From Dactylosporangium vinaceum (GTDB lineage Bacteria > Actinomycetota > Actinomycetes > Mycobacteriales > Micromonosporaceae), in contig NZ_CP061913.1 of assembly GCF_019904175.1 (NCBI RefSeq), positions 434,001 to 498,000 on the forward strand: 64,000 bases of DNA, written 5' to 3'. How positions within the stretch are numbered: position 1 is the first letter of the stretch; every line of letters starts with the position of its first letter. The position numbers and the translations under genes were made by a program. Positions 1-64,000 of the stretch are shown here, piece by piece. The notes under the pieces are model-generated. The model did no database searches, had not been told where the DNA came from, and saw nothing but the letters and a program-made list of their open reading frames with translations.

Positions 1-2
1 TC

Positions 3-3000
3 GCGGAGCGTCAGGACGCCATCGCCGGTGAGGCGTCTGCGGGGGTACTGCGCGCGGCTGCCGAATCGGCCACGCTCGACGCCCACGTGCGGCACTACCG
101 GTGGCGGGCCGCGCAGCTCGTGCACGAACGCGCGGCGGCGGCGGCCCGTGCGGCCGAGTCGCTCGTCGCCGAGCGGCGGCACGCGCACCGGTCATGGCAG
201 CTGGTGCCGACGCTGATCCGGCACGTCGAGCAGGCACAGCGCCTGGAAGTCGCGCGCCGCCGGCAGGAGCAGGCCGAGGCCGGCGCGGCGCCGCTGCGTC
301 GGGAACGGGCGGACGCGGCGGCGGTGTTGCTCGCGGTGTTGCGCAACGCGGCGGACGAGCTCGATGCGCGAATGGACACGTTCGCGCACGAGGCGTCGTC
401 TGCGCGTGAGCGGCAGGTGTCCGCCCGCTCGCTCGCCGACTCGCTGCGCGGGCGGCTCGGGAGCCTGGATGCGCAGCAGCGCACGCTCGAGGCGCAGGTC
501 GGCGCGTTCAACAGTGACCTGGCCGCCGCGGCCGGGCACCTCGGCGACGATGACCTCGATGTCGCGCTGGCCAAGGCGCAGCGGGCCGAAGCGGCGGCCG
601 CGCACACGATCGAACACGAACTGCCCGCCGACGCTGCCCGCTTGGACACCGATCGGCGCGCGTACGAACGCGATCGCGCGGAGGCGCAGACAACGCTCAC
701 GGAGCTGCTGCGGGACAAGGCGGTGCTCGACGCCGAGCGCGGCCCGCTCCTGGCCGAGATCGAGGCGCTCGGCACCGATCCCCGGTTGACGGCGCTGGCC
801 GAGCAGGACCGCGTCGACCCGATCGCGTCGCAGCGGTTCCTGACCGACCTGCTGACCGAGGCGGTCATCACCGCCGATCGGCACCGCATCCAGCTCGCCG
901 TCGCGGACGCCGAGGACGATCGGGCGGTGCAGGCCCTGGCCTCGCCGCGCGGCCTGCTGCCGGCGGCCCTGGACCTGGCCCGGGCGGCGGACGTGCTCGC
1001 CGCGGCCCGGATTCCGGCGAGCACCGGGTGGCATTTCCTGGCCGACTCGGTGTCGCCCTCCGCCTGGCCGGCCGTGATCGCCGACGCGCCGCACCTCGTG
1101 GGCGGGTTGCTGGTGCACGATCCGGACGACCTGGAGCGGGCGCGCACCGAGCTCGTGGCGGCGCAGCTGTTCGCGACTTCGGCCATTCAGGTCGCGACGA
1201 CCGCCGACCTACGGTCCATTGTGGACGCCGACCCGGGCAAATCGTCCGGGTTCGTGCTGCCGCCGGCCTCCGCGATGTACGACCGGACCGCGGCGGCATC
1301 CGAGAGCGACAGGCGCAATCGCGGGCGGGACGAGCGCAACCAGCGCGTGCACGAGCTGCTCGAAATGCGCGACCGCGACATCCGGCTGCGCGGTCAGCTG
1401 CTCGATCTCGTCGCGCACTGTCCATCCGGGCACCGCGAGCATCTCGACGCTGCCCATTCGAACATCGAAGAGGCGCTGGCCGCGGTGCAGGAGCGGCTGG
1501 CCGGGCTGCAGGAGACCCGGCTGCTGCTCGACGAGCGGGCCGCGCTGCTCGAGCACACCCGCCGTGACCTGGCCGAACGACGCCGTGTGCTCACCATCCG
1601 CATCGCCGCGCTGGCCGATCTGACCCGGCGGGCACCTGACGTTGCGCAAATGCGCACCGAGCTGTCCGCGCTGCCCACTCTGCGCGCGCAGCTGCACGCG
1701 GAGATGGCCACGGCCGAGGAGGCGGAGCGCACCGCGGCGACCGCGGCGAACCGCCTGGCGGCCGATGCCGAGCGGGCCGGGTCGACTGTGCGCGAGTACA
1801 AGATCCGGTGTGAGGAGTTGCAGCGCATCGCCTCCGAGATCGTTGTCACGGCGCGGCCCAACCTGACCGAGGCGACGAACGCGTATCAGGCGGCGCACGA
1901 CGCGTACGTGCGGCAGACGTCCGGGTCCGCGCTGGAGGCGACGATCGCCGAGATCACGAGCCGGCTGGCCGCACTCGACGAGGAGATCCAGCAGTTCGCG
2001 GCGGCCGAGCGCGCGACCGCGCAGACACTGCTCGACGAGTCCGACCCGGCGGCGGTACGGCGGGCGATCGAGCAGGCCGAACACGACTTCCTGACCGCCC
2101 AGCGCGACGCCACGCTGGCCGGGGCGGCGCTGTCGAATGCGCACGCGGCGCTGCAGGCCTGTGCACCGTCGACGCTCGATCTGGCGGTCGATGACGACGA
2201 CGTCGTCCGCCTGGCCGAGCAGGCGCAGCGCGGGCTCGACGAGTCGCGCACGAACGAACAGGCCGCACGCGAGCGGGCGAGCACCGCCGAGGCCGCGGCG
2301 GTCACCGCTCGCCGCCGCGCCGACGACTTCCAGCAGCTTGTCACCGACCTCACCGAGGACACCGACGCGATCGCCGGTGCGGCTGACGTCGCCGCGTTCG
2401 CCGGCGATGTCGACGCCGCCCGCGAGTCGGCGCGCGCGGCCCGCCGGGCGTTGCAGGCGGCCGACCGCGCGGTCAACGCGGCGCGCAACCGGCTCAACGC
2501 CGAGGCGCACCGCATCGACAGGTGGGCGCTCGACGAGCGGTTCGCCACGGTGAGCCCCGAGGTTCGCGACCGGTTCCGCGAGGGCCGCCTCGACTTCGAC
2601 ACGACCGAGCAGCTGGCCGCGCAGCTCCTGACCTACCGCCACGGGCTGGCCGGCGAGCTCGACGCCGTCGAGAAGGACAAGCATCTCGTCGTGACGGCGC
2701 TGTGCGCGGAGGTGCGCGAGGGCCTCAAGACCCTGCAACGCGCGCAGCACCATGCGCAGCTGCCGCCGGGCCTGGCCGACCACTTGCGCAACCGCCGCTT
2801 CCTGGACGTCGGCCCGCGGTCCAGTGTGGACACCAGTGACGCCACGCTGCGCAGCCGGGTGGAGCGGCTGGTGGACAAGCTGGTCGCCGGCAAGGACCCG
2901 ATCCCGGACGGCCTCACCCTGGCGTGGGAGGCGATCGCCGCCGTCGTGGGCCGCGGCAATTTCGTCGCCCGTGTGCTCAAGCCCTCCACCGAGCTGACCG

Positions 3001-3413
3001 ATGACCGCCAGCCGGTCGAGCTCATGAGCAAGTGGAGCGGCGGTGAGAAGGTGACAATCGGGCTGCTGCTGTTCTGCATGCTGGCCCGCCTGCGCGCCGC
3101 GAACCGGGGCGGTGACGTGCCGGGCCTGGGAGTACTGCCGATGGACAATCCTTTGGGAACGGCGAACTACGTGGCCTTCCTGGATCTGCAGCGAAGAGTC
3201 GCCGCCGCCAACGGCATCCAGCTGATCTTCCTGTCGGGCCTGGGCGACATGCGCGCGGTGGGCCGCTTCCCCAACGTCGTACGCATGCGCAACACGCACA
3301 ACCGCGGCCGCAACTACGCACGTGTGATGGACCGCGAGCTGAACGAGGACCAGATCCTGGAGAGCATCACGACGGCCAGGTTGACCTTTCCGGTACAGGG
3401 GACGCTGCTGTGA
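3..3413 (+). CDS. SMC/Wadjet-like coiled-coil ATPase (5' truncated)
   Basis: The reading frame is open from the first bases, so the N-terminus and Walker A lie upstream; 1136 residues are visible. Long Ala/Glu/Arg-rich coiled coils flank a globular hinge-like segment at about visible residues 260-440. The C-terminal head has an ABC-signature-like SGGEKVT motif and then a Walker B-like strand ending in PMDNPLGTAN. SMC, RecN and MukB-type ATPases carry DE at this point, but here the residue after Asp is Asn. The layout resembles the SMC-like subunit of condensin/Wadjet (JetC) complexes, but no JetA, JetB or JetD homologue is visible downstream. The stop overlaps the GNAT start by 4 nt, so the two are probably co-translated. 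SMC-like ATPase is well supported; Wadjet membership is only possible. Confidence 0.8.
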   Translation, partial: AERQDAIAGEASAGVLRAAAESATLDAHVRHYRWRAAQLVHERAAAAARAAESLVAERRHAHRSWQLVPTLIRHVEQAQRLEVARRRQEQAEAGAAPLRRERADAAAVLLAVLRNAADELDARMDTFAHEASSARERQVSARSLADSLRGRLGSLDAQQRTLEAQVGAFNSDLAAAAGHLGDDDLDVALAKAQRAEAAAAHTIEHELPADAARLDTDRRAYERDRAEAQTTLTELLRDKAVLDAERGPLLAEIEALGTDPRLTALAEQDRVDPIASQRFLTDLLTEAVITADRHRIQLAVADAEDDRAVQALASPRGLLPAALDLARAADVLAAARIPASTGWHFLADSVSPSAWPAVIADAPHLVGGLLVHDPDDLERARTELVAAQLFATSAIQVATTADLRSIVDADPGKSSGFVLPPASAMYDRTAAASESDRRNRGRDERNQRVHELLEMRDRDIRLRGQLLDLVAHCPSGHREHLDAAHSNIEEALAAVQERLAGLQETRLLLDERAALLEHTRRDLAERRRVLTIRIAALADLTRRAPDVAQMRTELSALPTLRAQLHAEMATAEEAERTAATAANRLAADAERAGSTVREYKIRCEELQRIASEIVVTARPNLTEATNAYQAAHDAYVRQTSGSALEATIAEITSRLAALDEEIQQFAAAERATAQTLLDESDPAAVRRAIEQAEHDFLTAQRDATLAGAALSNAHAALQACAPSTLDLAVDDDDVVRLAEQAQRGLDESRTNEQAARERASTAEAAAVTARRRADDFQQLVTDLTEDTDAIAGAADVAAFAGDVDAARESARAARRALQAADRAVNAARNRLNAEAHRIDRWALDERFATVSPEVRDRFREGRLDFDTTEQLAAQLLTYRHGLAGELDAVEKDKHLVVTALCAEVREGLKTLQRAQHHAQLPPGLADHLRNRRFLDVGPRSSVDTSDATLRSRVERLVDKLVAGKDPIPDGLTLAWEAIAAVVGRGNFVARVLKPSTELTDDRQPVELMSKWSGGEKVTIGLLLFCMLARLRAANRGGDVPGLGVLPMDNPLGTANYVAFLDLQRRVAAANGIQLIFLSGLGDMRAVGRFPNVVRMRNTHNRGRNYARVMDRELNEDQILESITTARLTFPVQGTLL

Positions 3414-3982
3414 GGACTGCACGGCTGGAGCTGCGGCGACTGACCGCCGACGACGTGGACAACCTCGTCGAGCTGGACAGTGACCCGGAGGTCATGCGGT
3501 ACCTCAACGGCGGGCACCCGACGCCGGTTGAGGAGATTCGGGACGTCGCACTGCCCCGCATCCTGGCGTACTACGACCGCGGGCCCGACTACGGGTACTG
3601 GGCGGTGCAGGCCGGCGGCGACTTCCTGGGCTGGGCGTTCTTCCGGCCGCACCGGGGCGACGGGCCGCCGGTTTCCGTCGACCGGTCCGGGATCGAGATC
3701 GGGTACCGGCTGCGGCGCGCCGCCTGGGGCAAGGGCTACGCGACCGAGGTGTGCCGGATGCTCGTCGCGCGCGGCTTCGACGAGGTCGGCGTGGACCGGG
3801 TGTTCGCCGAGACGATGGTCATCAACACGGGGTCGCGGCGGGTGATGGAGAAGTCCGGCCTGCGGCACGTGGCCACGTTCTACCCCGACTGGCCGGACCC
3901 GATTCCCGGGGACGAGCACGGCGAGGTGCAGTACGCGCTCACCGCCTCCGAATGGGCGGGCCGGGAGCGGTCAGAATCCTGA
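3410..3982 (+). CDS. GNAT family N-acetyltransferase (RimJ/RimL type)
   Basis: This 190-residue protein has the length and order of acetyl-CoA-dependent GNATs of the RimJ/RimL group. The N-terminal beta strand reads RTARLELRRLTADD. The acetyl-CoA-binding region contains GYRLRRAAWGKGYATE, matching the family G-K-G-x-A-T pattern, and a later segment NTGSRRVMEKSGLR is typical of RimJ/RimL enzymes. GTG at 3410 is chosen because it overlaps the upstream stop as GTGA, indicating coupling to the SMC-like gene. The substrate cannot be inferred. The link to an SMC-like ATPase could be incidental co-transcription or a modification partner. Confidence 0.88.
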   Translation: MRTARLELRRLTADDVDNLVELDSDPEVMRYLNGGHPTPVEEIRDVALPRILAYYDRGPDYGYWAVQAGGDFLGWAFFRPHRGDGPPVSVDRSGIEIGYRLRRAAWGKGYATEVCRMLVARGFDEVGVDRVFAETMVINTGSRRVMEKSGLRHVATFYPDWPDPIPGDEHGEVQYALTASEWAGRERSES

Positions 3983-4219
3983 GCGCCGCCTGACCGCGGG
4001 TGCGCACTTCGCCGGCCACGGCTCGCCACCATTGCCCGGCCGCGCAGCTTCTCGATGATGCGAGGTGCGGCGTGGTCGGCGATGAGGACGTCGACGACGT
4101 CGGCCGTGCTCGACATGAGATCGATGGTGGCGTCGCCGCGGCGGAAACGGTGGGCAATCGCGGTTGGGCAGCCAGCCACCTGGCGGTGACAGGACCTCTA
4201 TCGTGGGCCGCTCAGTCAC
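3971..4219 (-). pseudogene. decayed nucleotidyltransferase (AbiEii-like toxin partner)
   Basis: A GTG at 4219 overlaps the end of the upstream HTH gene by 8 nt, as expected for a second operon gene. About 17 codons on (near 4160-4180) the recognisable sequence changes frame: the other frame reads HRFRRGDATIDL, a phrase typical of actinobacterial AbiEii-like nucleotidyltransferases. The remaining sequence is short and disordered across frames and ends near 3971, about 80 residues where a full gene would have over 150. I read this as a remnant with at least one frameshift and large deletions. The family assignment rests on that one motif and on the neighbour. Confidence 0.5.
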
Positions 4220-4874
4220 GGAACCGCTCCAGCGCCGCAGTCAGCGCCTGCCGGCCGGCCCGGCGCTCGCGAGTGTCCGGCGACTCGGCCAGATCCAGTG
4301 CTGCGAGCACCGGCCCGGCCTCGGCGAGTTCGGCCACGATCTCGATCGGCATGCCGGTGGCGCGGATGGTGAAGCGTCCGTTGTCGTCGAGTACCAGCCC
4401 GTGTCGAGCGATCAACTGATCAAGGGCATTGGCGGAGACGTACCCGTCCACGGCGGCAGTGTCGGCGAGCCCGAGGACCGCGGCCCCGGCTGCGGTGTCG
4501 ACGATCTCGTTGCGCAGACGTGGCCCGGTGCTGGGATGACCGGCGTACCGAGATGCCGTCGCGCGGGCCCTGGCCCGGACAACGAGCTCGGGAGAGTCCA
4601 GCCGGCGCAGCCGTCCTCGCAGACGCGAGCGCTGGCTGTCGCCCACCCACGGGGCGTTCCGGTCCGAGAGCAGTGCTACAGCGGCCCAAGCCGTCGCTTC
4701 CGACCAAGGCCGCGTTCGCGATCCGCCGCGGGCCGCCAGCAGCCGGTCGACGGAGGCGTCGTCGACGACTCCGCGGGCGAGGGCCCGCAGCTCTCCGCGC
4801 GCGATGAGGTACTGCACCCGTCGTGCACTCACCCCGAGCCGCTGCGCAACCTCGGTGACGGTGAGCAAGGCCAT
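4212..4874 (-). CDS. HTH DNA-binding protein, antitoxin-like
   Basis: The protein has 220 residues when started at ATG 4874. The N-terminus reads MALLTVTEVAQRLGVSARRV, a MerR/excisionase-type winged HTH that continues as a recognition segment and a DDASVDRLLAARG helix. The rest is alpha-helical and ends in ERFRD. In actinobacteria such HTH proteins often precede a nucleotidyltransferase toxin, and here only a decayed partner follows. The start sits next to a perfect 13-bp inverted repeat with a TTGACA -35 box overlapping it, so autoregulation is likely. A longer frame reaches 5081, but it runs through the operator and is not used. An orphan antitoxin or a plain repressor are both possible. 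Confidence 0.7.
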   Translation of the reverse strand: MALLTVTEVAQRLGVSARRVQYLIARGELRALARGVVDDASVDRLLAARGGSRTRPWSEATAWAAVALLSDRNAPWVGDSQRSRLRGRLRRLDSPELVVRARARATASRYAGHPSTGPRLRNEIVDTAAGAAVLGLADTAAVDGYVSANALDQLIARHGLVLDDNGRFTIRATGMPIEIVAELAEAGPVLAALDLAESPDTRERRAGRQALTAALERFRD

Positions 4875-4875
4875 A

Positions 4876-4910
4876 ACAGATAGGTTCGTAAAGGCGAACC
4901 TATCTGTCAA
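4876..4910 (-). promoter_or_regulatory. autoregulatory operator and -35 box of the HTH gene
   Basis: ACAGATAGGTTCG (4876-4888) and CGAACCTATCTGT (4895-4907) form a perfect 13-bp inverted repeat with a 6-nt spacer. The right arm overlaps a consensus -35 hexamer TTGACA on the minus strand (4905-4910), and the left arm ends 2 nt from the ATG. Binding here would block both the promoter and the start, which is the classic layout of an antitoxin-type repressor. Confidence 0.75.
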
Positions 4911-5068
4911 GTCGGACCCGCTCGGTGTCGTCTTGATCGCTGTGCGTCGAGAGTGTGACCCGGCGCCGGTCGCGGTGTGGTGAGAGGCGGCGTAAGCAGG
5001 CCGTTTGTCGCGATCAATCCACCTTTTCGTCGATATTTGTCCGGCGGGAGTTCTGTCACGTTGACGTG

Positions 5069-5305
5069 ATGGACCATTCAACTCATGTCACGTTGGGGGG
5101 ATTCCTGCTCGGTGGGCTCGTGGGGTTCGGGTTCGGCTTCCTCTACGCCATGGCGCGCCGGGCCTGGGCCAGTCACGCGTCGGCGCGGGAACTGGCCAGC
5201 GGGGCCGGCAAGTCGGCCTGGGCGCGGACCGGCGAGCTGATCGTGCTCGGCTTCTTCCTCGCCGTGTTCGCGGCACTCGTGCTCGGCGGCCTCGCCGATC
5301 GGTGA
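5069..5305 (+). CDS. small membrane protein, two predicted TM helices
   Basis: A 78-residue protein with two hydrophobic stretches: residues 8-26 (LGGFLLGGLVGFGFGFLYA) and about 55-75 (LIVLGFFLAVFAALVLGGL), separated by a basic, Ala-rich loop. ATG 5069 (or the adjacent in-frame GTG 5066) fits better than the longer frame from 4955, whose N-terminus is arginine-rich shadow sequence. No family is recognised. A perfect hairpin just after the stop supports it as a separate transcription unit. Confidence 0.6.
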   Translation: MDHSTHVTLGGFLLGGLVGFGFGFLYAMARRAWASHASARELASGAGKSAWARTGELIVLGFFLAVFAALVLGGLADR

Positions 5306-5306
5306 C

Positions 5307-5334
5307 GGACAGCTTCGTGGCGGCGAAGCTGTCC
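5307..5334. terminator. stem-loop terminator
   Basis: GGACAGCTTCG and CGAAGCTGTCC pair perfectly over 11 bp with a 6-nt loop, 1 nt after the stop of the small membrane protein gene. There is no U-tract, as is usual in G+C-rich actinomycetes. It may also end transcripts of the minus-strand operon that stops at 5433. Confidence 0.7.
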
Positions 5335-5339
5335 TTCGT

Positions 5340-5432
5340 GCGCCGCCCGCTGCTGGAAGGGCCAGGTCCGGTGCCGCAGTGCCAGATGTTGAGAGTGCCG
5401 TCGGCGGTGTCCCGGCCGCCGGCGTCCAGTGT
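5340..5432 (-). other. possible remnant of a ricin-type lectin tail
   Basis: Immediately after the TAG of the helicase gene, in the same frame, the minus strand reads LDAGGRDTADGTLNIWHCGT. This looks like a ricin-B/CBM13 repeat (CLD...ADGT...WxC) without its first cysteine. The frame then loses resemblance. I see no start codon or full domain, so it is either debris of a lectin gene or chance. Confidence 0.25.
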
Positions 5433-6716
5433 CTAGGCGGGGACGCGGTGCTGGTCGAGGTGGGTCATGACTGCCTCGTTGGCTTCCCAGCCGTCGGGGA
5501 ACTTCACGATCTCGTTCAGGTAGACGCGGCCGGTTGACGGGTGGGCGTTCAGGAGTTCGGTGATGCCGGCTCGGGCTACCGCTATGCAGGCGTGCCGGTG
5601 GCGGGAGGTCAGGACGCAGAGGCGGCCGGCTTCCAGGTGGAACGCCGTGGCGTCCCTGCGGCCGGACAGTGGATGCCAGATGACCGTGACGTCGTACTCG
5701 CGGCCCTGGAGGCGGTTGGCTGTGTCGACGGTGATGCCCGAGTCGGCGGGTAGGTGCTGGCGCACGGCGGCGGCCTGGTCTCGGTGGGCTGTGCCTATGG
5801 CGATTCGGTCCGGCGTCACCGGGACCGGCTCCGGGGAGCGCTCTGAGATCGCTGTTGCGCCGCGCTCCACCAAGCGCTGGGCAACCGCTGCGCACGCCCT
5901 CGCTACCTCGGCGTCGGTTCGCATGCTGTGCCGGGCCGGGAGCTCGTGCAGGGCCCAGCCGGTCTCGGCGGCCAGTTCGAGCGTCTTGTCCACCGGTGAC
6001 GATCCGAAGGCGTGGGTGGTGAAGGTCAGGCTGCGGTCGGATCGGGTGGTGCCCGCGGTGAAGCCGGTGAAGGGGTAGAAGGCGTCGGATACGACAGGGG
6101 CGGCTGTGGCCGGCAGGCGCCAGGAGACCGGCAGGCGGTGCTGGGGGATGTTCGGGTTGTGGCGCAGGAGCACTGCCACGGCGCTGAGTTGCGGGTCCCA
6201 GGACAGGCCGGCCCAGCGCTCGGTGTCCACTGTGGAGAACGGGTCCAGCTGGCCGGGGTCGCCGACGAAGAGGGTGCGGCTGAAGCGGCCGGCTATCTGC
6301 AGGAGGGCGTCCGAGCGCATCTGGTACGCCTCGTCGACGATGGCGCACGGCCACTCGCCCGACGTCACCGTTGACCACTTCGCGGCGGTGCCGATGACGA
6401 TCGCGGAGCCGGCCAGGCCCGCCACCGCGCTGTCGACAGTGACGTTGCCGTGTCGGGCGATCCTCGGGGCCGCGGCATACCCTTGCGCTGACAGCCGGCC
6501 TATGGGCGACCGAGGGACAGCGCGAGCCAGGTTGACGATCAGGTCGTCCACCTGCTCGTTCGTCTGGGCGACGATTGCCAGGGGCTCGCCGTGTGCAGCG
6601 ATGTGCTCCGCGGCTCGGACTACAAGCGTGGACTTCCCGGCTCCCGGCGGGGAGTCGACCACCACACCCGAGGACCGGGCCAGGTCCGACATGACGGCGG
6701 GGAGAATGTCGGTCAT
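5433..6716 (-). CDS. SF1 helicase/ATPase, last gene of the nuclease operon
   Basis: The protein has 427 residues from ATG 6716. Motif I is SPPGAGKST (residues 22-30), motif II is CAIVDEAYQ (about 120), motif III is LFVGDPGQLDPF (about 160), motif V is TANRLQGREYD and motif VI is VLTSRHRHACI. The order is that of UPF1/DNA2-like SF1B helicases, but it is compact: there is no large N-terminal domain or nuclease fusion. ATG 6716 overlaps the previous stop as ATGA; the frame could run on to 6782, but that part is the shadow of the upstream gene. The operon context suggests it acts on DNA with the Cas4-like nuclease encoded two genes upstream. Helicase fold is clear; function is inferred. Confidence 0.85.
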   Translation of the reverse strand: MTDILPAVMSDLARSSGVVVDSPPGAGKSTLVVRAAEHIAAHGEPLAIVAQTNEQVDDLIVNLARAVPRSPIGRLSAQGYAAAPRIARHGNVTVDSAVAGLAGSAIVIGTAAKWSTVTSGEWPCAIVDEAYQMRSDALLQIAGRFSRTLFVGDPGQLDPFSTVDTERWAGLSWDPQLSAVAVLLRHNPNIPQHRLPVSWRLPATAAPVVSDAFYPFTGFTAGTTRSDRSLTFTTHAFGSSPVDKTLELAAETGWALHELPARHSMRTDAEVARACAAVAQRLVERGATAISERSPEPVPVTPDRIAIGTAHRDQAAAVRQHLPADSGITVDTANRLQGREYDVTVIWHPLSGRRDATAFHLEAGRLCVLTSRHRHACIAVARAGITELLNAHPSTGRVYLNEIVKFPDGWEANEAVMTHLDQHRVPA

Positions 6717-8173
6717 GACCAGGTCTCCACTGCGTCCTCTTCCGTCGGTTCCGGGGGCGGGGGCGGCCCGCCGTGGGTCCACGGGGTTTCGTCAACCGGC
6801 GGGAAGTTGCCGCCGGGCTGGTAGGCGGTCGAGACGGTGCTGTACGTGACCCGCTCGCCCAGCTCCGGGACGCTGCCCGGGGCCGGGGTCAGCGCCCGGC
6901 CCATGCCGCCGGTCAGCTCCAGGGTGATGTCGGTGCCGTCGATCGAGACGATGCGAGCGGTCTGCGCGCGGCGAGACGGGGACTGGAGGTCGGCGCCCAC
7001 CGAGAGCTTGAGCGGGTCCGTCGTGCGGACTGTCACGTGTGGACGAAGCTTGCGGCGGGGGCCGGATGCGTCAAGGCGGGTCGGGTCGGCGGCTACCACG
7101 TCGCCGGCGAAGGCCTCGCCGGCCAGGCGGAACTCGGCCATGACGAGCGGGTCGTCGAGCGCGCGCTGGGCGTCGTACTGGGACTGGGCCCGTTCCAGGC
7201 GGTTCAGGCGCTTCGCGGCGGCTACCGCGCTGTCGCGGCGGGGCTGGGGTAGCGCACTGCCGGCCTGGAGGTACTCGATGTAGTTGGTGTACGTGTCGCG
7301 GTCGTCGGACCAGCGTTCCAGGACGGTGGCGCCGGGCGGCAGCGCGCGCAGCAGGCCGATGCCGCGCCACATCAGGGTCCAGGTCGGGTCGAGCTGGCTG
7401 CGCAGCGCCGCGGTCAGGTGCTCCAGCGCCTTCTCGCGGGCGAAGGAGTCGGCGTCGGTCTTGTCGTAGCGCTTCATGGCCGGGGCCAGCGTGGCGGCGT
7501 CGAACGTCGGGTCCGTGGTGGGGCCGACCGGGGGCCAGCGCTCCGCGTCCTCGGCCTCGCGGGCGGCGTCGAACGGGTCGGGTCCGAACCAGGCCATGAG
7601 CGCGGCCAGGTTGGCGTCCTCCATGGCGCTCTGACCGGTGGCCCAGTGGGCGGTGAGCACGGAGGTCATGGCCAGCGCCAGGGAGGAGCCCGGATACTCG
7701 GCCTGCTCGGCGAAGAAGGTGAGCCACTTGCCCAGCGTGGGGACCACGGGCTTGACGGCGTACTCGCCCCAGGTCCGGCGGAGCCTGGTCGAGCGGCCGA
7801 ACAGGCGCAGGAAGCCTACGCCGCCCTCGTTGGGGACCAGGAGCTGCGGGGCGTCGGCGTACCGGCGCCGGCCGCGGGCCTCCTCCTGGTAACGCTTGAA
7901 GCTGTCCACATAGGACACGAGAATGTGGCCCAGCGCGGCGGCGAACTGGAAGCGTTGGTCGCGGTTTCTCGGCTGCGGGACGATGAGGAGGTGCGGCTCG
8001 TCCGGGTTGTCGCCAAGCATTGCGGCCAGGGGAGCGTTGGCCTCGCCGGCCAGGGTCAGAGGGATGAAGACCAGCGGGCGGTCGGCTATGTGGACGTGGC
8101 GGACAGTGGTGATGGGCTGGGCGGCCTCCGATCGGACGGCCAGGGCGCGGGCCAGGGCGGTGAGCGTGGTCAT
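6713..8173 (-). CDS. unknown 486-aa protein in the nuclease-helicase operon
   Basis: From ATG 8173 (ATGA overlap with the nuclease gene) to TGA 6713 (ATGA overlap with the helicase gene). No family is recognised. Residues 1-250 look globular and alpha/beta, with a Trp/Phe-rich stretch around WLTFFAEQAEYPGSSLALAM. Residues about 330-400 contain helices rich in Arg and Leu. A C-terminal beta-rich segment (RIVSIDGTDITLEL, then GERVTYSTVS) could be a small barrel like those inserted in SF1B helicases. The tail is a Pro/Glu run (GGPPPPPEPTEEDAVETW), probably disordered. A helicase accessory subunit is an inference from coupling and the barrel-like segment. The longer open frame to 9310 is the antiparallel-frame shadow of the nuclease gene. 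Confidence 0.75.
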   Translation of the reverse strand: MTTLTALARALAVRSEAAQPITTVRHVHIADRPLVFIPLTLAGEANAPLAAMLGDNPDEPHLLIVPQPRNRDQRFQFAAALGHILVSYVDSFKRYQEEARGRRRYADAPQLLVPNEGGVGFLRLFGRSTRLRRTWGEYAVKPVVPTLGKWLTFFAEQAEYPGSSLALAMTSVLTAHWATGQSAMEDANLAALMAWFGPDPFDAAREAEDAERWPPVGPTTDPTFDAATLAPAMKRYDKTDADSFAREKALEHLTAALRSQLDPTWTLMWRGIGLLRALPPGATVLERWSDDRDTYTNYIEYLQAGSALPQPRRDSAVAAAKRLNRLERAQSQYDAQRALDDPLVMAEFRLAGEAFAGDVVAADPTRLDASGPRRKLRPHVTVRTTDPLKLSVGADLQSPSRRAQTARIVSIDGTDITLELTGGMGRALTPAPGSVPELGERVTYSTVSTAYQPGGNFPPVDETPWTHGGPPPPPEPTEEDAVETWS

Positions 8174-9297
8174 CGGGCCGGGCCCAGGGACTCTTCGCGG
8201 AGGCGTAGGGCGGCCTGCAGTACCGACGAAGCCTCGGTCTGTTCTATCGAAGGCAGGAGCTTGCCCTCGGCCAGCTGCAGCGCAGTCTCGACCCACTCGA
8301 TGCTGCCCAGCTCCTCGGCCACCGACTTGCCCAGGGCGTGGGTGGTGCCGCGGGCCTCGTGGCGGCAGAAGTACGACATCTCGCACGTGGAGAGGCACTC
8401 CGGGGAGTAGCGCGCCGGGATGTCCTCCAGCGCGGCGCAGAGCTCGCCCTTCGGACGGGTGGGGTGGCCGTCGCGGTTGGGGGCCAGGTCGAAGGTGATG
8501 TCGGTCGAGACGTTGGCCAGCACCTCGTCGATCCGGGTCATGTTGCGGAGTTGGCGTTTGAGGACGGTGAGCTGGCGGCGTACGTCCAGCTTGGTGGCGA
8601 CCGCCTGATTGGAGAAGTCTTTCGGGCAGACGAGGATCACCCGGTCGGAGACGGTGGCCGGGTCGTGGTCCAGCTCGTGCAGCAGCTGGCGAAGGGCCAG
8701 CACGTATACGCCGGACTGGACGGCGGCCGCGGCCACCTTCCCGCCGTCGGCCTGGCCGTCGATGACCGCGAAGCTCTTGATCTCGATGATGTGGAACGTG
8801 CCCCGGTACTGGAAGGCGATCAGGTCCGGCTCCAGGAACACCTGGCGGCCGCCCACCGGGAGGCGCAGGAGCGGGTGGTCGAACAGCGTTCCGGCGTCGT
8901 CGGAGAACGCCGCGGCGGCGCCCAGGATCTGGCGGGCCCGCTGGTGGCGGACCTCCTGGCTCTCGTTGCCGCCGACGTCCTCCAGGTCGTTGTAGGCGAC
9001 CTCGGGAATTGACAGGTCGAGGACCTCGCGCAGCATCCGGAGCAGCTCCGCGCAGCCGTTGGCCTTGACCTGGTTCACGAAGGCGCGGGTGCGGGTGATG
9101 GCGAATGGCGACTGGCCGTACGGCGGGGGGAAGTCGATGCGGGCGGCGACGGCGCGCTTGTCGACCCCGGCGGCGTCCATGATCGCGCGGCGTCGGCAGC
9201 CTGGGTTGGTGGTCAGGGCGGCGATGGTGCGGGCGTTGTGGGGAAGCGGCGGGGTCGGGCCGCGCAGCTCGGCTAGCCGGTCTTCTGTGCTGTCCAC
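8170..9297 (-). CDS. Cas4/AddB-like PD-(D/E)XK nuclease with Fe-S cysteines
   Basis: A 375-residue RecB-family nuclease. The metal-binding core is E156-P-D158, then E172-I-K174 within FHIIEIKSF, followed by the QxxxY motif Q194-Y198. Three C-terminal cysteines (C301, C305, C311 in CLSTCEMSYFC) plus an N-terminal cysteine (C34 or C82) match the 4Fe-4S arrangement of Cas4 and AddB, which clamps the nuclease domain. About 150 residues precede the core, longer than in Cas4. There is no Cas1, Cas2 or repeat array nearby, so a CRISPR role is unsupported. It overlaps the next gene as ATGA and starts 19 nt after the preceding gene, so it belongs to the four-gene operon. End resection with the operon's helicase is inferred. 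Confidence 0.85.
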   Translation of the reverse strand: MDSTEDRLAELRGPTPPLPHNARTIAALTTNPGCRRRAIMDAAGVDKRAVAARIDFPPPYGQSPFAITRTRAFVNQVKANGCAELLRMLREVLDLSIPEVAYNDLEDVGGNESQEVRHQRARQILGAAAAFSDDAGTLFDHPLLRLPVGGRQVFLEPDLIAFQYRGTFHIIEIKSFAVIDGQADGGKVAAAAVQSGVYVLALRQLLHELDHDPATVSDRVILVCPKDFSNQAVATKLDVRRQLTVLKRQLRNMTRIDEVLANVSTDITFDLAPNRDGHPTRPKGELCAALEDIPARYSPECLSTCEMSYFCRHEARGTTHALGKSVAEELGSIEWVETALQLAEGKLLPSIEQTEASSVLQAALRLREESLGPAR

Positions 9298-9316
9298 GAT
9301 GGTTGGGCACCTCTTC

Positions 9317-10114
9317 TTAGGTACCGGTGTGCGGCACCGCTTTCAGGTTGACGCCGAACAGCTGGCCGGCGTCGTCCAGTTGGGCCCGAGCCCGGGCGGC
9401 GGCCGCTTCGCGGTGCGACCGGTCGATCGGCTCGTGCGTCTCCAGCTCCGCGTTGGCGGCGCGGATGACGGCATGCGGCTTGGCCTGGCCGATCCCGTCC
9501 GCGGCGCCGGGGATGTTTTCCGCGAACAGCCACAGTAGGCGCGCGGTCGCCCGGTCGGTATCGGGAAGGCGGTGGACGTGTTCCGCGATGCTGACCGCGG
9601 CCCGCAGGAAGTCCACCCGTGGGCTCAGGGCCCCGACGATGCGCTGTTCGAGGGGCCAGGTCGAGATGGCGAGCAGGCCGCGCACCGGGGCGAAACGGTC
9701 GGCGGTGAGGGCGGCGCACAGGTAGTACGGGCGCGAGAACGGCGCCGTGCGGAACGATCGCTCCTCGTCGCGGCGCAGGCTGGTGAGCTTCGCGCTGTTG
9801 ATGTCGCCGCCGAAGCAGGCGTTGTAGACCTGGGCGATCAACTTGGGTGCGGCCGCCACGTTGAGGAGCGTCAGGGCGCCGTGGACCTGTTCGCGCAGCG
9901 GCAGCAGCGAACCGCTCTCCCTGGGTGCGTCGGCTTCGCTGCGTGCGTCGGACGGGCCCAGATCGGTGAGCGCCGACTCCCACTCGTCGTGGAGAGCCTG
10001 GTGCTGGGCGCGCAGCATGCGCTCACGCGGCCGGTCCCCGGCCGCCCGGGCCTGCCGGATTTCCGCGAGCAGGGCTGTGAGCTGCTGCTCCAGCTCCTCG
10101 GCGGCGTCGGGCAT
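9317..10114 (-). CDS. unknown coiled-coil protein, first gene of the nuclease operon
   Basis: The protein has 265 residues from ATG 10114 (MPDAAEELEQQLTALL). The N-terminal 55 residues form a heptad-like coiled coil rich in Glu, Leu and Arg, followed by a helical domain with conserved-looking segments (NACFGGDINSAKLTSLRRDE, then RGLLAISTWPLEQRI) and a second helical region ending near LFGVNLKAVPHTGT. No known family is recognised. The frame is open upstream to 10156, but that extension runs into the repeat array, so 10114 is preferred. Its position directly behind a divergent promoter with phased repeats suggests it is the promoter-proximal gene of the set. A sensor, adaptor or DNA-end binding role cannot be told apart. 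Confidence 0.7.
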   Translation of the reverse strand: MPDAAEELEQQLTALLAEIRQARAAGDRPRERMLRAQHQALHDEWESALTDLGPSDARSEADAPRESGSLLPLREQVHGALTLLNVAAAPKLIAQVYNACFGGDINSAKLTSLRRDEERSFRTAPFSRPYYLCAALTADRFAPVRGLLAISTWPLEQRIVGALSPRVDFLRAAVSIAEHVHRLPDTDRATARLLWLFAENIPGAADGIGQAKPHAVIRAANAELETHEPIDRSHREAAAARARAQLDDAGQLFGVNLKAVPHTGT

Positions 10115-10130
10115 GGTTCGACGGTACGCC

Positions 10131-10212
10131 TCCCAGTAATTTCCAGCAATCCCCACTTCTCTCCAGAGCGACGAGTTGCTAGCCTCCAGTATATTCCCGT
10201 AAGTTCCAGTAA
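10131..10212. repeat. 10-bp-phased TTCCAGTAA repeats in a divergent promoter
   Basis: Nonamers TCCCAGTAA (10131), TTCCAGCAA (10141), CTCCAGTAT (10184), TTCCCGTAA (10194) and TTCCAGTAA (10204), plus a weaker CTCCAGAGC (10161), form two clusters. Within a cluster the units start exactly 10 bp apart, which places them on one face of the helix. The array occupies the 137-nt gap between the nuclease operon and the divergent LuxR-type gene, so it is probably a cooperative operator. The adjacent HTH protein is the obvious candidate ligand. Confidence 0.75.
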
Positions 10213-10251
10213 CTGCTCGGTGTCCGGTTCTAGGGAGTCGAGGGGGACCCC

Positions 10252-10701
10252 ATGTCAGAGCCCGATGGTGCAGAGCCCCGGTCCGTCAGCATTTCTGGCG
10301 AATATCCCCTGGTGGCGAGCGAGTCGCGCCGCCGCGATGACGAGGTGAGCCAGATGGTCGCAATGTCTGATGAGCGCCGCATGACCGGCGGCGCCGCCCT
10401 GGAAGCCATCTTGGAAGGGCTGCGCTCGTCGGGATTGAACCCGGTCGTCGTGGCCGACTTTCCGGGTGACGGGGAGATCGTGGTCGTGGCGGTGACGCTG
10501 GGGCAGAGGCGGGGGTGGGCACTGCTGAGCGAGCGTGAGCGGGCCGTGGCCGAGCTGGCTCGCAAGGGCCTGATCAACCGCCAGATCGCGACGCGCCTCG
10601 GCATCACCACGCACACGGTGAACTACCACCTGCGGCGGATCTACCAGAAGCTCGGCATCGGCTCGCGCGTCGAGCTGGCCGCCTTCACCGGGCCGGAGTG
10701 A
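10252..10701 (+). CDS. LuxR-type HTH regulator, divergent from the nuclease operon
   Basis: A 149-residue protein. Residues about 90-145 are a GerE/LuxR-type HTH: LSERERAVAELARKG, NRQIATRLGITTHTVNYHL, then a K-L-G-I-GSR ending. The N-terminal 85 residues lack a receiver or PAS signature and contain a short alpha/beta segment (NPVVVADFPGDGEIVVVAV). ATG 10252 follows a strong AGGGGG Shine-Dalgarno. It lies head-to-head with the nuclease operon across the phased repeats, so it probably controls that operon and itself. The stop overlaps the next gene as GTGA, which may simply be read-through organisation. Confidence 0.82.
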   Translation: MSEPDGAEPRSVSISGEYPLVASESRRRDDEVSQMVAMSDERRMTGGAALEAILEGLRSSGLNPVVVADFPGDGEIVVVAVTLGQRRGWALLSERERAVAELARKGLINRQIATRLGITTHTVNYHLRRIYQKLGIGSRVELAAFTGPE

Positions 10702-11474
10702 ACGGCCGGGCGGTGGGCAACACGCAAGGCATGGCGGTTGTACTGCTGACCGGGGCTTCCGGTTCGATCGGGCACATGCTGCGCCACCGGCTGCGGCATC
10801 ACGAGCTGCGGCTCACCGACGTCGAGGCCGGTGACGGGGTCGAGGCGCTCGATGTCACCGATGGTGCAGCGGTTGCGCGGATGTGCAGGGGTGTGGACGC
10901 GATCGTGCATCTCGGTGGCATTGCCAGCGAGGGGCCGTTCGAGGATGTGCTCGCCGTGAACGTGCGCGGGACCGAGCGGGTGTTGCAGGCCGCGCACGAG
11001 ACGGACGTTCGCCGGGTAGTGCTCGCGTCGAGCAATCATGCGGTCGGGCTGTACGAACGCGGGGACGGCAGGCTCGCCGATGATGTGCCCGCGCGGCCCG
11101 ACTCGTACTACGGGTGGAGCAAGGCGGCGATGGAGGCGCTCGGGCGGCTCTACCACGACCGGTACGGGCTGCACGTCGTCTGCCTGCGCATCGGGACCTG
11201 CAACGAGCGGCCCGAGCACGCGCGGGACCTGGCCACCTGGCTCTCGCCCGACGACGCCGGGCGGCTGGTCGGGGCGGCGCTGGGCGCGGACGGGTTCCGG
11301 ATCGTCTGGGGCGTGTCCGCGAACACCCGGCGCTGGTGGTCGGACGAGGGCGGCCGCGCGATCGGGTACGAGCCGCGGGACGACGCCGAGCGCTTCAAGG
11401 ACGAGGTCGACGGGCCGAAGGACGAGGACCGGCTGGTCGGCGGGGACATGGTGAGCCGGCCGCTCGGGGTGTAG
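10698..11474 (+). CDS. NAD(P)-dependent uronate dehydrogenase-like SDR
   Basis: An extended short-chain dehydrogenase of 258 residues. The nucleotide motif TGASGSIG lies near residue 18, the acidic residue for the ribose follows in LTDVEAGD, and the catalytic Y-x3-K is in YYGWSKAAMEALG. The phrase SSNHAVGLY closely matches the SSNHxxGFY motif of uronate dehydrogenases, which oxidise D-galacturonate or D-glucuronate to aldarolactones. GTG 10698 overlaps the LuxR-type stop; ATG 10731 is an alternative start closer to the Rossmann strand. A pectate lyase 23 kb away would supply uronates, but a link is speculation. A general NAD-dependent epimerase is the alternative. Confidence 0.82.
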   Translation: MNGRAVGNTQGMAVVLLTGASGSIGHMLRHRLRHHELRLTDVEAGDGVEALDVTDGAAVARMCRGVDAIVHLGGIASEGPFEDVLAVNVRGTERVLQAAHETDVRRVVLASSNHAVGLYERGDGRLADDVPARPDSYYGWSKAAMEALGRLYHDRYGLHVVCLRIGTCNERPEHARDLATWLSPDDAGRLVGAALGADGFRIVWGVSANTRRWWSDEGGRAIGYEPRDDAERFKDEVDGPKDEDRLVGGDMVSRPLGV

Positions 11475-11490
11475 AAAACTGCACCCCGAG
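11463..11490. terminator. stem-loop overlapping the SDR stop codon
   Basis: CTCGGGGTG (11463-11471) pairs perfectly with CACCCCGAG (11482-11490) around a 10-nt loop that holds the TAG stop. A second weaker hairpin, GGTGG/CCACC, follows directly. No U-tract is present. Confidence 0.6.
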
Positions 11491-11530
11491 GTGGGAATCC
11501 ACCCTCAATCCGCCGGGGCATGAAGATCTT

Positions 11531-11542
11531 TAGATTTATCGC
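11531..11542 (+). promoter_or_regulatory. leaderless -10 box of the ABC exporter operon
   Basis: TAGATT (11531-11536) ends 6 nt before ATG 11543, the spacing for transcription to begin at the start codon itself. No Shine-Dalgarno lies in front of this ATG, which supports leaderless translation. Confidence 0.55.
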
Positions 11543-12313
11543 ATGCCACACGACACGGAGCCGGCGCTCGCGATTGCCGGGTTGACCAAGCGGTTCGGGG
11601 ACAAGGTCGCCGTCGATGCGATCGATCTGGAGGTGCCGCGGGGCTCGTTCTACGGGCTCGTGGGGCAGAACGGGGCCGGCAAGACCACCACGCTCTCGAT
11701 GGCGGTCGGGTTGCTGCGGCCCGACGGTGGCGCCGCGCGGATCTTCGGCGCCGATGTGTGGTCCGAACCTGACAAAGCAAAAGCCTTGGTGGGTGTACTG
11801 CCAGACGGCCTCGCCATGCCCGAGCGGCTCACGGGGCGCGAGGTCCTGACGTACCTGGGGCTGCTGCGCGGGATGGCGAAAGAGGTCGTGGCGCAGCGGG
11901 CCGACGAGCTGCTGGCCGTGCTGGAGCTGGACGGCGCCGAGCGGACGCTCGTCATCGAGTACTCCACCGGCATGCGCAAGAAGATCGGGCTCGCCACCGC
12001 GCTGCTGCACGCGCCGCGGCTGCTGGTGCTCGACGAGCCGTTCGAGGCGGTCGACCCCGTGTCGGCGGCGACGATCAAGACGATCCTGCGCGGGTTCGTC
12101 GACGGCGGTGGGTCGATCGTGCTGTCCAGTCACGTCATGGCGCTCGTCGAGCAGCTGTGCGACCACGTCGGCGTGGTCGACCAGGGCCGGGTGAAGGCCG
12201 CGGGGCCGCTGGACGCGGTGCGGGGCGCGCGGTCGCTGGAAGAGACGTTCGTCGAGCTGGTCGGCGGGGACCGGAACACCGCGAAGGGGGAGCTGTCGTG
12301 GCTGTCGCGTTGA
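11543..12313 (+). CDS. ABC transporter ATP-binding protein
   Basis: A 256-residue ATPase of the exporter (CcmA/NatA) type. Walker A is GQNGAGKTTT near residue 40, the signature region is YSTGMRKKIGLATALL (STGMRKK in place of LSGGQ, common in this subfamily), Walker B is LLVLDEPFEAVDP and the H-loop is LSSHVM. It overlaps the following permease gene by 16 nt, and the permease Shine-Dalgarno lies within its 3' end, so the two form one exporter. The substrate cannot be read from sequence. Translation is probably leaderless. Confidence 0.92.
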   Translation: MPHDTEPALAIAGLTKRFGDKVAVDAIDLEVPRGSFYGLVGQNGAGKTTTLSMAVGLLRPDGGAARIFGADVWSEPDKAKALVGVLPDGLAMPERLTGREVLTYLGLLRGMAKEVVAQRADELLAVLELDGAERTLVIEYSTGMRKKIGLATALLHAPRLLVLDEPFEAVDPVSAATIKTILRGFVDGGGSIVLSSHVMALVEQLCDHVGVVDQGRVKAAGPLDAVRGARSLEETFVELVGGDRNTAKGELSWLSR

Positions 12314-14034
12314 CAATGGCGCAGATGAAGCTCGCGGTGATGCGCCACGCCTACCGCGGGCAGCGGGCCCAGACCGCCGGCACCGGCGCCGCCATCGGGG
12401 TGGTGCTGGCGGCCGGGACCGCGTACCTCGGGTACCTGAACCCCGACTGGCTGGCCGCCGGGCTCGCCGTGTGGATGCTCGGCTGGATGCTCGGCCCGGT
12501 GTTCATGGGCGGTGGCGATGAGACGCTGCGGCCGGAGTACTTCGCGCTGCTCGGACTCTCGCCCCGCAAGCTCGCGACCGGGCTGCTGGCCGCCTCGTTC
12601 GTGGGTGTCGCCCCGCTCGTCAGCCTCGGGGCGCTGGCCGGGCTCCTGGTGGCCGGGGTCCGGCTCGGCGTGGTCAATGCGCTTGTGGCAGTACCGGCGA
12701 TGGCTCTGCAGCTTGGTGTTTTCGTGCTGCTGTCGAAGATCGCCGTTGCGGTCGTCGGGGTCGCGCTGCGGTCGCGGGCCGGGGCCGTCGCGGCGGGGGT
12801 CGTCAACGGCGTGATCCTGTCGTCGCTCGGCCAGATCTGGGTCTTCATGGTCGCGTTCGGCGTGACCGGGACGCCGGCCGCCGTGTGGTGGGCGCCGTCG
12901 GCCTGGGGCCTGCGCGCGGTGCGCGGTGAGTGGACGTTTCTGCTTGCTCTGGCGGCTCTGGTACTCGTCCTGCTCGCACTGTGGGCCCTGCTGCTCGGTC
13001 GCCGGGCCGGGCGGCCGCGGGTCTCCGGACGCGGACGGCGCCCGATCACCGCCGGCACCGCCGCCGGCGCGGTCGTCGCCAAGGAGCTGCGCACCTGGTC
13101 GCGGGACCTGGTGCGCAATCACCAGCTGGCGTTCGCGCTCGCCTACGGCGTGTGGTTCGCGGCCAGCCCGCTCATCCTCGGCTGGAACGGGATGCTGCCC
13201 TACGCCGGGCCGATCTTCATCGTCATGGCCGCCGGCATGGCATCGAACCTGTACGGGACCGACGGCACAGCGCTGTGGCTCACCGTGATGACGCCGGGCG
13301 CGACGGACGTGCGCGGCCGCCAGCTGGCCTGGGTCACCACGCAGGGCGCCATCGCGATCGTCATCACCGTGGTCTGCACCTCGATCACCGGTGGCCCGTG
13401 GCCGCTGGTCCTGGCCCTGCTCGCCGCGCTGCTCGGCGGGGCGGCCGGCCTGGTGCCGCTCGTCTCCGTGTACGCCCTCGTCCCCGGCACCGACCCCCAC
13501 CGCCGCTCCGGCAACCCGCTGCGCACCAGCGAGGACGAGGGTGGGCTCACCGGCCTGGCGTACCTGATGCTGGCGCTGGTCCTGGTCACCGGCGCTCCGG
13601 CGGGTATCGTCGCGTACTGGCTCGGCTGGCCCGGTGTCGTCGTCGGCCTGGCCACCGGCGCGCTGTGCTACTGGTACTTCGGCCGGCTCGCGGCGCGCCG
13701 TCTCACCTCGCACGGCGACGAACTGCTCGACACCATGCGGACCGGGCGCAAGACGGGTAGGAAGGTCGAGTTCGCTCACCTGTCGAAGGCGCGCAAGAAC
13801 GTCGCCGGCCTCGGGTTCGGCCTCGGCGCCATCCCGCTCTTCCCGCAGGGTGTCGTCGCGCTGCTCTTCCTGGCCGACGGGAAGGCTGACGCGTCGTGGT
13901 TCCTGGCCACGTATCTGCCCGCGCCGTGGAACTATGCGGTGGCGATCGGCTTCGTCCTGCTCGGCCTGACCATGTACGGATCGGCCCTGTGGGCGGTACG
14001 CAAGCGGCCAGAAGCTGACCGCATTACGGCCTAA
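12298..14034 (+). CDS. ABC transporter permease
   Basis: The protein has 578 residues from GTG 12298, chosen because GAAGGGGGAG sits just upstream; the open frame from 12157 is shadow. About 12 hydrophobic segments are visible in two halves (roughly residues 25-240 and 290-570), separated by a basic cytoplasmic linker near residue 235 (GRRAGRPRVSGRGRRP). This two-block layout without an attached ATPase is typical of actinobacterial exporter permeases that pair with the ATPase encoded just before. The cytoplasmic stretch TGRKTGRKVEF precedes the last helices. Function beyond export is unknown. Confidence 0.85.
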   Translation: MAVALTMAQMKLAVMRHAYRGQRAQTAGTGAAIGVVLAAGTAYLGYLNPDWLAAGLAVWMLGWMLGPVFMGGGDETLRPEYFALLGLSPRKLATGLLAASFVGVAPLVSLGALAGLLVAGVRLGVVNALVAVPAMALQLGVFVLLSKIAVAVVGVALRSRAGAVAAGVVNGVILSSLGQIWVFMVAFGVTGTPAAVWWAPSAWGLRAVRGEWTFLLALAALVLVLLALWALLLGRRAGRPRVSGRGRRPITAGTAAGAVVAKELRTWSRDLVRNHQLAFALAYGVWFAASPLILGWNGMLPYAGPIFIVMAAGMASNLYGTDGTALWLTVMTPGATDVRGRQLAWVTTQGAIAIVITVVCTSITGGPWPLVLALLAALLGGAAGLVPLVSVYALVPGTDPHRRSGNPLRTSEDEGGLTGLAYLMLALVLVTGAPAGIVAYWLGWPGVVVGLATGALCYWYFGRLAARRLTSHGDELLDTMRTGRKTGRKVEFAHLSKARKNVAGLGFGLGAIPLFPQGVVALLFLADGKADASWFLATYLPAPWNYAVAIGFVLLGLTMYGSALWAVRKRPEADRITA

Positions 14035-14080
14035 CGTTCTTCCTGTCAGCACCGCCTGCTTCTTGATTGGAATGATCACG

Positions 14081-14596
14081 ATGACCGCTCAGACCCTCAC
14101 CGGCGAGCGCGCCGACCTGCTCGAGACGCTCGGCACGGCCCGCCACTTCCTCCGGCACACCGTGCAGGGCCTCACCGACGAGCAGGCCCGGCTGCGGTCG
14201 ACGGCGAGCGAGCTGACCCTCGGCGGCCTGATCAAGCACGTCGGCGAGATCGAGCTGGGCTGGGCCCGCTTCGTGACCGAGGGCCCGGCCGCCGTGGCGC
14301 CCCCGACCGAGCAGGCCGGCTGGGAGAAGTGGACGAACGACTTCAAGATGCTGCCGGGCGAGACGCTCGAGGCAATCCTGCAGCGGTACTCCGAGATCGC
14401 CGCCGCCACCGACGAGCTGGTCCGCACCGTCGACCTCGACGACTCCCAGGAGCTCCCCCCGGCCCCCTGGTTCCAGCCCGGCGCCCGCCGCTCGGCCCGC
14501 CGCGTCTTCATGCACATCGCCGCGGAGACCGCCCAGCACGCCGGCCACGCCGACATCATCCGCGAGTCGATCGACGGCCAGAAGACCATGGGCTGA
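14081..14596 (+). CDS. DinB/DUF664 family protein
   Basis: The protein has 171 residues from ATG 14081 (in-frame ATG 14072 is also possible). It matches the DinB-like four-helix fold of DUF664: a histidine in the second helix (GGLIKHVGEIELGW) and the closing helix with H-x3-H (ETAQHAGHADIIRESIDG) supply the three metal-binding histidines. In actinobacteria this superfamily includes mycothiol-dependent transferases and isomerases. A perfect 13-bp hairpin terminator follows the stop, so it is a single-gene unit. The precise reaction is not determined. Confidence 0.85.
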   Translation: MTAQTLTGERADLLETLGTARHFLRHTVQGLTDEQARLRSTASELTLGGLIKHVGEIELGWARFVTEGPAAVAPPTEQAGWEKWTNDFKMLPGETLEAILQRYSEIAAATDELVRTVDLDDSQELPPAPWFQPGARRSARRVFMHIAAETAQHAGHADIIRESIDGQKTMG

Positions 14597-14614
14597 CGCT
14601 CGCCGGCTCTGCTC

Positions 14615-14644
14615 AGGGCACCCACACGACGGTGTGGGTGCCCT
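14615..14644. terminator. 13-bp stem, 4-nt loop terminator
   Basis: AGGGCACCCACAC (14615-14627) and GTGTGGGTGCCCT (14632-14644) pair perfectly around the tetraloop GACG, 18 nt after the DUF664 stop. Confidence 0.85.
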
Positions 14645-14812
14645 TCGCTGTCGGCCACTGCCCGCCGGCGTGCGGGTGCCCCGACTGCTTGCCGTTGCGC
14701 AAAGCTGTGTTGCCGCGATAGCACAACGTGCGAAACGAGTGCTGGCGTTCGCAATTGCAGACTGCAATGATGGGATTACACAATGGCACCGGGCTCCGTT
14801 GAGGAGGGCGTC

Positions 14813-14968
14813 ATGGATCGCGACGTGACGCGGCACGACGAGATCAATCCCCAGTTCGCCCGGGACAGCGTCGTCCCGAAGCGAGACCCGAACCGCCTCG
14901 AGCGAGCGGCCGAGCTCCCCATCCGCCGCCACCGCCGCCGCGAGTACCCCCAGCCGGACGAGGCCTGA
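14813..14968 (+). CDS. small basic hypothetical protein
   Basis: A 51-residue ORF beginning MDRDVTRHDEINPQ and ending in a basic run and PQPDEA. A very good Shine-Dalgarno, GAGGAGG, sits 5 nt in front of ATG 14813. Upstream at 14755-14767 is a 13-bp palindrome, TTGCAGACTGCAA, a possible operator. No family is recognised, and coding capacity rests on the ribosome-binding site and composition only. The rest of 14645-15095 holds no other gene I can support. Confidence 0.4.
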   Translation: MDRDVTRHDEINPQFARDSVVPKRDPNRLERAAELPIRRHRRREYPQPDEA

Positions 14969-15095
14969 GCGACAGGCGTTCGCGGTGGCTGCCGCGGACG
15001 CCGTCGCATCCCGGAATGCGTCAGCAGTTCGGCCGGTGATGAGATCGGCCGCGCTCCGATAGCGTGTTGCCGCTTCACCAGGTCTGGGAGGGCGA

Positions 15096-16703
15096 GTGGC
15101 GCGTCGGCGGGGCATCATTGCGCAGATTCAGCGGGCGAACGCGCAGCAGGTTCGGGCGCACCAGCGCGCACAACTGGCCCATGTCAAGCAGCAGCAGGCC
15201 ATGCACCGGGCGGCCGAGCAGGCGATGAAGGCGGCCGAGCGGGCCGCGGTAGCCGACGAGCGGGAACGCAAACGCCTCTACCTCGAAGCCCGGGCGGCCG
15301 AGGTCGCCGCCGACAACGCCGACCTGCAGGCGCAGATTGCGGAGCTCGACGGCGTTCTGCAGGCGACACTGGCCGTGGATGACCACGTGGATCTCGTCCG
15401 GCTCAAGCAGCCGTTCCGGTTTCCGCCGTTCGACCCGGGGCCGCTCGGAGTGCCGCTGCCGCCGCCGGACTGGTCGCGGTTCGAGCCGCCGGCCCCAGCC
15501 GGGCTCAGCAAGATGTTCGGCCGGGCGAAGCACGACCAGCAGCTGGCGGCGGCCCGGTCCCAGTTCCAGCTCGCACAGGCGCAGCACGCCGCCGCGGAGG
15601 CCGATCGGCAGCGTCGGTTGGCCGCCGCCCACGGGGCGTACCAGCAGCAGCGGCAGCAGCGAGAGGTGGAGGTCGCGGCCCAGAACGCGGAGATCGACCG
15701 GTTCGCGGCGGCATTCAAGGCCGGTGAGCCGGAAGCGGTAGTCGACTACTTCGGCATGGTGCTGGCGAACTCGGTCTACCCGGACGACTTCCCGCAGAAC
15801 TACCGGCTGGCCTACGTGCCGGAGTCCTGCCAGCTCGTGGTCGAGTACGAGCTGCCACCGCTGGAGGTCATCCCGGCCGTTCGGGAGTACCGGTACGTCA
15901 AGACCCGCGACGAGGTGACGTCGTCCGCCCGCCCGGCGAAGGAGATCAAGGAGCGGTACACTTCAGTGGTCACCCAGGTGACGCTGCGGACCCTTCACGA
16001 GCTGTTCGAGGCCGACCGCGCCGGCCTCGTCGAGACGATCGCGTTCAACGGCGTCGTCGACACCACCGATCCCCGCACCGGCCAGAGCATCCTGCCCTGC
16101 CTGATCACCGTACGCACGACCGGCGAGCAGTTCCGCGTCCTCAACCTGGCCAAGGTCGACCCCGCCGCCTGCCTGCAGCACCTGAGCGCCGCCGTGTCGA
16201 AGCGGCCCGAGGCACTCGCGCCGGTGCGGCCGGTCCTCGAGTTCGACATGGTCGACAAGCGCTTCGTCGACGAGGTCGACGTGCTGGCCGATCTGGACGA
16301 GCGCCCGAACCTGCTGAAGCTCACCCCCACCGAGTTCGAGTCGCTGATCCAGAACCTGTTCACCCGGATGGGCCTGGACACCAAGCAGACCCGCCCGTCC
16401 CGTGACGGCGGCGTCGACTGCGTGGCGTTCGACCACCGCCCGATCTTCGGCGGCAAGGTCGTCATTCAGGCGAAGAGGTACCGCCACACCGTCGACGTCT
16501 CCGCGGTGCGGGACCTGTTCGGCACGCTGCAGAACGAGGGCGCATCAAAAGGCATCCTGGTCACCACGAGCGGCTACGGGCCGGCGTCCTACGAGTTCGC
16601 CTCGGGCAAGCCGATCGAGCTCATCGACGGCTCCAACCTGCTGTACCTGCTGGCCGAACACGCCGACCTCCGGGCCCGCATCGACCCGGCCGAGCTCGAC
16701 TGA
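15096..16703 (+). CDS. Mrr-like restriction endonuclease with N-terminal coiled coil
   Basis: A 535-residue protein. Residues 1-85 and about 150-210 are Gln/Ala/Arg-rich coiled coil. Residues about 215-400 are a beta-containing middle domain. Residues about 405-535 are a PD-(D/E)XK Mrr-cat domain: the helix LTPTEFESLIQNLFTRMGL, then the metal site in SRDGGVDCVAF and VVIQAKRY, and the downstream helix VSAVRDLFGTLQNEGA. Mrr-type enzymes are type IV restriction nucleases acting on modified DNA, but this C-terminal domain also occurs in proteins of unknown role. The coiled-coil front is unusual for classical Mrr (winged HTH plus nuclease). GTG 15096 follows GGGAGGG. No methyltransferase is adjacent. 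Confidence 0.85.
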   Translation: MARRRGIIAQIQRANAQQVRAHQRAQLAHVKQQQAMHRAAEQAMKAAERAAVADERERKRLYLEARAAEVAADNADLQAQIAELDGVLQATLAVDDHVDLVRLKQPFRFPPFDPGPLGVPLPPPDWSRFEPPAPAGLSKMFGRAKHDQQLAAARSQFQLAQAQHAAAEADRQRRLAAAHGAYQQQRQQREVEVAAQNAEIDRFAAAFKAGEPEAVVDYFGMVLANSVYPDDFPQNYRLAYVPESCQLVVEYELPPLEVIPAVREYRYVKTRDEVTSSARPAKEIKERYTSVVTQVTLRTLHELFEADRAGLVETIAFNGVVDTTDPRTGQSILPCLITVRTTGEQFRVLNLAKVDPAACLQHLSAAVSKRPEALAPVRPVLEFDMVDKRFVDEVDVLADLDERPNLLKLTPTEFESLIQNLFTRMGLDTKQTRPSRDGGVDCVAFDHRPIFGGKVVIQAKRYRHTVDVSAVRDLFGTLQNEGASKGILVTTSGYGPASYEFASGKPIELIDGSNLLYLLAEHADLRARIDPAELD

Positions 16704-16740
16704 CAGCCGAAATTGGGCGGCGGCTTCCGGCCCGGGCGGC

Positions 16741-16752
16741 TAGGTTGCCGGG
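16741..16752 (+). promoter_or_regulatory. leaderless -10 box of the MOSC gene
   Basis: TAGGTT (16741-16746) lies 6 nt before GTG 16753, and no Shine-Dalgarno is present. The spacing is identical to the ABC exporter promoter at 11531. Confidence 0.45.
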
Positions 16753-17415
16753 GTGGGCAGAGTCATTTCCATCAATCTGGCCGTCCCGGAGCCGAACCCG
16801 GCCAAGGACGTCGGCACCACCGGCATCAACAAGCAGCCGGTCGACCGGCTGGTCGAGGTGCGCGCCCCCGGCCCGAAGACAGTCGGGCTGCAAAGCGGAC
16901 TCATCGGCGACCAGATCTTCGACACCGTGAACCACGGCGGTGACGACCAGGCCGTGTACGCGTACGCCCGCGAGGACTACGACTGGTGGCAGGCCCGCCT
17001 GAGCCGCCGCCTCGCCAACGGGCTCTTCGGCGAGAACCTGACCACCGAGGACGTGGACGTCAACGGTGCGGTCATCGGTGAGCGCTGGCGGGTTGGGCCG
17101 AAGCTGGTGCTGCAGCCGACGTTCGGGCGGATTCCGTGTGCGACGTTCCAGTACAAGATGGGCGAGCCGCGCTGGCTGAAGACCTTCACCCGGGCCAACC
17201 GCACCGGCGCCTACCTGCGCGTCCTGGAGCCGGGCGCGATCTGGTCCGGCGACCCGATCACGGTGGAGGACCGCCCGGCGCACGGGGTGACCATCGCGCG
17301 GGCGTTCGCGGCGTACATGACCGCCACCGACCGGATACCGGAGCTGCTCGCCATCGACGGCCTGCCCGACAGCCTGCGCAAGGTCCTCGAGGAGCGCCTG
17401 CCCAAGCGGCGGTAG
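16753..17415 (+). CDS. MOSC domain protein (YiiM-like)
   Basis: A 220-residue protein of the YiiM group of MOSC (molybdenum cofactor sulfurase C-terminal) proteins. Typical features are the HGG-x-D-QAVYAY segment (NHGGDDQAVYAYAREDYDWW), the GENLTT motif near residue 98 and the cysteine-bearing IPCATFQYKMGE near residue 130, the site proposed to handle sulfur or bind molybdenum cofactor. E. coli YiiM reduces N-hydroxylated compounds, and a similar detoxifying role is plausible here. It stands alone, converging on the sigma-factor gene that ends 6 nt away. Confidence 0.88.
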   Translation: MGRVISINLAVPEPNPAKDVGTTGINKQPVDRLVEVRAPGPKTVGLQSGLIGDQIFDTVNHGGDDQAVYAYAREDYDWWQARLSRRLANGLFGENLTTEDVDVNGAVIGERWRVGPKLVLQPTFGRIPCATFQYKMGEPRWLKTFTRANRTGAYLRVLEPGAIWSGDPITVEDRPAHGVTIARAFAAYMTATDRIPELLAIDGLPDSLRKVLEERLPKRR

Positions 17416-17420
17416 CGGAT

Positions 17421-18938
17421 TCAGCAGGGGCGGGTGGCGGTGTTGGTCGGGGTGGCGGCCGTGCGACCGTCGGCTGCGGTGGCGCGGATCTGCCACATGG
17501 CCTGGGAGATCTGCAGGCCGCGGACCTCGGCGGCGGCCAGGGAGCCGCTGACCACCAGGGGCTGGCTGTGGCTCGAGCCGGCGGGGTCGGTCCAGGTGAC
17601 GGTGGCCGAGGAGAGCTCGGTGTCGGCGGTGGCGCTGACCAGCAGGGTCCAGGCGGCGCCGTCGCAGCGGGTGGTGGCGAAGGGGGCCAGGGTGAACGGC
17701 TCCGCCAGGACGGCGGCGCCCGGCGGTGGGGCTTGTGACGTCGCCGGTGCCGCGGGGCCGGGAGTTGCCGGCGGCGCCGCCGGAGGTGCTGCGGATGGCG
17801 GTGGGCTCGGGCGGGTGGCGGGGGTGGAGGCCGGCGGCTGCGTGGGTGATGGCGGCGCGGCGGATGTGGGGGTTGTTGCGGCGGTCGGCGGCGTGGCGAG
17901 CGCTGTGTCAAGGGGGACGGCCGGGGGGTGGGGCGCGGAGTCGGCGGTGTCGTGGGATCGGGGGCCGGCCGGTGTGAGGGCCCAGATCGCGACCCCGACC
18001 ATGAGCAGGAGCGCCAGGGCGGCGGCGGACAGGGCGAGGGCTTTGCGCCTTCGTCGCCCGGCGGTCTCCGCGGCCGAGGGTCCGAAGTCGCCGGCTCTGT
18101 AGACAGTTCCCGAGGCGGTCGGAGAGTCGTCGTCCCCGGTGTCGGTGGTTGCGTGCGAGACGAATGTCGGCGGCGGGGTCTCGTCGACGGGGAGGAAGAC
18201 GGGGGCGTAGCCGGCCAGGAGGGCGGCCGGGTTGCAGTGCTCCCGGCGTTGCTCGGTGCACTTCGCGCAGGTGTCGACGTGCCTGGCTACCCGCTTGCGC
18301 ATGGTGGGGGTCAGGCGGCCCTCCCAGCCCTCGATCAGGGTGGCCAGCTCGGGGCAGCCGGTCGAGCCGCCCCGGGCCACCAGCAGCGCGCCCAGGGCCC
18401 GTTCCAACTGGCTGCGGGCCCGGGACAGGCGGGCGTGGGCGTTCTTGGGGTTCAGGCCCAGCACCTCGCCGACCATCGGGGCCGAGAGGTCGTGCTGGAT
18501 CGCCAGGTAGACGACCTCGCGGTCGCCGGGGCTCAGGGTGTCCGCCGCTGCGTGGACAAGCGCGCGGATCTGCGCGGCGTTCACCGGAGTGGCCGGGTCG
18601 TCGTCGGCCGCGGCCGGCTCCTCGATGGACTCCAGCGGAACGTCGCGGGTGCGCAGCTTGGACTGGCGGCGGCATTCGTTGCGCACTATCGCATACAGCC
18701 AGGGGCGTAGCTGGTCGGGCGCGCGCAGCTGGGCGATGTGTTCGGCGGCGGCCAGGAAAGCGTCGTGCAGCACGTCCGCGGCCGTCTGGTCGTCACGAAG
18801 CAGGGTGCGGGCGTACGTGAGCAGGCGGGCGGCGTAGCGACGGTACACGGCGGCCCAGGCCTCGGGGCGGCCGTCGCGCATGGCGGCTACCAGCGTTGCG
18901 TCATCGGCGTCCTCGTCAAGCAACGAAAAATCCCCCAC
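17421..18938 (-). CDS. ECF sigma factor fused to zinc-finger, TM helix and outer domain
   Basis: The protein has 505 residues from GTG 18938. Residues about 10-80 are sigma region 2 (WAAVYRRYAARLLTYARTLL), and about 115-175 are sigma region 4 ending in LGLNPKNAHARLSRARSQLE. After this comes a segment with RHVDTCAKC (H-x3-C-x2-C), the hallmark of zinc-binding anti-sigma domains, then a TM helix ALALSAAALALLLMVGVAIW (about residue 310), a Pro/Thr-rich linker and a beta-rich C-terminal domain probably outside the cell. One polypeptide thus carries sigma, anti-sigma-like and sensor parts. Actinobacterial ECF groups with fused membrane extensions are known; release of the sigma part by proteolysis is an inference. 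It is divergent from a secreted protease gene. Confidence 0.85.
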   Translation of the reverse strand: MGDFSLLDEDADDATLVAAMRDGRPEAWAAVYRRYAARLLTYARTLLRDDQTAADVLHDAFLAAAEHIAQLRAPDQLRPWLYAIVRNECRRQSKLRTRDVPLESIEEPAAADDDPATPVNAAQIRALVHAAADTLSPGDREVVYLAIQHDLSAPMVGEVLGLNPKNAHARLSRARSQLERALGALLVARGGSTGCPELATLIEGWEGRLTPTMRKRVARHVDTCAKCTEQRREHCNPAALLAGYAPVFLPVDETPPPTFVSHATTDTGDDDSPTASGTVYRAGDFGPSAAETAGRRRRKALALSAAALALLLMVGVAIWALTPAGPRSHDTADSAPHPPAVPLDTALATPPTAATTPTSAAPPSPTQPPASTPATRPSPPPSAAPPAAPPATPGPAAPATSQAPPPGAAVLAEPFTLAPFATTRCDGAAWTLLVSATADTELSSATVTWTDPAGSSHSQPLVVSGSLAAAEVRGLQISQAMWQIRATAADGRTAATPTNTATRPC

Positions 18939-19022
18939 CGAAAACTGTTGGCTCTGCCGGGCGGCCGCACTCCTACGGATGTCGCACACCACAGCAACCC
19001 GACGACAACCGAAGGAGACGTC

Positions 19023-21473
19023 ATGAGGATTGCGAATTCCGTCCGCCGGGCGATCGCGTCCACCCTCGCGAGTGCACTGTTCGCGGGGCTCAGCTGCGCG
19101 ATCGGGGTGCCGGCGGGAGCGGCCGATCCGCCTTCGGCGCAGCTTTCGTTCGAAGTGGACACGGGACTGCGCCCGGATGTGCGGGCGGTCGAACCGGTCG
19201 GGCGCTCTGGCAGTACCCGTGAAATCGGGGTTGTGCAGAGTCTTGACTCGGGGCCGGCCGAGCTCGTGCTCGACGAGGTGATGGTGCACACCGCCGATCA
19301 GGCCGGGCTCGACGCGTTCGTGTCGCGGTGGGGCGGGGAGGTGCTCGATTCGTACGCAGACGGACAGGACCACCTCGTGCGGGTGAACGTGGCCGCGGCG
19401 GACCCGGCCGCGCTGCCCGCCGACCTGCTCGCGGCCGAGCCGCGGCAGCGAGGGGTCTACCGGGCGAGCGACGAGCGGGTGTTGCGGCTGCTCGCGCTGG
19501 CGGCGAAGGAGTGGAAGGCCGGGAACGAGGTGGTGGTCAACTGGCTCGTCGAGCCGACCTCCATCGCGCAGGGCAAGGCGTTCGAGGCGCCGGACATCGC
19601 GGCGAACGTGTTCGACTGGGCGTACCTGCGGGCGGGCGGTGACCTGGACACCGGCGTGGCGCCCGCGTGGCAGCTGCTGCAGAGCAAGGGCAAGCTGCAA
19701 CCCACGCTCAAGTACATGGTCGTCGACGGCGGTTTCCAGCCGAACAACGACTTCCCGGACGAGTACTCGATTCACAAGGGCGCCTGGGGTGACAGCAATC
19801 CCAAGGACTGCACCAATGGCGCCAGCTGCCCGTGGCACGGCACCGAGGTGTCGATGACCGGGGTGGGGCGGGTCGACAACGGGTACGGCGTCGCCGGAAC
19901 GGGCGGGCCGGTCGTCAAGAAGCTCGTCGCGGTCGGCAACGGGCTCGACTACTGGAGCGTCATGCGCCGCACCGAGAAGGCGGCCGAGGACGAGCACCCG
20001 GACGTGGTGAACATGAGCTTCACCCGCGATGTGCACATCGGCGCCGGATACGCGCGCACGTGGACGGACCGGCGCATGCAGCACGTCGCCGCCACCGGCG
20101 CGTTCATCGTCGCCGCGGCCGGCAACAACGGGACGAGCGTCGACACGGACACGCTGTGGGTGCCGTGCGAAAGCAAGCACGTGATGTGCGTCGGTGGCAT
20201 GAACAACAACGCCACCCGCGCCGCCGGCTCCAATTTCGGACAGGTCGACAACCAGACGTCGGTGGAGATCTACGGGCCGATGTGCGTGCGGGCGCTCGCC
20301 GACGCGGGGCACCCGCTGGCGACGGCGACCACCAACCGGTGCGGCACCAGCCTGGCGTCACCGTTCGTCGGCGGCGTGGCCGCGCTCGTCAAGGCCGCGA
20401 ACCCGGCCCTGAGCGCGCCCGAGATCCGGCAGATCCTCAACGACACCGCACACGTCGGCGGGCTCGGCGCGGACGTCACCGGCAGCCAGCGGCGGGTCGA
20501 TGCCCTCGCCGCGGTGGGCAAGGCGCTCAACGTGCCGATCGCCGCGCCGAAGGTGGTCATCGAGAAGCCCGCGCCGAACTCGAAGGCCAGCAACGGGGCG
20601 ACAGTCGACCTGTGGGGCACCGCCATCGACTTCAAGGGCGCCTCCGTGCCGATCACTTGGACAAGCGACAAAGCCGGTCTCCTGGGTACCGCATCCAAAA
20701 TGGTCGCAGGGCCGCTCGCGACCGGCACGCACGTCATCATCGCGAGCGCGACGGACAGCACCGGTCGCACGGGCACGGCCAAGGTGACTGTCACCGTCAC
20801 CGACGCTCCGCCCACGGTGAAGATCTCGTCGCCGCCGGCCGGCATCGAGGTCGTCGAGGGCGAGGCGGTGAACCTGGCCGGCGTCACGTTCGACCCGGAC
20901 ACGTTCCAGCCGGTGCCCGACAGTCAGGCCAAGTGGGAGGTGCGGCGCAACAACGTGCTCGTCTTCACCGCGGCCGGGCACAAAGCGACACTGCCCGCGA
21001 ACAAGGTGCAGCCCGGCGCGTACAGCGTGAAGTTCACCGCCGGACCGACAGCGGCAACCCGTACGTTCACCGTCGTCGCCCTGCCGCCCGGCGCGGGCAA
21101 GCCGACCGCGACGATCACGACCCCGGACAAGGACCTGTGGGTGCAGTCCCTCGGTGGCGCGCCGTTGGCGTTCGACCTGGCCGGAAAGGGCACCGACCCC
21201 CAGGACGGCGCGCTGGCGGGGGAGCGGTTCCGGTGGACCGCCTACTCGCCGGGCGGCGTCAAGAAGGTGCTCTGCGAGGGCAGCGCGATGCCGTCGCAGC
21301 ACGGCGGCATCGTGCAGCCGCACAACTGCGCCACGACCACCGCGGAGCTGGGCGTCCTCTTCGACGAGGGGCTCGACGTGACGGCGTGGACAGTCCGGCT
21401 CGAGGTGTTCGACAAGGGCGGACTCGTCGGGACGGACACGGTGACCATCTCGGTGGCGTTCGCGGTGCTCTGA
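19023..21473 (+). CDS. secreted subtilisin-like (S8) serine protease
   Basis: The protein has 816 residues from ATG 19023 behind AAGGAG; the long upstream frame is the shadow of the sigma gene. Residues 1-32 are a signal peptide ending GVPAGAA. Residues about 70-150 resemble an inhibitor-I9-type propeptide. The triad is D235 (MVVDGG), H272 (WHGTEV) and S443 (GTSLASPFVGG), with the oxyanion Asn in AAAGNNGT. The loop between Asp and His carries extra cysteines (CTNGASCPW). From about residue 510 on there are two or three Ig-like beta domains. The gene is divergent from the membrane-linked sigma factor across 84 nt, so joint control is plausible. A strong palindromic terminator follows. Confidence 0.92.
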   Translation: MRIANSVRRAIASTLASALFAGLSCAIGVPAGAADPPSAQLSFEVDTGLRPDVRAVEPVGRSGSTREIGVVQSLDSGPAELVLDEVMVHTADQAGLDAFVSRWGGEVLDSYADGQDHLVRVNVAAADPAALPADLLAAEPRQRGVYRASDERVLRLLALAAKEWKAGNEVVVNWLVEPTSIAQGKAFEAPDIAANVFDWAYLRAGGDLDTGVAPAWQLLQSKGKLQPTLKYMVVDGGFQPNNDFPDEYSIHKGAWGDSNPKDCTNGASCPWHGTEVSMTGVGRVDNGYGVAGTGGPVVKKLVAVGNGLDYWSVMRRTEKAAEDEHPDVVNMSFTRDVHIGAGYARTWTDRRMQHVAATGAFIVAAAGNNGTSVDTDTLWVPCESKHVMCVGGMNNNATRAAGSNFGQVDNQTSVEIYGPMCVRALADAGHPLATATTNRCGTSLASPFVGGVAALVKAANPALSAPEIRQILNDTAHVGGLGADVTGSQRRVDALAAVGKALNVPIAAPKVVIEKPAPNSKASNGATVDLWGTAIDFKGASVPITWTSDKAGLLGTASKMVAGPLATGTHVIIASATDSTGRTGTAKVTVTVTDAPPTVKISSPPAGIEVVEGEAVNLAGVTFDPDTFQPVPDSQAKWEVRRNNVLVFTAAGHKATLPANKVQPGAYSVKFTAGPTAATRTFTVVALPPGAGKPTATITTPDKDLWVQSLGGAPLAFDLAGKGTDPQDGALAGERFRWTAYSPGGVKKVLCEGSAMPSQHGGIVQPHNCATTTAELGVLFDEGLDVTAWTVRLEVFDKGGLVGTDTVTISVAFAVL

Positions 21474-21481
21474 ACCACGGC

Positions 21482-21515
21482 AACGCCCCGGACATCACGT
21501 GATGTCCGGGGCGTT
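21482..21515. terminator. 34-bp perfect palindrome, bidirectional terminator
   Basis: AACGCCCCGGACATCAC and its exact complement GTGATGTCCGGGGCGTT are directly adjacent, forming a 17-bp stem between the convergent subtilase and PspC genes. Confidence 0.85.
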
Positions 21516-21547
21516 CGCGCCTGTCGACCGGTCGGTCCCTGCCCGGG

Positions 21548-21805
21548 TCAGACGGCGGGGGCCTCGGGCATGATCGGGGCGATCGGGGCCGGGGTGGGCT
21601 CGGCCGGCATGAGGATCCACAGGATCGGGTAGATCAGGATCTGGGTGCCGGGGATGGCCAGCAGGATCAGGACGAACAGCAGCCGGGCCGGCCACGGGTC
21701 GATGCCGAACCGCTTCCCGAGTCCGGCGACGACACCGCCCAACAGCCGGCCGTGCGTCGGACGAACCAGACCGTGCTGACGCATCGTGCCGTAGACGGTT
21801 TCCAT
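21548..21805 (-). CDS. PspC domain membrane protein
   Basis: An 85-residue protein from ATG 21805, behind AAGGGAG. A short basic N-terminus precedes the PspC signature RLLGGVVAGLGKRFGIDPWP and then a hydrophobic helical pair (ARLLFVLILLAIPGTQILIY), ending with a Pro-rich tail. PspC proteins sit in the membrane and in some bacteria tune the phage-shock or envelope-stress response; no pspA or other partner is adjacent. It is convergent with the subtilase gene. Confidence 0.88.
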   Translation of the reverse strand: METVYGTMRQHGLVRPTHGRLLGGVVAGLGKRFGIDPWPARLLFVLILLAIPGTQILIYPILWILMPAEPTPAPIAPIMPEAPAV

Positions 21806-21940
21806 GTCGCGCTCCCTTTCGAGGTGCCTCATCTGATGCACCAAGCATGGCCGCGACAAGGGTCTGCGGGCATCAGGGACCGACCCCGGCCGGCCCCTGG
21901 CCCGCGTACCCTGAGTCGCCTACGGGAGCAGTGACCGGGG

Positions 21941-24900
21941 TTACGCGACGGCCGCGGCAAACATCGCGAACAGGTCGCCCGACAGCGGTGTTTCTAGCTG
22001 CCACGTGACGGCCATTGGGCGGTCGCCTTCGTGGGTAACGTATGTGGCGGGGCCGAGGAACCAGAAGGCTCGTTCGTCGACGCTGGGTCGCGCAAAGAGC
22101 AGGATCGTTCGCCCCATCGCCGCGTGAGTGCGGTAGCGGCGGCCGGTCGGGCTATCGCTGGCGGTTGTCGACTGACTCTCCCAGTGGATCAATTCCCGAT
22201 TGATTGCATAGTCGCGGTAGCGGGTCGTCGGGGAGAAGCCGCCGCTGGTCTTATCGAGCGTGAAGGCAAGCAGGTCGACGCCGGCCGACTTGGCGTCATA
22301 TACACCTTCGCGCCACTGCGGCGTCTTGGCGTTTACACCCTCGCCGACCGCTGCGAGGATCTCGATGCGGGTGTACTGGCTGTGGACCTGCAATGGGATG
22401 TCCGGAAGCGCCTGATGTTGCATGTGCCGAGGCTCGTCGCCGAGCACCTCAAGCAGCTCGCGAAGCTCGGCCCGGACCTGCGGATGCTCCCACATGAGCT
22501 CGACCGCCGACTGCAGTGAGGCATCCTTCGCAATGACCTGATCGCCGAGGTTGGCAACGAGCATGCGGGCCAGTCGCTGTTCGACGGTGTTCAACTGCCC
22601 GACGTCCGGCCGATTCACCCGATCCAGCAGCGCGCGGTACGCCTCTACCCGCTGCCGGTCGTCGACGTGCTGCATGCGCGCAATGCCGCGGCGCAGCGCC
22701 CGCTCGTGCGGCCCGGCGGCGGCAACGGGCAGGCCGGCCTCCTCCCGCAGGGCCGACCAGCCCCGATCGCCGCTGGTGTAGACATCGGCGAGCTCCAGGC
22801 CGGTCTCGTGGAGATAGGTGGCCAGTGACACTTCGGGCCGAGTCTGGGCGAGGGAGCGCAGCTCGGCGACCTTGGCCGGCCACCGGCTCGGGATGGCCTC
22901 ACGGACACTGCGCAGCACGATGTCGCGAGCGACGCGGTCGAGCTCCATGTGACAGCCCGCCGGCAAGAACGGGAAGCCTTCCTCGACCGCCCGCTCCAGG
23001 TCTCGGCGGCTGCCACCGAGGAGCGCGCGGTACCGCAGATCGAAGCGGAACTCCTGGCGGTGCAGGCCGACGAAGTCGAGTACCGTGCAAACGCTCTTGT
23101 CTTTGGCCGTGCGCAGGCCGCGGCCGAGCTGTTGAAGGAATAGCGTGGCGCTTTCGGTCGGCCGCAGCATGAGCAGCGTGTCGACCTTCGGCACGTCGAG
23201 GCCTTCGTTGAACAGCTCGACCGAGAAGATGACCTGTAGATCGCCGTCCTTGAGCCGGCGGATCGCCGCGTCGCGCTCGACCTGTGGCGTATCACCCCAC
23301 AGCGCGATCGCGTTAATGCCGAGCGCTCGGAACTGCTCGGCCATATAGCGGGCATGTGCGACTGTGACGCAGAACCCGAGGCAGCGCATGGCGGCGACGT
23401 TTGTGACGTGTTGCTGAAGCTGCTGGAAGACGAAGCGCACCCACGACTCGTTGCCGATGTAGACCTCGGCCAACGCTTCCTCGTCGTAACCTTTTCCGCG
23501 TTGCCACGGCACCTTGCTCAGGTCGGTGCCGTCGTGGATGCCGTAGTAGGCGAAGGGCGCCAGCCGGTGCTGCTCGATCGCGTCCCAGAGGCGCAGCTCA
23601 GCGGCGATACGGTCGCCGAACCAGTGCAACAGTTCCCGGCCGTCGGCGCGCTCGGGGGTCGCGGTGAGCCCGAGGAGCTCTCGCGGTGTGAGTGTTTCGA
23701 CGAGCATGCGATAGGAGGGTGCCGCGGCATGGTGAAACTCGTCGATGATAACGACGTCGAAGTGGTCCGGGTCCAAGTGCGGTAAACCGTTGACGCTCAA
23801 GCTCTGTACCGAGGCGAAGACGTGGTCGAACCGCGATGGCCGCTCGCCGCCGACCCACATCTCGCCGAAGGCATGATCGCGCAGCGCGTGACGGAACGTC
23901 GCTCGGCTCTGGTCCAGGATCTGCTTTTGATGCGCGACGAAGAGCAGGCGGGAACGGTGCAGCCGTTCGCGCAGGCGTCCGTAGTCGACAGCCGCCATGA
24001 CGGTCTTGCCCGTACCCGTCGCCGACACCAACAGGTTGCGATGATGGCCGCGCTGCCGCGAAAGCTCGATGAGCTCGAGCATGCGCTCCTGGAACGGCTC
24101 AAGTCGAATCTCGATCGGACTGAGCACGGCGGCTACGCGCTCCTCGGGCCGCTGCATCCGCTCGAGGGCCTCGTCGAATTCGGCCTTCACATACGGAACG
24201 AAGTCGACGCTCTCCCAGTAACTCTCGAAGACCGCCTCGATCTTGCGCAGCACGTCAGGATTGCGAGCACCGGAGACTCGGACGTTCCACTCCATGCCGG
24301 CGACCTGGGCCGAGTGCGTGAGGTTCGATGAGCCCACATACGCCGTGCTGAACGCCGATCGGCGGTGGAAGAGCCAGGCTTTCGCGTGCAGGCGTGTAGT
24401 GGAAAGGTCATACGACACGCGGACGTCGGCGCCGAGCTCGGTTAGCAGTTCGAGCGCCCGGCCCTCGGTCGAGCCGGTGTACGTCGTCGTGAGCACTCGC
24501 AGTTTCCCGCCGCGAGCGCAGTACTGGCGCAGCGCCCCGAGAATCGGATTCAGTCCGGTGACGCGGATGAAGGCCATCACCAGATCGATTCGGTCGGCGG
24601 ACTCAATCTCGGTAAGAATCTGGTGCCCCACCCGAGGCTCGCCGGGCGAGTTCGTCAACAGCGTCGTATCCAGCAGCGGGATACGTGGAAGTCCGGCGTG
24701 GCGGACTGTGCCGTCGGGCCGGTACTCGCCGATGTGATTGAGCATTTCGCCCGGAGCCAGTGGCCATTCCAGGGTGGATTCGCTGTTCGGCAGTCGGGCA
24801 TCGAGGGACTCGAGCAGGCGCTGCGCCACCTCGACGCCTACCGCGACCCGCTCGGTCTCCGGGACCGCGTCGAGGGCCCGCTGGATCTGGCGGGCCAGCA

Positions 24901-25057
24901 GCAGGGCGATGCGGTCGGCGGCGTCGGCCGACCGCATCGCGTTGCGCTTTACAAGGTCCGGGTCAATGCGCGCAAGTCGGGCCTCGAGTGCCTTCGTGAC
25001 GACCGTCTCGTAGAGCCCTGCTGCTAACTCGTCATGCACTAACCCAGTCTGCCTCAC
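21941..25057 (-). CDS. PLD-nuclease / SF2 helicase with DUF3427-type C-terminus
   Basis: A 1038-residue protein. Residues about 130-270 form a PLD-like phosphodiesterase domain (RLHAKAWLFHR, then GSSNLTHSA). Residues about 320-700 are an SF2 helicase: Walker A SATGTGKT, box II IIDEFHH in place of DEAH, motif III LTATP and motif VI QQLGRGLR. The C-terminal 250 residues end in a beta-rich module (GVYDAKSAGVDLLAFTLDK, then WESQSTTASDSPTGRRY) like DUF3427. This three-part layout occurs in stand-alone proteins suspected of defence or DNA restriction. Codon third positions look less G+C-rich than in neighbours, which hints at transfer. Start GTG 25057 is uncertain; an in-frame GTG six codons later is also usable. 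Confidence 0.85.
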   Translation of the reverse strand: MRQTGLVHDELAAGLYETVVTKALEARLARIDPDLVKRNAMRSADAADRIALLLARQIQRALDAVPETERVAVGVEVAQRLLESLDARLPNSESTLEWPLAPGEMLNHIGEYRPDGTVRHAGLPRIPLLDTTLLTNSPGEPRVGHQILTEIESADRIDLVMAFIRVTGLNPILGALRQYCARGGKLRVLTTTYTGSTEGRALELLTELGADVRVSYDLSTTRLHAKAWLFHRRSAFSTAYVGSSNLTHSAQVAGMEWNVRVSGARNPDVLRKIEAVFESYWESVDFVPYVKAEFDEALERMQRPEERVAAVLSPIEIRLEPFQERMLELIELSRQRGHHRNLLVSATGTGKTVMAAVDYGRLRERLHRSRLLFVAHQKQILDQSRATFRHALRDHAFGEMWVGGERPSRFDHVFASVQSLSVNGLPHLDPDHFDVVIIDEFHHAAAPSYRMLVETLTPRELLGLTATPERADGRELLHWFGDRIAAELRLWDAIEQHRLAPFAYYGIHDGTDLSKVPWQRGKGYDEEALAEVYIGNESWVRFVFQQLQQHVTNVAAMRCLGFCVTVAHARYMAEQFRALGINAIALWGDTPQVERDAAIRRLKDGDLQVIFSVELFNEGLDVPKVDTLLMLRPTESATLFLQQLGRGLRTAKDKSVCTVLDFVGLHRQEFRFDLRYRALLGGSRRDLERAVEEGFPFLPAGCHMELDRVARDIVLRSVREAIPSRWPAKVAELRSLAQTRPEVSLATYLHETGLELADVYTSGDRGWSALREEAGLPVAAAGPHERALRRGIARMQHVDDRQRVEAYRALLDRVNRPDVGQLNTVEQRLARMLVANLGDQVIAKDASLQSAVELMWEHPQVRAELRELLEVLGDEPRHMQHQALPDIPLQVHSQYTRIEILAAVGEGVNAKTPQWREGVYDAKSAGVDLLAFTLDKTSGGFSPTTRYRDYAINRELIHWESQSTTASDSPTGRRYRTHAAMGRTILLFARPSVDERAFWFLGPATYVTHEGDRPMAVTWQLETPLSGDLFAMFAAAVA

Positions 25058-25087
25058 CCATGGTGCTGGTGAGCGGATCGTCGACCG

Positions 25088-26134
25088 CTAGAACTGCGAG
25101 TTGACGCTGATGAGGAAGCCGGTATCGATCGGGGCGCCGGCGTTGGTGAAGCAGTTGACGTCGCGGACGACGGTGTCGGGTGGGAAGTGGAACCAGGGGG
25201 TGTTCAGGCCGCAGAAGTCCGACGTCGGGCCGGCTGCGGTCACCTGGACGGTGTCGGGGGTGATGGCCAGGTTGGGGAACTTCAGCAGGGACAGGCCGAC
25301 GCCCGCGGAGGCGATCGAGTTGACGCCGCCTGTCGAGTTGAAGTTCGTCGAGGCGGGGCCCAGGGGCGGGCGGTTCCAGAGGTAGCCGAAGTACTTCGGC
25401 GGGATCGCGGCGCCGTACAGGGAGCGCTGGTACTGGTACGTCAGCGTGAACCGGGTGTTCACCGGTGCGCCGGCGGCGTCGAAGCAGCCCACCAGGACCG
25501 TCTGGCCGGACGGGTTCGAGGCCCACTTGAAGACCTTGCAGCGGGCCGCTGTCGCCGAGACCGCCGTCGCCTGCAGGCTGCCGTCGGTCGGGCCGGGGGT
25601 ACCGAGGGCCGGGAACTTGACTGTCCACTGGCCTACCGGGCCGGGGACGACCGAGTTGGCGCCGCCCGCCGAGTTGAACGAGTCGACCAGCGCGCCGGTC
25701 GCCTGGGAGTCGACGTAGCCGAAGCGGCCGGGGACGGCGGCGATGGGTGGGGAGCTGCGCTCGAAGAACGCGGTGAACGGGGTGAAGTCGGGGGCGCCGC
25801 CGGCCTTGTAGCAGTCGACGTACACGACCTCGTCGGCCCCGGCCGGGCCCCAGGAGTTGGCCTGGCACCAGTGCGGGACGGTGTTGACGGCGGTCGTGTG
25901 GACGACGCCGCGCGGGGCGGCGGCGCCCGGGAAGACGATGCGGTAGCGGCCGGGCGGGCCGGTGACGACGGTGGTCGCGGCGGGGGTCGTGCCGGTGGCG
26001 ACGGTGGCGGAGCCGTTCCAGAGCACGAATGCGAAGCTGTCCGGCAGGGCCGCGCTGGCGGGCGCGGTCCAGGCCGTGGCGCCGGCGGTGAGCGCCATCA
26101 GGAGTGCGGCCCCTCGGGCCAACAGTCTCTTCAT
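25088..26134 (-). CDS. secreted protein with three internal repeats, unknown function
   Basis: The protein has 348 residues from ATG 26134, beginning MKRLLARGAALLMALTAG and cleaving near APASAA. The mature part contains three repeats of about 100 residues. Each has an FxYxW/FGYV-like strand, a conserved region ending in a cysteine (HWCQANSW, RCKVFKWA, FCGLNTPW), then V-x-C-F/Y and a GAP(V/I)-(D/N)T(G/R)F closing strand. Cysteine pairs probably form one disulfide per repeat. No known family is recognised; a wall-associated or ligand-binding secreted protein is an inference. It lies 24 nt from the permease gene on the same strand and could be co-transcribed with it. Confidence 0.75.
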   Translation of the reverse strand: MKRLLARGAALLMALTAGATAWTAPASAALPDSFAFVLWNGSATVATGTTPAATTVVTGPPGRYRIVFPGAAAPRGVVHTTAVNTVPHWCQANSWGPAGADEVVYVDCYKAGGAPDFTPFTAFFERSSPPIAAVPGRFGYVDSQATGALVDSFNSAGGANSVVPGPVGQWTVKFPALGTPGPTDGSLQATAVSATAARCKVFKWASNPSGQTVLVGCFDAAGAPVNTRFTLTYQYQRSLYGAAIPPKYFGYLWNRPPLGPASTNFNSTGGVNSIASAGVGLSLLKFPNLAITPDTVQVTAAGPTSDFCGLNTPWFHFPPDTVVRDVNCFTNAGAPIDTGFLISVNSQF

Positions 26135-26158
26135 GACCAGAGATAGAAGCATGTAAAT

Positions 26159-28348
26159 CTATCCCTCTGTGTCGGATACGTTACACAGCGCGGTCACGGC
26201 GGACAAGGCGACGGTCGCGGCGGCGATGCCGAGCACCCACCCCCACGGCACCGCGATCGGGAGCGGGCCGGTGATGCGCAGCAGCGTGAGCCAGAGCCCG
26301 CCGACGGCCAGCAGGGCGCAGAGCCCGGCCAGCACGAGGCCCACCGCGACGGCGACAAGCGTCTCGGCGACGGTCACCAGCAGCACGAACGCGCGCGACG
26401 CCCCGAGCCGGCGCAGCGTGCGCCGCTCGGGCGCGCGGTCCGGGGCGGCCATGATCAGGGTGTTGACGAGGCTCAGCGCCGCATAGCCCAAAATGATGGC
26501 CAGGACGACGTATAGCCCGGTTTCGCTCGCGCTCGGGCGCGGCGGCGAAGTGCCCGCCGCGGCGGAGGAGGCGCCGGCGGCGGCGGAAGCAGCGCCAGCG
26601 CCGGTGGAAGAAATGTCCGCCGAGGTGGAAAAGGCATTTCCCGCACCCACCAGCACATCGGACGGGCTCCCGAGCGGAAGTTCCCCGATCACGCGCAGCG
26701 CGGCCGGCGATCCGTCGGCCAGCCACACGTGGGCCGTCGAGCCGACCGGCAGCTCGAGGTCGGGGGTCGCCATCATCGCGTCGTCGGGCACCCAGGCGAC
26801 GGCGGCGGCCGGGCGGCGGATGAGGGCGCTGCCGCCTTCCAGGGTGTACACGGTCGTGGCCGTGCCCGGGGGCCGGCCCATCGCCGCCTTGGCGGTGCCG
26901 GTGAGCGCGGACGCGGTGAGCAGCGAGGTCGCGAGCCCGACGATCATCAGTACCGGGGCCGCGATGGCCGCGGTCCGCCGGGTCGACGCGCCCGCCGCAG
27001 TGGACGCGACAAGGCCCACCGCGCCCGGCGCCCGGATCGACATTGTCCGCTCCAGCACCGCCGCGCCGGACGAGAAGAGGCGGACCAGAGCGGGTGCGAG
27101 CAGGCCGGCCGCGGCCACGAGGAGCATCACGACGGGCATGTACGTCTTGCGGTTCAGCGCTCCCGCGGGGTCGGCTATGGCGTTCGTCGCCATCAACGCC
27201 AACGTGGCAACGAGCGTCCCCACGCCGAGCACCCAGCGCGTGATCGGCATCGTCCGCGACTCGACGACCGTCTCGCGCAGCGCCTCTGCGGGGCGTACCC
27301 GGCCGGCCCGCCACGCCGCCGTCAGGGAGCCGAGCAGGGCGACGAGCGCGCCGGAGCCGACGGCGGTCCACAGTGGCCAGTGGGCGTGGCTGAGTACGGA
27401 GATCCAGCCGGGCGCCAGCCGCGGCAACGCCAGCGAACCGAGCCAGGGGCCGCCGGCCGCACCGGCCCCCGAGGCCGTGGTGGCGATGAGGAGCGACTCG
27501 CAGTACACCAGGCGGCGAATTTGTCCGGAAGTGGCGCCGGTGGCCCGCAGGAGGGCGAACTCGGCCCGGCGCTGCGCCACGGCGAACGCGAACGTCGAGG
27601 CGACGACGAACATCGCCACGAAGACGGCGAATCCGAGCGCGATGCCGGCGATCGTCGCGGCGTTGTTGCGGTCGCGGGCGTCGGGCTCGCGGTTGGCGTC
27701 GAGGCGGGCCCGGTCCGCGCCGGTGAGCACCAGCGCGCGGTCGCCGACCATGGCCCGCACCTCGGCGGCCGGACGGCGCAGCGCCAGCGCGTCCGCGCGC
27801 GGGGAGAGTCCGGCCGCCCGCGCGTCGCTGAAGAAGATCGCCGGCTGCGGCCCATTCGAAACGAGACCCACGATGGTGTACTGCGAGGGCCCGCCGTCGG
27901 TCACCACCGGCACCCGGTCGCCGAGCCGCCCGTCCGCGACCGCTATCTCGTCATCGGCCGCTGGCGCCCGGCCCGCGGTCAGCACCTGCCCGGCCAGCCC
28001 GAGCGCCGACCAGGGCCGGCCGACGGACGCGCGTCCATGGGCGGCGCGGAACACCCGGTCCACGACCGCGTCCGGCAGCGCGGCGACGACATCGGCCGGC
28101 ACACCGCGCGGCACGGCGAGCGGCGCGCTCGCGGAGCCACGCGCGGTCGCGACGGTGAGCGTCTGCGGGGCGGCGACGACGACGGGCACGGTGGAGTACC
28201 GCTGCGGGGGCCGGCTGGGAGCGGTGACGGTGGTGTCGAGAACCAGGCCGAGCGCGGCCACGAGCGCCGAGCCGAGCGCGAGCGCCACGAACGTGCCCGC
28301 AAACGACCGCCACCGCAGCCGCAGCCCGGCCAGCGCGATGGTGATCAT
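26159..28348 (-). CDS. ABC transporter permease, FtsX/MacB-like
   Basis: The protein has 729 residues from ATG 28348 (ATGA overlap with the mini-ORF). An N-terminal TM helix is followed by an outer domain, then three TM helices including the FtsX phrase AQRRAEFALLRATGATSGQIRR. A second TM block starts near residue 375, and a final three-helix block lies at about residues 605-715 (TLRRLGASRAFVLLVTVAETLVA). This is a double FtsX layout as in lipoprotein or peptide exporters. Just before the last block is a low-complexity stretch made of 21-bp repeats. It forms a transporter with the ATPase at 28842-29495; substrate unknown. Confidence 0.88.
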   Translation of the reverse strand: MITIALAGLRLRWRSFAGTFVALALGSALVAALGLVLDTTVTAPSRPPQRYSTVPVVVAAPQTLTVATARGSASAPLAVPRGVPADVVAALPDAVVDRVFRAAHGRASVGRPWSALGLAGQVLTAGRAPAADDEIAVADGRLGDRVPVVTDGGPSQYTIVGLVSNGPQPAIFFSDARAAGLSPRADALALRRPAAEVRAMVGDRALVLTGADRARLDANREPDARDRNNAATIAGIALGFAVFVAMFVVASTFAFAVAQRRAEFALLRATGATSGQIRRLVYCESLLIATTASGAGAAGGPWLGSLALPRLAPGWISVLSHAHWPLWTAVGSGALVALLGSLTAAWRAGRVRPAEALRETVVESRTMPITRWVLGVGTLVATLALMATNAIADPAGALNRKTYMPVVMLLVAAAGLLAPALVRLFSSGAAVLERTMSIRAPGAVGLVASTAAGASTRRTAAIAAPVLMIVGLATSLLTASALTGTAKAAMGRPPGTATTVYTLEGGSALIRRPAAAVAWVPDDAMMATPDLELPVGSTAHVWLADGSPAALRVIGELPLGSPSDVLVGAGNAFSTSADISSTGAGAASAAAGASSAAAGTSPPRPSASETGLYVVLAIILGYAALSLVNTLIMAAPDRAPERRTLRRLGASRAFVLLVTVAETLVAVAVGLVLAGLCALLAVGGLWLTLLRITGPLPIAVPWGWVLGIAAATVALSAVTALCNVSDTEG
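26538..26642. repeat. 21-bp tandem repeat, five units, inside the FtsX permease gene
   Basis: Five degenerate 21-bp units in frame encode Ser/Ala/Gly-rich heptads (STGAGAA, SAAAGAS, SAAAGTS and relatives) on the minus strand, in the loop before the last TM block. Confidence 0.65.
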
Positions 28349-28845
28349 GCGAGCCGCCCGTCGACGATGCACAGGACTCGATCGGCGTGCCCGACCGCGG
28401 CCCGGTCGCGCGCGGACGCGTCCCAGTTGTGCGCATCCGCGACCCGGTCGCGCCCGGACGCGGCCGGGTAGCGCGCGGACACGGCCCGGATGTGCGCGGA
28501 CGTGCCCGGGTGGTGCGCGGACACGGCCCGGATGTGCGCGGACGTGCCCGGGTGGTGCACGGACACGGCCGGGTGGCGCGCGGACGCGGCCCGGTTGCGC
28601 GCGGGCGCGGCCCGGTTGCGCGTGGATGCGGCCGGGTGGTGCGCGGGCGCGGCCCGGTTGCGCGTGGATGCGGCCGGGTGGTGCGCGGGCGCGGCCCGGT
28701 TGCGCGTGGACACGGCCCGGTTGCGCGTGGATGCGGCCCGGTTGCGCGTGGACGCGGCCGGGTTGTGCGCGGGCGCGGCCGGGTTGTGCGCGGGCGCGGC
28801 CGGGTCGAGTGGGGTTCGGGCCGGGTCGTGGGTGATCGTGTTCAT
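28345..28845 (-). CDS. repeat-expanded mini-ORF, duplicate of the ABC ATPase 3' end
   Basis: An open frame of 166 codons joined by ATGA overlaps to the ATPase gene before it and the permease gene after it. Residues 1-14 (MNTITHDPARTPLD) echo the ATPase phrase IIMVTHDPTA, and the last 12 (DRVLCIVDGRLA) repeat the ATPase end DRVLHMVDGRLA. Between them are exactly 20 heptads of the type RAAPAHH or PAASTRN, from 21-bp repeats. I infer that the ATPase 3' end was duplicated and a repeat grew inside the copy, leaving a translatable cassette within the operon. Whether the peptide is stable or useful is unknown; it is basic, His/Arg-rich and has no fold I recognise. Confidence 0.5.
   Translation of the reverse strand: MNTITHDPARTPLDPAAPAHNPAAPAHNPAASTRNRAASTRNRAVSTRNRAAPAHHPAASTRNRAAPAHHPAASTRNRAAPARNRAASARHPAVSVHHPGTSAHIRAVSAHHPGTSAHIRAVSARYPAASGRDRVADAHNWDASARDRAAVGHADRVLCIVDGRLA
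28384..28803. repeat. 21-bp minisatellite, 20 units, between ABC ATPase and permease
   Basis: Twenty tandem units, 420 bp with no spacers, with plus-strand consensus near GCGTGGATGCGGCCCGGTTGC. The array is flanked by copies of the ATPase 3' end (28349-28383 and 28846 onwards share a CAGCCGCCCGTCGAC block and the CAGGAC-CG-TCGGCGTGC block that follows). Confidence 0.85.
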
Positions 28846-29495
28846 GCCAGCCGCCCGTCGACCATGTGCAGGACGCGGTCGGCGTGCGCGGCCGCGGTGG
28901 GGTCGTGGGTGACCATGATGATCGTCTGGCCGTGCGTGTCGACCAGGTCGCGCAGCAGCCGCAGGACGTCCTGGCCGCTTGCGGAGTCGAGCGCGCCGGT
29001 CGGCTCGTCGGCGAAGAGCACGGCGGGCGCGGTCACGAGCGCCCGGGCGATCGCCACCCGCTGCTGCTGGCCGCCGGACAGCTCGTGGGGCCGGTGCCCG
29101 CCGCGCTCGGCCAGCCCGACGGCGGCCAGACCCCGCTGCACCGTCGCCGCGTCCGCGCGCCGACCGGCCAGCCGCAGCGGCAGGCCCACGTTCTGCTTTG
29201 CGGTGAGCGCAGGCAGCAGGTTGAACCCCTGGAACACGAACCCGATCCGGTCCCGCCGCAGCCGGGTCAGCCGCCGCTCGTTGAGGGCCGTCAGGTCGTG
29301 CCCGTCCAGGACGACCCGCCCACTCGTCGGCCGATCCAGCCCGGCCGCACACTGCAGCAGCGTCGACTTCCCCGACCCGGACGGACCCATGATCGCGGTG
29401 AACGAGCCCGCGGCGAAGTCGATCGAGACCTCGTCGAGCGCGCGGACGCCGTTGGGGTACCGGCGGATGAGCTTTTGCAATTGCACGACTGGCAT
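28842..29495 (-). CDS. ABC transporter ATP-binding protein (MacB/LolD type)
   Basis: A 217-residue ATPase. Walker A is GPSGSGKST near residue 40, the Q-loop is GFVFQGFNLLP, the signature is ELSGGQQQRVAIARAL, Walker B is VLFADEPTGALD and the H-loop is VTHDP. The LolD/MacB-like GALDSASG stretch fits pairing with an FtsX-type permease, which follows after the mini-ORF. Its last 16 residues reappear, slightly altered, at the end of that mini-ORF. ATG 29495 begins MPVVQLQKLIRRYPNG. Confidence 0.93.
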   Translation of the reverse strand: MPVVQLQKLIRRYPNGVRALDEVSIDFAAGSFTAIMGPSGSGKSTLLQCAAGLDRPTSGRVVLDGHDLTALNERRLTRLRRDRIGFVFQGFNLLPALTAKQNVGLPLRLAGRRADAATVQRGLAAVGLAERGGHRPHELSGGQQQRVAIARALVTAPAVLFADEPTGALDSASGQDVLRLLRDLVDTHGQTIIMVTHDPTAAAHADRVLHMVDGRLA

Positions 29496-29580
29496 GGGGC
29501 GACGGTAGGAATCCGGTTACCCGAGGCGGTACCGGACGGATGACTGGGCGGCCCCGTAGGGGCGGGTAGGCTCGGCTGTC

Positions 29581-32500
29581 GTGTTGTGGGGGCGGGAGGC
29601 CGACCAGGCGCTGGTCGCGGGCGTGTTGCGGGTGCTGGCCGGCGGCTCGCGGGCCTCGACCGACGGCGCGCGGGTGCCGTTCACCGGCTCGGACACGTCG
29701 CGCGGTAGCGTGCCGCCGGCGAGCGACAGCCCGGGGCCGGCGGCCGGTGGCGTGCGGGTGCCCTTGAGCGGCTCGGACACATCGCGCGGTAGCGTGCCGC
29801 CGGCGAGCGACAGCCCGGGGCCGGCGGCCGGTGGCGTGCGGGTGCCCTTGAGCGGCTCGGACACATCGCGCGGTAGCGTGCGGCCGGCGAGCGACAGCTC
29901 GGAGCCGGCGGCCGGTGGCGTGCGGGTGCCCTTGAGCGGCTCGGACACGTCGGGCGGCGGCGTGCGGCCGGCGAGCGACAGCTCGGAGCCGGCGGCCGGT
30001 GGCGTGCGGGTGCCCTTGAGCGGCTCGGACACGTCGCGCGGTAGCGTGCCGCCGGCGAGCGACAGCCCGGGGCCGGCGGCCGGTGGCGTGCCGGTGCCGT
30101 TCAACCGCTCGGGGATGGCGGGCGGTGGCTTGCCTACGTCGCGCGGTGGCGTGGGGCCGTCGGGCGGTGGCGCGCGGGCGGCGGGTGGCGGCGTGCTGGT
30201 GCTGCGTGGGGACCCGGGGATCGGCAAGTCGGCGCTGCTGGATCAGGCGGCTGCGGCGGCGTCGGGATCGACCGTGCTGCGGTGTGCGGGGGTGCCGAGC
30301 GAGGCTGACATCCCGTACGCGGGTGTGCACCAGCTCCTAGGCTTGCCCCTCGACGGTCCGGCCGTCCTTGCGCGGCTCATCGAGCTCGCCCCCGTGGCGT
30401 GTTTCATCGACGACGCGCAGTGGCTGGACGACGCGTCCGCGCGGGCGCTGCGGTACGCGGCCCGCCGCCTCCCTCCCGCGTCGACCGCTCTCCCTCCCGC
30501 GCCGGGAGTGCTGCTTTCCGCGCCGAAAGTGGCACCCTCCGTGTCGGCCGCGCCTCCTCCCGCGTCGGCCGCGCCTCCTCCCGTGTCGGCCGCGCCTCCT
30601 CCCGCGTCGGCCGCGCCTTCTCCCGTGTCGGACACGCTTCCTTTCGCGTCGAACGTGGTCCACTCGGCGTCGACCACGCTTCCTTCCACACCGACCGTGG
30701 TTCCTTCCGCGCCGACCGTGGATCCTTCCGCGCCGGGCGTGGGCCACTCCGCGCCGGGCGTGGGTCACTCTGCGCGGAGCGTGGTTCCTTCCGCGCCGGG
30801 CGTGAGTCCCTCCGCGGCGATTGTGATGATCTTTGCGGCGCGCGACGAGTTCGATTCGGCTGATCTGCCGGCTCACCGGCTCGGGCCGCTGCGCGCGGAC
30901 GCGGCCGAGCGCCTGGTCGCCGACCTGCCCGCGTCCGCGCGGGCGCGGGTGCTCGCCGAGGCGGCCGGCAACCCTCTGGCCCTGCTCGAACTGCCACGCA
31001 CCTTCCCGGATCACCGCCCGCTGCCGTTGCCGCCGCGCATCCAGGCGGCGTTCGCGGAACGCCTCGACGCGCTCCCGCCACCGACCCGCGCGGCCCTGCA
31101 CTTCGTCGCCGCGGACCCGGAGGCTGATCTGGCCACACTTTTTGCCTGCGGGTGTACCGCCGAAGCCCTCGCCATCGCCGAAGAGGCCGGCCTGATCGAG
31201 GTCGTGGGAGCCCGGGTCGGCTTCACGCATCCACTCCTGCGCGCCGCGGTGTACCGCCGGCCCACCTTCGACCGCCGCCTGGCCGTGCACCGCGCCCTGG
31301 CCGCCGCCGTCACCGATCCCGTACGCCGCGCCTGGCACCTCGCCGACGCCGCCACCGGGCCCGACGAGGAGGCCGCGGCCGCGCTGGAGGCCGTGGGTGC
31401 CTGGGAGCGGGCCGCCGACCTCAGCGCCGACGCGACCGCGCGTGACGCCCGGCTTGTCGCCGCGGCCTACGCGGCCGACTCCGACGACCGCGCCCGAGCG
31501 CTGCTCGACCGGCTCCCGCTCGACCGCGCGCCGGCGCTGAGAGCCCGGCTCACCTTTGCCGCCGGAGACGCCGCCACCGCGCACGACATTCTGGTGACCG
31601 CGGCCGCGAAGGCTCCGAAGCCCGAGGCGGGGGAGCTGCTCGTCGCCGCGGCCCGCAACGCCTGGCTGCTCGGGGACGGGCCGCGCCTGGCCGAGATCGC
31701 ACGGCTCCTGCACGCCCGGGGTCTGCGCGCGGCCGCGGGGCTCGAGGCGGTCCGGGCGGCCGTCGAGGGCGACCCGGTATCGGAGGAGGGCCGGCAGGTC
31801 ATCGCCAACCTCATCGCGGACCGCGACGGACCACCCGAGGCGCGCCGCACCGCCGAGTTCGTCGCCGGGCTGGTCGGTGCGTTCGAGGGCAGCAGCGACC
31901 CGGCGGCCGCGCTCTATCTGGGGCGCTTCGACGATGCATTGGCCTCGGTTGCTTCAGGCCATTCGGCTGCTTCAGGGCCTTCGGCTGCCTTGACTGCGTC
32001 GGCTGGTGCGCGCCCTCGGGTTGCCTTGGCCGCTGCGGCTGGTTCGGGCCATTCGACTGGCTCCGGTGCTGCGACTGGCGTGGGTGCTGCAACTGGCTTG
32101 GGTGCGCCTGGCTCGGACGGTGCGACTGGCTCGGGCGGTGCGGGTGTCTCCGGCGGTGCGGGTGTCTCGGGCGCGTCAGGTGCTTCGCGCGCCGAGGAGG
32201 TCGGCATCCGCGCGTGGCTCGCGGCTGTGCGCGGGGACGACGAGGAGTGTGTCCGCCTCGCTGCGACCGCGGATCGGGTCTGGGCCGAGTGGGCGCTTGC
32301 GCTGCTGGACCTGGCGCGCGGACGCGCGGATGCGGCGTCTGACCGGTTCGAGCGCCTGCCGGCCGCCGCTCCGGTGTTCCTGGTGCCCGATCGGGTGGAG
32401 GCGGCGGTTCGCGCCGGTCGTCCCGCGGTCGCAGCGGACGCGGCCGCGCGGTTGGAGGCGTGGCCCTGGCCGTCGAATTGGGCAACGGCGGCCCAGCATC

Positions 32501-32919
32501 GGTGCCGGGCCGTGCTCGGGGTCGCGGCGTCAGTGGATACCGACCTGCCGTGGGAGGCCGCGCGGACGCACCTCGTGCTGGGCGAGCGGCTGCGCCGAGA
32601 GCGCCGCAAGACCGAGGCCCGCGGCCATCTGCGCGCGGCGGCCGAGCTGTTCGACCGCCTCGGTGCCGCGCCGTGGGCCGAACGCGCCCGCGCGGAGCTG
32701 CGAGCCGCCGGTGAGGCCGTGGCCGAGGCGCGCGCGGGGCGGAACACGTTGTCCCCGCAGGAGCTGCAGATCGTCCGGCTGGCCGCGGCCGGGCGCACCA
32801 ACCGCGAGATCGCCGCGATGCTGTTCATCAGCCCGAAGACGGTGAGCTACCACCTGTACCGCGCCTTCCCGAAACTGGGCGTCACGAGCCGCACGCAACT
32901 GGCCCGACTGACGCTCTGA
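29581..32919 (+). CDS. LAL-type LuxR regulator with three repeat insertions
   Basis: A 1112-residue large ATP-binding regulator. A canonical start (MLWGREADQALVAGVL) is separated from Walker A (LRGDPGIGKSALLD, near residue 207) by about 175 repeat residues. Walker B ACFIDDAQWLDD is followed by a second insertion of heptad repeats before VMIFAARDEFD. A third insertion of hexads lies near residues 789-866. The C-terminus is a GerE-type HTH (LSPQELQIVRLAAAGRTNRE to FPKLGVTSRTQLARL). Without the inserts it would be about 850-900 residues, normal for the family. A TAGGCT -10-like box ends 8 nt before the GTG start. ATPase motifs and HTH are intact, so it is probably functional; the target is unknown. 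Confidence 0.88.
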   Translation: MLWGREADQALVAGVLRVLAGGSRASTDGARVPFTGSDTSRGSVPPASDSPGPAAGGVRVPLSGSDTSRGSVPPASDSPGPAAGGVRVPLSGSDTSRGSVRPASDSSEPAAGGVRVPLSGSDTSGGGVRPASDSSEPAAGGVRVPLSGSDTSRGSVPPASDSPGPAAGGVPVPFNRSGMAGGGLPTSRGGVGPSGGGARAAGGGVLVLRGDPGIGKSALLDQAAAAASGSTVLRCAGVPSEADIPYAGVHQLLGLPLDGPAVLARLIELAPVACFIDDAQWLDDASARALRYAARRLPPASTALPPAPGVLLSAPKVAPSVSAAPPPASAAPPPVSAAPPPASAAPSPVSDTLPFASNVVHSASTTLPSTPTVVPSAPTVDPSAPGVGHSAPGVGHSARSVVPSAPGVSPSAAIVMIFAARDEFDSADLPAHRLGPLRADAAERLVADLPASARARVLAEAAGNPLALLELPRTFPDHRPLPLPPRIQAAFAERLDALPPPTRAALHFVAADPEADLATLFACGCTAEALAIAEEAGLIEVVGARVGFTHPLLRAAVYRRPTFDRRLAVHRALAAAVTDPVRRAWHLADAATGPDEEAAAALEAVGAWERAADLSADATARDARLVAAAYAADSDDRARALLDRLPLDRAPALRARLTFAAGDAATAHDILVTAAAKAPKPEAGELLVAAARNAWLLGDGPRLAEIARLLHARGLRAAAGLEAVRAAVEGDPVSEEGRQVIANLIADRDGPPEARRTAEFVAGLVGAFEGSSDPAAALYLGRFDDALASVASGHSAASGPSAALTASAGARPRVALAAAAGSGHSTGSGAATGVGAATGLGAPGSDGATGSGGAGVSGGAGVSGASGASRAEEVGIRAWLAAVRGDDEECVRLAATADRVWAEWALALLDLARGRADAASDRFERLPAAAPVFLVPDRVEAAVRAGRPAVAADAAARLEAWPWPSNWATAAQHRCRAVLGVAASVDTDLPWEAARTHLVLGERLRRERRKTEARGHLRAAAELFDRLGAAPWAERARAELRAAGEAVAEARAGRNTLSPQELQIVRLAAAGRTNREIAAMLFISPKTVSYHLYRAFPKLGVTSRTQLARLTL
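29668..30087. repeat. 84-bp tandem repeat, five units, LAL N-terminal region
   Basis: Five full 84-bp units (28 residues, e.g. VRVPLSGSDTSRGSVPPASD and eight more) plus a degenerate sixth. Each unit divides into four heptads, so the 84-bp unit can be read as four 21-bp steps. It separates the ORF start from Walker A. Confidence 0.9.
30472..30807. repeat. 21-bp tandem repeat, 16 units, after LAL Walker B
   Basis: Sixteen in-frame 21-bp units encode heptads such as PPASAAP, PPVSAAP, PSAPTVD and HSAPGVG, lying between the Walker B strand and the sensor-like strand of the ATPase domain. Confidence 0.85.
31945..32178. repeat. 18-bp tandem repeat, 13 units, in the LAL helical region
   Basis: Thirteen degenerate 18-bp units encode Gly/Ala/Ser-rich hexads (SVASGH, SAASGP, ATGVGA, GVSGGA). 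The unit length differs from the 21-bp arrays nearby but stays a multiple of three. Confidence 0.75.
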
Positions 32920-33032
32920 ACGGCGCCGTGAATACCGCGACCGACCCTCAACCGGCGCGACCGCGCGTTGCCGTAGCCAAACCCAGCATCGCCCCACCGG
33001 CCGCCACCTGTGCTGAGCGTTGCGGAATCCAG

Positions 33033-33208
33033 GCGTCACGCGGCGGACGCACTTCGCCCCGCTAAGGCTGTGAGCGATGCCGCGATCCGCGCGACCGCGC
33101 GTTGGTGAAGCGCAGCGTCACGCGTCGGACGCGGGGGAGTCGACAAACGCTGTGAGCGGCGTCGTCGGCACGGCGATCCAGCCCTCAATGCGCGCGACCG
33201 CGCGCTGG
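33033..33208. repeat. tandem duplication of the 3' end of the DUF429 gene
   Basis: Three blocks recur in order: GCGTCACGC-GGACGC (33033 and 33115), GCTGTGAGCG (33067 and 33149) and GCGCGACCGCGCG-TGG (33089 and 33192). The first two are 82 bp apart; the third differs by a 21-bp gap. Read on the minus strand, the outer copy yields QRAVARI and SLTALAGRSASAA, mirroring the true C-terminus. A third trace of the GCGCGACC block is at 32955. The rest of 32920-33117 contains no gene. Confidence 0.7.
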
Positions 33209-33864
33209 TCCGGGTCCGGCGTAGTGGCCAGGCCGAGCGCGGCCGCGCGGGCCGTGAGCGCGGCGATCACCGCGTCGAACGCGTCGTGGCTGGCCCGCAT
33301 CAGCGGCGCGTGCGGCCCGAGGTCCAGCCAGGAGGGCAGCGCTTCGACAGGCATCTCGGCCTTTCCCTTGTACCCCCTGTGCGGCAACCCCCACCGCAGC
33401 AGCGACGCGGACGGGTAAGCCTCGACGATGCGCCCGGCGCCCGAGCGGTCCACGTCCACACCTGAAGCGGCAAGCATCGCCAGGATCGCCGCGCACCGCA
33501 TCGCCGCGTGGGCCAGGCGGTCGGCGGAGACGCTCAGCGGAATCAGGCCGGGGAACAGGGCGCGCACCGCCTCGTCGGTCGTGCGGTACACCATCGTGCG
33601 CCGCCAGGCTGAGCCGGCGCCGGTCTGTGGCAGTTCGTGCAGGTGGCCGTCGCGGTGCGCGATGAGCATGCGGGTGAACGGTTCCGGCCAGCCGAGCGCG
33701 CAGTCGATGCCGGCCTTGTCGCACTCGGCCACCGCGGCCACGATCCGTTCGTCGCTGACGCCGAGCTCGAGGGTGCGCAGCTCGGCCCCGCGGGGCGACC
33801 AGGCGATCGCGGCCAGTGCGGTCCGCTCGTCGGCGGCCGCGAGGTCCACGCCCACCGTCAGCAC
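33118..33864 (-). CDS. DUF429 family protein, RNase H-like fold
   Basis: A 248-residue protein starting MLTVGVDLAAADERTALAAI, the acidic first strand of an RNase H-like fold. Further family marks are ALGWPEPFTRML, the WRRTMVYRTTDEAVR segment with basic residues, IVEAYPSASLLRWG, and the closing D-A-F-D-A helix in SHDAFDAVIAAL. DUF429 proteins are predicted nucleases of unknown substrate. Its coding 3' end has been duplicated downstream. It is divergent from the pectate lyase gene. Confidence 0.85.
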   Translation of the reverse strand: MLTVGVDLAAADERTALAAIAWSPRGAELRTLELGVSDERIVAAVAECDKAGIDCALGWPEPFTRMLIAHRDGHLHELPQTGAGSAWRRTMVYRTTDEAVRALFPGLIPLSVSADRLAHAAMRCAAILAMLAASGVDVDRSGAGRIVEAYPSASLLRWGLPHRGYKGKAEMPVEALPSWLDLGPHAPLMRASHDAFDAVIAALTARAAALGLATTPDPDQRAVARIEGWIAVPTTPLTAFVDSPASDA

Positions 33865-33939
33865 AGTCTGTAATTTACAGCGACATTTGCCGATGTTACG
33901 TCACAACACGAGGCGTGTTTGCAGGGTTGTTGCAGGTGG

Positions 33940-33969
33940 TTGACGCTGATTTCGCGGCGCATCTACGGT
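33940..33969 (+). promoter_or_regulatory. promoter of the pectate lyase gene
   Basis: A -35 box TTGACG (33940-33945) and -10 box TACGGT (33964-33969) are separated by 18 bp. Transcription would begin near 33976, immediately in front of the LacI-type operator. Confidence 0.6.
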
Positions 33970-33978
33970 CCCTGACCA

Positions 33979-33992
33979 GGAAAGCGCTTTCC
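33979..33992 (+). promoter_or_regulatory. LacI-family operator GGAAAGCGCTTTCC
   Basis: A perfect 14-bp palindrome with the central CG typical of LacI/GalR operators, between the promoter and the start of the pectate lyase gene. A near-identical site precedes the GH64 gene at 48493-48506. Confidence 0.75.
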
Positions 33993-34009
33993 ACATGATG
34001 GAGGAGCAG

Positions 34010-35269
34010 ATGCAGTCCAGTCCCACGCGGCGGCGGGTGCGAATCGCGCTGGCGGCCGCGTCCGGTGTCGTCGCGGTGGCGGGGGTGACGCTCGTCGCCA
34101 CGACCTCGGCGTCGGCCGCCACCGTCGACACGAGCGCCACGTACGTCTTCGTCAACCGCAACAGCGGCAAGGCCATCGACGTGTACAACTGGGCGACGAA
34201 CGACGGCGCCCCGGTCGACCAGTGGTCGCGCAACGACCTCGCGGTGCAGCAGTGGAAGTTCGTCGACGCCGGCTCCGGGTACTACAAGATCAAGTCGGTG
34301 ATGAGCGGGAAGGTCCTCGACCTGCCCAACTCGACCGACGGTCTCCAGCTCGTCCAGAACGCCGACAGTGGCTCGACGACGCAGCACTTCCGGCTCCAGG
34401 ACTCGTCGGGCGGGTACGTCCGCTTCGTCAACCGCCACAGCAACAAGGTCATCGAGACCTGGCAGTGGTCGACCGCCGACGGGGCGATGCTCGACGGATA
34501 CCAGAACCTCGACGGCGCCAACCAGCAGTGGCAGCTCGTGAAGCTCGGCTCCGGCGGCGGGGGCACCACCCCGACCGCGGGCGGCGGCTCCACCCCGACC
34601 GGCGCGTGGCCGACCGCCACCGGCTCCGCGTCCGGTGCCAAGACGATCAAGGTGAGCGGCACGCTCGACGGCGGCATGAAGCGGTACTGCTGCATCGGCG
34701 ACGGCGGCCAGAGCGAGTCGCAGGACCCGATGTTCGAGCTGGCCGACGGCGCGACGCTGAAGAACGTCATCATCGGCTCGCCCGCCGGTGACGGCGTGCA
34801 CTGCCTGGGTCGCTGCACGATCCAGAACGTGTGGTGGGAGGACGTGGGCGAGGACGGCGCGACGTTCCTGGGCACCAACGGCGGTGACTCGTACGTCATC
34901 GGCGGCGGCGCCCGGTCCGCCAGCGACAAGCTGTTCCAGCACAACGGCAACGGCACTGTGCACATCAGCGACTTCTACGCCAGCGGCATCGGCAAGCTGT
35001 ACCGCGGCTGCGGCAACTGCACCAACCACTACGAGCGCCACGTCGTGGTCGACAACGTGCTGCTGGTGAACGCGAAGTACGTGGTGGGCATCAACACCAA
35101 CTGGGGCGACACCGCCACGCTGACCCGGGTGGTCGTGCAGAGCTCGTCGGGCATCCACATCTGCGCCGAGTACACGGGCGTGGCGAAGGGCAGCGAGCCG
35201 AAGTACCTCGGTGACGGCATGGGTGACGGCCACTGCAACTTCAAGTCGTCCGACATCACGTACAAGTAG
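34010..35269 (+). CDS. secreted pectate lyase (PL3) with N-terminal ricin-type lectin
   Basis: The protein has 419 residues from ATG 34010 behind GGAGG; an ATG at 33995 has no ribosome site. A signal peptide ends near TTSASAA. Residues about 37-178 are a ricin-B/CBM13-like beta-trefoil (NRNSGKAIDVYNWATNDGA, then NRHSNKVIETW and NQQWQLV). A Gly/Thr linker leads to the PL3 beta-helix: DGATLKNVIIGSPAGDGVHC, then VWWEDVGEDGATF, both hallmark motifs with the acidic calcium site. It cleaves polygalacturonate by beta-elimination outside the cell. Control by a LacI-type repressor is suggested by the operator; no lacI-type gene is in the window. Confidence 0.93.
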   Translation: MQSSPTRRRVRIALAAASGVVAVAGVTLVATTSASAATVDTSATYVFVNRNSGKAIDVYNWATNDGAPVDQWSRNDLAVQQWKFVDAGSGYYKIKSVMSGKVLDLPNSTDGLQLVQNADSGSTTQHFRLQDSSGGYVRFVNRHSNKVIETWQWSTADGAMLDGYQNLDGANQQWQLVKLGSGGGGTTPTAGGGSTPTGAWPTATGSASGAKTIKVSGTLDGGMKRYCCIGDGGQSESQDPMFELADGATLKNVIIGSPAGDGVHCLGRCTIQNVWWEDVGEDGATFLGTNGGDSYVIGGGARSASDKLFQHNGNGTVHISDFYASGIGKLYRGCGNCTNHYERHVVVDNVLLVNAKYVVGINTNWGDTATLTRVVVQSSSGIHICAEYTGVAKGSEPKYLGDGMGDGHCNFKSSDITYK

Positions 35270-35316
35270 GCGGTCCCCAACTCCTGCCCGCAGTGGTGGA
35301 CAGCGCGCCACATGAG

Positions 35317-35361
35317 CCGGCGCCGACCCGTGCACATGCTGCGCGTACGGGTCGGCGCCGG
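35317..35361. terminator. 15-bp stem terminator after the pectate lyase gene
   Basis: CCGGCGCCGACCCGT (35317-35331) pairs perfectly with ACGGGTCGGCGCCGG (35347-35361) across a 15-nt loop. Confidence 0.85.
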
Positions 35362-35367
35362 GCACTG

Positions 35368-35397
35368 TACGTAGCTCGGTCCGAACTTTACGTAGCT
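35368..35397. repeat. direct repeat TACGTAGCT, 21 bp apart, upstream of Ddl-Ddl
   Basis: TACGTAGCT occurs at 35368-35376 and 35389-35397, two helical turns apart, in the gap before the tandem ligase gene. A possible activator or repressor site; otherwise 35398-35550 shows only a TAAGGT -10-like box (35507) and AGAGGAA as ribosome site. Confidence 0.35.
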
Positions 35398-35550
35398 GCG
35401 CGGCATCGTATCGATCCCGCTCGTCCCGCGCTGCCGTGCGCCGTGTGACATTGCCCAATCCGAGAGGGTCTTCGGTTTGCCGACAGTGCGTGATCAGGCC
35501 CCGGTGTAAGGTAGCCCCGTTCGCAAAGAGGCCGGTATGAAGAGGAACTG

Positions 35551-37950
35551 ATGGTCGACGTTGCGCTGCTGCTGGGCGGCCCGTCCGAGGAGCGCGGAAT
35601 CTCGCTCAACTCCGCACGCTCCGTAGCGGACCACCTGGAGGGCGCGGTCGTCACCCTCACCGAGATCATCTTCTTCGACCGTCAGCTGCGGCCGTACTCG
35701 ATCCCGCGCGGCCTGCTGTACTGCAACACGCCGTCGGACTTCGACTTCAAGCTCGCCCACGAGGGCCGGCCGCTGACCGAGGACGAGCTGATCGAGCGCC
35801 TGCGCCCGGCGGGCCTCGTCTTCCCCGTCATGCACGGTGAGTTCGGCGAGGACGGGCAGGTCCAGGCGCTGCTGGAGAAGGCCGGGGTGCCGTTCGTGGG
35901 CACCGGCGCGCAGGCGTGTATGACGGCCTTCGACAAGTACCAAGCCAAAAATGCCCTTGATGCTGTTGGTATTGGCGCGGTGCCCGCCGTCCTGGTCCAC
36001 GCCGGGATGTCCGACGCGGAGGCCGAGCGGGTCGTCGCCGAGGCGTTCCCGGACGAGGCGAAGCTGGTGCTCAAGCCGGCCAAGGGCGGGTCCAGCATCG
36101 ACGTCTTCGTCGCCCGGGACCGGGCGGCGGCGACCGACATCCTGCGCACGCTGCGCCAACGCCACGACCGCATCGTCATCCAGCCCCGCATGGGCGGGCA
36201 CGAGGTCACCACCATCGTGCTCGAGGGCGAGGACGGGCCGGTCGCGCTGATCCCGGTCGAGATCGAGCTGCAGAACCAGGTAGGCGACGACGAGATCTTC
36301 GACTACCGCCGCAAGTACCTGGCCAGCAACGACTCCCACTACCACTGCCCGCCGCCGCGGGACGACGAGACGATCGCGCACATCCAGCGCACCGCGGAGG
36401 CCGTGTTCGCCTCCCTCGGCCTGCGCGACTTCGCCCGCATCGACGCCTGGCTGCAGCCCGACGGCTCGGTCCTGGTCTCCGACGTCAACCCGATCAGCGG
36501 CATGGAGCAGAACAGCTTCCTGTTCATCCAGGCCGCCCAGCTCGGCATGACCCACGCCGACGTGCTGCGCGAGGTCCTGCGGGCCGCCGCCCGCCGCAAC
36601 GGCCTGCCGTTCGCCGTCTCCTACGACACCACGATCCAGACCGGCGAGCCCGTGGCCGTCCTCTTCGGCGGCGCGACGGCCGAACGCCAGGTGTCGGTGC
36701 TGAGCGGCACCAACGTGTGGCTCAAACTCGCTCGTTCCGAGAAATACGCGCCTGTTCCGTACCTCCTGGCGCCGGACGGCACCGTCTGGCAGGTCTCGTA
36801 CTCATCGGCGCTGCGCCACTCGGTCGAGGAGATCGTGTACGCCTGCCGCGACGGCCTGCGCCTCGAAGAGCGCCGCCGGCGGCTGGCCGAGCAGATCATC
36901 ACGCGGCTCAAGCTGCCCGCGGAGGCCCTCAGCACTTCGGTCGCGCCGCCGGTGCAGCTGACGATGGACGAGTTCCTCGACCGCCACGACCTGGTCTTCA
37001 TCGCCCTGCACGGCGGCGCCGGCGAGAACGGCACCCTCCAGGAGGTGCTCGACAGGCACCGGATCCGCTACAACGGCTCGGGCCCGGCCGCGTCCCGGCT
37101 GTGCGCCGACAAGTACGAGACCGGCCAGGTCATCGCCACGCTGGAGAGCGAGGGCATCCACACCGCCCGCCGCGTCCGCGTCGACGTCCCGGCCACTGTC
37201 GACGGCCCCGCCGTCGAGACGCTCTGGCACGACATCATCACCGAGGTCACCGACACGCGCGTGGTCGTCAAGCCGCTCGACGACGGCTGCTCGGCCGGCA
37301 TCGTCCCGCTCGGCAATGCGGCTGACCTCGGCCGGTACCTCGAGCTGATCAACGCCAACGCCCGCCGCATCAAGGGCGCCGGCTTCTCCCTGCTGAGCCC
37401 CGACCAGCTGGTCGAGATGCCGACGAGCCGCCCCCAGCACCTGCTCTTCGAGGACTACATCGACACCGACGACGTCCGCGTCGACGACCACTCCGGCCAG
37501 GCCGAGCTGTCCTGGGGCCGCGACCGCGACACGGGCTGGATCGAGGTGACGGTCGGCGTCATCGGCCCCCGCGGCGCGATGGTCGCCATGAACCCCTCCA
37601 TCACCGTGGCCAGCGCGGGCATCCTGAGCCTCGAAGAGAAGTTCATGGGCGGCACCGGCATCAACATCACCCCGCCCCCGGCGCCGCCCCTGGGCCGCGT
37701 GGAGCCGGGCGCCGTCGAGGCCGTCCGCACCCGGATCGCCCGCGTGGCGAACGTCCTGGGCATGGAGGGCTACGGCCGCATCGACGCCTTCATGCACCGC
37801 AAGACGGGCGAGGTGATCATCATCGAGGCCAACTCGCTGCCGGGCCTGACCCCCGCGACTGTCTTCTACCACCAGGGCCTGGCCGAGGACCCGCCGGTCC
37901 CACCCCGCCAGATCCTCGAACGCATCCTGGACCTCGCCACCCACTCCTGA
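35551..37950 (+). CDS. tandem D-alanine-D-alanine ligase-like fusion (two ATP-grasp halves)
   Basis: A 799-residue protein made of two complete Ddl-like units. Unit 1 (residues 1-355) has LLLGGPSEERGISLNSA, H95 in HGEFGEDG, K175 in LVLKPAKGGSS and the metal loop DVNPISGMEQ. Unit 2 (about 365-799) has VLFGGATAERQVSVLSG, H487 in HGGAGENGTLQ, K574 in VVVKPLDDGCSAG and EANSLPGLTPAT. Both therefore keep the ATP-grasp and dipeptide-loop residues. Ddl enzymes are normally about 320-380 residues and act as homodimers, so a covalent dimer is unusual. Unit 2 is more like canonical Ddl (NSLPGLTPAT). With the MurF-racemase fusion 4.5 kb away it may form a dedicated D-amino-acid dipeptide pathway; substrates are not proven. 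Confidence 0.88.
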   Translation: MVDVALLLGGPSEERGISLNSARSVADHLEGAVVTLTEIIFFDRQLRPYSIPRGLLYCNTPSDFDFKLAHEGRPLTEDELIERLRPAGLVFPVMHGEFGEDGQVQALLEKAGVPFVGTGAQACMTAFDKYQAKNALDAVGIGAVPAVLVHAGMSDAEAERVVAEAFPDEAKLVLKPAKGGSSIDVFVARDRAAATDILRTLRQRHDRIVIQPRMGGHEVTTIVLEGEDGPVALIPVEIELQNQVGDDEIFDYRRKYLASNDSHYHCPPPRDDETIAHIQRTAEAVFASLGLRDFARIDAWLQPDGSVLVSDVNPISGMEQNSFLFIQAAQLGMTHADVLREVLRAAARRNGLPFAVSYDTTIQTGEPVAVLFGGATAERQVSVLSGTNVWLKLARSEKYAPVPYLLAPDGTVWQVSYSSALRHSVEEIVYACRDGLRLEERRRRLAEQIITRLKLPAEALSTSVAPPVQLTMDEFLDRHDLVFIALHGGAGENGTLQEVLDRHRIRYNGSGPAASRLCADKYETGQVIATLESEGIHTARRVRVDVPATVDGPAVETLWHDIITEVTDTRVVVKPLDDGCSAGIVPLGNAADLGRYLELINANARRIKGAGFSLLSPDQLVEMPTSRPQHLLFEDYIDTDDVRVDDHSGQAELSWGRDRDTGWIEVTVGVIGPRGAMVAMNPSITVASAGILSLEEKFMGGTGINITPPPAPPLGRVEPGAVEAVRTRIARVANVLGMEGYGRIDAFMHRKTGEVIIIEANSLPGLTPATVFYHQGLAEDPPVPPRQILERILDLATHS

Positions 37951-37960
37951 CGTGGAAGCT

Positions 37961-37994
37961 TGCACAGGATGCAAGGTACTATGCATCCTGTGCA
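37961..37994 (+). promoter_or_regulatory. operator overlapping the MNT start codon
   Basis: TGCACAGGATGCA (37961-37973) and TGCATCCTGTGCA (37982-37994) are perfect 13-bp inverted repeats around an 8-nt spacer containing TACTAT, which could be the -10 of a leaderless transcript starting at GTG 37990. The HTH of the encoded protein is the likely ligand. Confidence 0.75.
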
Positions 37995-38574
37995 GGTAAG
38001 GTCTCGGCTGCTGCCACTGCTGCGCTCGCCGCTCCTCGGTGAGCTGCTGGCTTGGCTGTACCTGCACCCCGGCGACAGCTCCTCGGTGGCGGAGCTGTCC
38101 CGCCGCTTCGGCACCTCCCAGTCGACGGTCAGCCGGGAGGCCGACCACCTGGTCCGGGCCGGCCTGCTCCGCGAGGAGCGGCGCGGCAACCTGCGCCTGC
38201 TCCAGGCCGACCTGACAAACCCGCTCGCCCGCCCGCTCACCGACCTGCTGGCGCTCACCTACGGCCCGGCCGCCGTGCTGGCCGACGTCCTGCCCGCGAT
38301 CGCCGGCGTGGAGGCGGCGTACATCTACGGCTCCTGGGCGGCCCGCTACGCCGGCGAGGCCGGGCCCCCGCCGGTCGACGTCGACGTCCTCGTGGTGGGC
38401 GACGCCGACGAGGACGACCTGGCCGACGCCGCCCGCGCCGCCGAACGCCGGCTCGGCCGCGAGGTCAACATCCACCGCGTCTCCGCGGCCGCCTGGCACG
38501 CCCCCGGCGACGACCCGTTCCTGACGTCGGTCCGCTCCCGCCCGTCGTACGCCATCGTGGAGCCGGAGGCCTGA
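37981..38574 (+). CDS. winged-HTH plus MNT nucleotidyltransferase antitoxin
   Basis: The protein has 197 residues from ATG 37981 (GTG 37990 possible). Residues about 10-80 are an ArsR/MarR-like winged HTH (VAELSRRFGTSQSTVSREAD). Residues about 95-195 are a minimal nucleotidyltransferase: YIYGSWAARYAGE provides the GS motif and VDVDVLVVGD the D-x-D. In HEPN-MNT modules such proteins neutralise the HEPN toxin by AMPylation or binding; the attached HTH gives autoregulation through the operator at its start. The HEPN gene starts 2 nt after its stop. Confidence 0.88.
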   Translation: MHPVQVRSRLLPLLRSPLLGELLAWLYLHPGDSSSVAELSRRFGTSQSTVSREADHLVRAGLLREERRGNLRLLQADLTNPLARPLTDLLALTYGPAAVLADVLPAIAGVEAAYIYGSWAARYAGEAGPPPVDVDVLVVGDADEDDLADAARAAERRLGREVNIHRVSAAAWHAPGDDPFLTSVRSRPSYAIVEPEA

Positions 38575-38576
38575 CA

Positions 38577-39041
38577 ATGAGATGGCAGCAGGGCCGCTCG
38601 ACACTCGACGCCATGCTCGCCCGCGGCGACCTGGAGCGCGTCCCCGCCAGCCGCGACCACGCCGAGCTCCTCCTGGCCCAGTCCCGCCGCCACCTCGCCT
38701 CCGCCACCGCGATCGCCGCCACGGACCCGGCCGGCGCCTACCAACTCCTCTACGACGCGGCCCGCAAGGCGCTCGTCGCGGTGCTGGAGAACCAGGGCAT
38801 CCGCGCCACGAGCCGCGGCGGCCACATCGCCGTCCGCGACGCGGTGACGGCCCAGCTCGACCCGCCCCTGGGCGCCGCCCTACGCCCCTACGACCGCCTC
38901 CGCCGGCGCCGCAACCAGGTGGAGTACCCGGCCGCGGGCGCCCCGGCCGTCAGCCCGGACGAGGTCGGGCGCGACATCCCCAAGGTCGAGCAGATCATCG
39001 ACCTCGCCGCCCGCGTCCTCGACCAGATGGAGCCGCGCTGA
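38577..39041 (+). CDS. HEPN domain toxin partner
   Basis: A 154-residue all-helical protein. The HEPN core includes LLLAQSRRHLASATAIA and AYQLLYDAARKALVAVLENQ. The active-site-like region RRRRNQVEYP corresponds to the R-x4-6-H motif but has N/E in place of H, a form common in MNT-linked HEPN proteins. It lies 2 nt after the MNT gene. HEPN proteins of this type cleave RNA when not held in check. The missing histidine leaves RNase activity open. Confidence 0.82.
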   Translation: MRWQQGRSTLDAMLARGDLERVPASRDHAELLLAQSRRHLASATAIAATDPAGAYQLLYDAARKALVAVLENQGIRATSRGGHIAVRDAVTAQLDPPLGAALRPYDRLRRRRNQVEYPAAGAPAVSPDEVGRDIPKVEQIIDLAARVLDQMEPR

Positions 39042-39051
39042 CCCCGGCTCG

Positions 39052-39219
39052 CTACTCGCAGGCCACGCCGTCGCCGTCGCGGTCCAGGGCTTTGCGGTAG
39101 CCGGGCTCGCCGCGGTAGAGGGGGGCCGCGCCGGCCTGCCTGGCCTCGGTGCAGTTCGTGTAGTAGACGAGGCAGTAGCCGTGGTCCTGCCGCGGCCTGG
39201 CCTCCTCCGGGACGATCAT
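39052..39219 (-). CDS. excalibur-domain fragment, probably truncated
   Basis: Fifty-five residues from ATG 39219. The last 37 are an excalibur domain (YTNCTEARQAGAAPLYRGE, then ALDRDGDGVACE), with the two cysteines and the DxDxDG calcium loop. Such domains normally end secreted proteins, but no signal peptide is present: upstream sequence is the aminotransferase 3' end. It may be the remnant of a secreted nuclease-like protein. A longer frame to 39300 overlaps the aminotransferase and has no better start. Confidence 0.5.
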   Translation of the reverse strand: MIVPEEARPRQDHGYCLVYYTNCTEARQAGAAPLYRGEPGYRKALDRDGDGVACE

Positions 39220-39247
39220 CTGGAGGTAGCCGGCCGGGGCGTGTCGC

Positions 39248-40402
39248 TCATGTCGCCAGCGCGCTGATGAAGCGGCCCATGCGCTTGACGGCCTCGTCAA
39301 GCAGCGGGAGGGCCGTGGCGTAGCTGCAGCGGATGTGGCCCTCGCCGCTCGGGCCGAAGACGCTGCCCGGGACCACTGCCACGCGCTCGGCCTCCAGCAG
39401 GCGCTCGGCGAACGCCTCCGAGGAGAGGCCGGTCGAGCGGATCGAGGGGAAGGCGTAGAACGCGCCCTGCGGCTCGTGGCAGGTCAGGCCGATCTCGTTC
39501 AAGCCCTTCACGAAGACCCGGCGGCGGCGGTCGTAGTCGGCGACCATCTCGGTCACCTGGGACTCGCCCGAGCGCAGGCCCTCCAGCGCGGCGGCCTGGG
39601 AGACGTGGGGGGCGCACAGCATCGTGTACTGGTGAATCCGCCCGGCCAGCTCCAGGATCGGAGCCGGGGCGCAGATGTACCCCACCCGCCACCCCGTCAT
39701 CGCATGCGCCTTCGAGAACCCGCCCAGGACCACCGTGCGGTCGCGGGCGCCGGGGAGCGAGGCCAGGCACGTGTGCGGGGCGTCGTAGCTCAGCCGCTCG
39801 TAGATCTCGTCCGACACCAGGTACAGGTCGTGGCGCACGGCCAGCTCGGCCAGCTCGGCCAGGAGCGACGCCGGCTGGATCGCGCCTGTCGGGTTGGACG
39901 GCGACGAGACCAGGATCGCCTTGGTGCGGGGCGTGATCGCGCGCTCGATCTCGTCGATCAGCAGCTCGAACGTCGGCGACGAGGGCACGTAGACCGGGGT
40001 GCCGCCGGCGAACGTCACGCACGGGCCGTAGGCGACGTAGCACGGCTCGGGGATGATGACCTCGTCACCGGCGTCGAGCAGCGTCCGCATGACCAGGTCG
40101 AGACCCTGCGACACGCCCGAGGTGATCAAGCACTCCGTGGCGAAGTCGAAGCTGACCGCGTACCGCTGCGAAAGGTCCGAAACGATCGCCTGGCGCAGCT
40201 GCGGAAGCCCGGCGTTGGACGTGTACGTCGTGTAGCCCTGCTCGAGCGCGTAGATGCCGGCCTCGCGCACGTGCCAGGGCGTGACGTAGTCCGGCTCGCC
40301 GACGCCGAGGGAGATGACGCCCTCCATCGTGGCCGCGATGTCGAAGAAGCGGCGGATGCCCGACGGCGGGCAGGCGGCGACGATCGGGTTGAGCGGCTTC
40401 AC
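39248..40402 (-). CDS. PLP-dependent class I/II aminotransferase
   Basis: A 384-residue fold-type I aminotransferase. Landmarks are LGVGEPDYVTPWHVREAG near the N-terminus, the SNPTG motif (SSPSNPTGAI) near residue 170, SDEIYERLSY, the PLP lysine in GGFSKAHAMTGWRVGY (about residue 232) and the carboxylate-binding Arg in IRCSYAT. The type resembles aspartate and aromatic aminotransferases of the MalY/PatA group. GTG 40402 overlaps the Lrp stop as GTGA, so the Lrp-type protein probably governs its own operon in response to an amino acid. The substrate is unknown. Confidence 0.92.
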   Translation of the reverse strand: MKPLNPIVAACPPSGIRRFFDIAATMEGVISLGVGEPDYVTPWHVREAGIYALEQGYTTYTSNAGLPQLRQAIVSDLSQRYAVSFDFATECLITSGVSQGLDLVMRTLLDAGDEVIIPEPCYVAYGPCVTFAGGTPVYVPSSPTFELLIDEIERAITPRTKAILVSSPSNPTGAIQPASLLAELAELAVRHDLYLVSDEIYERLSYDAPHTCLASLPGARDRTVVLGGFSKAHAMTGWRVGYICAPAPILELAGRIHQYTMLCAPHVSQAAALEGLRSGESQVTEMVADYDRRRRVFVKGLNEIGLTCHEPQGAFYAFPSIRSTGLSSEAFAERLLEAERVAVVPGSVFGPSGEGHIRCSYATALPLLDEAVKRMGRFISALAT

Positions 40403-40890
40403 GGCGTGACCGGGAGGCGACGGTCGGGAATCGGGGCCGCGTAGAGCTCGTCGTCGTCCTTGTAAGTCTTCATCACGAAGTGCGTGGCCGTCGCCGTGAC
40501 CCGCTCGATCGTCGACAGCTTCTGCGCCACGAAGTCCGCGATGTCGTGCATGCTCCGCCCGGCCACGACACAGCGCAGGTCCTGGGCGCCGGAGACGAGG
40601 TACACCGAGCGCACCTCCGGAAAGCGCGAGATCCGCAGCGCCACGTCGTCGAACCCCAGCCCCCGGGCCGGCATCACGGCGACGTCGATGAACGCGGTGA
40701 TCAGCTGCTCACCGCTTATCTCGCGCAGCCGGTCGGCGTCGACCACGGCCTTGTACCGCCGGATCACGCCCTGCTGCTCCCACGCCGCGACCTGCGCCCG
40801 CACCCGCTCGACGTCGATCCCCGTGAGGTCCGAGATCCGTTCGGGCGTCGCGTGCGCGTCTTTCCGGAGGATCTCCATGATCTCCAACAC
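40399..40890 (-). CDS. Lrp/AsnC family regulator
   Basis: A 163-residue protein. The N-terminal HTH is MLEIMEILRKDAHATPERIS followed by a recognition helix and the wing ending RRYKAVVDADRL. The C-terminal RAM domain (ITAFIDVAV, then VYLVSGAQDLRCVVAG) binds an effector amino acid. It is transcribed with the aminotransferase (4-nt overlap). A TAAGAT -10 box 6 nt before the GTG start points to leaderless expression. Confidence 0.92.
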   Translation of the reverse strand: MLEIMEILRKDAHATPERISDLTGIDVERVRAQVAAWEQQGVIRRYKAVVDADRLREISGEQLITAFIDVAVMPARGLGFDDVALRISRFPEVRSVYLVSGAQDLRCVVAGRSMHDIADFVAQKLSTIERVTATATHFVMKTYKDDDELYAAPIPDRRLPVTP

Positions 40891-40902
40891 CGGGCAATCT
40901 TA
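40891..40902 (-). promoter_or_regulatory. leaderless -10 box of the Lrp-aminotransferase operon
   Basis: TAAGAT on the minus strand (40897-40902) is followed by 6 nt and then GTG 40890, without a Shine-Dalgarno. Confidence 0.5.
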
Positions 40903-41004
40903 CTGTCCGTGCAGCAGCGCACTCCAGCCCGACGCGGCTCGCAACAACGATGTGGATGCTGTCGTGACCACCCGGATATCGAACCCATGTGCTAAAACAA
41001 AGCC

Positions 41005-42321
41005 ATGCCTCGCCGGCGGAGCCCTGATGCGCCACGGGTGGTGTACCGCACCGCCCGGGTCGGGCTACGGCTGACCAACGCACAACGGAACCGCTGCTTC
41101 GGGCTGCTGCGTTCGGCGGGCGACGTGTGGGCCTGCGTCCTCGAGCTCAACGCATGGCGGCGGCAGCGACACGATACGCCGCTGGTGGCATACCAGGCGT
41201 TGTGCCGCGAGCTGGCCGCGTCCGGTCCCGAGACGTTCGCCGGACTCGACAGTGTTGGCGCCCGGTCGGTCCTGCGCCGGTTCTCCGACGCCTGGTTCGC
41301 CGCGGCGAAGCGGCGCAAGGCCGGCGACCTGGCGGCGCGATTCCCCCGCCGCCGACGCGCATTGCTGCCGGTGCGCTGGTATCACGGCACCTTCGTGCTG
41401 AACGGGCGACGACTGCGCCTGCCGTCTGCCGCCAGGGGTGCGCCGTTCTGGCTCCGGCTGGACCGAGAGGTGCCATACCCGGCGGAGCAGGTCCGGTCCG
41501 TGACCCTCCTCGCCGACGGCGGGCGACTCTGGATCGAAGTCACGGCAGAGGTTGCGATCGTGAGTTATCCGGCCGGGACGGCCCCGGAACCAGATCGGAA
41601 GGCCGGGGTAGATCTTGGCATCATCCATCGCTACGCGGTAGCCGGGCCGGACGGTCAGGCGTTGCTGGTGTCGGCCCGAGCGATCCGCGCCGAGCAGCAC
41701 CTGCATCTGGCCGACACCAAAGGCCGTCGGCGCGCCGTGGCCCGCCGAGCGCCCAAGCCCGGACGGCGAGGGTCGAGAAGATGGCGAAAGTATCGGCGCC
41801 GCACCCGCCTCGTCGAAGGCCGTCACCGGCGTCGAATTCGCCAAGCGCAGCACGAAGCCGCTCGATCCGTCGTGGCCTGGGCCGTCGAACAGCGCATCGG
41901 CACCCTTGCGGTCGGTGATCCCCGCGGCGTGCTCGCACTGAAAAGCGGGCGGAGGCACAATCTGCGGGTCAGGAACTGGCAGGTCGGCCGGAGCATCGCG
42001 ATCCTGCGCGACAAGGCAGAACTTGCTGGGATCGCCGTTCACCTCGTCGATGAGCGGGGCACCTCCTCCACGTGCCCGGTCTGCCGCAACCGCGTTCCCA
42101 AGCCGCCCGGCCGCACCATGGCCTGCACGTCCTGCAACGCAACCGGTCACCGCGACCTGCTCGCGGCGGCCAACATCGCCACCCGTGCACCTGCGGGCGG
42201 CGGTCTTGTCCAGCCGGCAGTACCGCCCGCTGTGATCACGCACCGTCGAGCCGGACGGCACCTTCCCGGTGCCGGACGGTCCCGGCGTGACCCCGTCGCC
42301 CGCACCGATCACCCGGTGTGA
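41005..42321 (+). CDS. tnpB: TnpB-like RuvC/zinc-finger protein of the IS605/IS607 group
   Basis: A 438-residue TnpB-type protein. The N-terminal helical region carries FGLLRSAGDVWACVLELNAW. The RuvC-I aspartate is in AGVDLGIIHRYAV. The zinc ribbon is CPVC and CTSC, and RuvC-III has GHRDLLAAANIA with the final Asp. The RuvC-II segment reads IGTLAVGDPRGVLAL, where most TnpB have Glu-Asp-Leu; Gly takes the Glu position. This may be a rearranged active site seen in some TnpB clades or loss of cleavage. No TnpA/TnpC transposase is adjacent, so it is a stand-alone copy. TnpB proteins are RNA-guided nucleases using RNA from the element's end. The C-terminal 45 residues are basic and probably overlap RNA-coding sequence. 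Confidence 0.88.
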   Translation: MPRRRSPDAPRVVYRTARVGLRLTNAQRNRCFGLLRSAGDVWACVLELNAWRRQRHDTPLVAYQALCRELAASGPETFAGLDSVGARSVLRRFSDAWFAAAKRRKAGDLAARFPRRRRALLPVRWYHGTFVLNGRRLRLPSAARGAPFWLRLDREVPYPAEQVRSVTLLADGGRLWIEVTAEVAIVSYPAGTAPEPDRKAGVDLGIIHRYAVAGPDGQALLVSARAIRAEQHLHLADTKGRRRAVARRAPKPGRRGSRRWRKYRRRTRLVEGRHRRRIRQAQHEAARSVVAWAVEQRIGTLAVGDPRGVLALKSGRRHNLRVRNWQVGRSIAILRDKAELAGIAVHLVDERGTSSTCPVCRNRVPKPPGRTMACTSCNATGHRDLLAAANIATRAPAGGGLVQPAVPPAVITHRRAGRHLPGAGRSRRDPVARTDHPV

Positions 42322-42405
42322 CGCCGGTGGCGTCAGTTGGCCGCCTGAGGTCCGCCCCGCCCGAGGCAGCGGGGAGTCGCTCGTACGCATCCTGCGGCGA
42401 GGAAC
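42319..42405 (+). ncRNA. candidate TnpB guide (omega) RNA scaffold
   Basis: Two perfect hairpins straddle and follow the tnpB stop: TGACGCC/GGCGTCA (42319-42335) and CCCCGC/GCGGGG (42355-42374). TnpB guide RNAs usually come from exactly this place. No element end or guide boundary could be fixed by eye, so this is a suggestion only. Confidence 0.25.
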
Positions 42406-42449
42406 CATGAACAGCGCCACGGCCCAGGCAATGTTTACGGTTTCAGGAT

Positions 42450-42462
42450 TACTATTCCGCGA
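42450..42462 (+). promoter_or_regulatory. leaderless -10 box of the MurF-racemase gene
   Basis: TACTAT (42450-42455) lies 7 nt before ATG 42463, and no Shine-Dalgarno is visible. It sits just beyond the tnpB 3' region. Confidence 0.5.
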
Positions 42463-44949
42463 ATGGACCCAGTCTCGGTCGCCGGGGTGGCGTCGATTGT
42501 CGGCGGTAAGGTGCACTTCCAGGGCGAAGAGCGCGAAGTCGGCAGCGTCGCGATTCACTCGGACCGGTTACAGGCCGACAGTCTGTTCTTTGCGCTCAAT
42601 GGGGTTACTGACGGTCACCGGTTCGTGGCGCGGGCGCTCGCGAACGGGGCCATTGCGGCGGTTGTGGACGAGGCGCGCCTGGCCGAGCTGCCCGCGGGGC
42701 AGGGGACGCTCATCGCCGTCGCCGATCCGCTCGCGGCGCTGCAGGCGATGGCGGTCTGGTGGCGGCGGCAGCTCAGCTCGACGACGTTCGTGGCCGTCGT
42801 GGGCAGCAACGGCAAGACGCTCACCAAGGATGCGCTCGTCGGGCTGCTCGCCGGGCACCGCACCACGTACGGCAGCCCGGGCAGCTACAACAGCCAGCTC
42901 GGCGTCGCGCTCTCGGTGCTGCAGTGCCCGAAGGACGTGCCGGTGGCCGTGATCGAGGCGGCCGCGACCGAGCCCGGGGAGATGGCCCGGCTCAAGCGGA
43001 TGGTCGACCCGCACGCCGTCGTGTTCACCAACCTCGGCTCGCGCAGCGGGCAGAACTTCGGCAGTCGCGACGAGCACGCCCGTGAGCTGCTCAGCATGGC
43101 GGCCGGCCTGCCCGAAGACGGGTGGCTGCTGATGGGCGAGGACGATCCGGGGGTGATCGCCCAGGCCCGGCAGATCGTGCCGGAGCGCCAGATCCAGAAG
43201 GACGCGCTGCCCCGCCTGACCCGGCAGCGCCACGTCGAGCGGTCGTCGCTGGTGCGGGCCGCGCTGCCCGACGGCACCGAGGAGGACCTCCTGGTGGCGA
43301 CGCCGTCACCGGAGGTACTCAAGGATCTGGAGCTGGCGATGGGTGCGGCGACCCTGCTCGGCATGCGGGGCGCCGACCTGCTGGCCGCGGTGGCCGACTA
43401 CACGCCGCCGTCGACGCGGATGCAGATGTGGCGGCGGCCCGACGGCGCGACAGTCGTCGGCGAGCTGGCCAACATCGACCCGCTGGCGCTGAGCAGTGCG
43501 CTGCGGACGGCCCGCTCGCTCATGGGCGCACAGGGCCGCACGCTGATGATCATCGGTGATCCGCTGGCCGGGCTGACCGCCGAGACCGCCGAGGCGATGG
43601 CCCGCTGCCTGCGTGCCGAGAACGTCCAGCTGGTCTGCGGCCTGTCGGCCGACACGCACGGCCTGATCGAGGCCGCGCTGGTCGGCAGCGACGTGCGGGT
43701 GCACCGGTTCGCCGACGAGGACCGCATGCGCGCGTTCGTGGCCACCGAGCTGCGCCCGGACGACGTGGCGCTCGTGCACGTCCCGCGGGACACGATGGTC
43801 ACCGACTCGTGGATGCACCTGGTGGAGACGGCCGCCGCGACCCGGCTCTACGTGGACCTGGCCGCGGTCAAGGACAACGTCGCCGCGTTCCGCAAGCTCG
43901 TCGGCCCGCACACGAAGCTGATGGGCGTCGTGAAGGCGGAGGCCTACGGCACCAACCCTGTGACAGTCGCGCACACCCTGCGCGAGGCGGGCGTGGACTG
44001 GCTCGGCGTGGCGACCGCTGACGAGGGGGTGGCGCTGCGGCGGGCCGGAGTACAGATGCCGATTCTGGTGTTTCTGGCGGTTCCGGGGGATCTCGATCGG
44101 CTCGTCCGCAACCGCTTGACGCCGTCGCTGTACTCCATGGAGATGTACGACGCCGCCTGCCGGGCCGCGGCCGGGAGTGGGCGGCGCCTCGACGTGCACG
44201 TCGAGGTCGACTCGGGGATGCATCGCAGCGGGCTGTATCCGGAGGCGGCGATCGAGCTGCTCGGGAAGCTGCGCGGCCACGAGCACCTGCGGCTGGCCGG
44301 CCTGATGAGCCACCTGGGCTGCCCCGACGACCCGGACGAGGACGACCTGACCCGCGAGCAGCTCAAGCGCTTCGGCTCGGTGTGCGCGGCCGCCGCCGAG
44401 CTCGGCTTCGAGGATGTCGTGCGGCACACCGCGGCGACGGCCGCCACGATCCGCTTCCCGGAGGCCCGCTACGACATGGTCCGCATCGGCCTGGGCCTCT
44501 ACGGGCTTCAGCCGTCGACCGCGACCAGCAGCCTCATCACGCTGACACCGGGCGTGGGCCTGGTGTCACGGATTGTCGAGATCCACAACATGGTCCCGGG
44601 CGAGCGGGTCGGCTACGGCGGCCTGTTCCGCGCGCAGTCACCGGACACTCGCATCGCGCTCATCGCGGCCGGCTACTACGACGCCGTCCCGCGCGCGTTC
44701 CGCAAGGTCGGGTACGTCCTGGTGAACGGCCGCCGCTGCGAGATCGCCGGCACCATCTCCATGGACTCGATGGCGATCGACATCACCGGCCACCCGGACG
44801 CGGAGGTCGGCTCCGACGTGCTCATCTTCGGGCAGTACGCCGGCTTCTCCACCCCGATCGAGCAGGCCGCCGCGGCGATGGACACCGTGTCACACGAGGT
44901 CCTGACGCAGGTCGGCCCGCGCGTTCAGCGGATCTTCACCCAGCACTAG
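42463..44949 (+). CDS. MurF-like ligase fused to alanine racemase
   Basis: An 828-residue fusion. Residues 1-455 follow MurF (UDP-MurNAc-tripeptide D-Ala-D-Ala ligase): an N-terminal domain with DSLFFALNGVTDGHRF, P-loop GSNGKT (114-119) and PGSYNSQLGVALSVLQ. Residues about 460-828 are a PLP alanine racemase: PLP lysine K491 in MGVVKAEAYG, then VDSGMHRSG, catalytic Tyr718 in GYGGLF and TISMDSMAID. Both active sites look intact. One chain could thus make D-Ala and attach a D-Ala dipeptide, with the tandem Ddl making the dipeptide in between. MurF-Alr fusions are known in Bacteroidetes; in an actinomycete this is notable. It may be a paralogue of the housekeeping enzymes. Confidence 0.92.
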   Translation: MDPVSVAGVASIVGGKVHFQGEEREVGSVAIHSDRLQADSLFFALNGVTDGHRFVARALANGAIAAVVDEARLAELPAGQGTLIAVADPLAALQAMAVWWRRQLSSTTFVAVVGSNGKTLTKDALVGLLAGHRTTYGSPGSYNSQLGVALSVLQCPKDVPVAVIEAAATEPGEMARLKRMVDPHAVVFTNLGSRSGQNFGSRDEHARELLSMAAGLPEDGWLLMGEDDPGVIAQARQIVPERQIQKDALPRLTRQRHVERSSLVRAALPDGTEEDLLVATPSPEVLKDLELAMGAATLLGMRGADLLAAVADYTPPSTRMQMWRRPDGATVVGELANIDPLALSSALRTARSLMGAQGRTLMIIGDPLAGLTAETAEAMARCLRAENVQLVCGLSADTHGLIEAALVGSDVRVHRFADEDRMRAFVATELRPDDVALVHVPRDTMVTDSWMHLVETAAATRLYVDLAAVKDNVAAFRKLVGPHTKLMGVVKAEAYGTNPVTVAHTLREAGVDWLGVATADEGVALRRAGVQMPILVFLAVPGDLDRLVRNRLTPSLYSMEMYDAACRAAAGSGRRLDVHVEVDSGMHRSGLYPEAAIELLGKLRGHEHLRLAGLMSHLGCPDDPDEDDLTREQLKRFGSVCAAAAELGFEDVVRHTAATAATIRFPEARYDMVRIGLGLYGLQPSTATSSLITLTPGVGLVSRIVEIHNMVPGERVGYGGLFRAQSPDTRIALIAAGYYDAVPRAFRKVGYVLVNGRRCEIAGTISMDSMAIDITGHPDAEVGSDVLIFGQYAGFSTPIEQAAAAMDTVSHEVLTQVGPRVQRIFTQH

Positions 44950-44975
44950 GCAGTGGCCGGGGCGACGGCGAGCGG

Positions 44976-44998
44976 GGCCTCACCGACTGGGTGAGGCC
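44976..44998. terminator. bidirectional terminator after MurF-racemase
   Basis: GGCCTCACC (44976-44984) and GGTGAGGCC (44990-44998) form a perfect 9-bp stem with a 5-nt loop between two convergent genes, overlapping the stop of the minus-strand one. Confidence 0.65.
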
Positions 44999-45210
44999 AC
45001 CAGCTCGCGCCACTCGGGGCGCCCGCCCATCCAGGCGTCGGCGAGGATCTGCGCCGCGGCCCGGCTGGGGCACTCGTGCTTCTTCGTGGGGCCGGAGGCG
45101 CCGCCGGTCTGCGCCTGGACTTCCCACTGCGGTCCGTTAGAACAGAGATACACATCGCGTCGACCGCGCCCGCCGTGTACGCCGTTCCACCAGTGCCGCT
45201 CGACTGTCAT
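44980..45210 (-). CDS. small hypothetical protein
   Basis: Seventy-six residues from ATG 45210 (MTVERHWWNGVHGGRGRRDV). The middle contains VYLCSNGPQWEVQAQTGG and then HECPSRAAAQILADAWMG, suggesting a compact alpha/beta fold with two cysteines. It is convergent with the MurF-racemase gene. No family is recognised; composition and the shared terminator support it as real. Confidence 0.6.
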   Translation of the reverse strand: MTVERHWWNGVHGGRGRRDVYLCSNGPQWEVQAQTGGASGPTKKHECPSRAAAQILADAWMGGRPEWRELVASPSR

Positions 45211-45284
45211 GAACAGACCGTACCGGGCTGGAGGCCTTGAGCGGAATCCGCCGACGTCAACCGGTTGTTCATACTACTCAGACA

Positions 45285-46250
45285 TCATGGCTCGATTACG
45301 GAGCGTGCCTGCCGGCGGTACGCGAACCAGAGCAGCACCATCGCACCGGCGGAGAAGATGACGTTGCCGGCCAGATCGACGGCGAGATCGGCCCCGCCGA
45401 CCGGATTCTGGACGAACGAGTGCCAGGCGTAGGTCAGCAGCGCGGCGGCGCCGATGGCCAGGCGGTGCGCGTCGCCCCAGCCCGCCCGGGCCGAGAACAG
45501 CGCGGTCGCGACCAGGAAGGCGACGATGCCCGCGGCGGCGACGGCCACGCCGACCCAGACCGGGATGGCGTCGACGGTGGCGATGAGGATGAACGCGCCC
45601 GCCGTCACCAGCGTGGTCACGAACACGACCCAGGGGCGCGGGGCGGTGCCGGTGGGGGTCGCCGAGCGGAACCGGATGAGCGCACCGGCCGCGACGAGCG
45701 CGAGCACGAGCACGATGGTGACGGCGTACTGGGCGGGGCTCGCCGAATAGGGCCACATCGCCTGGGTGACGGCCGCGGTCGCCGCGGCACCGAGCACGAA
45801 CAGGATCGAGATCACGATCAGGCCCCGGCGCTTGAGCCACGGGGCCGTACGCCGCTCGCCGGCGAAGCCCTCCATCAGCAGGATCGGTGCGCAGATGCTC
45901 CAGAAGACGTGGATGCCGACCACGAACAGCGTCCACGGCACCCCGATGCCGAGCGCGGGGATGTACCCGGGGTCGAGCAGGTGCTGGTCGACGTAGTTGG
46001 GGTTGAACAGCGACTGGGTCAGCAGCCCCTCCTCCAGCACGCCGTAACCGGTGGCCAGCAGGAGCATGTTGGGCCAGCCCAGGCCCCGGCGGCGGGCCAG
46101 CTCACGGATCAGCAGGGCGCCGCCGCCGTAGAGCGGGGCGTAGATGATGATCGCCGGCAGCAGCACGATCGGGGTGTTGCCCAGGAGGAACTCCCCGACG
46201 AGCGGGGCGAGGAAGAAGAGGCCGAGCACCAGGGCGTTGCGCTTGATCAT
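45285..46250 (-). CDS. polytopic membrane protein, CPBP-like glutamate pair
   Basis: A 321-residue protein with about nine hydrophobic helices. After the second helix there is YGGGALLIRELARRRGLGWP and then YGVLEEGLLTQSLFNPNY. The EE pair after a helix recalls CPBP/CAAX-type intramembrane proteases, but the following Arg and the H motifs are not clear, so protease function is doubtful. It stands between unrelated genes with no operon partner. Confidence 0.65.
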   Translation of the reverse strand: MIKRNALVLGLFFLAPLVGEFLLGNTPIVLLPAIIIYAPLYGGGALLIRELARRRGLGWPNMLLLATGYGVLEEGLLTQSLFNPNYVDQHLLDPGYIPALGIGVPWTLFVVGIHVFWSICAPILLMEGFAGERRTAPWLKRRGLIVISILFVLGAAATAAVTQAMWPYSASPAQYAVTIVLVLALVAAGALIRFRSATPTGTAPRPWVVFVTTLVTAGAFILIATVDAIPVWVGVAVAAAGIVAFLVATALFSARAGWGDAHRLAIGAAALLTYAWHSFVQNPVGGADLAVDLAGNVIFSAGAMVLLWFAYRRQARSVIEP

Positions 46251-46319
46251 GCCTACAAATAGACGCCTGTGGACGGTCCATCACCCGGTACATGCGCAGC
46301 GCATCGCCCGGTACAAATG

Positions 46320-46766
46320 TCATGCCCCGCCCGTGGCCATCCGCAGGCCCTTGGCCGCCAGGCGGTCGGCCCGCTCGTTCTCCGGGTGCCCGTTGTGCCC
46401 CTTGACCCAGTACCACTCGACCTGGTGCTTGGCGACGAGCGCGTCGAGCTCGGTCCACAGGTCGACGTTCTTGACCGGCTGCTTGTCCGACGTCTGCCAG
46501 CCGTTGCGCTTCCAGCGGGGTACCCAGGCGGTGATGCCGTTGCGGACGTAGGAGCTGTCCGTGTAGAGGTGTACGACGACCGGCCTGGTCAGGCTCTCCA
46601 GCGCCCGGATCGGCGCCGTCAGCTCCATCCGGTTGTTGGTGGTCGCCGCCGCCTCGCCGCCACACAGCTCCTTCTCCACCGCGCCGTAACGCAGGACGGC
46701 GCCCCAGCCACCCGGTCCCGGGTTTCCGCTGCAAGCGCCGTCCGTGTAAATCTCTACGTGGGTCAC
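46320..46766 (-). CDS. rnhA: ribonuclease HI
   Basis: A 148-residue RNase HI from GTG 46766. The catalytic residues are all present: D in [16 protein letters not shown] in [14 protein letters not shown] in [12 protein letters not shown] and the final D in NERADRLA, with the [10 protein letters not shown] loop. It removes RNA from RNA-DNA hybrids. The frame is open far upstream, but that part is the shadow of the GH64 gene. It may start without a leader. Confidence 0.95.
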
Positions 46767-46794
46767 ATACGTATTAAAGGCCACCGGCCCGCTG

Positions 46795-48471
46795 TCACAC
46801 CGTGTGCCACTTCTGGTTGGCCGTGCCGCCGCAGTCCCACAGCTGCAGCCGCGCGTCGTTGGCCGGGTTCCAGTCCTTGATGTCGACGCACTTGTTGGCC
46901 TGCGGGTTGACCAGGTCGCCGGCCGCGCTGAGCACGAACTGCTGGGCCGCGTTGCCGGAGCACGTGGCGATCTGGATGTTCGCCCCGTTCGCGGTCGAGC
47001 CCCAGGCCACATCCATGCACTTGTTGTTGTCGGTGCGCAGCGTGCCGTTGACGAACGTCCACTTCTGGTTGGTGCCGCCGGTGCAGTTCCACACGATCAG
47101 GAACTGGCCGTCGTTGAAGTTCCAGTTCGGCACGTCGATGCACTTGCCGTTCCAGTTGCTGGCGACCGCCTTCACGTTGCCCGGGTTGGCCGGCGGCTGC
47201 GTGGTGCCGCCACCGGTCGGCGGCTGGGTCGTGCCACCGCCGGTCGGCGGCTGGGTCGTCGTCGGCGGAGGGTTGGAGCCGCCGGTGAACGGGCTCAGCG
47301 TGATGCCGGCCGAGCGGGGGTCGCCGTCGTGCACGAGCGACTCCTGGTTCTGCACGTCGTCGAACGCGAAGCCGTAGGCCTTGCCGTCGGCCATGTTCGC
47401 GTGGATCAGCCGCGAGTAGTGGTTGGTCAGCGCGCTCTTGTAGAAGTCGGCGGCGGTACCGCCGGGCTGCGTGTCGATGGTGCCGAGCGTGCTGCGGTGC
47501 AGCGCCGCGCAGAGCGTGCGCGCGATCGGGCCGACGACCTGGTCGTTCGGGGCACCGAGGGCGCCGTCGCAGCCCCAGACGTTCGACGTCGACGGGCGCT
47601 GGAACGAGGCGACCTGCTGGCCCGAGCCGTTCGTGAAGTTCATGACGGTGCCGCTGGTCCGGCCGAAGTACTTCACGTTCGGCTGGTCGGTGAACGGCAC
47701 CACCGTCAGGGTCTTGGTGGTGTAGGCGTTCCAGGCGTTGGCGATGTACGGGTCGAGGTACGTGGCGCTGAACAGCCCGGCGTCGGCCGCCTTCCCGGGG
47801 CTGAGCACCCGCAGCACGGTGCCGTCGCCGCGCGTCACGACCGTGTTGCCCCAGCCGGCCTGGGCCTTGATCTGGTCGATGACGTTCTGCCGGCCGTTGG
47901 CCTTGAGTGCGCCGGTCGTACTCGTCGTGCCGTTCGATCCCGTGACGCTCACGGCGTGCGGCACGGCGAACATGTCGACCTGCGAGCTGTTGAGCCACAG
48001 ACCCGAGTCGTTGTAGGTGAACTCGCTCCAGTCGAACAGGATGTCGTGGTTCGGGTCGCCCGCGGCCCACGGCGCCGGCTGGACCAGCCCGTCGGGGGTC
48101 AGGAAGAACTTCAGCTTCTCGCCGAGCGACATGTACACGCGGCCGGAGAGGTTCTTCGGCAGCTGGATCGTCTTGCTGGCGCCGTTGACCGGGCCCGGGA
48201 TCGACACGTCGGGGGCGGGCATCGGCGGGTTGGTGCCGGCCGACCACTGCGTGAACGTCCCGTTGGCGGAGACGTACCCGAGCTTGCCGGTGCTGAGGTT
48301 GGTGCCGAGGACGTACAGGTAGACAGAGTCCCCGCGGCCCGTCGTATTGGTGACGTTGAACGGCAGCAGCGACGGGCCGGCCGCCTGAGCCGACGGCAGG
48401 GCGGCGATGGCCACGGGTATCGCGGCGGCGACCAGGGCCGCCGCGCCGAGCAGCTTTGTCCTCAAACGCAC
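46795..48471 (-). CDS. secreted GH64 beta-1,3-glucanase with C-terminal ricin-type lectin
   Basis: A 558-residue protein. The signal peptide ends near LPSAQAA. Residues about 35-405 are a GH64 domain of the laminaripentaose-producing glucanase type: [20 protein letters not shown] carries the catalytic Glu and, with the following DMFAVP, the catalytic Asp. A Pro/Thr/Gly linker with a repeated TTQPPTGGG motif leads to a ricin-B beta-trefoil with C-x-D and QKW repeats ([15 protein letters not shown], then [10 protein letters not shown] and [10 protein letters not shown]). It degrades fungal wall glucan outside the cell. GTG 48471 follows TAGGAG. A LacI-type operator lies between promoter and start. 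Confidence 0.94.
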
Positions 48472-48492
48472 GGGAACTCCTAGGGAAGATCG

Positions 48493-48506
48493 TGAGAGCG
48501 CTTTCA
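48493..48506 (-). promoter_or_regulatory. LacI-family operator of the GH64 gene
   Basis: TGAGAGCGCTTTCA, one pair short of a perfect palindrome, shares the core AGCGCTTTC with the pectate lyase operator. A minus-strand -35 TTGACT (48530-48535) with a weak -10 (GACCCT) places the site just after the transcription start, as at the pectate lyase. Confidence 0.7.
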
Positions 48507-48613
48507 GGGTCGCGGCCAGGAGGAACGCGAGTCAACGGAAGCGAACAAGACCCAACGATCTCTTAAGGATGTGTTGAGATAGACGGGTCTAGAAAACCGT
48601 ACGTACGTCTTGC

Positions 48614-48625
48614 TACTGTGGCGGC
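48614..48625 (+). promoter_or_regulatory. leaderless -10 box of the MFS gene
   Basis: TACTGT (48614-48619) ends 6 nt before ATG 48626. A short palindrome, CGTACGTACG (48598-48607), just upstream could be a repressor site. Confidence 0.5.
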
Positions 48626-49864
48626 ATGCCAACACTGCCTACGGGGGCTCTGCGGCTGCTGGTCCTCATCTCGCTCGTCAACACCACCGGCACCGGACTG
48701 TGGATGGTGTCGAGCGCCATCTACCTCACGCGGTTCGCCGGGCTCTCCATCGCCCAGACCGGCCTCGCCCTCACCCTGACGGGCCTGGTGGGGATGGTGG
48801 CGAGCGCGCCGATGGGCTACGTGGCCGACCGCCTCGGTGCCCGCGAGGTCTTCGTCGCCGGGCTTGTCGTCCAGGCTCTCGGCACGACGGCGTTCATCGC
48901 GGTGCACAACATCTGGGTGTACCTCCTGATCGGCGTCCCGCTCGCCGTGGCCGACGCCGCCCAGCGCGGGGCCAAGGGCGCGGTGATCGGCGGCGCCGTC
49001 CCGCCGGAGGAGCGCGTGCGCACCCGTGCGTACCTCCGCTCCGTCACCAACGTGGGTATCGCCATGGGGTCCGCCCTGGCCGGCGTGGCCCTGGCGGCCG
49101 ACACCCGCTGGGCCTACGTCGCCATGATCCTGGGCGACGCACTGACGTACCTGGTCGCCGCCGCCCTCGCCACCCGCCTCGACCCGATCCCGCGCACCGC
49201 CCACACGCCGGGGGCGCCGCGGCTGACCGCCCTGCGCGACCGGCCGTTCCTGGTGTTCGTCCTGCTCGACGGGCTGATGTCGACGCACTTCGGGCTGTTC
49301 GAGGTCGGGCTGCCGCTGTGGATCGCCCACCGCACCGACGCGCCGACGTGGCTCGTCGCCGTGGTGTACCTGACGAACACCACGGCGGTCGTACTGCTGC
49401 AGGTGCGGGCGGCCCGTGGCACCGACGAGCCCCAGGGGGCCGCCCGGGCCGCCCGCCGCGCCGGGCTGGTCCTGTTCGCGGCCTGCGGCCTGTATGCCCT
49501 CTCCGGCCACGCGAACGGGCTCGTCACCATCGCCCTGCTCATCGCCGGCGCGCTGGTGCACGTGGTCGGCGAGCTGTGGCACTCGGCGTCGGGCTGGGGC
49601 ATCTCGTTCGGCCTGGCCCCGGCCGACAGGCACGGGCAGTACCAGGGGGCGTACGCGATCGGGATGCAGCTCGGGCAGATGCTCGCGCCGGTCATGGTCA
49701 CGACGCTGGTGGTCGGCTGGGGCGACCCCGGCTGGCTGCTGCTCGGGGCCGCCTTCGCCCTGGCCGGCGCGGCGATGCCACCGACGGTCGGCTGGGCGCT
49801 GCGCAACCGGCCCGGCGGCACGGATCAGCCGACACCCAGGCTCGACATGGCGGCCGAGGGGTAG
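48626..49864 (+). CDS. MFS transporter
   Basis: A 412-residue protein with 12 hydrophobic segments in two six-helix halves. The family motif between TM2 and TM3 is GYVADRLGAREVF, and an AKGAVIGGAVPPEERVRTRAY loop follows TM4. It resembles drug-efflux MFS proteins, but no substrate can be named. Its last 40 nt overlap the 3' end of the convergent aldo/keto reductase gene. Confidence 0.9.
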   Translation: MPTLPTGALRLLVLISLVNTTGTGLWMVSSAIYLTRFAGLSIAQTGLALTLTGLVGMVASAPMGYVADRLGAREVFVAGLVVQALGTTAFIAVHNIWVYLLIGVPLAVADAAQRGAKGAVIGGAVPPEERVRTRAYLRSVTNVGIAMGSALAGVALAADTRWAYVAMILGDALTYLVAAALATRLDPIPRTAHTPGAPRLTALRDRPFLVFVLLDGLMSTHFGLFEVGLPLWIAHRTDAPTWLVAVVYLTNTTAVVLLQVRAARGTDEPQGAARAARRAGLVLFAACGLYALSGHANGLVTIALLIAGALVHVVGELWHSASGWGISFGLAPADRHGQYQGAYAIGMQLGQMLAPVMVTTLVVGWGDPGWLLLGAAFALAGAAMPPTVGWALRNRPGGTDQPTPRLDMAAEG

Positions 49865-50784
49865 CGGTCGCCCCGGGCGGAGCCGGCCGGGACCGCCCGC
49901 TCGATCTCGGCCAGGTCCTCGGCGGTCAGGGTCACCGCTGTCGCGGCGAGGGCCTCGGCCAGCCGCTCCCGGGTCCGGGCCCCGATCAGCGGCATGATGC
50001 CGGCGCCCTGCGCGGCGACCCAGGCGATGGCCAGCTGCGCGACGGTGCACCCTTTGGCGTCGGCGACCCGGCGCAGGGCCTCGACAAGGGCCAGGTTGTG
50101 CTCGAGGTTGCCGGGGGAGAAGCGTGGAGTACGGCCGCGGAAATCTCCTGGAGCATTGCGGCCCGGTCGGTAGTGCCCGGAGATCAGCCCGCGGGCCAGC
50201 ACCCCGTAGGCGGTCATGCCGATCCCGAGCTCGTTGAGCGCCGGCAGCACCTCGGCCTCGACGGCCCGCGACACCAGTGAGTACTCGATCTGCAGGTCGG
50301 CCACCGGGTGCACGGCGTGCGCGCGGCGGATCACTGCCGCGTTGACCTCCGAGAGGCCCAGGCGCCGCACGTACCCGGCGTCGATGAGCTCCTTGATCGC
50401 CCCGACCGTCTCCTCGATCGGCACCGCGGGGTCGAGCCGGGCCGGCCGGTACACGTCGATGTAGTCGGTGCCGAGCCGGGCCAGCGAGTGCGCCAGGAAG
50501 TTGTGCACCGCCTCGGGCCGGCTGTCCTGGCCGCCGGGCAGGCCGCTCGGGCTGAGCAGGACGCCGAACTTGACGCTGAGCTCGTAGCTGTCCCGCGGCC
50601 GCCCCTTGAGCGCCTCGGCGAGCAGCATCTCGTTGTGCCCGGCCCCGTAGTGGTCGCTGGTGTCGATGAGCGTGATCCCGGCGTCGAGCGCCGCGTGCAC
50701 CGTCGCGATGCTCTCGTCGCGGTCGGCCGGTCCGTAGGAGCCCGACATGCTCATGGCACCCAGGCCGAGGTTTCGTGTCTGCAT
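49825..50784 (-). CDS. aldo/keto reductase
   Basis: The protein has 319 residues from ATG 50784. The (beta/alpha)8 AKR marks are LIDTSDHYGAGHNEMLLAEA with catalytic Asp and Tyr, the Lys in LSVKFG, GLSEVNAAVI, and the NADPH-binding IPLIGART-like end (MPLIGARTRERLAEAL). The usual catalytic His position reads VYRPARLDP with Ala, a form I associate with an actinobacterial subgroup. It is divergent from an XRE-type regulator that probably controls it, a common pairing in actinomycetes. Confidence 0.9.
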   Translation of the reverse strand: MQTRNLGLGAMSMSGSYGPADRDESIATVHAALDAGITLIDTSDHYGAGHNEMLLAEALKGRPRDSYELSVKFGVLLSPSGLPGGQDSRPEAVHNFLAHSLARLGTDYIDVYRPARLDPAVPIEETVGAIKELIDAGYVRRLGLSEVNAAVIRRAHAVHPVADLQIEYSLVSRAVEAEVLPALNELGIGMTAYGVLARGLISGHYRPGRNAPGDFRGRTPRFSPGNLEHNLALVEALRRVADAKGCTVAQLAIAWVAAQGAGIMPLIGARTRERLAEALAATAVTLTAEDLAEIERAVPAGSARGDRYPSAAMSSLGVG

Positions 50785-50816
50785 GCCCTTCACCGTGCCC
50801 CCGCCGCCCCGTTCGC

Positions 50817-50851
50817 GGGAGCGGAGCGCTCATCGTGGGAGAGCCGCTCCC
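50817..50851. promoter_or_regulatory. inverted repeat between the AKR and XRE genes
   Basis: GGGAGCGG (50817-50824) and CCGCTCCC (50844-50851) face each other across 19 nt in the divergent promoter gap. A possible operator for the XRE-type regulator. Confidence 0.4.
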
Positions 50852-50886
50852 TGGCTGCGCGTCGCCGCGGCAGGGAGGATTGGCTC

Positions 50887-51726
50887 ATGCAGCGTGAGCA
50901 GCTGGCCGACTTCCTGCGCCGCCGTCGCGAGGCCATCCGCCCGGCCGAGGTGGGCATAGCCGACGGCCCCCGCCGCCGCACCACCGGCCTGCGCCGCGAG
51001 GAGGTGGCCCGCCTGGCCGGCATGTCCGTCGACTACGTGGTCCGCCTGGAGCAGGCCCGCAGCAGCCAGCCCTCACCCCAGCTCCTGGCCGCCCTGGCCC
51101 GCGCACTGCGCCTCTCGGAGGACGAGCGCACCCACCTGTTCCACCTGGCCGGCCACCAGCCCCCCGCGGCCGGCACCACGGCCGGCCTGGCCCGCGCCGG
51201 CCTCGTCCGCCTGCTCGACCTGCTGGGCGACAACCCGGCGATGGTCCTGTCCGACCTGGGCGAGGTGCTGGCCCAGAACCGCGCATCGGTCCTGCTCGTC
51301 GGCGACCAGACGGGCTTCACCGGCCTCAGGCGCTTCCTGGCGTACCGCTGGTTCACCGAGCCCGACGCCCGCATCATGCAGCCCGCCATCGACTACGCCG
51401 ACCACGCCCGCCGCCTGGTCGCCGACCTCCGTGCCGCCGCCGGCCGCCGCGCCGGCGACCCCGTCGTGGACAACCTGGTGGCCCGGCTGTCGGCGGCCAG
51501 CGCCGACTTCCGCTCCCTGTGGGCCGAGCACGAGGTGGCCGTGCGGCGCGCCGACCGCAAGACGGCCCTGCACCCGCGCGTCGGCCCGATCGTCCTGGAC
51601 TGCGAAACCCTGATCACCCCGGACCAGGGCCAGGAGCTGGTGGTGCTGACCCCGGCCGACGCCGAGTCCCGCGAACGCCTGGCCCTGCTGATGGTCCTCG
51701 GCGACGAGGAGTTCACCCCGCACTGA
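50887..51726 (+). CDS. XRE-type HTH regulator with MmyB-like ligand domain
   Basis: The protein has 279 residues from ATG 50887 behind GGGAGG. Residues about 5-80 are the HTH (ADFLRRRREAIRPAEVG, then TGLRREEVARLAGMSVDYVV). Residues about 105-275 are the MmyB-like PAS fold (VLAQNRASVLLVGD, then FLAYRWFTEPDAR), which may bind fatty acids or other small molecules. It is divergent from the AKR gene. The 3' end overlaps the convergent TetR gene by 14 nt. Confidence 0.92.
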   Translation: MQREQLADFLRRRREAIRPAEVGIADGPRRRTTGLRREEVARLAGMSVDYVVRLEQARSSQPSPQLLAALARALRLSEDERTHLFHLAGHQPPAAGTTAGLARAGLVRLLDLLGDNPAMVLSDLGEVLAQNRASVLLVGDQTGFTGLRRFLAYRWFTEPDARIMQPAIDYADHARRLVADLRAAAGRRAGDPVVDNLVARLSAASADFRSLWAEHEVAVRRADRKTALHPRVGPIVLDCETLITPDQGQELVVLTPADAESRERLALLMVLGDEEFTPH

Positions 51727-52285
51727 CCTCGGGCGCCAGCCGGGTCGCGAAGGCTTTGATCACGTCCTCGGGGTCGGGGCCGGCGTCGATCGAGGTGGTG
51801 AGCAGGTCCAGGAGCAGGCCGTCCACGGCGTAGTGGAGCAGGGCGATCTCGAAGGCGCCGCCCGGCAGGCCCGTCGTGGCGTGGAAGGCCACGTCCTCGC
51901 GGTAGCCGCGGTGCAGGGTCTCGGCGAGCCGGCGGCCGAGTTCGGGGCGGCGGGCGCCCTCCAGGCGCAGTTCGAACAGGGCGCGCATCAGGTCCGGTTC
52001 GCGGGTGGTGCGGCGGACGATGTCCAGGAGGTGGTCGGCCTGGCTGCGGCCCTTCAGGCCGGTCAGGTCGGCCTCGGTCGGGGCCGTTCTGGCGAAGATC
52101 CGTTCGGCCAGGCCGCTGAGCAGGGCGTCGCGGGAGCGGAAGTAGTTGGAGGCCGTGCCCGCCGGTACGCCGGCCTCCTGGTCCACCGCGCGGTGGGTCA
52201 GGCCGCGGGCGCCGGAGTGGGCGAGGACCCGCAGTCCGGCGTCGGCTAGCAGGTCACGGCGCTGGGGGTTGCTGACCACGGGCAT
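51713..52285 (-). CDS. TetR family regulator
   Basis: The protein has 190 residues from ATG 52285. The N-terminal HTH is LLADAGLRVLAHSGARGLTH to GVPAGTASNYFRSRDALLSG, as in TetR proteins. The helical C-terminal domain has no named ligand. It is divergent from the RibD-like reductase gene, with a perfect palindromic operator over the shared promoter gap, so it most likely represses that gene and perhaps itself. Confidence 0.92.
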   Translation of the reverse strand: MPVVSNPQRRDLLADAGLRVLAHSGARGLTHRAVDQEAGVPAGTASNYFRSRDALLSGLAERIFARTAPTEADLTGLKGRSQADHLLDIVRRTTREPDLMRALFELRLEGARRPELGRRLAETLHRGYREDVAFHATTGLPGGAFEIALLHYAVDGLLLDLLTTSIDAGPDPEDVIKAFATRLAPEVSAG

Positions 52286-52311
52286 CAGGCTAGCACTAAC
52301 CACGACAGGTG

Positions 52312-52342
52312 TTGTACTTTAACCACTACGTCGATAGTGGTT
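52312..52342 (+). promoter_or_regulatory. TetR operator over the RibD-like gene promoter
   Basis: AACCACTA (52321-52328) and TAGTGGTT (52335-52342) form a perfect inverted repeat. A -35 TTGTAC (52312-52317) and a -10 TAGTGG (52335-52340) with 17-bp spacing place the operator across the core promoter. Confidence 0.75.
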
Positions 52343-52363
52343 TACATCTGGAGGCAGTGCGCA

Positions 52364-52936
52364 ATGCGAAAGCTCGTCTACTACGTGGCGGCGACGATCG
52401 ACGGGTTCATCGCCGGGCCCGGCGGGCAGGTCGACTTCTTCCCGTTCGAGGCGGACCTGCAGGAGTTCATCCGGGCCCGATATCCCGAGACGCTCCCGAC
52501 CCATGTGCGCCCGCACGCCGGCATCCCGGACGTCACGCCGAACCTGGTCTTCGACACGCTCGTCATGGGGCGGGCGACGCTCGACCCGGCGCTGCGGGCC
52601 GGGATCTCCAGGCCCTACGCGCACCTGCGGCAGTACACCTTCAGCCGGCGGTTGGACAGCGGCCCGGAGATCGTCGACGGGGACCCCGTCGCGTTCGTGC
52701 GGGAGTTGAAGCGGGAGGACGGGCTGGACATCTGGCTCTGCGGCGGGGGCGACCTCGCCGGGCAGCTGCTGGGCGAGGTCGACGAGCTCGTCATCAAGCT
52801 GAGCCCCGTGATCGCCGGGCAGGGCGTCCCGCTGGTCCGGCGCGGCTTCGAGCCCACGCGCTTCCGGCTGATGTCGGCGACGCCGCTGGAGAGTGGTGTC
52901 GTCGTGCTCACCTACGCGCGGGCGACCGGGGCGTGA
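52364..52936 (+). CDS. RibD C-terminal / dihydrofolate reductase-like protein
   Basis: The protein has 190 residues from ATG 52364 behind GGAGG. The DHFR-like fold opens with LVYYVAATIDGFIAGPGGQV, and the NADPH site is IWLCGGGDLAGQLL. The later strand DELVIKLSPVIAGQGVPLV is typical of stand-alone RibD_C proteins such as YyaP/YwjB, whose substrates are mostly unknown. TetR-type control fits a detoxifying reductase. A likely NADPH-dependent reductase. Confidence 0.9.
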   Translation: MRKLVYYVAATIDGFIAGPGGQVDFFPFEADLQEFIRARYPETLPTHVRPHAGIPDVTPNLVFDTLVMGRATLDPALRAGISRPYAHLRQYTFSRRLDSGPEIVDGDPVAFVRELKREDGLDIWLCGGGDLAGQLLGEVDELVIKLSPVIAGQGVPLVRRGFEPTRFRLMSATPLESGVVVLTYARATGA

Positions 52937-52972
52937 CCGCGAGGAAAATTCCGGTTCGTTACAGTATCAACG

Positions 52973-53398
52973 GTGATCAACCTGAAACGTATCGTTGTGA
53001 GTGCCGTGACCGTGCTGGCCGGCACCGCCATCGGCCTCGTCGCCACCGGGTCGCCGGCGCACGCGGCCACGCCCAAGTGCAACGCGGCCGGGACGCAGAT
53101 GACGCTGCGGGGCGTGCTGCTCGACCTGCCCGTGTACCGGACGGGGTCGAGCAGCACGGTGCTCTGCGGCGTGTACTTCGGCGACCGGGGCGAGGACGTG
53201 ATTGACCTCCAGTGGACGCTCGACTACTGCTACAGCGAGAGGCTGACGCAGGACGGCATCTTCGGCACCGGGACCAAGGCGGCCCTGGTGCGCGCCCAGG
53301 GCCGCGAGCACATCCCGGCCGACGGCTCGTACGGTCCGCAGACCGCCCTGGCCCTCTCCCACCCCCAGCCCGGGCCGGGCGGCTGCGGCAAGCTGTAG
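52973..53398 (+). CDS. small secreted protein with peptidoglycan-binding-like domain
   Basis: A 141-residue protein from GTG 52973. The signal peptide (LKRIVVSAVTVLAGTAIGLV) ends near SPAHAA. The mature part contains VIDLQWTLDYCY, then LTQDGIFGTGTKAALVRAQG and ADGSYGPQTALALS, the D-G-x-F/Y-G-x-x-T pattern of PG_binding_1 domains, with four cysteines. It probably sits in the wall. No partner is evident. Confidence 0.8.
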   Translation: MINLKRIVVSAVTVLAGTAIGLVATGSPAHAATPKCNAAGTQMTLRGVLLDLPVYRTGSSSTVLCGVYFGDRGEDVIDLQWTLDYCYSERLTQDGIFGTGTKAALVRAQGREHIPADGSYGPQTALALSHPQPGPGGCGKL

Positions 53399-53408
53399 CC
53401 GGGCCGCG

Positions 53409-54635
53409 TCAGCCCTTGACGCCGGCCTGATCCTCGCTTGTCGCGGTGGCCGGCAGCGGCTTGATGGCGTTGGCGATCATCGCCGCCAGCGCCACCAGGA
53501 CGGTGACCGCGACAAGCGACTTGACCACCGTGAAGTGGTCGCCCAGGAAGCCGATGAGCGGTGGGCCGCCCAGGAACGCGCAGTAGCCGATCGACGCGAC
53601 GACGCTCACCCGCGGCGCGGCGAAGCGGGGGTCGTCCGAGGCGGCGCTCATGCCGACCGGGAAGCCCAGTGACGTGCCCAGGCCCCACAGCAGCGCGCCG
53701 AGGAAGGCGGTCAGCACGTTCGGGCCGAAGATGAACAGGGCCAGGCCGGCGACCGTGATCACGGCGAGGGTGCGCAGGACCGGCACGCGGCCGTAGCGGT
53801 CGAGCAGGTCGGGGCCGAACCAGCGGCCGGCGGTCATGGCGGCCAGGAAGACCGCGAAGGCCAGGGTGCCGACCGCGGCCGACGTCCGGTACCCGTCGAT
53901 CATCGAGATGCTTATCCAGTCGATGCCGGTACCTTCGGCGAGCGCGAACGCCAGCACGAAGACCCCGACGAGCAGGGTCCGCGGCTCGCGCCAGAAGCGC
54001 AGGGTGTGCCGCAGGCCGCCGCCCTCGGCGGGGGCGGACTCGGCGGCACCGTCGGGCATGAAGTTGCGCACGGCGTAGATGGTGCTGACGCCGACGACCA
54101 TCGCGGTCAGGGCGAGATGGAGCGTGACGGGCACGTGGGTCGTCACCATGAGGGCGCCCAGGAGCGCGCCCGCGACGGTACCGATGCTGAACCCGGCATG
54201 AAAACGGGCCATGATGGAGCGGCCGACCGCTCGCTCGACGACGGCGCCCTGCACGTTCATGGCCACATCCCAGGCGCCGTTGGCGAACCCGAACAGCAGC
54301 AGGCTCGGCACGACCAGGGCGACGCCGAAGTGGTACCCGGATGCGGCCCCGGCCAGGGCTACAGCCAGCAGTGCGGCCATCGCGGCGACCGTCTTGCGGG
54401 AGCCGAAGCGGGCCACGATGTGCCCGGAGCCGACGAGCGCGACGATCGAGCCGGCCGCGAGGGACAGCAGGACCAGGCCGAGCTTGGACGGGGAGAGGTG
54501 CAGCGCGTCGCGGATCTGCGGGATGCGCGAGGCCCAGCTGGCGGCGGCGACGCCGGACCAGAGGAAGGCGGCGTACGTGGCCCGGGTGGCCGCGCGGGCC
54601 TGGGTCTCGGCGGCGGTCGGGGTGACTGTGATCAT
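53409..54635 (-). CDS. MFS transporter, third gene of a TetR-regulated operon
   Basis: The protein has 408 residues from ATG 54635 (ATGA overlap with the TetR stop). Twelve hydrophobic segments; the TM2-TM3 loop is GHIVARFGSRKTVAAMAAL, and TM5 has GFSIGTVAGALLGALMV. It resembles the FucP/YbjJ-type group (NGAWDVAMNVQGAVVE). Export or import of sugars or drugs cannot be distinguished. The longer frame to 55385 is the shadow of the TetR gene. Confidence 0.9.
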   Translation of the reverse strand: MITVTPTAAETQARAATRATYAAFLWSGVAAASWASRIPQIRDALHLSPSKLGLVLLSLAAGSIVALVGSGHIVARFGSRKTVAAMAALLAVALAGAASGYHFGVALVVPSLLLFGFANGAWDVAMNVQGAVVERAVGRSIMARFHAGFSIGTVAGALLGALMVTTHVPVTLHLALTAMVVGVSTIYAVRNFMPDGAAESAPAEGGGLRHTLRFWREPRTLLVGVFVLAFALAEGTGIDWISISMIDGYRTSAAVGTLAFAVFLAAMTAGRWFGPDLLDRYGRVPVLRTLAVITVAGLALFIFGPNVLTAFLGALLWGLGTSLGFPVGMSAASDDPRFAAPRVSVVASIGYCAFLGGPPLIGFLGDHFTVVKSLVAVTVLVALAAMIANAIKPLPATATSEDQAGVKG

Positions 54636-55177
54636 GAGGTTCCGATCGTTCGGTCGACGACCGTCCGGATGTCCTGGCGGGACACCGGGCCGGTCGACAG
54701 GGTCTTGTGCATGACCAGGCCCTCGATCAGGGCGTCGATGCCCCGGGCCGTGGTCGGGTCGACGAACCGCTCCAGCACGGCCCGGCTCGCGCGCATCCAG
54801 GTCTCGGTGACCTCGCGCAGCGCCGGCTCCCGCAGGGCGGCCAGGTACAGCTCGTAGGCGATCGCCCAGTCGGCGCCGCTCGCCCCGGCGTCGCCGTCGA
54901 TGAGGTCGGTGACCGCCTCGACGAGCTGCTCGCGGTCCTGGACCCCGCGGAAGTGCGCCTCGTAGGTCACCGACATCCGCTCGGCGTGGCGCCGGAACGC
55001 CTGGCACCGCAGGTCCTCGAGGCTCGTGAAGTGGTAGGTGAGCGACCCCAGCGGCACGTCGGCGGCCTTGGCGATGAGCCGGTGCGTGGTGCCGGCGACC
55101 CCGTGCTCGGCGATTACCGCAATCGCCGCGTCGATGATGCGATCCTTGCGATCGGGGTCGTGCCGCCGGACGGACAT
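54632..55177 (-). CDS. TetR family regulator, middle gene of the operon
   Basis: The protein has 181 residues from ATG 55177. The HTH reads RIIDAAIAVIAEHGVAGTTH, then ADVPLGSLTYHFTSLEDLR. It starts 2 nt after the acetyltransferase stop and overlaps the MFS start, so all three are one transcript. The palindrome in front of the first gene is its likely target, giving a self-limiting cassette. Confidence 0.92.
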   Translation of the reverse strand: MSVRRHDPDRKDRIIDAAIAVIAEHGVAGTTHRLIAKAADVPLGSLTYHFTSLEDLRCQAFRRHAERMSVTYEAHFRGVQDREQLVEAVTDLIDGDAGASGADWAIAYELYLAALREPALREVTETWMRASRAVLERFVDPTTARGIDALIEGLVMHKTLSTGPVSRQDIRTVVDRTIGTS

Positions 55178-55179
55178 CG

Positions 55180-55737
55180 TTACAGCTCGCGGACGACGCG
55201 CGCGGGGTTGCCCACCGCGACGACGTTTGCCGGCAGGTCCTTGACGACCACCGCACCCGCCCCGACCACGGTGTTCGCGCCGATCGTGACGCCCGGGCCG
55301 ACGATGACCCCGCCGCCGAGCCAGACGTTGTCCCCGATGGTGATCGGCGACCCCGCCTCCCACTTGTCCCGCCGCTGCTGCGCATCCACCGGATGCCACG
55401 CCGTCAGCAGCTGCACGTTGGTGGCGATCTGCACGTCGTCGCCGATCGTCACCCGGGCGACGTCGAGGCAGATGAAGCCGAAGTTCACAAAGCTGCGAGC
55501 CCCGAAGAAGGTCTGGTACCCGTAGTCGAACTGCACGGGCGTGCGGATCTCGGTCTCCTCGCCGAGCCCACCGAGCAGCTCGGTGAGCAGCTTGCGCTTG
55601 CCCTCGCCGTCCGACGCCGGGAGCGCGTTGATCCGCCGCGTGAGGTCCTGCGCCCGCAGATAGTCCCGCCCGATCTCAGCATCGGCGATGTACAGCTCCC
55701 CGTCGAGCATCCGCTGCCGCATGGACTTCTCGGTCAT
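55180..55737 (-). CDS. sugar O-acetyltransferase (maltose/NodL type)
   Basis: The protein has 185 residues from ATG 55737. The N-terminal Mac domain (MTEKSMRQRMLDGELYIA) is followed by a left-handed beta-helix of hexapeptide repeats. The catalytic His is in LLTAWHPVDAQQRRD, and the end GNPARVVREL is typical of Maa/LacA/NodL acetyltransferases, which transfer acetyl from acetyl-CoA to sugars. It is first in the operon with TetR and MFS genes. Confidence 0.93.
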   Translation of the reverse strand: MTEKSMRQRMLDGELYIADAEIGRDYLRAQDLTRRINALPASDGEGKRKLLTELLGGLGEETEIRTPVQFDYGYQTFFGARSFVNFGFICLDVARVTIGDDVQIATNVQLLTAWHPVDAQQRRDKWEAGSPITIGDNVWLGGGVIVGPGVTIGANTVVGAGAVVVKDLPANVVAVGNPARVVREL

Positions 55738-55738
55738 G

Positions 55739-55752
55739 TGTACAAACGTACA
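55739..55752 (-). promoter_or_regulatory. TetR operator TGTACAAACGTACA
   Basis: A perfect palindrome of two 5-bp arms (TGTAC/GTACA) around 4 nt, starting 2 nt before the acetyltransferase ATG. Its form is typical of TetR operators. Confidence 0.75.
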
Positions 55753-55897
55753 TTGCCGCACCGGGGTCTGTATACGGCTTTTCTTTACCGATATTGAAAG
55801 ATCGGAGCGCGCGGCTCACAACTGCCCGGGCGCCTCGATCAGGCTTCCACCCTCGTCGGTGCGGCCCAGCTGCACCGGTCCGGCGCGGGCTGCTCGG

Positions 55898-56847
55898 CTG
55901 GACGATCTATTCCAAGGGTTTAGTGGTCGTGGGCGGTCAGGGATCGCATGATCGGCTGGCCGGTGTGCCAGTTGTGCCAGATCGGCGGTCATGGCCAGGA
56001 CTCGCTGCAGGACTCGGACGGCGACGCCGGCAGCGGTCCGGCCGCCGTGGCGTTCGAGGTCGAGTTGGCCTTGGAGGGTCTGGTTGACGGACTCGATGTT
56101 CTGCCGGACTGCTCGTAGCAGGGTCCGGCCGGGGCGTGGTGGTTCGGTGCGGTATGCGGGCCGGATGACGTCGATGTTGTGGTCGCGTTGAGCCAGGTTT
56201 CGGTGATCCGGTCGCGGTGGCCCTTGTCGACGACCAGGATCAGGCCGTTCGGGTGGTGGAACATGTTCGGCTGCAACGAGATCAGGTCGATGGGGATGTC
56301 GCGTTCGTCGGTATTGGGGTTGGTGAGGGCGAACGCGAAGGGTAGTTCGTGGACGGTGGTGACGAGGTGCAGGCCCCAGAACGGTCGGCAGTGGGGGGCG
56401 CAGTAGCCGTATCCGGCCCAGCCGGCGAGGTCGGAGCGTGTGACGGTCTCGTGGGAGGTGCCGCACTGCACGGGGGCGGAGTCGGCGATGCGGACCGGGT
56501 GCTGCCACAGGTCGGTGTCGGCGGCGAGGACGGCGATGCAGTGCGCGAGTTGGGTGATCAGGGCTCGGAGGCGTTTATTGTGTCCGGGCTGTTTGGGTAG
56601 TTGTGGGAGGAGATGTCCGATGGCTTTGCGGCGGCTCGGATCCAGCGGTTCTCGTTGTGGTGGCCGAGGAGGACCTGCGGGACCGCGACGGTGATCAGTT
56701 CGTCGTCGATCTTCACCTAGAGTGCGGTGGCGAGGGTGTCCAGATCGACGTGCACGTGGCCTCCATGGTCTCGTTGCTCAGCAACGTCGATCTTGGAGAC
56801 CCTCGCCTTCGTTCGCAGCCCCGTACCCCTTGGAATGGATCGTCTAG
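55898..56847. mobile_element. degenerate insertion sequence with 21-bp inverted ends
   Basis: The left end CTGGACGATCTATTCCAAGGG (55898-55918) and the right end (56827-56847) match as inverted repeats at 19 of 21 positions. They enclose 950 bp with one broken transposase gene on the minus strand. No target duplication is obvious. The size and transposase phrases suggest an IS982/IS4-like element. Confidence 0.8.
55920..56755 (-). pseudogene. transposase pseudogene (IS982/IS4-like)
   Basis: The gene begins near GTG 56755 (HVDLDTLATAL), then meets an in-frame TAG where a Tyr codon would be expected before VKIDDEL. Frame changes follow: the middle reads PFWGLHLVTTVHELPFAFAL, then the frame shifts so that VRQNIESVNQTLQGQLDLER appears, and a last shift gives WHNWHTGQPIMRSLTAHDH before TAA at 55920. 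With one stop and at least two or three frameshifts it is inactive. Confidence 0.85.
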
Positions 56848-56920
56848 GGCGGAGATGGACACCATGCGCCGGCCGGCCCCCGGCTCCGGCTCGGCGGCCG
56901 GCGTCGCCGCAGGATGCTCA

Positions 56921-57523
56921 TCAGGCCCACCGCACCACGGCGTCGTGGGCCAGGCGCGGAAGGCGGGGGAGCCAGGCGTCCGGTCCCGGGTGGCCGATGT
57001 TGACCACCAGGATCGCATGGAGGCGGCCGTCCGGGAAGAAGTCCGCGTCCAGGGCGGCGGCGTCGAAGCCGCCCATCGGGCCGGCGGCCAGGCCTTCGGC
57101 GCGCACGGCGAGGATGAAGTAGGCGGCCTGAAGTGTCGCGTTGAACGCGGCCGTCTCCGCGCGCAGCCTGTCGTCGGCGGCGAAGACCTCGCGCAGCTGC
57201 GGGCGGAACGGCAGGACGGCCGGGATGTGCTCGTGGAACTGGGTGTCGGCGGCCAGGACGGCGACCGCCGGGGCCGCGGCCGTCTTGGCCCGGTTGCCCT
57301 CGTGCATGTGGGCGACGAGCCGGTCGCGCCCGGCGCCCGGGCGGACGTACAGCACGCGGAGGGGCTGGGAGTTGGCCGAGGTCGGCGCCCAGCGGGCCAG
57401 CTCCCAGATCTGCGTGAGCTCTGCGTCGGTCACGGGGGTGGGCGCGAACGTGTTGGCGGTGCGGGCCGCGGTGAACAGCGCCTGCTTGGTGGTGTCGTCC
57501 AGGCGCTGCGGGGCACAGGTCAT
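56921..57523 (-). CDS. nitroreductase family protein (RutE/HadB-like)
   Basis: A 200-residue FMN-dependent nitroreductase of the malonic-semialdehyde-reductase (RutE) group. FMN-binding and family marks are ARTANTFAPTPVTDAEL, WAPTSANSQPLRVLYV, AAYFILAVRAEGLAAGPMGG and VVNIGHPGPDAW. It lies downstream of a MarR-type gene on the same strand, with two operator palindromes directly in front of its start. No other rut genes are near, so a detoxifying role is more likely than pyrimidine breakdown. Confidence 0.92.
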   Translation of the reverse strand: MTCAPQRLDDTTKQALFTAARTANTFAPTPVTDAELTQIWELARWAPTSANSQPLRVLYVRPGAGRDRLVAHMHEGNRAKTAAAPAVAVLAADTQFHEHIPAVLPFRPQLREVFAADDRLRAETAAFNATLQAAYFILAVRAEGLAAGPMGGFDAAALDADFFPDGRLHAILVVNIGHPGPDAWLPRLPRLAHDAVVRWA

Positions 57524-57535
57524 GACTACCTCGCT

Positions 57536-57588
57536 TTGGTTAATGTGTTAACCAAAGGCTAGGACGAGATGGTTAATGCATCAACCAA
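57536..57588 (-). promoter_or_regulatory. two MarR operators before the nitroreductase gene
   Basis: TTGGTTAATGTGTTAACCAA (57536-57555) has perfect 8-bp arms. A second site of the same form (57569-57588, TGGTT/AACCA arms) lies 33 bp away, three helical turns. Both are in the gap between the MarR and nitroreductase genes. Confidence 0.8.
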
Positions 57589-57619
57589 AAGGGGAGTCCA
57601 GAGGTGTGAGCTGTGCCTC

Positions 57620-58090
57620 TCAGTCGCCGGCGGACTCCAGGGCCGCGAGGCGCCGGCGGACCTTGTCGGTGATCGTGGCCAGGGTCCGCAGCTCGGCCGC
57701 GGTGAGCTGGTCGATGACCGCGTCCCGGGCGTCGGCTACGTGCTGGCGGGCCGCGGCGGAGATCAGCTCCAGACCCTCGGCGGTGATGGTGACGACTGCC
57801 CCGCGCTGATCGGCCTCGGAGCGCTCGCGGGCCACCAGGCCACGGCCCTGCATGCGGGTCAGGTGCTGCGAGAGCCGGCTCTTCTCCCAGTGCAGCCGGT
57901 CGCCGAGCTCGAACGAGCGCAGCCGCCCGCCCGCTGCCTCCGACAGGTGGGCCAGCACCTGGTAGTCGGCGTGTGAGAGGCCGCAGCGGGTGCGGAGCCG
58001 GCGATCGATGAAGGCGGTGAGCCCGTCCTCCATCGCCATCAGGCCGCGCCAGGCGCGCTCCTCCTGCTCGTTCAACCACCGCGGCTCCAT
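57620..58090 (-). CDS. MarR family regulator
   Basis: The protein has 156 residues from ATG 58090 (GTG 58102 also possible). The winged HTH is LSHADYQVLAHLSEAAGGRL to HWEKSRLSQHLTRMQGRGLV, and the wing is RSEADQRGAVVTITAEGLEL. The Trp and Glu in HWEKSRLSQH are typical of a common actinobacterial MarR subgroup. It most likely represses the downstream nitroreductase gene through the two palindromes. Confidence 0.93.
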   Translation of the reverse strand: MEPRWLNEQEERAWRGLMAMEDGLTAFIDRRLRTRCGLSHADYQVLAHLSEAAGGRLRSFELGDRLHWEKSRLSQHLTRMQGRGLVARERSEADQRGAVVTITAEGLELISAAARQHVADARDAVIDQLTAAELRTLATITDKVRRRLAALESAGD

Positions 58091-58136
58091 CACACCGCTC
58101 ACACTAAATCGGGCGCGGCCCGGCGCGCGGCCTCGG

Positions 58137-58652
58137 TCAGGACGCGGCGCCCGCCGGGATGACGTGGGTGGCGCCCTCGCCCAGGCGCTGGACGACCAGG
58201 GTGGCGATCTCCGGGGTCAGGTTGCGGGCGTCGGCCACGTTCCAGCCCTCGCCGGCCGCGTAGGAGGCGCCCTTCCACGTCGGGTGCAGGACGGGGATCA
58301 CCGTCTGCATGACGGCTTCGAAGGTGCGCTGGTCGGCGGCGGCGTCGAAGGTCGTGATGGTGACGACGGTGCCGTTGATGGTGCAGGTGCCCTGGTCGCG
58401 GTACTTGTACACGGTCTCGTCGTGCCGGCCCGCCTTCGTGTAGCCGTCGCAGGCCAGTGCGGTCGCCACCTTGGCGGCGTCCTCGCCCAGGTAGGTCGGC
58501 TTGGTGATGGCGGCGACCGCGTTCGGCGCCTGCCAGCCGGCCACACCGGCCGCTGCGGCCAGCGCCACGGCGCCCAGGACCAGCCGGGCCCGCTTCCGTT
58601 GGGGGGCAACGGACTCGGTGGCCGGCTGGTCCAGGTCGATGATCGTGGCCAT
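58137..58652 (-). CDS. single-TM or secreted hypothetical protein
   Basis: The protein has 171 residues. A short cytoplasmic start (MATIIDLDQPATESVAPQRK) leads to a hydrophobic stretch (LVLGAVALAAAAGVAGW), then an outer domain with two cysteines (ALACDGYTK, then GTCTINGTVVTIT) that may pair. No family is recognised. ATG 58652 is followed by a plausible N-in topology. Confidence 0.7.
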   Translation of the reverse strand: MATIIDLDQPATESVAPQRKRARLVLGAVALAAAAGVAGWQAPNAVAAITKPTYLGEDAAKVATALACDGYTKAGRHDETVYKYRDQGTCTINGTVVTITTFDAAADQRTFEAVMQTVIPVLHPTWKGASYAAGEGWNVADARNLTPEIATLVVQRLGEGATHVIPAGAAS

Positions 58653-58762
58653 TGGGCAACCCCGCTTCTGCTTCGCCGATATCGGTACGAGTTCAGGCTA
58701 GGTGCAGAAACGGTGCGGATCTGTCATCCGACCTGCCGCGGTCGGCCGCCCCAACCAGGGGA

Positions 58763-59926
58763 CTAGAGCGCGGACGCGGGGATCGCCGACGTGAGCGGAA
58801 ACCAGGTGGAGGGCTGCGCGGGGTTGGCGAACTCCACGCCCCGCAGCGTCCTCAGCAGCTCCGACTGGGGGATCGCCGCGCCGCCGTCGGCGTAGATCTC
58901 GGCCAGGTACCTGCCGTCGGGAGACATGCGGAAGCACAGGTTCGCGTTGCCGGCGTTGCAGTACGCCGCGCCGCCCGGCTGCCGGTGGGCGGTGTCGGTG
59001 AACTCCACCGGATACAGGGCGATGCGGACCGTGGGGCCGTGATCGAGGGAGGCGTCGACGGGCTCGGTAAGCGACGTGTACGACGGGCGGGTCTTCGACA
59101 GGCGGATGCTCGCCGACATGTAGGACGCGCCGGACGGGAAGTCGTCGGTGCGGCCGGCCGAGGTGAGGGAGTACCCCTGCGGCGTGTAGTCGGTTTTGAA
59201 GGCGACGGTGACGGGCGCCGGCGGTGACGGGGCCAGGCCGGCGGCGAGCTGCAGGAGTTCGGCCCGGTTGAACTCGCCGTCGACGACCGAGGCCGCGACC
59301 GCCCAGGCATTGTCGGCGTACTGCCACGCGAGGGCGACGTTCGGCCCGATGTCGGACGAGTCGATGTACATCATGCTGCTCGCGAACAGGCCCGGCCGGC
59401 CGTTCACGGTGACCTTCTCGCCGTTCGCGAACTTCGTGGGCTGGAACACGCCGGGGCGGTACACGGTGATGTTCGCGCTGTACAGCGGCGAGGAGGCGAC
59501 CACGCCACCGCCGACGCCGTCGTAGAGGTCGGACATCTGCTTGCCGCGCTGCACGTACAGCTCCTGGTAGCCGGGCGTGACGTGCTCGGCGCCGGTGACG
59601 GTGAAGTCGCCGGTCCGGTACCCCTTGAAGCCGTACATCCAGTCGCTTGTGGGGTACGTGACAGCGGCGGCGGCGGCCGGCGGGGCGGCCACGACGTTGC
59701 CGGGCCGGGCCGCGAACGAGTGCGGCAGCGCGATCGCGGCGACGACAGCCGCGGCGGTCGCGACGGCGGCCCCGCCCTGGAGCAGCCGGTGCCGGCCGTG
59801 CCGCCGGCGGCCCTCGGCCACCACGTCATCGACACCGCGACCCATGGGCGGCGCCTCAGACAGTGCATCACTACGCGCCTGCCGCAACAGATCCCGCATA
59901 TCCTGGCTCCGCTCCGTACCGCTCAT
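58763..59926 (-). CDS. membrane-anchored protein downstream of the SigE-type sigma factor
   Basis: The protein has 387 residues from ATG 59926, behind GGAGGT. A short cytoplasmic part (MSGTERSQDMRDLLRQARSD) precedes one TM helix (AAVATAAAVVAAIALPHSFA, about residues 60-80); the rest is a large outer domain with repeated beta segments (VTVNGRPGLFASSMMYIDSS, then AYCNAGNANLCF with a cysteine pair). Actinobacterial SigE-type ECF genes are often followed by such single-pass proteins, presumed to modulate or be controlled by the sigma factor. Two duplicated microORFs separate it from the sigma gene. Confidence 0.75.
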   Translation of the reverse strand: MSGTERSQDMRDLLRQARSDALSEAPPMGRGVDDVVAEGRRRHGRHRLLQGGAAVATAAAVVAAIALPHSFAARPGNVVAAPPAAAAAVTYPTSDWMYGFKGYRTGDFTVTGAEHVTPGYQELYVQRGKQMSDLYDGVGGGVVASSPLYSANITVYRPGVFQPTKFANGEKVTVNGRPGLFASSMMYIDSSDIGPNVALAWQYADNAWAVAASVVDGEFNRAELLQLAAGLAPSPPAPVTVAFKTDYTPQGYSLTSAGRTDDFPSGASYMSASIRLSKTRPSYTSLTEPVDASLDHGPTVRIALYPVEFTDTAHRQPGGAAYCNAGNANLCFRMSPDGRYLAEIYADGGAAIPQSELLRTLRGVEFANPAQPSTWFPLTSAIPASAL

Positions 59927-60015
59927 GCCTGCACCTCCGCAAGCTTCGGCGCCGCCCTGAACTCCGCCCTGTACCACTGATGACCGGCCACTCCGCTGCG
60001 CTCCGTACCGCTCAT
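59923..60015 (-). CDS. microORF 2, 30-aa duplicate of the downstream gene start
   Basis: Thirty codons beginning MSGTERSGVAGHQWY and ending LAEVQA, with ATGA overlaps on both sides. The first seven codons equal those of the 387-aa gene, and its last codons contain the GGAGGT ribosome site for that gene. Its translation is likely by coupling; a peptide function is unknown. Confidence 0.45.
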   Translation of the reverse strand: MSGTERSGVAGHQWYRAEFRAAPKLAEVQA

Positions 60016-60104
60016 GCCGACACCTCCGCAAGCTCCGGCGCCGCCCTGAGCCAATCCTGTGCTTGCCCGATCGCGGCCACTCCGCTCCGCTCCGTACCGC
60101 TCAT
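60012..60104 (-). CDS. microORF 1, 30-aa duplicate of the downstream gene start
   Basis: Thirty codons beginning MSGTERSGVAAIGQA and ending LAEVSA. Its ATG overlaps the sigma-factor stop and its TGA overlaps the ATG of microORF 2. It shares start and end motifs with microORF 2 but differs in the middle, so the duplication is not brand new. Confidence 0.45.
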   Translation of the reverse strand: MSGTERSGVAAIGQAQDWLRAAPELAEVSA

Positions 60105-60634
60105 GACGCCCTCTCGATGTATCCGGGTCCCGCGATGGTGCCCAAGGGTTCGGCGACGTCGAGCCGCTCGCGCAGCCGGGCCAGGCCGCGTGCGGTGTTG
60201 GTCTTGACGGTCCCCTCCGGGCACCGCAGCGCCTCGGCGGTCTCGGAGACCGTCCGGCCTTCGAGGTACCGCAGCACCAGGACCGCCCGCTGCTGCACCG
60301 GGAGCGTGCGCATCGCCTCCAGGACGGTCAGCCGGTCGATCACGTCGGGCGTGCCGTCGCGCACCGCCGGCTCGGGCAGCTTGTCGCCCACCGCGTGCTC
60401 GCGGCGCCACCAGGGGCGGCGGACCTCGTCGACGGCGGCGCGCACGACCATGGTGCGGGCGTAGCTCTCCGGGCGGTCGACCTTGTGCCAGCGGCCGTAG
60501 AGCTTGGCCAGCGCCGTGCACACGGCGTCCTCGGCCAGCTGCCAGTCACCGCAGGTGAGGTAGGCCAGGCCGCGCAGCTGCTCCATCTGCACGGAGACGA
60601 ACTCTCGAAACGCCGCCTCGTCGTCGCGGTTCAC
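60101..60634 (-). CDS. SigE-family ECF sigma factor
   Basis: The protein has 177 residues from GTG 60634 behind GGAG; a TTG at 60649 is the alternative. Region 2 is FVSVQMEQLRGLAYLTCGDW to LAEDAVCTALAKLY. Region 4 is VLRYLEGRTVSETAEALRCP and then GTVKTNTARGLARLRE. This is the SigE family common in Micromonosporaceae and Streptomyces. It is the first gene of an operon with two microORFs and a single-pass membrane protein. Confidence 0.93.
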   Translation of the reverse strand: MNRDDEAAFREFVSVQMEQLRGLAYLTCGDWQLAEDAVCTALAKLYGRWHKVDRPESYARTMVVRAAVDEVRRPWWRREHAVGDKLPEPAVRDGTPDVIDRLTVLEAMRTLPVQQRAVLVLRYLEGRTVSETAEALRCPEGTVKTNTARGLARLRERLDVAEPLGTIAGPGYIERAS

Positions 60635-60830
60635 CGGTGAGTGCTCCAATCGTCGCGAGGGCTAGACGGGTGAGCGCCGCCGTAGCGTTTCAGGTTCGCG
60701 CAAGATTTTTTGAAGAAGGATCGTGACTCGGGTCCGCGCTGCTTGCGGTCCGCTCCTCCCGCGAGACACCGGTCGGCGCCGGGGCGCCTCCCTTCGGCGT
60801 CCGCGGTACTTGCGGTAAGAGCAGAAAAGG

Positions 60831-60865
60831 CGAAATGCCCGGCGACGCAGTCGCCGGGCATTTCG
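60831..60865. terminator. 15-bp stem terminator after the DUF2334 gene
   Basis: CGAAATGCCCGGCGA (60831-60845) and TCGCCGGGCATTTCG (60851-60865) are perfect complements around a 5-nt loop. It lies 22 nt after the stop of the DUF2334 gene. The remaining sequence from 60650 to 60830 holds nothing I can call. Confidence 0.85.
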
Positions 60866-60886
60866 CTGTCAGGAGGGAGCAGCCGG

Positions 60887-63358
60887 CTACATCGAACCGG
60901 CCGGGACGAAGGTGTAGCCCGCGCCCTGGATGCCCTCGACTGTCGCCTTCAGGTAGCTCACGTCGACGTACGGGTGGAAGAAGAAGCTCGCCACGCCGTC
61001 CTTCACCGCGGTGTTGAGCTGGGCGGAGGCGACCAGGTCGGCCGGCAGCATCGCCGGGTGGTTGTTGTACGGCTCCAGCTCGATGTTGCCCAGGTTCTCC
61101 GGGTAGGTCACGACGCCGTAGATGTCGCGGACCGTGTACGGGAAGAACTGCCCGATGATCCGGGTGTTGTCGAGCGGGCCGCCGCGCAGCGCGCCCGCCG
61201 GGTACAGGCCGCGGTCGTAGCGGGTGGTGAACGTCGCGGCCACCGCGCGGTTGGCGGCGTCGCTGCCGGCGTAGTGCGGGAACTCGAAGATCGTCGGCTT
61301 GGCCAGGCCGGCCTTGGCGAACTCGGCGAACGCGGCGTCGATGCGCGACTGGGCCCAGCTCTGCGAGTCCTCGGCGACCGGGCCGTCGTAGACGACGTTG
61401 TTCGTGGCCGGGTCGACGTGGGCCGTGTAGAACTCGAAGTCGTCGGCGCTGACGCCGTTGTATGGGTTGTCCTTGCTGGCGTACTGGTGCGTGTAGCCGT
61501 GCATGAGCAGCGTCCCGCCGTGCGCCTGCATGTTCTTCAGCGCGGCGACCACCTGCGGGCGGTCGGCGAGCGTGTAGTCCTGCGGCACGCCGTTGCTGTA
61601 GGCGCCCTTCGCGTCGACGTACCGCGAGTACACCGCGACGGAGAACGGGATGTTCAGGCTCGACAGGTAGGTCGTGATCGCGTTGAGCTCGACCGGGTCG
61701 GCATCGGGGCCGACGTCCTCGATGCGCACCAGGGCCCGGTGCCGCTCGGCGGTCTGCGGGGCGAGCGCCTCCTCCAGCAGGTTCGCGAAGGCGACGTACC
61801 GGTCGTTGGTGGTCATGTACGAGTACGGGATCTCGCCCAGGTAGGTGAAGTTGCCCGAGCGCACGCCCCACGAGAAGGCCGAGCTGTCGGCGTCGCGCAC
61901 GGCGTTGCCGATCGCGGTGGCCTTGGTGGTGTCGTAGATGACAGTGTTCATGATGCCGGCCATGTTCTGCGGGTCGCGGGTGAAGGTCCGGCCCTCGTAG
62001 TTGACCTTCGACACCGGCGACACGTCGAACTGCGACCAGGTGAAGCCGCGGTTGGCGGCGAAGTTCGGGTCGCGCGCCGTGAGCTGCCAGATGTTGTCGT
62101 ACACCCAGATGACCGGCTTGGTGGTCGCCGTCACGTCGTCGAGGAAGGCGGCCGGCAGCGGCTCGTCGTAGGTCGAGCCCATGTAGATGACGGCCTGGTA
62201 GTCGTTCAGCTCGCCGGCCTGGTAGTTCACGACGGGCTGCGCGGTCCAGTCGCCGAAGTGCGAGGACAGGTTGGCCGTCGCGATCGCGTACTGCTCACCC
62301 AGGAACCCGTACGGGCCCGTGGTGTCGTAGAGCACAAGGGTCTTGCCCGTCGCACCCGGGATGCCGGCGCCGGTGCGGGCGTCGACGAGCGGCGCGGCCG
62401 GCGTCGTCACGACCGTCGAAGGGGATGCCGCGGAGACGTTCCCCGCCGCATCGAGCGCCTCGACGCTGAAGGTGTACTGCGACCGCGCGCTCAGCCCCGA
62501 GACGGTGACACCCGTCGCGGTGACCGTCTGCACGCTCGGGCCACCGGTGACGCGGTAGGACACCACGCCGCGGTCGTCGGTCGACGCCGCCCAGGAGAGT
62601 GCGACGCTTGTCGCGGTGAGCTCGCCCGCGACGGGCGCGCCCGGTGCGCTCGGCGCTGTCACGTCCGGCGGGGGCGGCGGGGTCAGTGTGGTGAACCCGG
62701 CGGCGGCGCCGGCCGCGGAGACGTTGCCGGCCGCGTCGACGGCCTTCACCGTCAGCGTGTGCGCCGTCGACGGGGTGAGGCCGGACAGCGTCGTGGTCGT
62801 CGCCGGCGGGTTGCCGGTCAGCGTCGCGATCGGGGCCGTGGCGGTACCGTCGAAGATGCGGTATTCCGAAACGCCCGTGTCGTCGCTCGCGGCGCCCCAG
62901 CTCACCGTGGCACCGGTGGTGGTCACGTCGGTCACCGTTGTCGCGCCCGGCGCGGTCGGGGCCTGGCGGTCGGTGACGCCCGTGGTGAAGGCCCAGACGT
63001 ACTGGTCGCTCAGCGAGCCGGACGTGCCCTTGACCTTGACGGTGAGGGTGTACCGGGTCGAGTCGGCAAGCGCCGCCCGCGGGACGAACGTGAAGGTGTG
63101 GGTGGGCGCGTCGTACGTGTAGTACGCCGGCACGGAGACGGAGCCGGCGGTCTTGACGAACGAGTACCGCAGTGAGGCCGGGTCGGTCGGGTCGTTGAAG
63201 GTGATCGTCGGACGGGCGGTCGCCGGGACTCCCGTCGCCCCGTTCTTCGGGGTGACAGCGGTGACGGCCGGAGCCGCGGCGTGAGCCACAGTCCCCAGTC
63301 CGCTCGCGACGATGGTGCCGACGACGGCCGACCCCACCAGCTTCACCGAGATGCGCAC
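60887..63358 (-). CDS. secreted DUF2334 polysaccharide deacetylase-like protein with Ig/Fn3 domains
   Basis: An 823-residue protein. The signal peptide ends near LGTVAHAA. Residues about 30-130 are a bacterial Ig-like domain (TPKNGATGVPATARPTITF), and about 135-320 are two fibronectin type III domains (TVKAVDAAGNVSAAG, then SVEALDAAGNVSAAS). Residues about 340-823 follow DUF2334, a polysaccharide-deacetylase-like barrel: ALVRIEDVGPDADPVELNAI with the Asp pair and LLMHGYTHQYASKDNPYNG with the H-x4-H motif, plus FFHPYVDV. It may remove acetyl or related groups from extracellular polysaccharide. The next gene upstream is a collagen-like secreted protein. Confidence 0.88.
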   Translation of the reverse strand: MRISVKLVGSAVVGTIVASGLGTVAHAAAPAVTAVTPKNGATGVPATARPTITFNDPTDPASLRYSFVKTAGSVSVPAYYTYDAPTHTFTFVPRAALADSTRYTLTVKVKGTSGSLSDQYVWAFTTGVTDRQAPTAPGATTVTDVTTTGATVSWGAASDDTGVSEYRIFDGTATAPIATLTGNPPATTTTLSGLTPSTAHTLTVKAVDAAGNVSAAGAAAGFTTLTPPPPPDVTAPSAPGAPVAGELTATSVALSWAASTDDRGVVSYRVTGGPSVQTVTATGVTVSGLSARSQYTFSVEALDAAGNVSAASPSTVVTTPAAPLVDARTGAGIPGATGKTLVLYDTTGPYGFLGEQYAIATANLSSHFGDWTAQPVVNYQAGELNDYQAVIYMGSTYDEPLPAAFLDDVTATTKPVIWVYDNIWQLTARDPNFAANRGFTWSQFDVSPVSKVNYEGRTFTRDPQNMAGIMNTVIYDTTKATAIGNAVRDADSSAFSWGVRSGNFTYLGEIPYSYMTTNDRYVAFANLLEEALAPQTAERHRALVRIEDVGPDADPVELNAITTYLSSLNIPFSVAVYSRYVDAKGAYSNGVPQDYTLADRPQVVAALKNMQAHGGTLLMHGYTHQYASKDNPYNGVSADDFEFYTAHVDPATNNVVYDGPVAEDSQSWAQSRIDAAFAEFAKAGLAKPTIFEFPHYAGSDAANRAVAATFTTRYDRGLYPAGALRGGPLDNTRIIGQFFPYTVRDIYGVVTYPENLGNIELEPYNNHPAMLPADLVASAQLNTAVKDGVASFFFHPYVDVSYLKATVEGIQGAGYTFVPAGSM

Positions 63359-63439
63359 TCTTGTGGGCCTTTCTGGCTTGGGTTTGCCAGGGCCCCGGCT
63401 CCGAGGTGTCGAGCCGGGGCCCCGTTCAGGGGGTGTTCG

Positions 63440-64000
63440 TCAGCTGGCGCAGTAGAGGGTCGGCGTGAAGGACGCCGAGGTGACACCGCCGCGGGTGATC
63501 GTGAAGACCCAGCTCTTGCCGCTCTCGTCGGTCATGTCCCGGGCGGAGCCGCTCTGCGAGAGGCTGCCCGAGTTGATCGCGATCGAGCCGCCGAGCACCA
63601 CGCCGGTGGCGCAGGTGAAGGTGTAGGTCCGCGAGCCGGTGCTGGTGATCGTGGTGGGGGACGTCGCCGTGACCTTCGTGTACCCGGCGCCGGCGGCACC
63701 CGTGGCACCTGTCGCACCCGTGGCGCCTGTCGCTCCGGTGGCGCCGGCGGCACCCGTCGCGCCCTTGATGCTGCCGAGGGCGGCCCAGGTCGTGGCGTCG
63801 GTCTTCTTGTACATCGAGAAGTCGGTCGTGTTCAGGTACACGTCACCGACCGCGCCGAGCGTCCCGGCCGGCACCCCGGCGCCGGTGAGGATCGCCGAGC
63901 CGTTGACGCCGTCCTTGCCGTTCGCGCCGTCCTTGCCGGCCGTCCCGTCCAGACCCTTCGCGCCGGCCGCACCGGTGGCGCCGGTCGCGCCCTGCTCGCC
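63440..64000 (-). CDS. collagen-like repeat surface protein (5' part outside the window)
   Basis: The frame is open to the window edge, so the N-terminus is missing. The visible 186 residues start with Gly-X-Y triplets (GEQGATGATGAAGAKGLDG, GKDGANGKDGVNGS), then a short globular domain (GTLGAVGDVYLNTTDFSMYK) and a second run of GAT/GAA triplets. The C-terminal 75 residues are a beta-rich domain with two cysteines (TFTCATGVVLGG, closing LYCAS). Such proteins form trimeric stalks on actinomycete surfaces. Confidence 0.85.
   Translation of the reverse strand, partial: GEQGATGATGAAGAKGLDGTAGKDGANGKDGVNGSAILTGAGVPAGTLGAVGDVYLNTTDFSMYKKTDATTWAALGSIKGATGAAGATGATGATGATGATGAAGAGYTKVTATSPTTITSTGSRTYTFTCATGVVLGGSIAINSGSLSQSGSARDMTDESGKSWVFTITRGGVTSASFTPTLYCAS

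Follow-up and report, generated by a model that had tools for sequence, protein, structure and literature searches.

A predicted three-chain DNA2-like helicase-nuclease of actinobacteria, encoded by B-C-D, and its accessory gene A

A four-gene operon, referred to here as A-B-C-D, was found among the open reading frames on the minus strand of the window (the whole stretch of Dactylosporangium vinaceum DNA that was analysed, 64,000 nucleotides). B-C-D is a three-gene unit common to many actinobacteria, and the copy in the window has the fourth gene, A. Given the motifs of B and D and the modelled domain order of B and C, B-C-D looks like a DNA2-type enzyme, of the kind known from animals and yeast, divided over three chains. 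We propose, with a probability of about 0.62, that B-C-D is one DNA2-like helicase-nuclease in three chains that acts on DNA ends, and that A is likely its loader or regulator.

The layout reported in the first-pass annotation, namely four minus-strand genes with one short gap and two ATGA overlaps, is confirmed by the coordinates (Table 1; the overlaps fall at 8170-8173 for B/C and at 6713-6716 for C/D) and by its recurrence. All four genes have coding-like GC3 values of 0.88-0.93, and a second full copy, with 50-67% identity, is present in the same genome (locus L003). Because the same gene order recurs at other loci, the arrangement is more than chance.

Table 1. Genes of the A-B-C-D operon and defence-related context genes in the window
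Feature	Position	Strand	Remarks
Gene A	9317..10114	-	265 aa
A/B intergenic gap	9298..9316	-	19 nt
Gene B	8170..9297	-	375 aa, GTG start
Gene C	6713..8173	-	486 aa
Gene D	5433..6716	-	427 aa
JetC3-like (Wadjet III) gene	87..3413	+	match of the ORF confined to profile positions 347-1444 of 1453
Mrr-type (type IV) restriction enzyme	15096..16703	+	context gene
Second type IV restriction enzyme-like gene (mREase_IV)	21941..25039	-	context gene

By its motifs, B is predicted to be an iron-staple RecB-family nuclease of the Cas4/AddB/DNA2 type. The nuclease residues of the window copy are intact (D158, E172-I-K174 and Q194/Y198, a RecB-type motif), and its cysteines C34, C301, C305 and C311 stand in iron-staple spacing. 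The RecB-type nuclease with Cas4/AddB-like cysteines that had first been read from this gene was also recovered in its relatives: among 119 B proteins, the four cysteines are kept in 117 and the other two proteins are truncated, while the D-E-K and Q/Y motif is kept in 104, changed in 13 (six of them from clade 2) and truncated in two. A reading of B as a dead nuclease, which came from an alignment rich in clade 2 (A5), was dropped on this wider count. PDB-sequence profile searches with B and with C returned nothing meaningful.

Judged from its sequence, D is a compact SF1B helicase, as had been suggested for it, with a UPF1-like motor. It scored over the Pfam cut-off for AAA_30, AAA_12 and AAA_11, and below it for UvrD_C_2 (E 0.012). 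The protein contains GAGKST, DEAYQ, GDPGQL, SWRL, LQGREYD and SRHRH, and six helicase motif patterns are each present in 128-129 of 129 D proteins. The sequence ahead of Walker A is insufficient for a stalk and barrel of its own.

Natural B-C gene fusions occur in some genomes; the 26 matches listed included only B-C fusions, the longest of 798 aa, and no single chain carrying both nuclease and helicase. In the structure model of one fusion, P0121 (pLDDT 89), a Cas4-like nuclease is followed by a DEDD-exonuclease-like domain and then by a stalk and barrel as in UPF1-type helicases; Foldseek gave no match to this model with E below 0.001. When these domains are carried to C of the window via alignment A5, its N-terminal domain (about residues 30-288) is DEDD-exonuclease-like but lacks the first acidic D-x-E motif, and a helicase stalk and beta-barrel are predicted at about residues 310-450. 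The length of C and its Pro-rich C-terminal tail were both as first described. On the strength of the model, we predict that C, with its DEDD-like fold and helicase stalk and barrel, is a scaffold between nuclease B and motor D.

DNA2 and the bacterial DNA2-like Bad carry an iron-staple nuclease with an SF1B helicase in one chain (PMC7430649). B-C-D resembles them as described there in this combination, with four cysteines spanning the nuclease of B (PMC7430649), and would also do so in the stalk and barrel that are predicted ahead of the motor. However, B-C-D consists of three chains instead of one, its helicase would be cut between barrel and motor, and it has a predicted DEDD-like domain between nuclease and helicase, plus subunit A. 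The first-pass annotation had proposed a split machine like DNA2 or AddAB. The motifs, the modelled domain order, the B-C fusions and the co-occurrence of C and D support the DNA2 half of this proposal, whereas AddAB is the worse comparison, given the UvrD_C_2 result.

Since C as a query against the genome contigs gave no relative, relatives were gathered through an alignment of D, of which the best 80 of 581 were used. Among the 135 loci scanned, 76 carry ABCD, 37 BCD, 15 D only, five BC, one ABC and one CD; this tally is not a prevalence, because loci entered the scan through C or D, and a few places appear twice, once in each of two collections (e.g. L037/L077 and L060/L100). Strong D matches were found in 35 of 36 C-bearing family genomes versus none of 25 C-less ones, and the co-occurrence holds even where C and D lie 8-63 kb apart. 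Weak D matches in five of the C-less genomes (E 4.7e-7 to 6e-4) were taken as other SF1 helicases. The search for C across 296 phylum genomes failed to pick up C in G225 and G311, where it has diverged, and a weak C match in G309 (5.6e-4) was dropped as chance. Thus, of the two genes originally left as unassigned subunits, C is linked to D in relatives and forms a steady part of the core, but A is present in only 16 of 61 family genomes and behaves as an accessory.

The distribution also bears on the alternative that survives best, which is that B-C-D is housekeeping DNA repair of these actinobacteria, its defence neighbours being incidental and A only a transcription regulator. We give this slightly less than an even chance. 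B-C-D is core in genus g50, apparently Streptomyces, where 79 of the 81 genomes have C and 78 have D, and all 15 A-less loci read there share one conserved site. By eye, the B-C-D tree (FastTree, midpoint-rooted) broadly follows genera. After A-D themselves, the commonest neighbour family occurs at only 23 of 80 named loci, and none approaches the frequency of A-D. However, at least 7 of 16 A-bearing loci (hand-picked, some of them related) had PADLOC matches compared with 1 of 16 control stretches from the same genomes (Fisher P 0.037), and diverged copies, as at L218, were seen by eye to have a type III R-M-like pair and fragments of integrase nearby. The controls were taken at analyst-chosen positions in G416 and in 15 genomes from the A-bearing set, 16 in all, with the first two genes skipped in each.

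Residues 1-52 of A form two long helices in the structure model (pLDDT 92), in keeping with the coiled coil first noted, and a putative winged helix at about residues 73-150 is followed by further long helices, a topology read by eye from the DSSP string of the model. Fold searches (Foldseek, VIA) matched mainly the N-terminal helices and did not confirm the winged helix; 14-3-3 rows were taken as chance matches. Among the 81 genomes of g50, A occurs in exactly the five that have extra copies, and it is absent from the core copies. A is accordingly placed outside the steady core as an accessory, predicted winged-helix protein, and in copies such as that of the window it is likely a DNA-binding loader or regulator.

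This tracking of extra copies by A favors a second alternative, in which A-B-C-D is an antiphage system proper, with A recognising foreign or damaged DNA and loading the helicase-nuclease for degradation. The window copy is near JetC3, JetA3 and two mREase_IV genes; several extra copies sit among defence genes, and neighbours at other loci include pPIWI-RE, PglW, HmaA, mREase_IV and JetC3. By gene, at least 13 of 126 neighbours of A-bearing copies had PADLOC matches against 1 of 122 controls (P 0.001, with genes of one locus not independent), and 6-7 of 126 neighbours of A-less copies did so against the same controls (P 0.07-0.12; 126 of 158 neighbours were scanned, leaving out L176, L178, L179 and two L177 genes). 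The suggested co-occurrence with defence genes is seen for these A-bearing loci against controls, but the neighbours of A-bearing copies showed no significant difference from those of A-less ones (P 0.24). The notion that A marks every defence-located copy was rejected, as defence-type genes also adjoin A-less copies (JetA2 and JetB2, with two members each, mREase_IV and PD-Lambda-2_C). Moreover, the A-bearing copies of Streptosporangiales, Nocardia and Pseudonocardiales form genus clades with genus-specific flanks. A, B and C had no Pfam match over cut-off and no PADLOC v2 or NCBIfam match at E up to 1 (residues 7-375 of B were used in these scans), and D had only weak partial PADLOC matches to helicases (MkoA at 3.8e-8, MkoC, mad8, PprDinG and Hhe). 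No match of A-D spanned a system in PADLOC v2, a 2023 library that later systems lie outside. We consider this alternative unlikely. The nuclease of Hachiman differs from B, and its HamB is a DEAD-box helicase according to PADLOC, whereas D is SF1B. HamAB is also a nuclease-helicase pair, described as sensing DNA damage in defence (PMC12278908).

A third possibility, which we regard as improbable, is that A-B-C-D is a plain member of AddAB, Cas4 adaptation or the TM0106 bifunctional nuclease-helicases that profile libraries have missed. AddAB brings an Fe-S RecB-type nuclease and an SF1 helicase to DNA ends, and AddA combines a UvrD-type SF1A helicase with a nuclease of its own. B and D are predicted from sequence to be a similar pair, but D is UPF1-like and B and C are separate genes. 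Unlike Cas4, B has a helicase as its partner, and it has no PADLOC Cas4 match at E up to 1. In the TM0106-type (TIGR03491) fusion L214 the order, by eye, is nuclease, DEDD domain and helicase, and the helicase half of this protein is a homologue of D (E 2.6e-17). However, B matches L214 only at E 0.005, C does not match it and lacks the D-x-E motif that L214 has, and the TIGR03491 model found none of A, B, C and D at E up to 1, nor any match in genome G000. Of the 296 phylum genomes, 35 have a TIGR03491 match above the cut-off, as does 1 of the 11 C-bearing ones (G110); these counts support neither side of an idea that it and B-C-D are mutually exclusive. Since G110 carries a TIGR03491 protein plus C/D, and the TIGR03491 nuclease gene adjoins, or lies 7.5 kb from, a diverged B-C-D at L217 and L218, the two are separate things. 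A literature search, with most subscription papers outside its reach, found no description of the A-B-C-D gene set. The earlier statement that no described system has this gene order is in line with this, as is the lack of a homologous characterised four-gene system in PADLOC v2, NCBIfam or that search.

Action of C-D on RNA or R-loops, as in Sen1/Senataxin and UPF1, would fit the helicases matching the C barrel in the fold search (Setx, Sen1 and Ighmbp2) and the neighbouring pPIWI-RE, proposed to act at R-loops (PMC3702460), but it is the least probable reading, as the steady partner of C is a Cas4/DNA2-type nuclease, fused to it in some genomes, and SbcCD-like genes among the neighbours point to DNA ends.

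Under the DNA2-like reading that we prefer, B, C and D would assemble into one machine that loads on broken or frayed DNA ends, unwinds the end and cuts the displaced single strand. B would be the Fe-S nuclease and D the ATP-driven motor; C would join the two, with an exonuclease-like domain predicted to be without catalysis and a C-terminus predicted to supply the stalk and barrel that other UPF1-like helicases have ahead of the motor. By analogy with DNA2 and Bad, movement would be 5'-to-3' with cleavage of single-stranded DNA. We infer a role in repair or defence, in which the core copy may serve chromosome repair by end resection, and extra A-bearing copies may join adjacent defence systems in processing DNA that is foreign or has been cut by restriction. 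More tentatively, and with the odds somewhat against it, this may be a distinct class of DNA-end-processing machine, with the barrel and the motor of a UPF1-like helicase on separate chains and the dead exonuclease C tying that helicase to an Fe-S nuclease; the machine would be core in Streptomyces-like genomes and a defence weapon in its A-bearing copies.

The near-universal, unannotated operon of what is apparently the genus Streptomyces, a major antibiotic-producing group, is a predicted three-chain DNA2. If this is true, it would give a handle on break resection in these bacteria, a naturally split SF1B helicase on which to study mechanism, and a clean way to ask if the presence of subunit A turns an enzyme of core repair into a defence module.

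The four genes, A (accessory), B (nuclease by motif), C (predicted linker) and D (helicase motor), form one tight operon, with a gap of 19 nt between A and B and ATGA overlaps at the B/C and C/D junctions. A second complete A-B-C-D copy (locus L003) lies at 9.93 Mb of the 11.96-Mb source genome and shows 50–67% identity. Profile searches of Pfam, NCBIfam and the PADLOC defence-system library identified D as an SF1 helicase, and returned almost nothing for A, B (scanned from residue 7 onwards) and C.

Coordinates of the operon and its defence-like neighbours
Feature	Position	Strand	Location
Gene A	9317-10114	-	operon
Gene B	8170-9297	-	operon
Gene C	6713-8173	-	operon
Gene D	5433-6716	-	operon
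JetC3-like (Wadjet III-like)	87-3413	+	one side of operon
JetA3 (Wadjet III-like)	L004:7002-8378		just upstream of window, same side as JetC3-like gene
Type IV (methyl-directed) restriction enzyme-like	15096-16703	+	other side of operon
Type IV (methyl-directed) restriction enzyme-like, different	21941-25039	-	other side of operon

C was present in 36 of 61 genomes of the same family, and D matches below 1e-80 occurred in 35 of these 36 genomes, compared with none of the 25 C-less ones (Fisher, 3e-16), five of which gave weak helicase matches only. The sole C-bearing genome without D is G025, assembled to 80% completeness, in which the contig breaks off at C. D is encoded on the B-C strand but 8–63 kb away in six genomes: G003, G008, G010, G036, G045 and G048. 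Based on this co-occurrence, B, C and D belong together, and D is retained even when distant. Across the phylum, all 11 of the 296 genomes with a strong C have D, and two further D matches (G225 and G311) represent diverged B-C-D sets of the same order that the C search missed. By eye, a RhuM-like gene lies between C and D at L044:9530-10579, and an ABC-F-like gene lies beside a lone 500-aa D-like helicase (L071:7903-9405).

In 128 of 129 D sequences, the Walker A pattern begins 23–25 residues into the aligned part, where Ighmbp2 and other UPF1-like helicases first have a stalk and barrel; this suggests that D contributes the motor alone, and the missing stalk and barrel appear to be placed at the end of C. 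D aligned at E 2.6e-17 with the helicase portion of L214, a TM0106-type (TIGR03491) nuclease-DEDD-helicase fusion, whereas B reached only E 0.005 and C gave no match to it. Thus, B-C-D looks like a DNA2/TM0106 enzyme divided over three chains, with neither B nor C recognisable as a member of the TM0106 family. TIGR03491 nuclease genes without helicase motifs (by eye) adjoin one diverged B-C-D (L217:4059-5753, 564 aa) and lie 7.5 kb from another (L218:892-2445, 517 aa); they are possible partner nucleases.

By its motif, B is predicted to be an iron-staple nuclease. Among 119 B proteins, 117 have all four cysteines, and the remaining two are cut short at their N-terminus by the end of a contig; the D158-E172-K174 motif and Q194/Y198 are unchanged in 104 of the 119. 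Four cysteines spanning the nuclease domain are the published pattern of AddB, Cas4, DNA2 and Bad (PMC7430649). In a deep six-locus clade the catalytic motif is altered and the cysteines are retained; dapD/dapE-like genes (named from sequence) adjoin several of these loci.

A is optional, being found in 16 of the 61 family genomes, including G020, which lacks C, and G006, where A occurs at a far-diverged second locus. Given that A is common outside the genus g50 described below (76 of 135 loci show the ABCD order) and that L069 holds a far-diverged A-B-C-D, its C detected only by profile comparison (E 4.6e-8), we infer that A is old and has probably been lost repeatedly. At L070:8888-9742, A is an orphan, its genome giving no match to C or D.

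In the Streptomyces-like genus g50, which the tree groups with Streptomyces halstedii (L147), 79 of the 81 genomes encode C and 78 encode D, and the 15 A-less loci read share a single chromosomal site. A was found in exactly the five genomes with extra C/D copies (G363, G375, G386, G389 and G402); all six A matches adjoin the six extra D copies, and none adjoins the 78 others. A Prim-Pol domain gene (L172:12607-13194; Pfam E 1.6e-7) lies a short way downstream of the core site, separated from it by one small gene; it may be functionally linked to core B-C-D, and its family recurs at 13 of the 20 g50 loci that were read. The 10.68-Mb contig G402:C1 carries an extra A-B-C-D copy close to each of its ends (L182, 13000-31500, and ~10.65 Mb); the two score equally, an arrangement resembling a terminal inverted repeat. 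Beside the left copy, the one read, is an SbcC/SbcD-like pair.

Both type IV restriction genes lie within 15 kb of the window operon. The match of the JetC ORF to its profile begins only after position 346, so the gene may be interrupted or mis-started. The extra g50 copies read, from genomes other than G375 and G386, lie divergently beside pPIWI-RE genes (L190 and L174 by PADLOC search, L183 by clustering) or SbcC/SbcD-like genes (L189, tested; L182, by clustering and by eye). Of the 126 genes neighbouring 16 A-bearing loci, at least 13 matched PADLOC profiles at a threshold of 1e-25, compared with 6–7 of 126 around 13 A-less loci. In the control set of 122 genes there was a single match, the SspA and DndA rows being assumed to come from one protein. 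At least seven of 16 A-bearing loci were positive (the window, L036, L044, L054, L174, L189 and L190), compared with one of 16 controls (P 0.037). However, the locus sets were hand-picked, some loci are related to one another, and matches around A-bearing and A-less loci did not differ significantly (P 0.24), so that the defence enrichment around A-bearing copies is suggestive only. In two A-less B-C-D loci (L061 and L064), a pair of genes lies downstream of D, one of about 391-395 aa and the other of 526-548 aa; these are likely to account for the JetA2 and JetB2 matches that were counted around A-less loci without being pinned to a locus. By eye, the genes near the diverged B-C-D of L218 include a type III R-M pair and a UvrD-like helicase, together with integrase pieces.

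We propose that A-B-C-D is a predicted DNA-end-processing machine, in which D would pull a single strand, C would couple this motor to B, and B would cut the strand. A, whose winged-helix topology was read from the DSSP of a predicted model and was not confirmed by fold search, may load or regulate the helicase-nuclease. Bad is described as a 5'-3' motor with an ssDNA endonuclease (PMC7430649); by analogy, B-C-D may move 5'-3' and cleave ssDNA endonucleolytically. The putative outcome would be repair, defence, or one of these in the core copies and the other in the extra copies.
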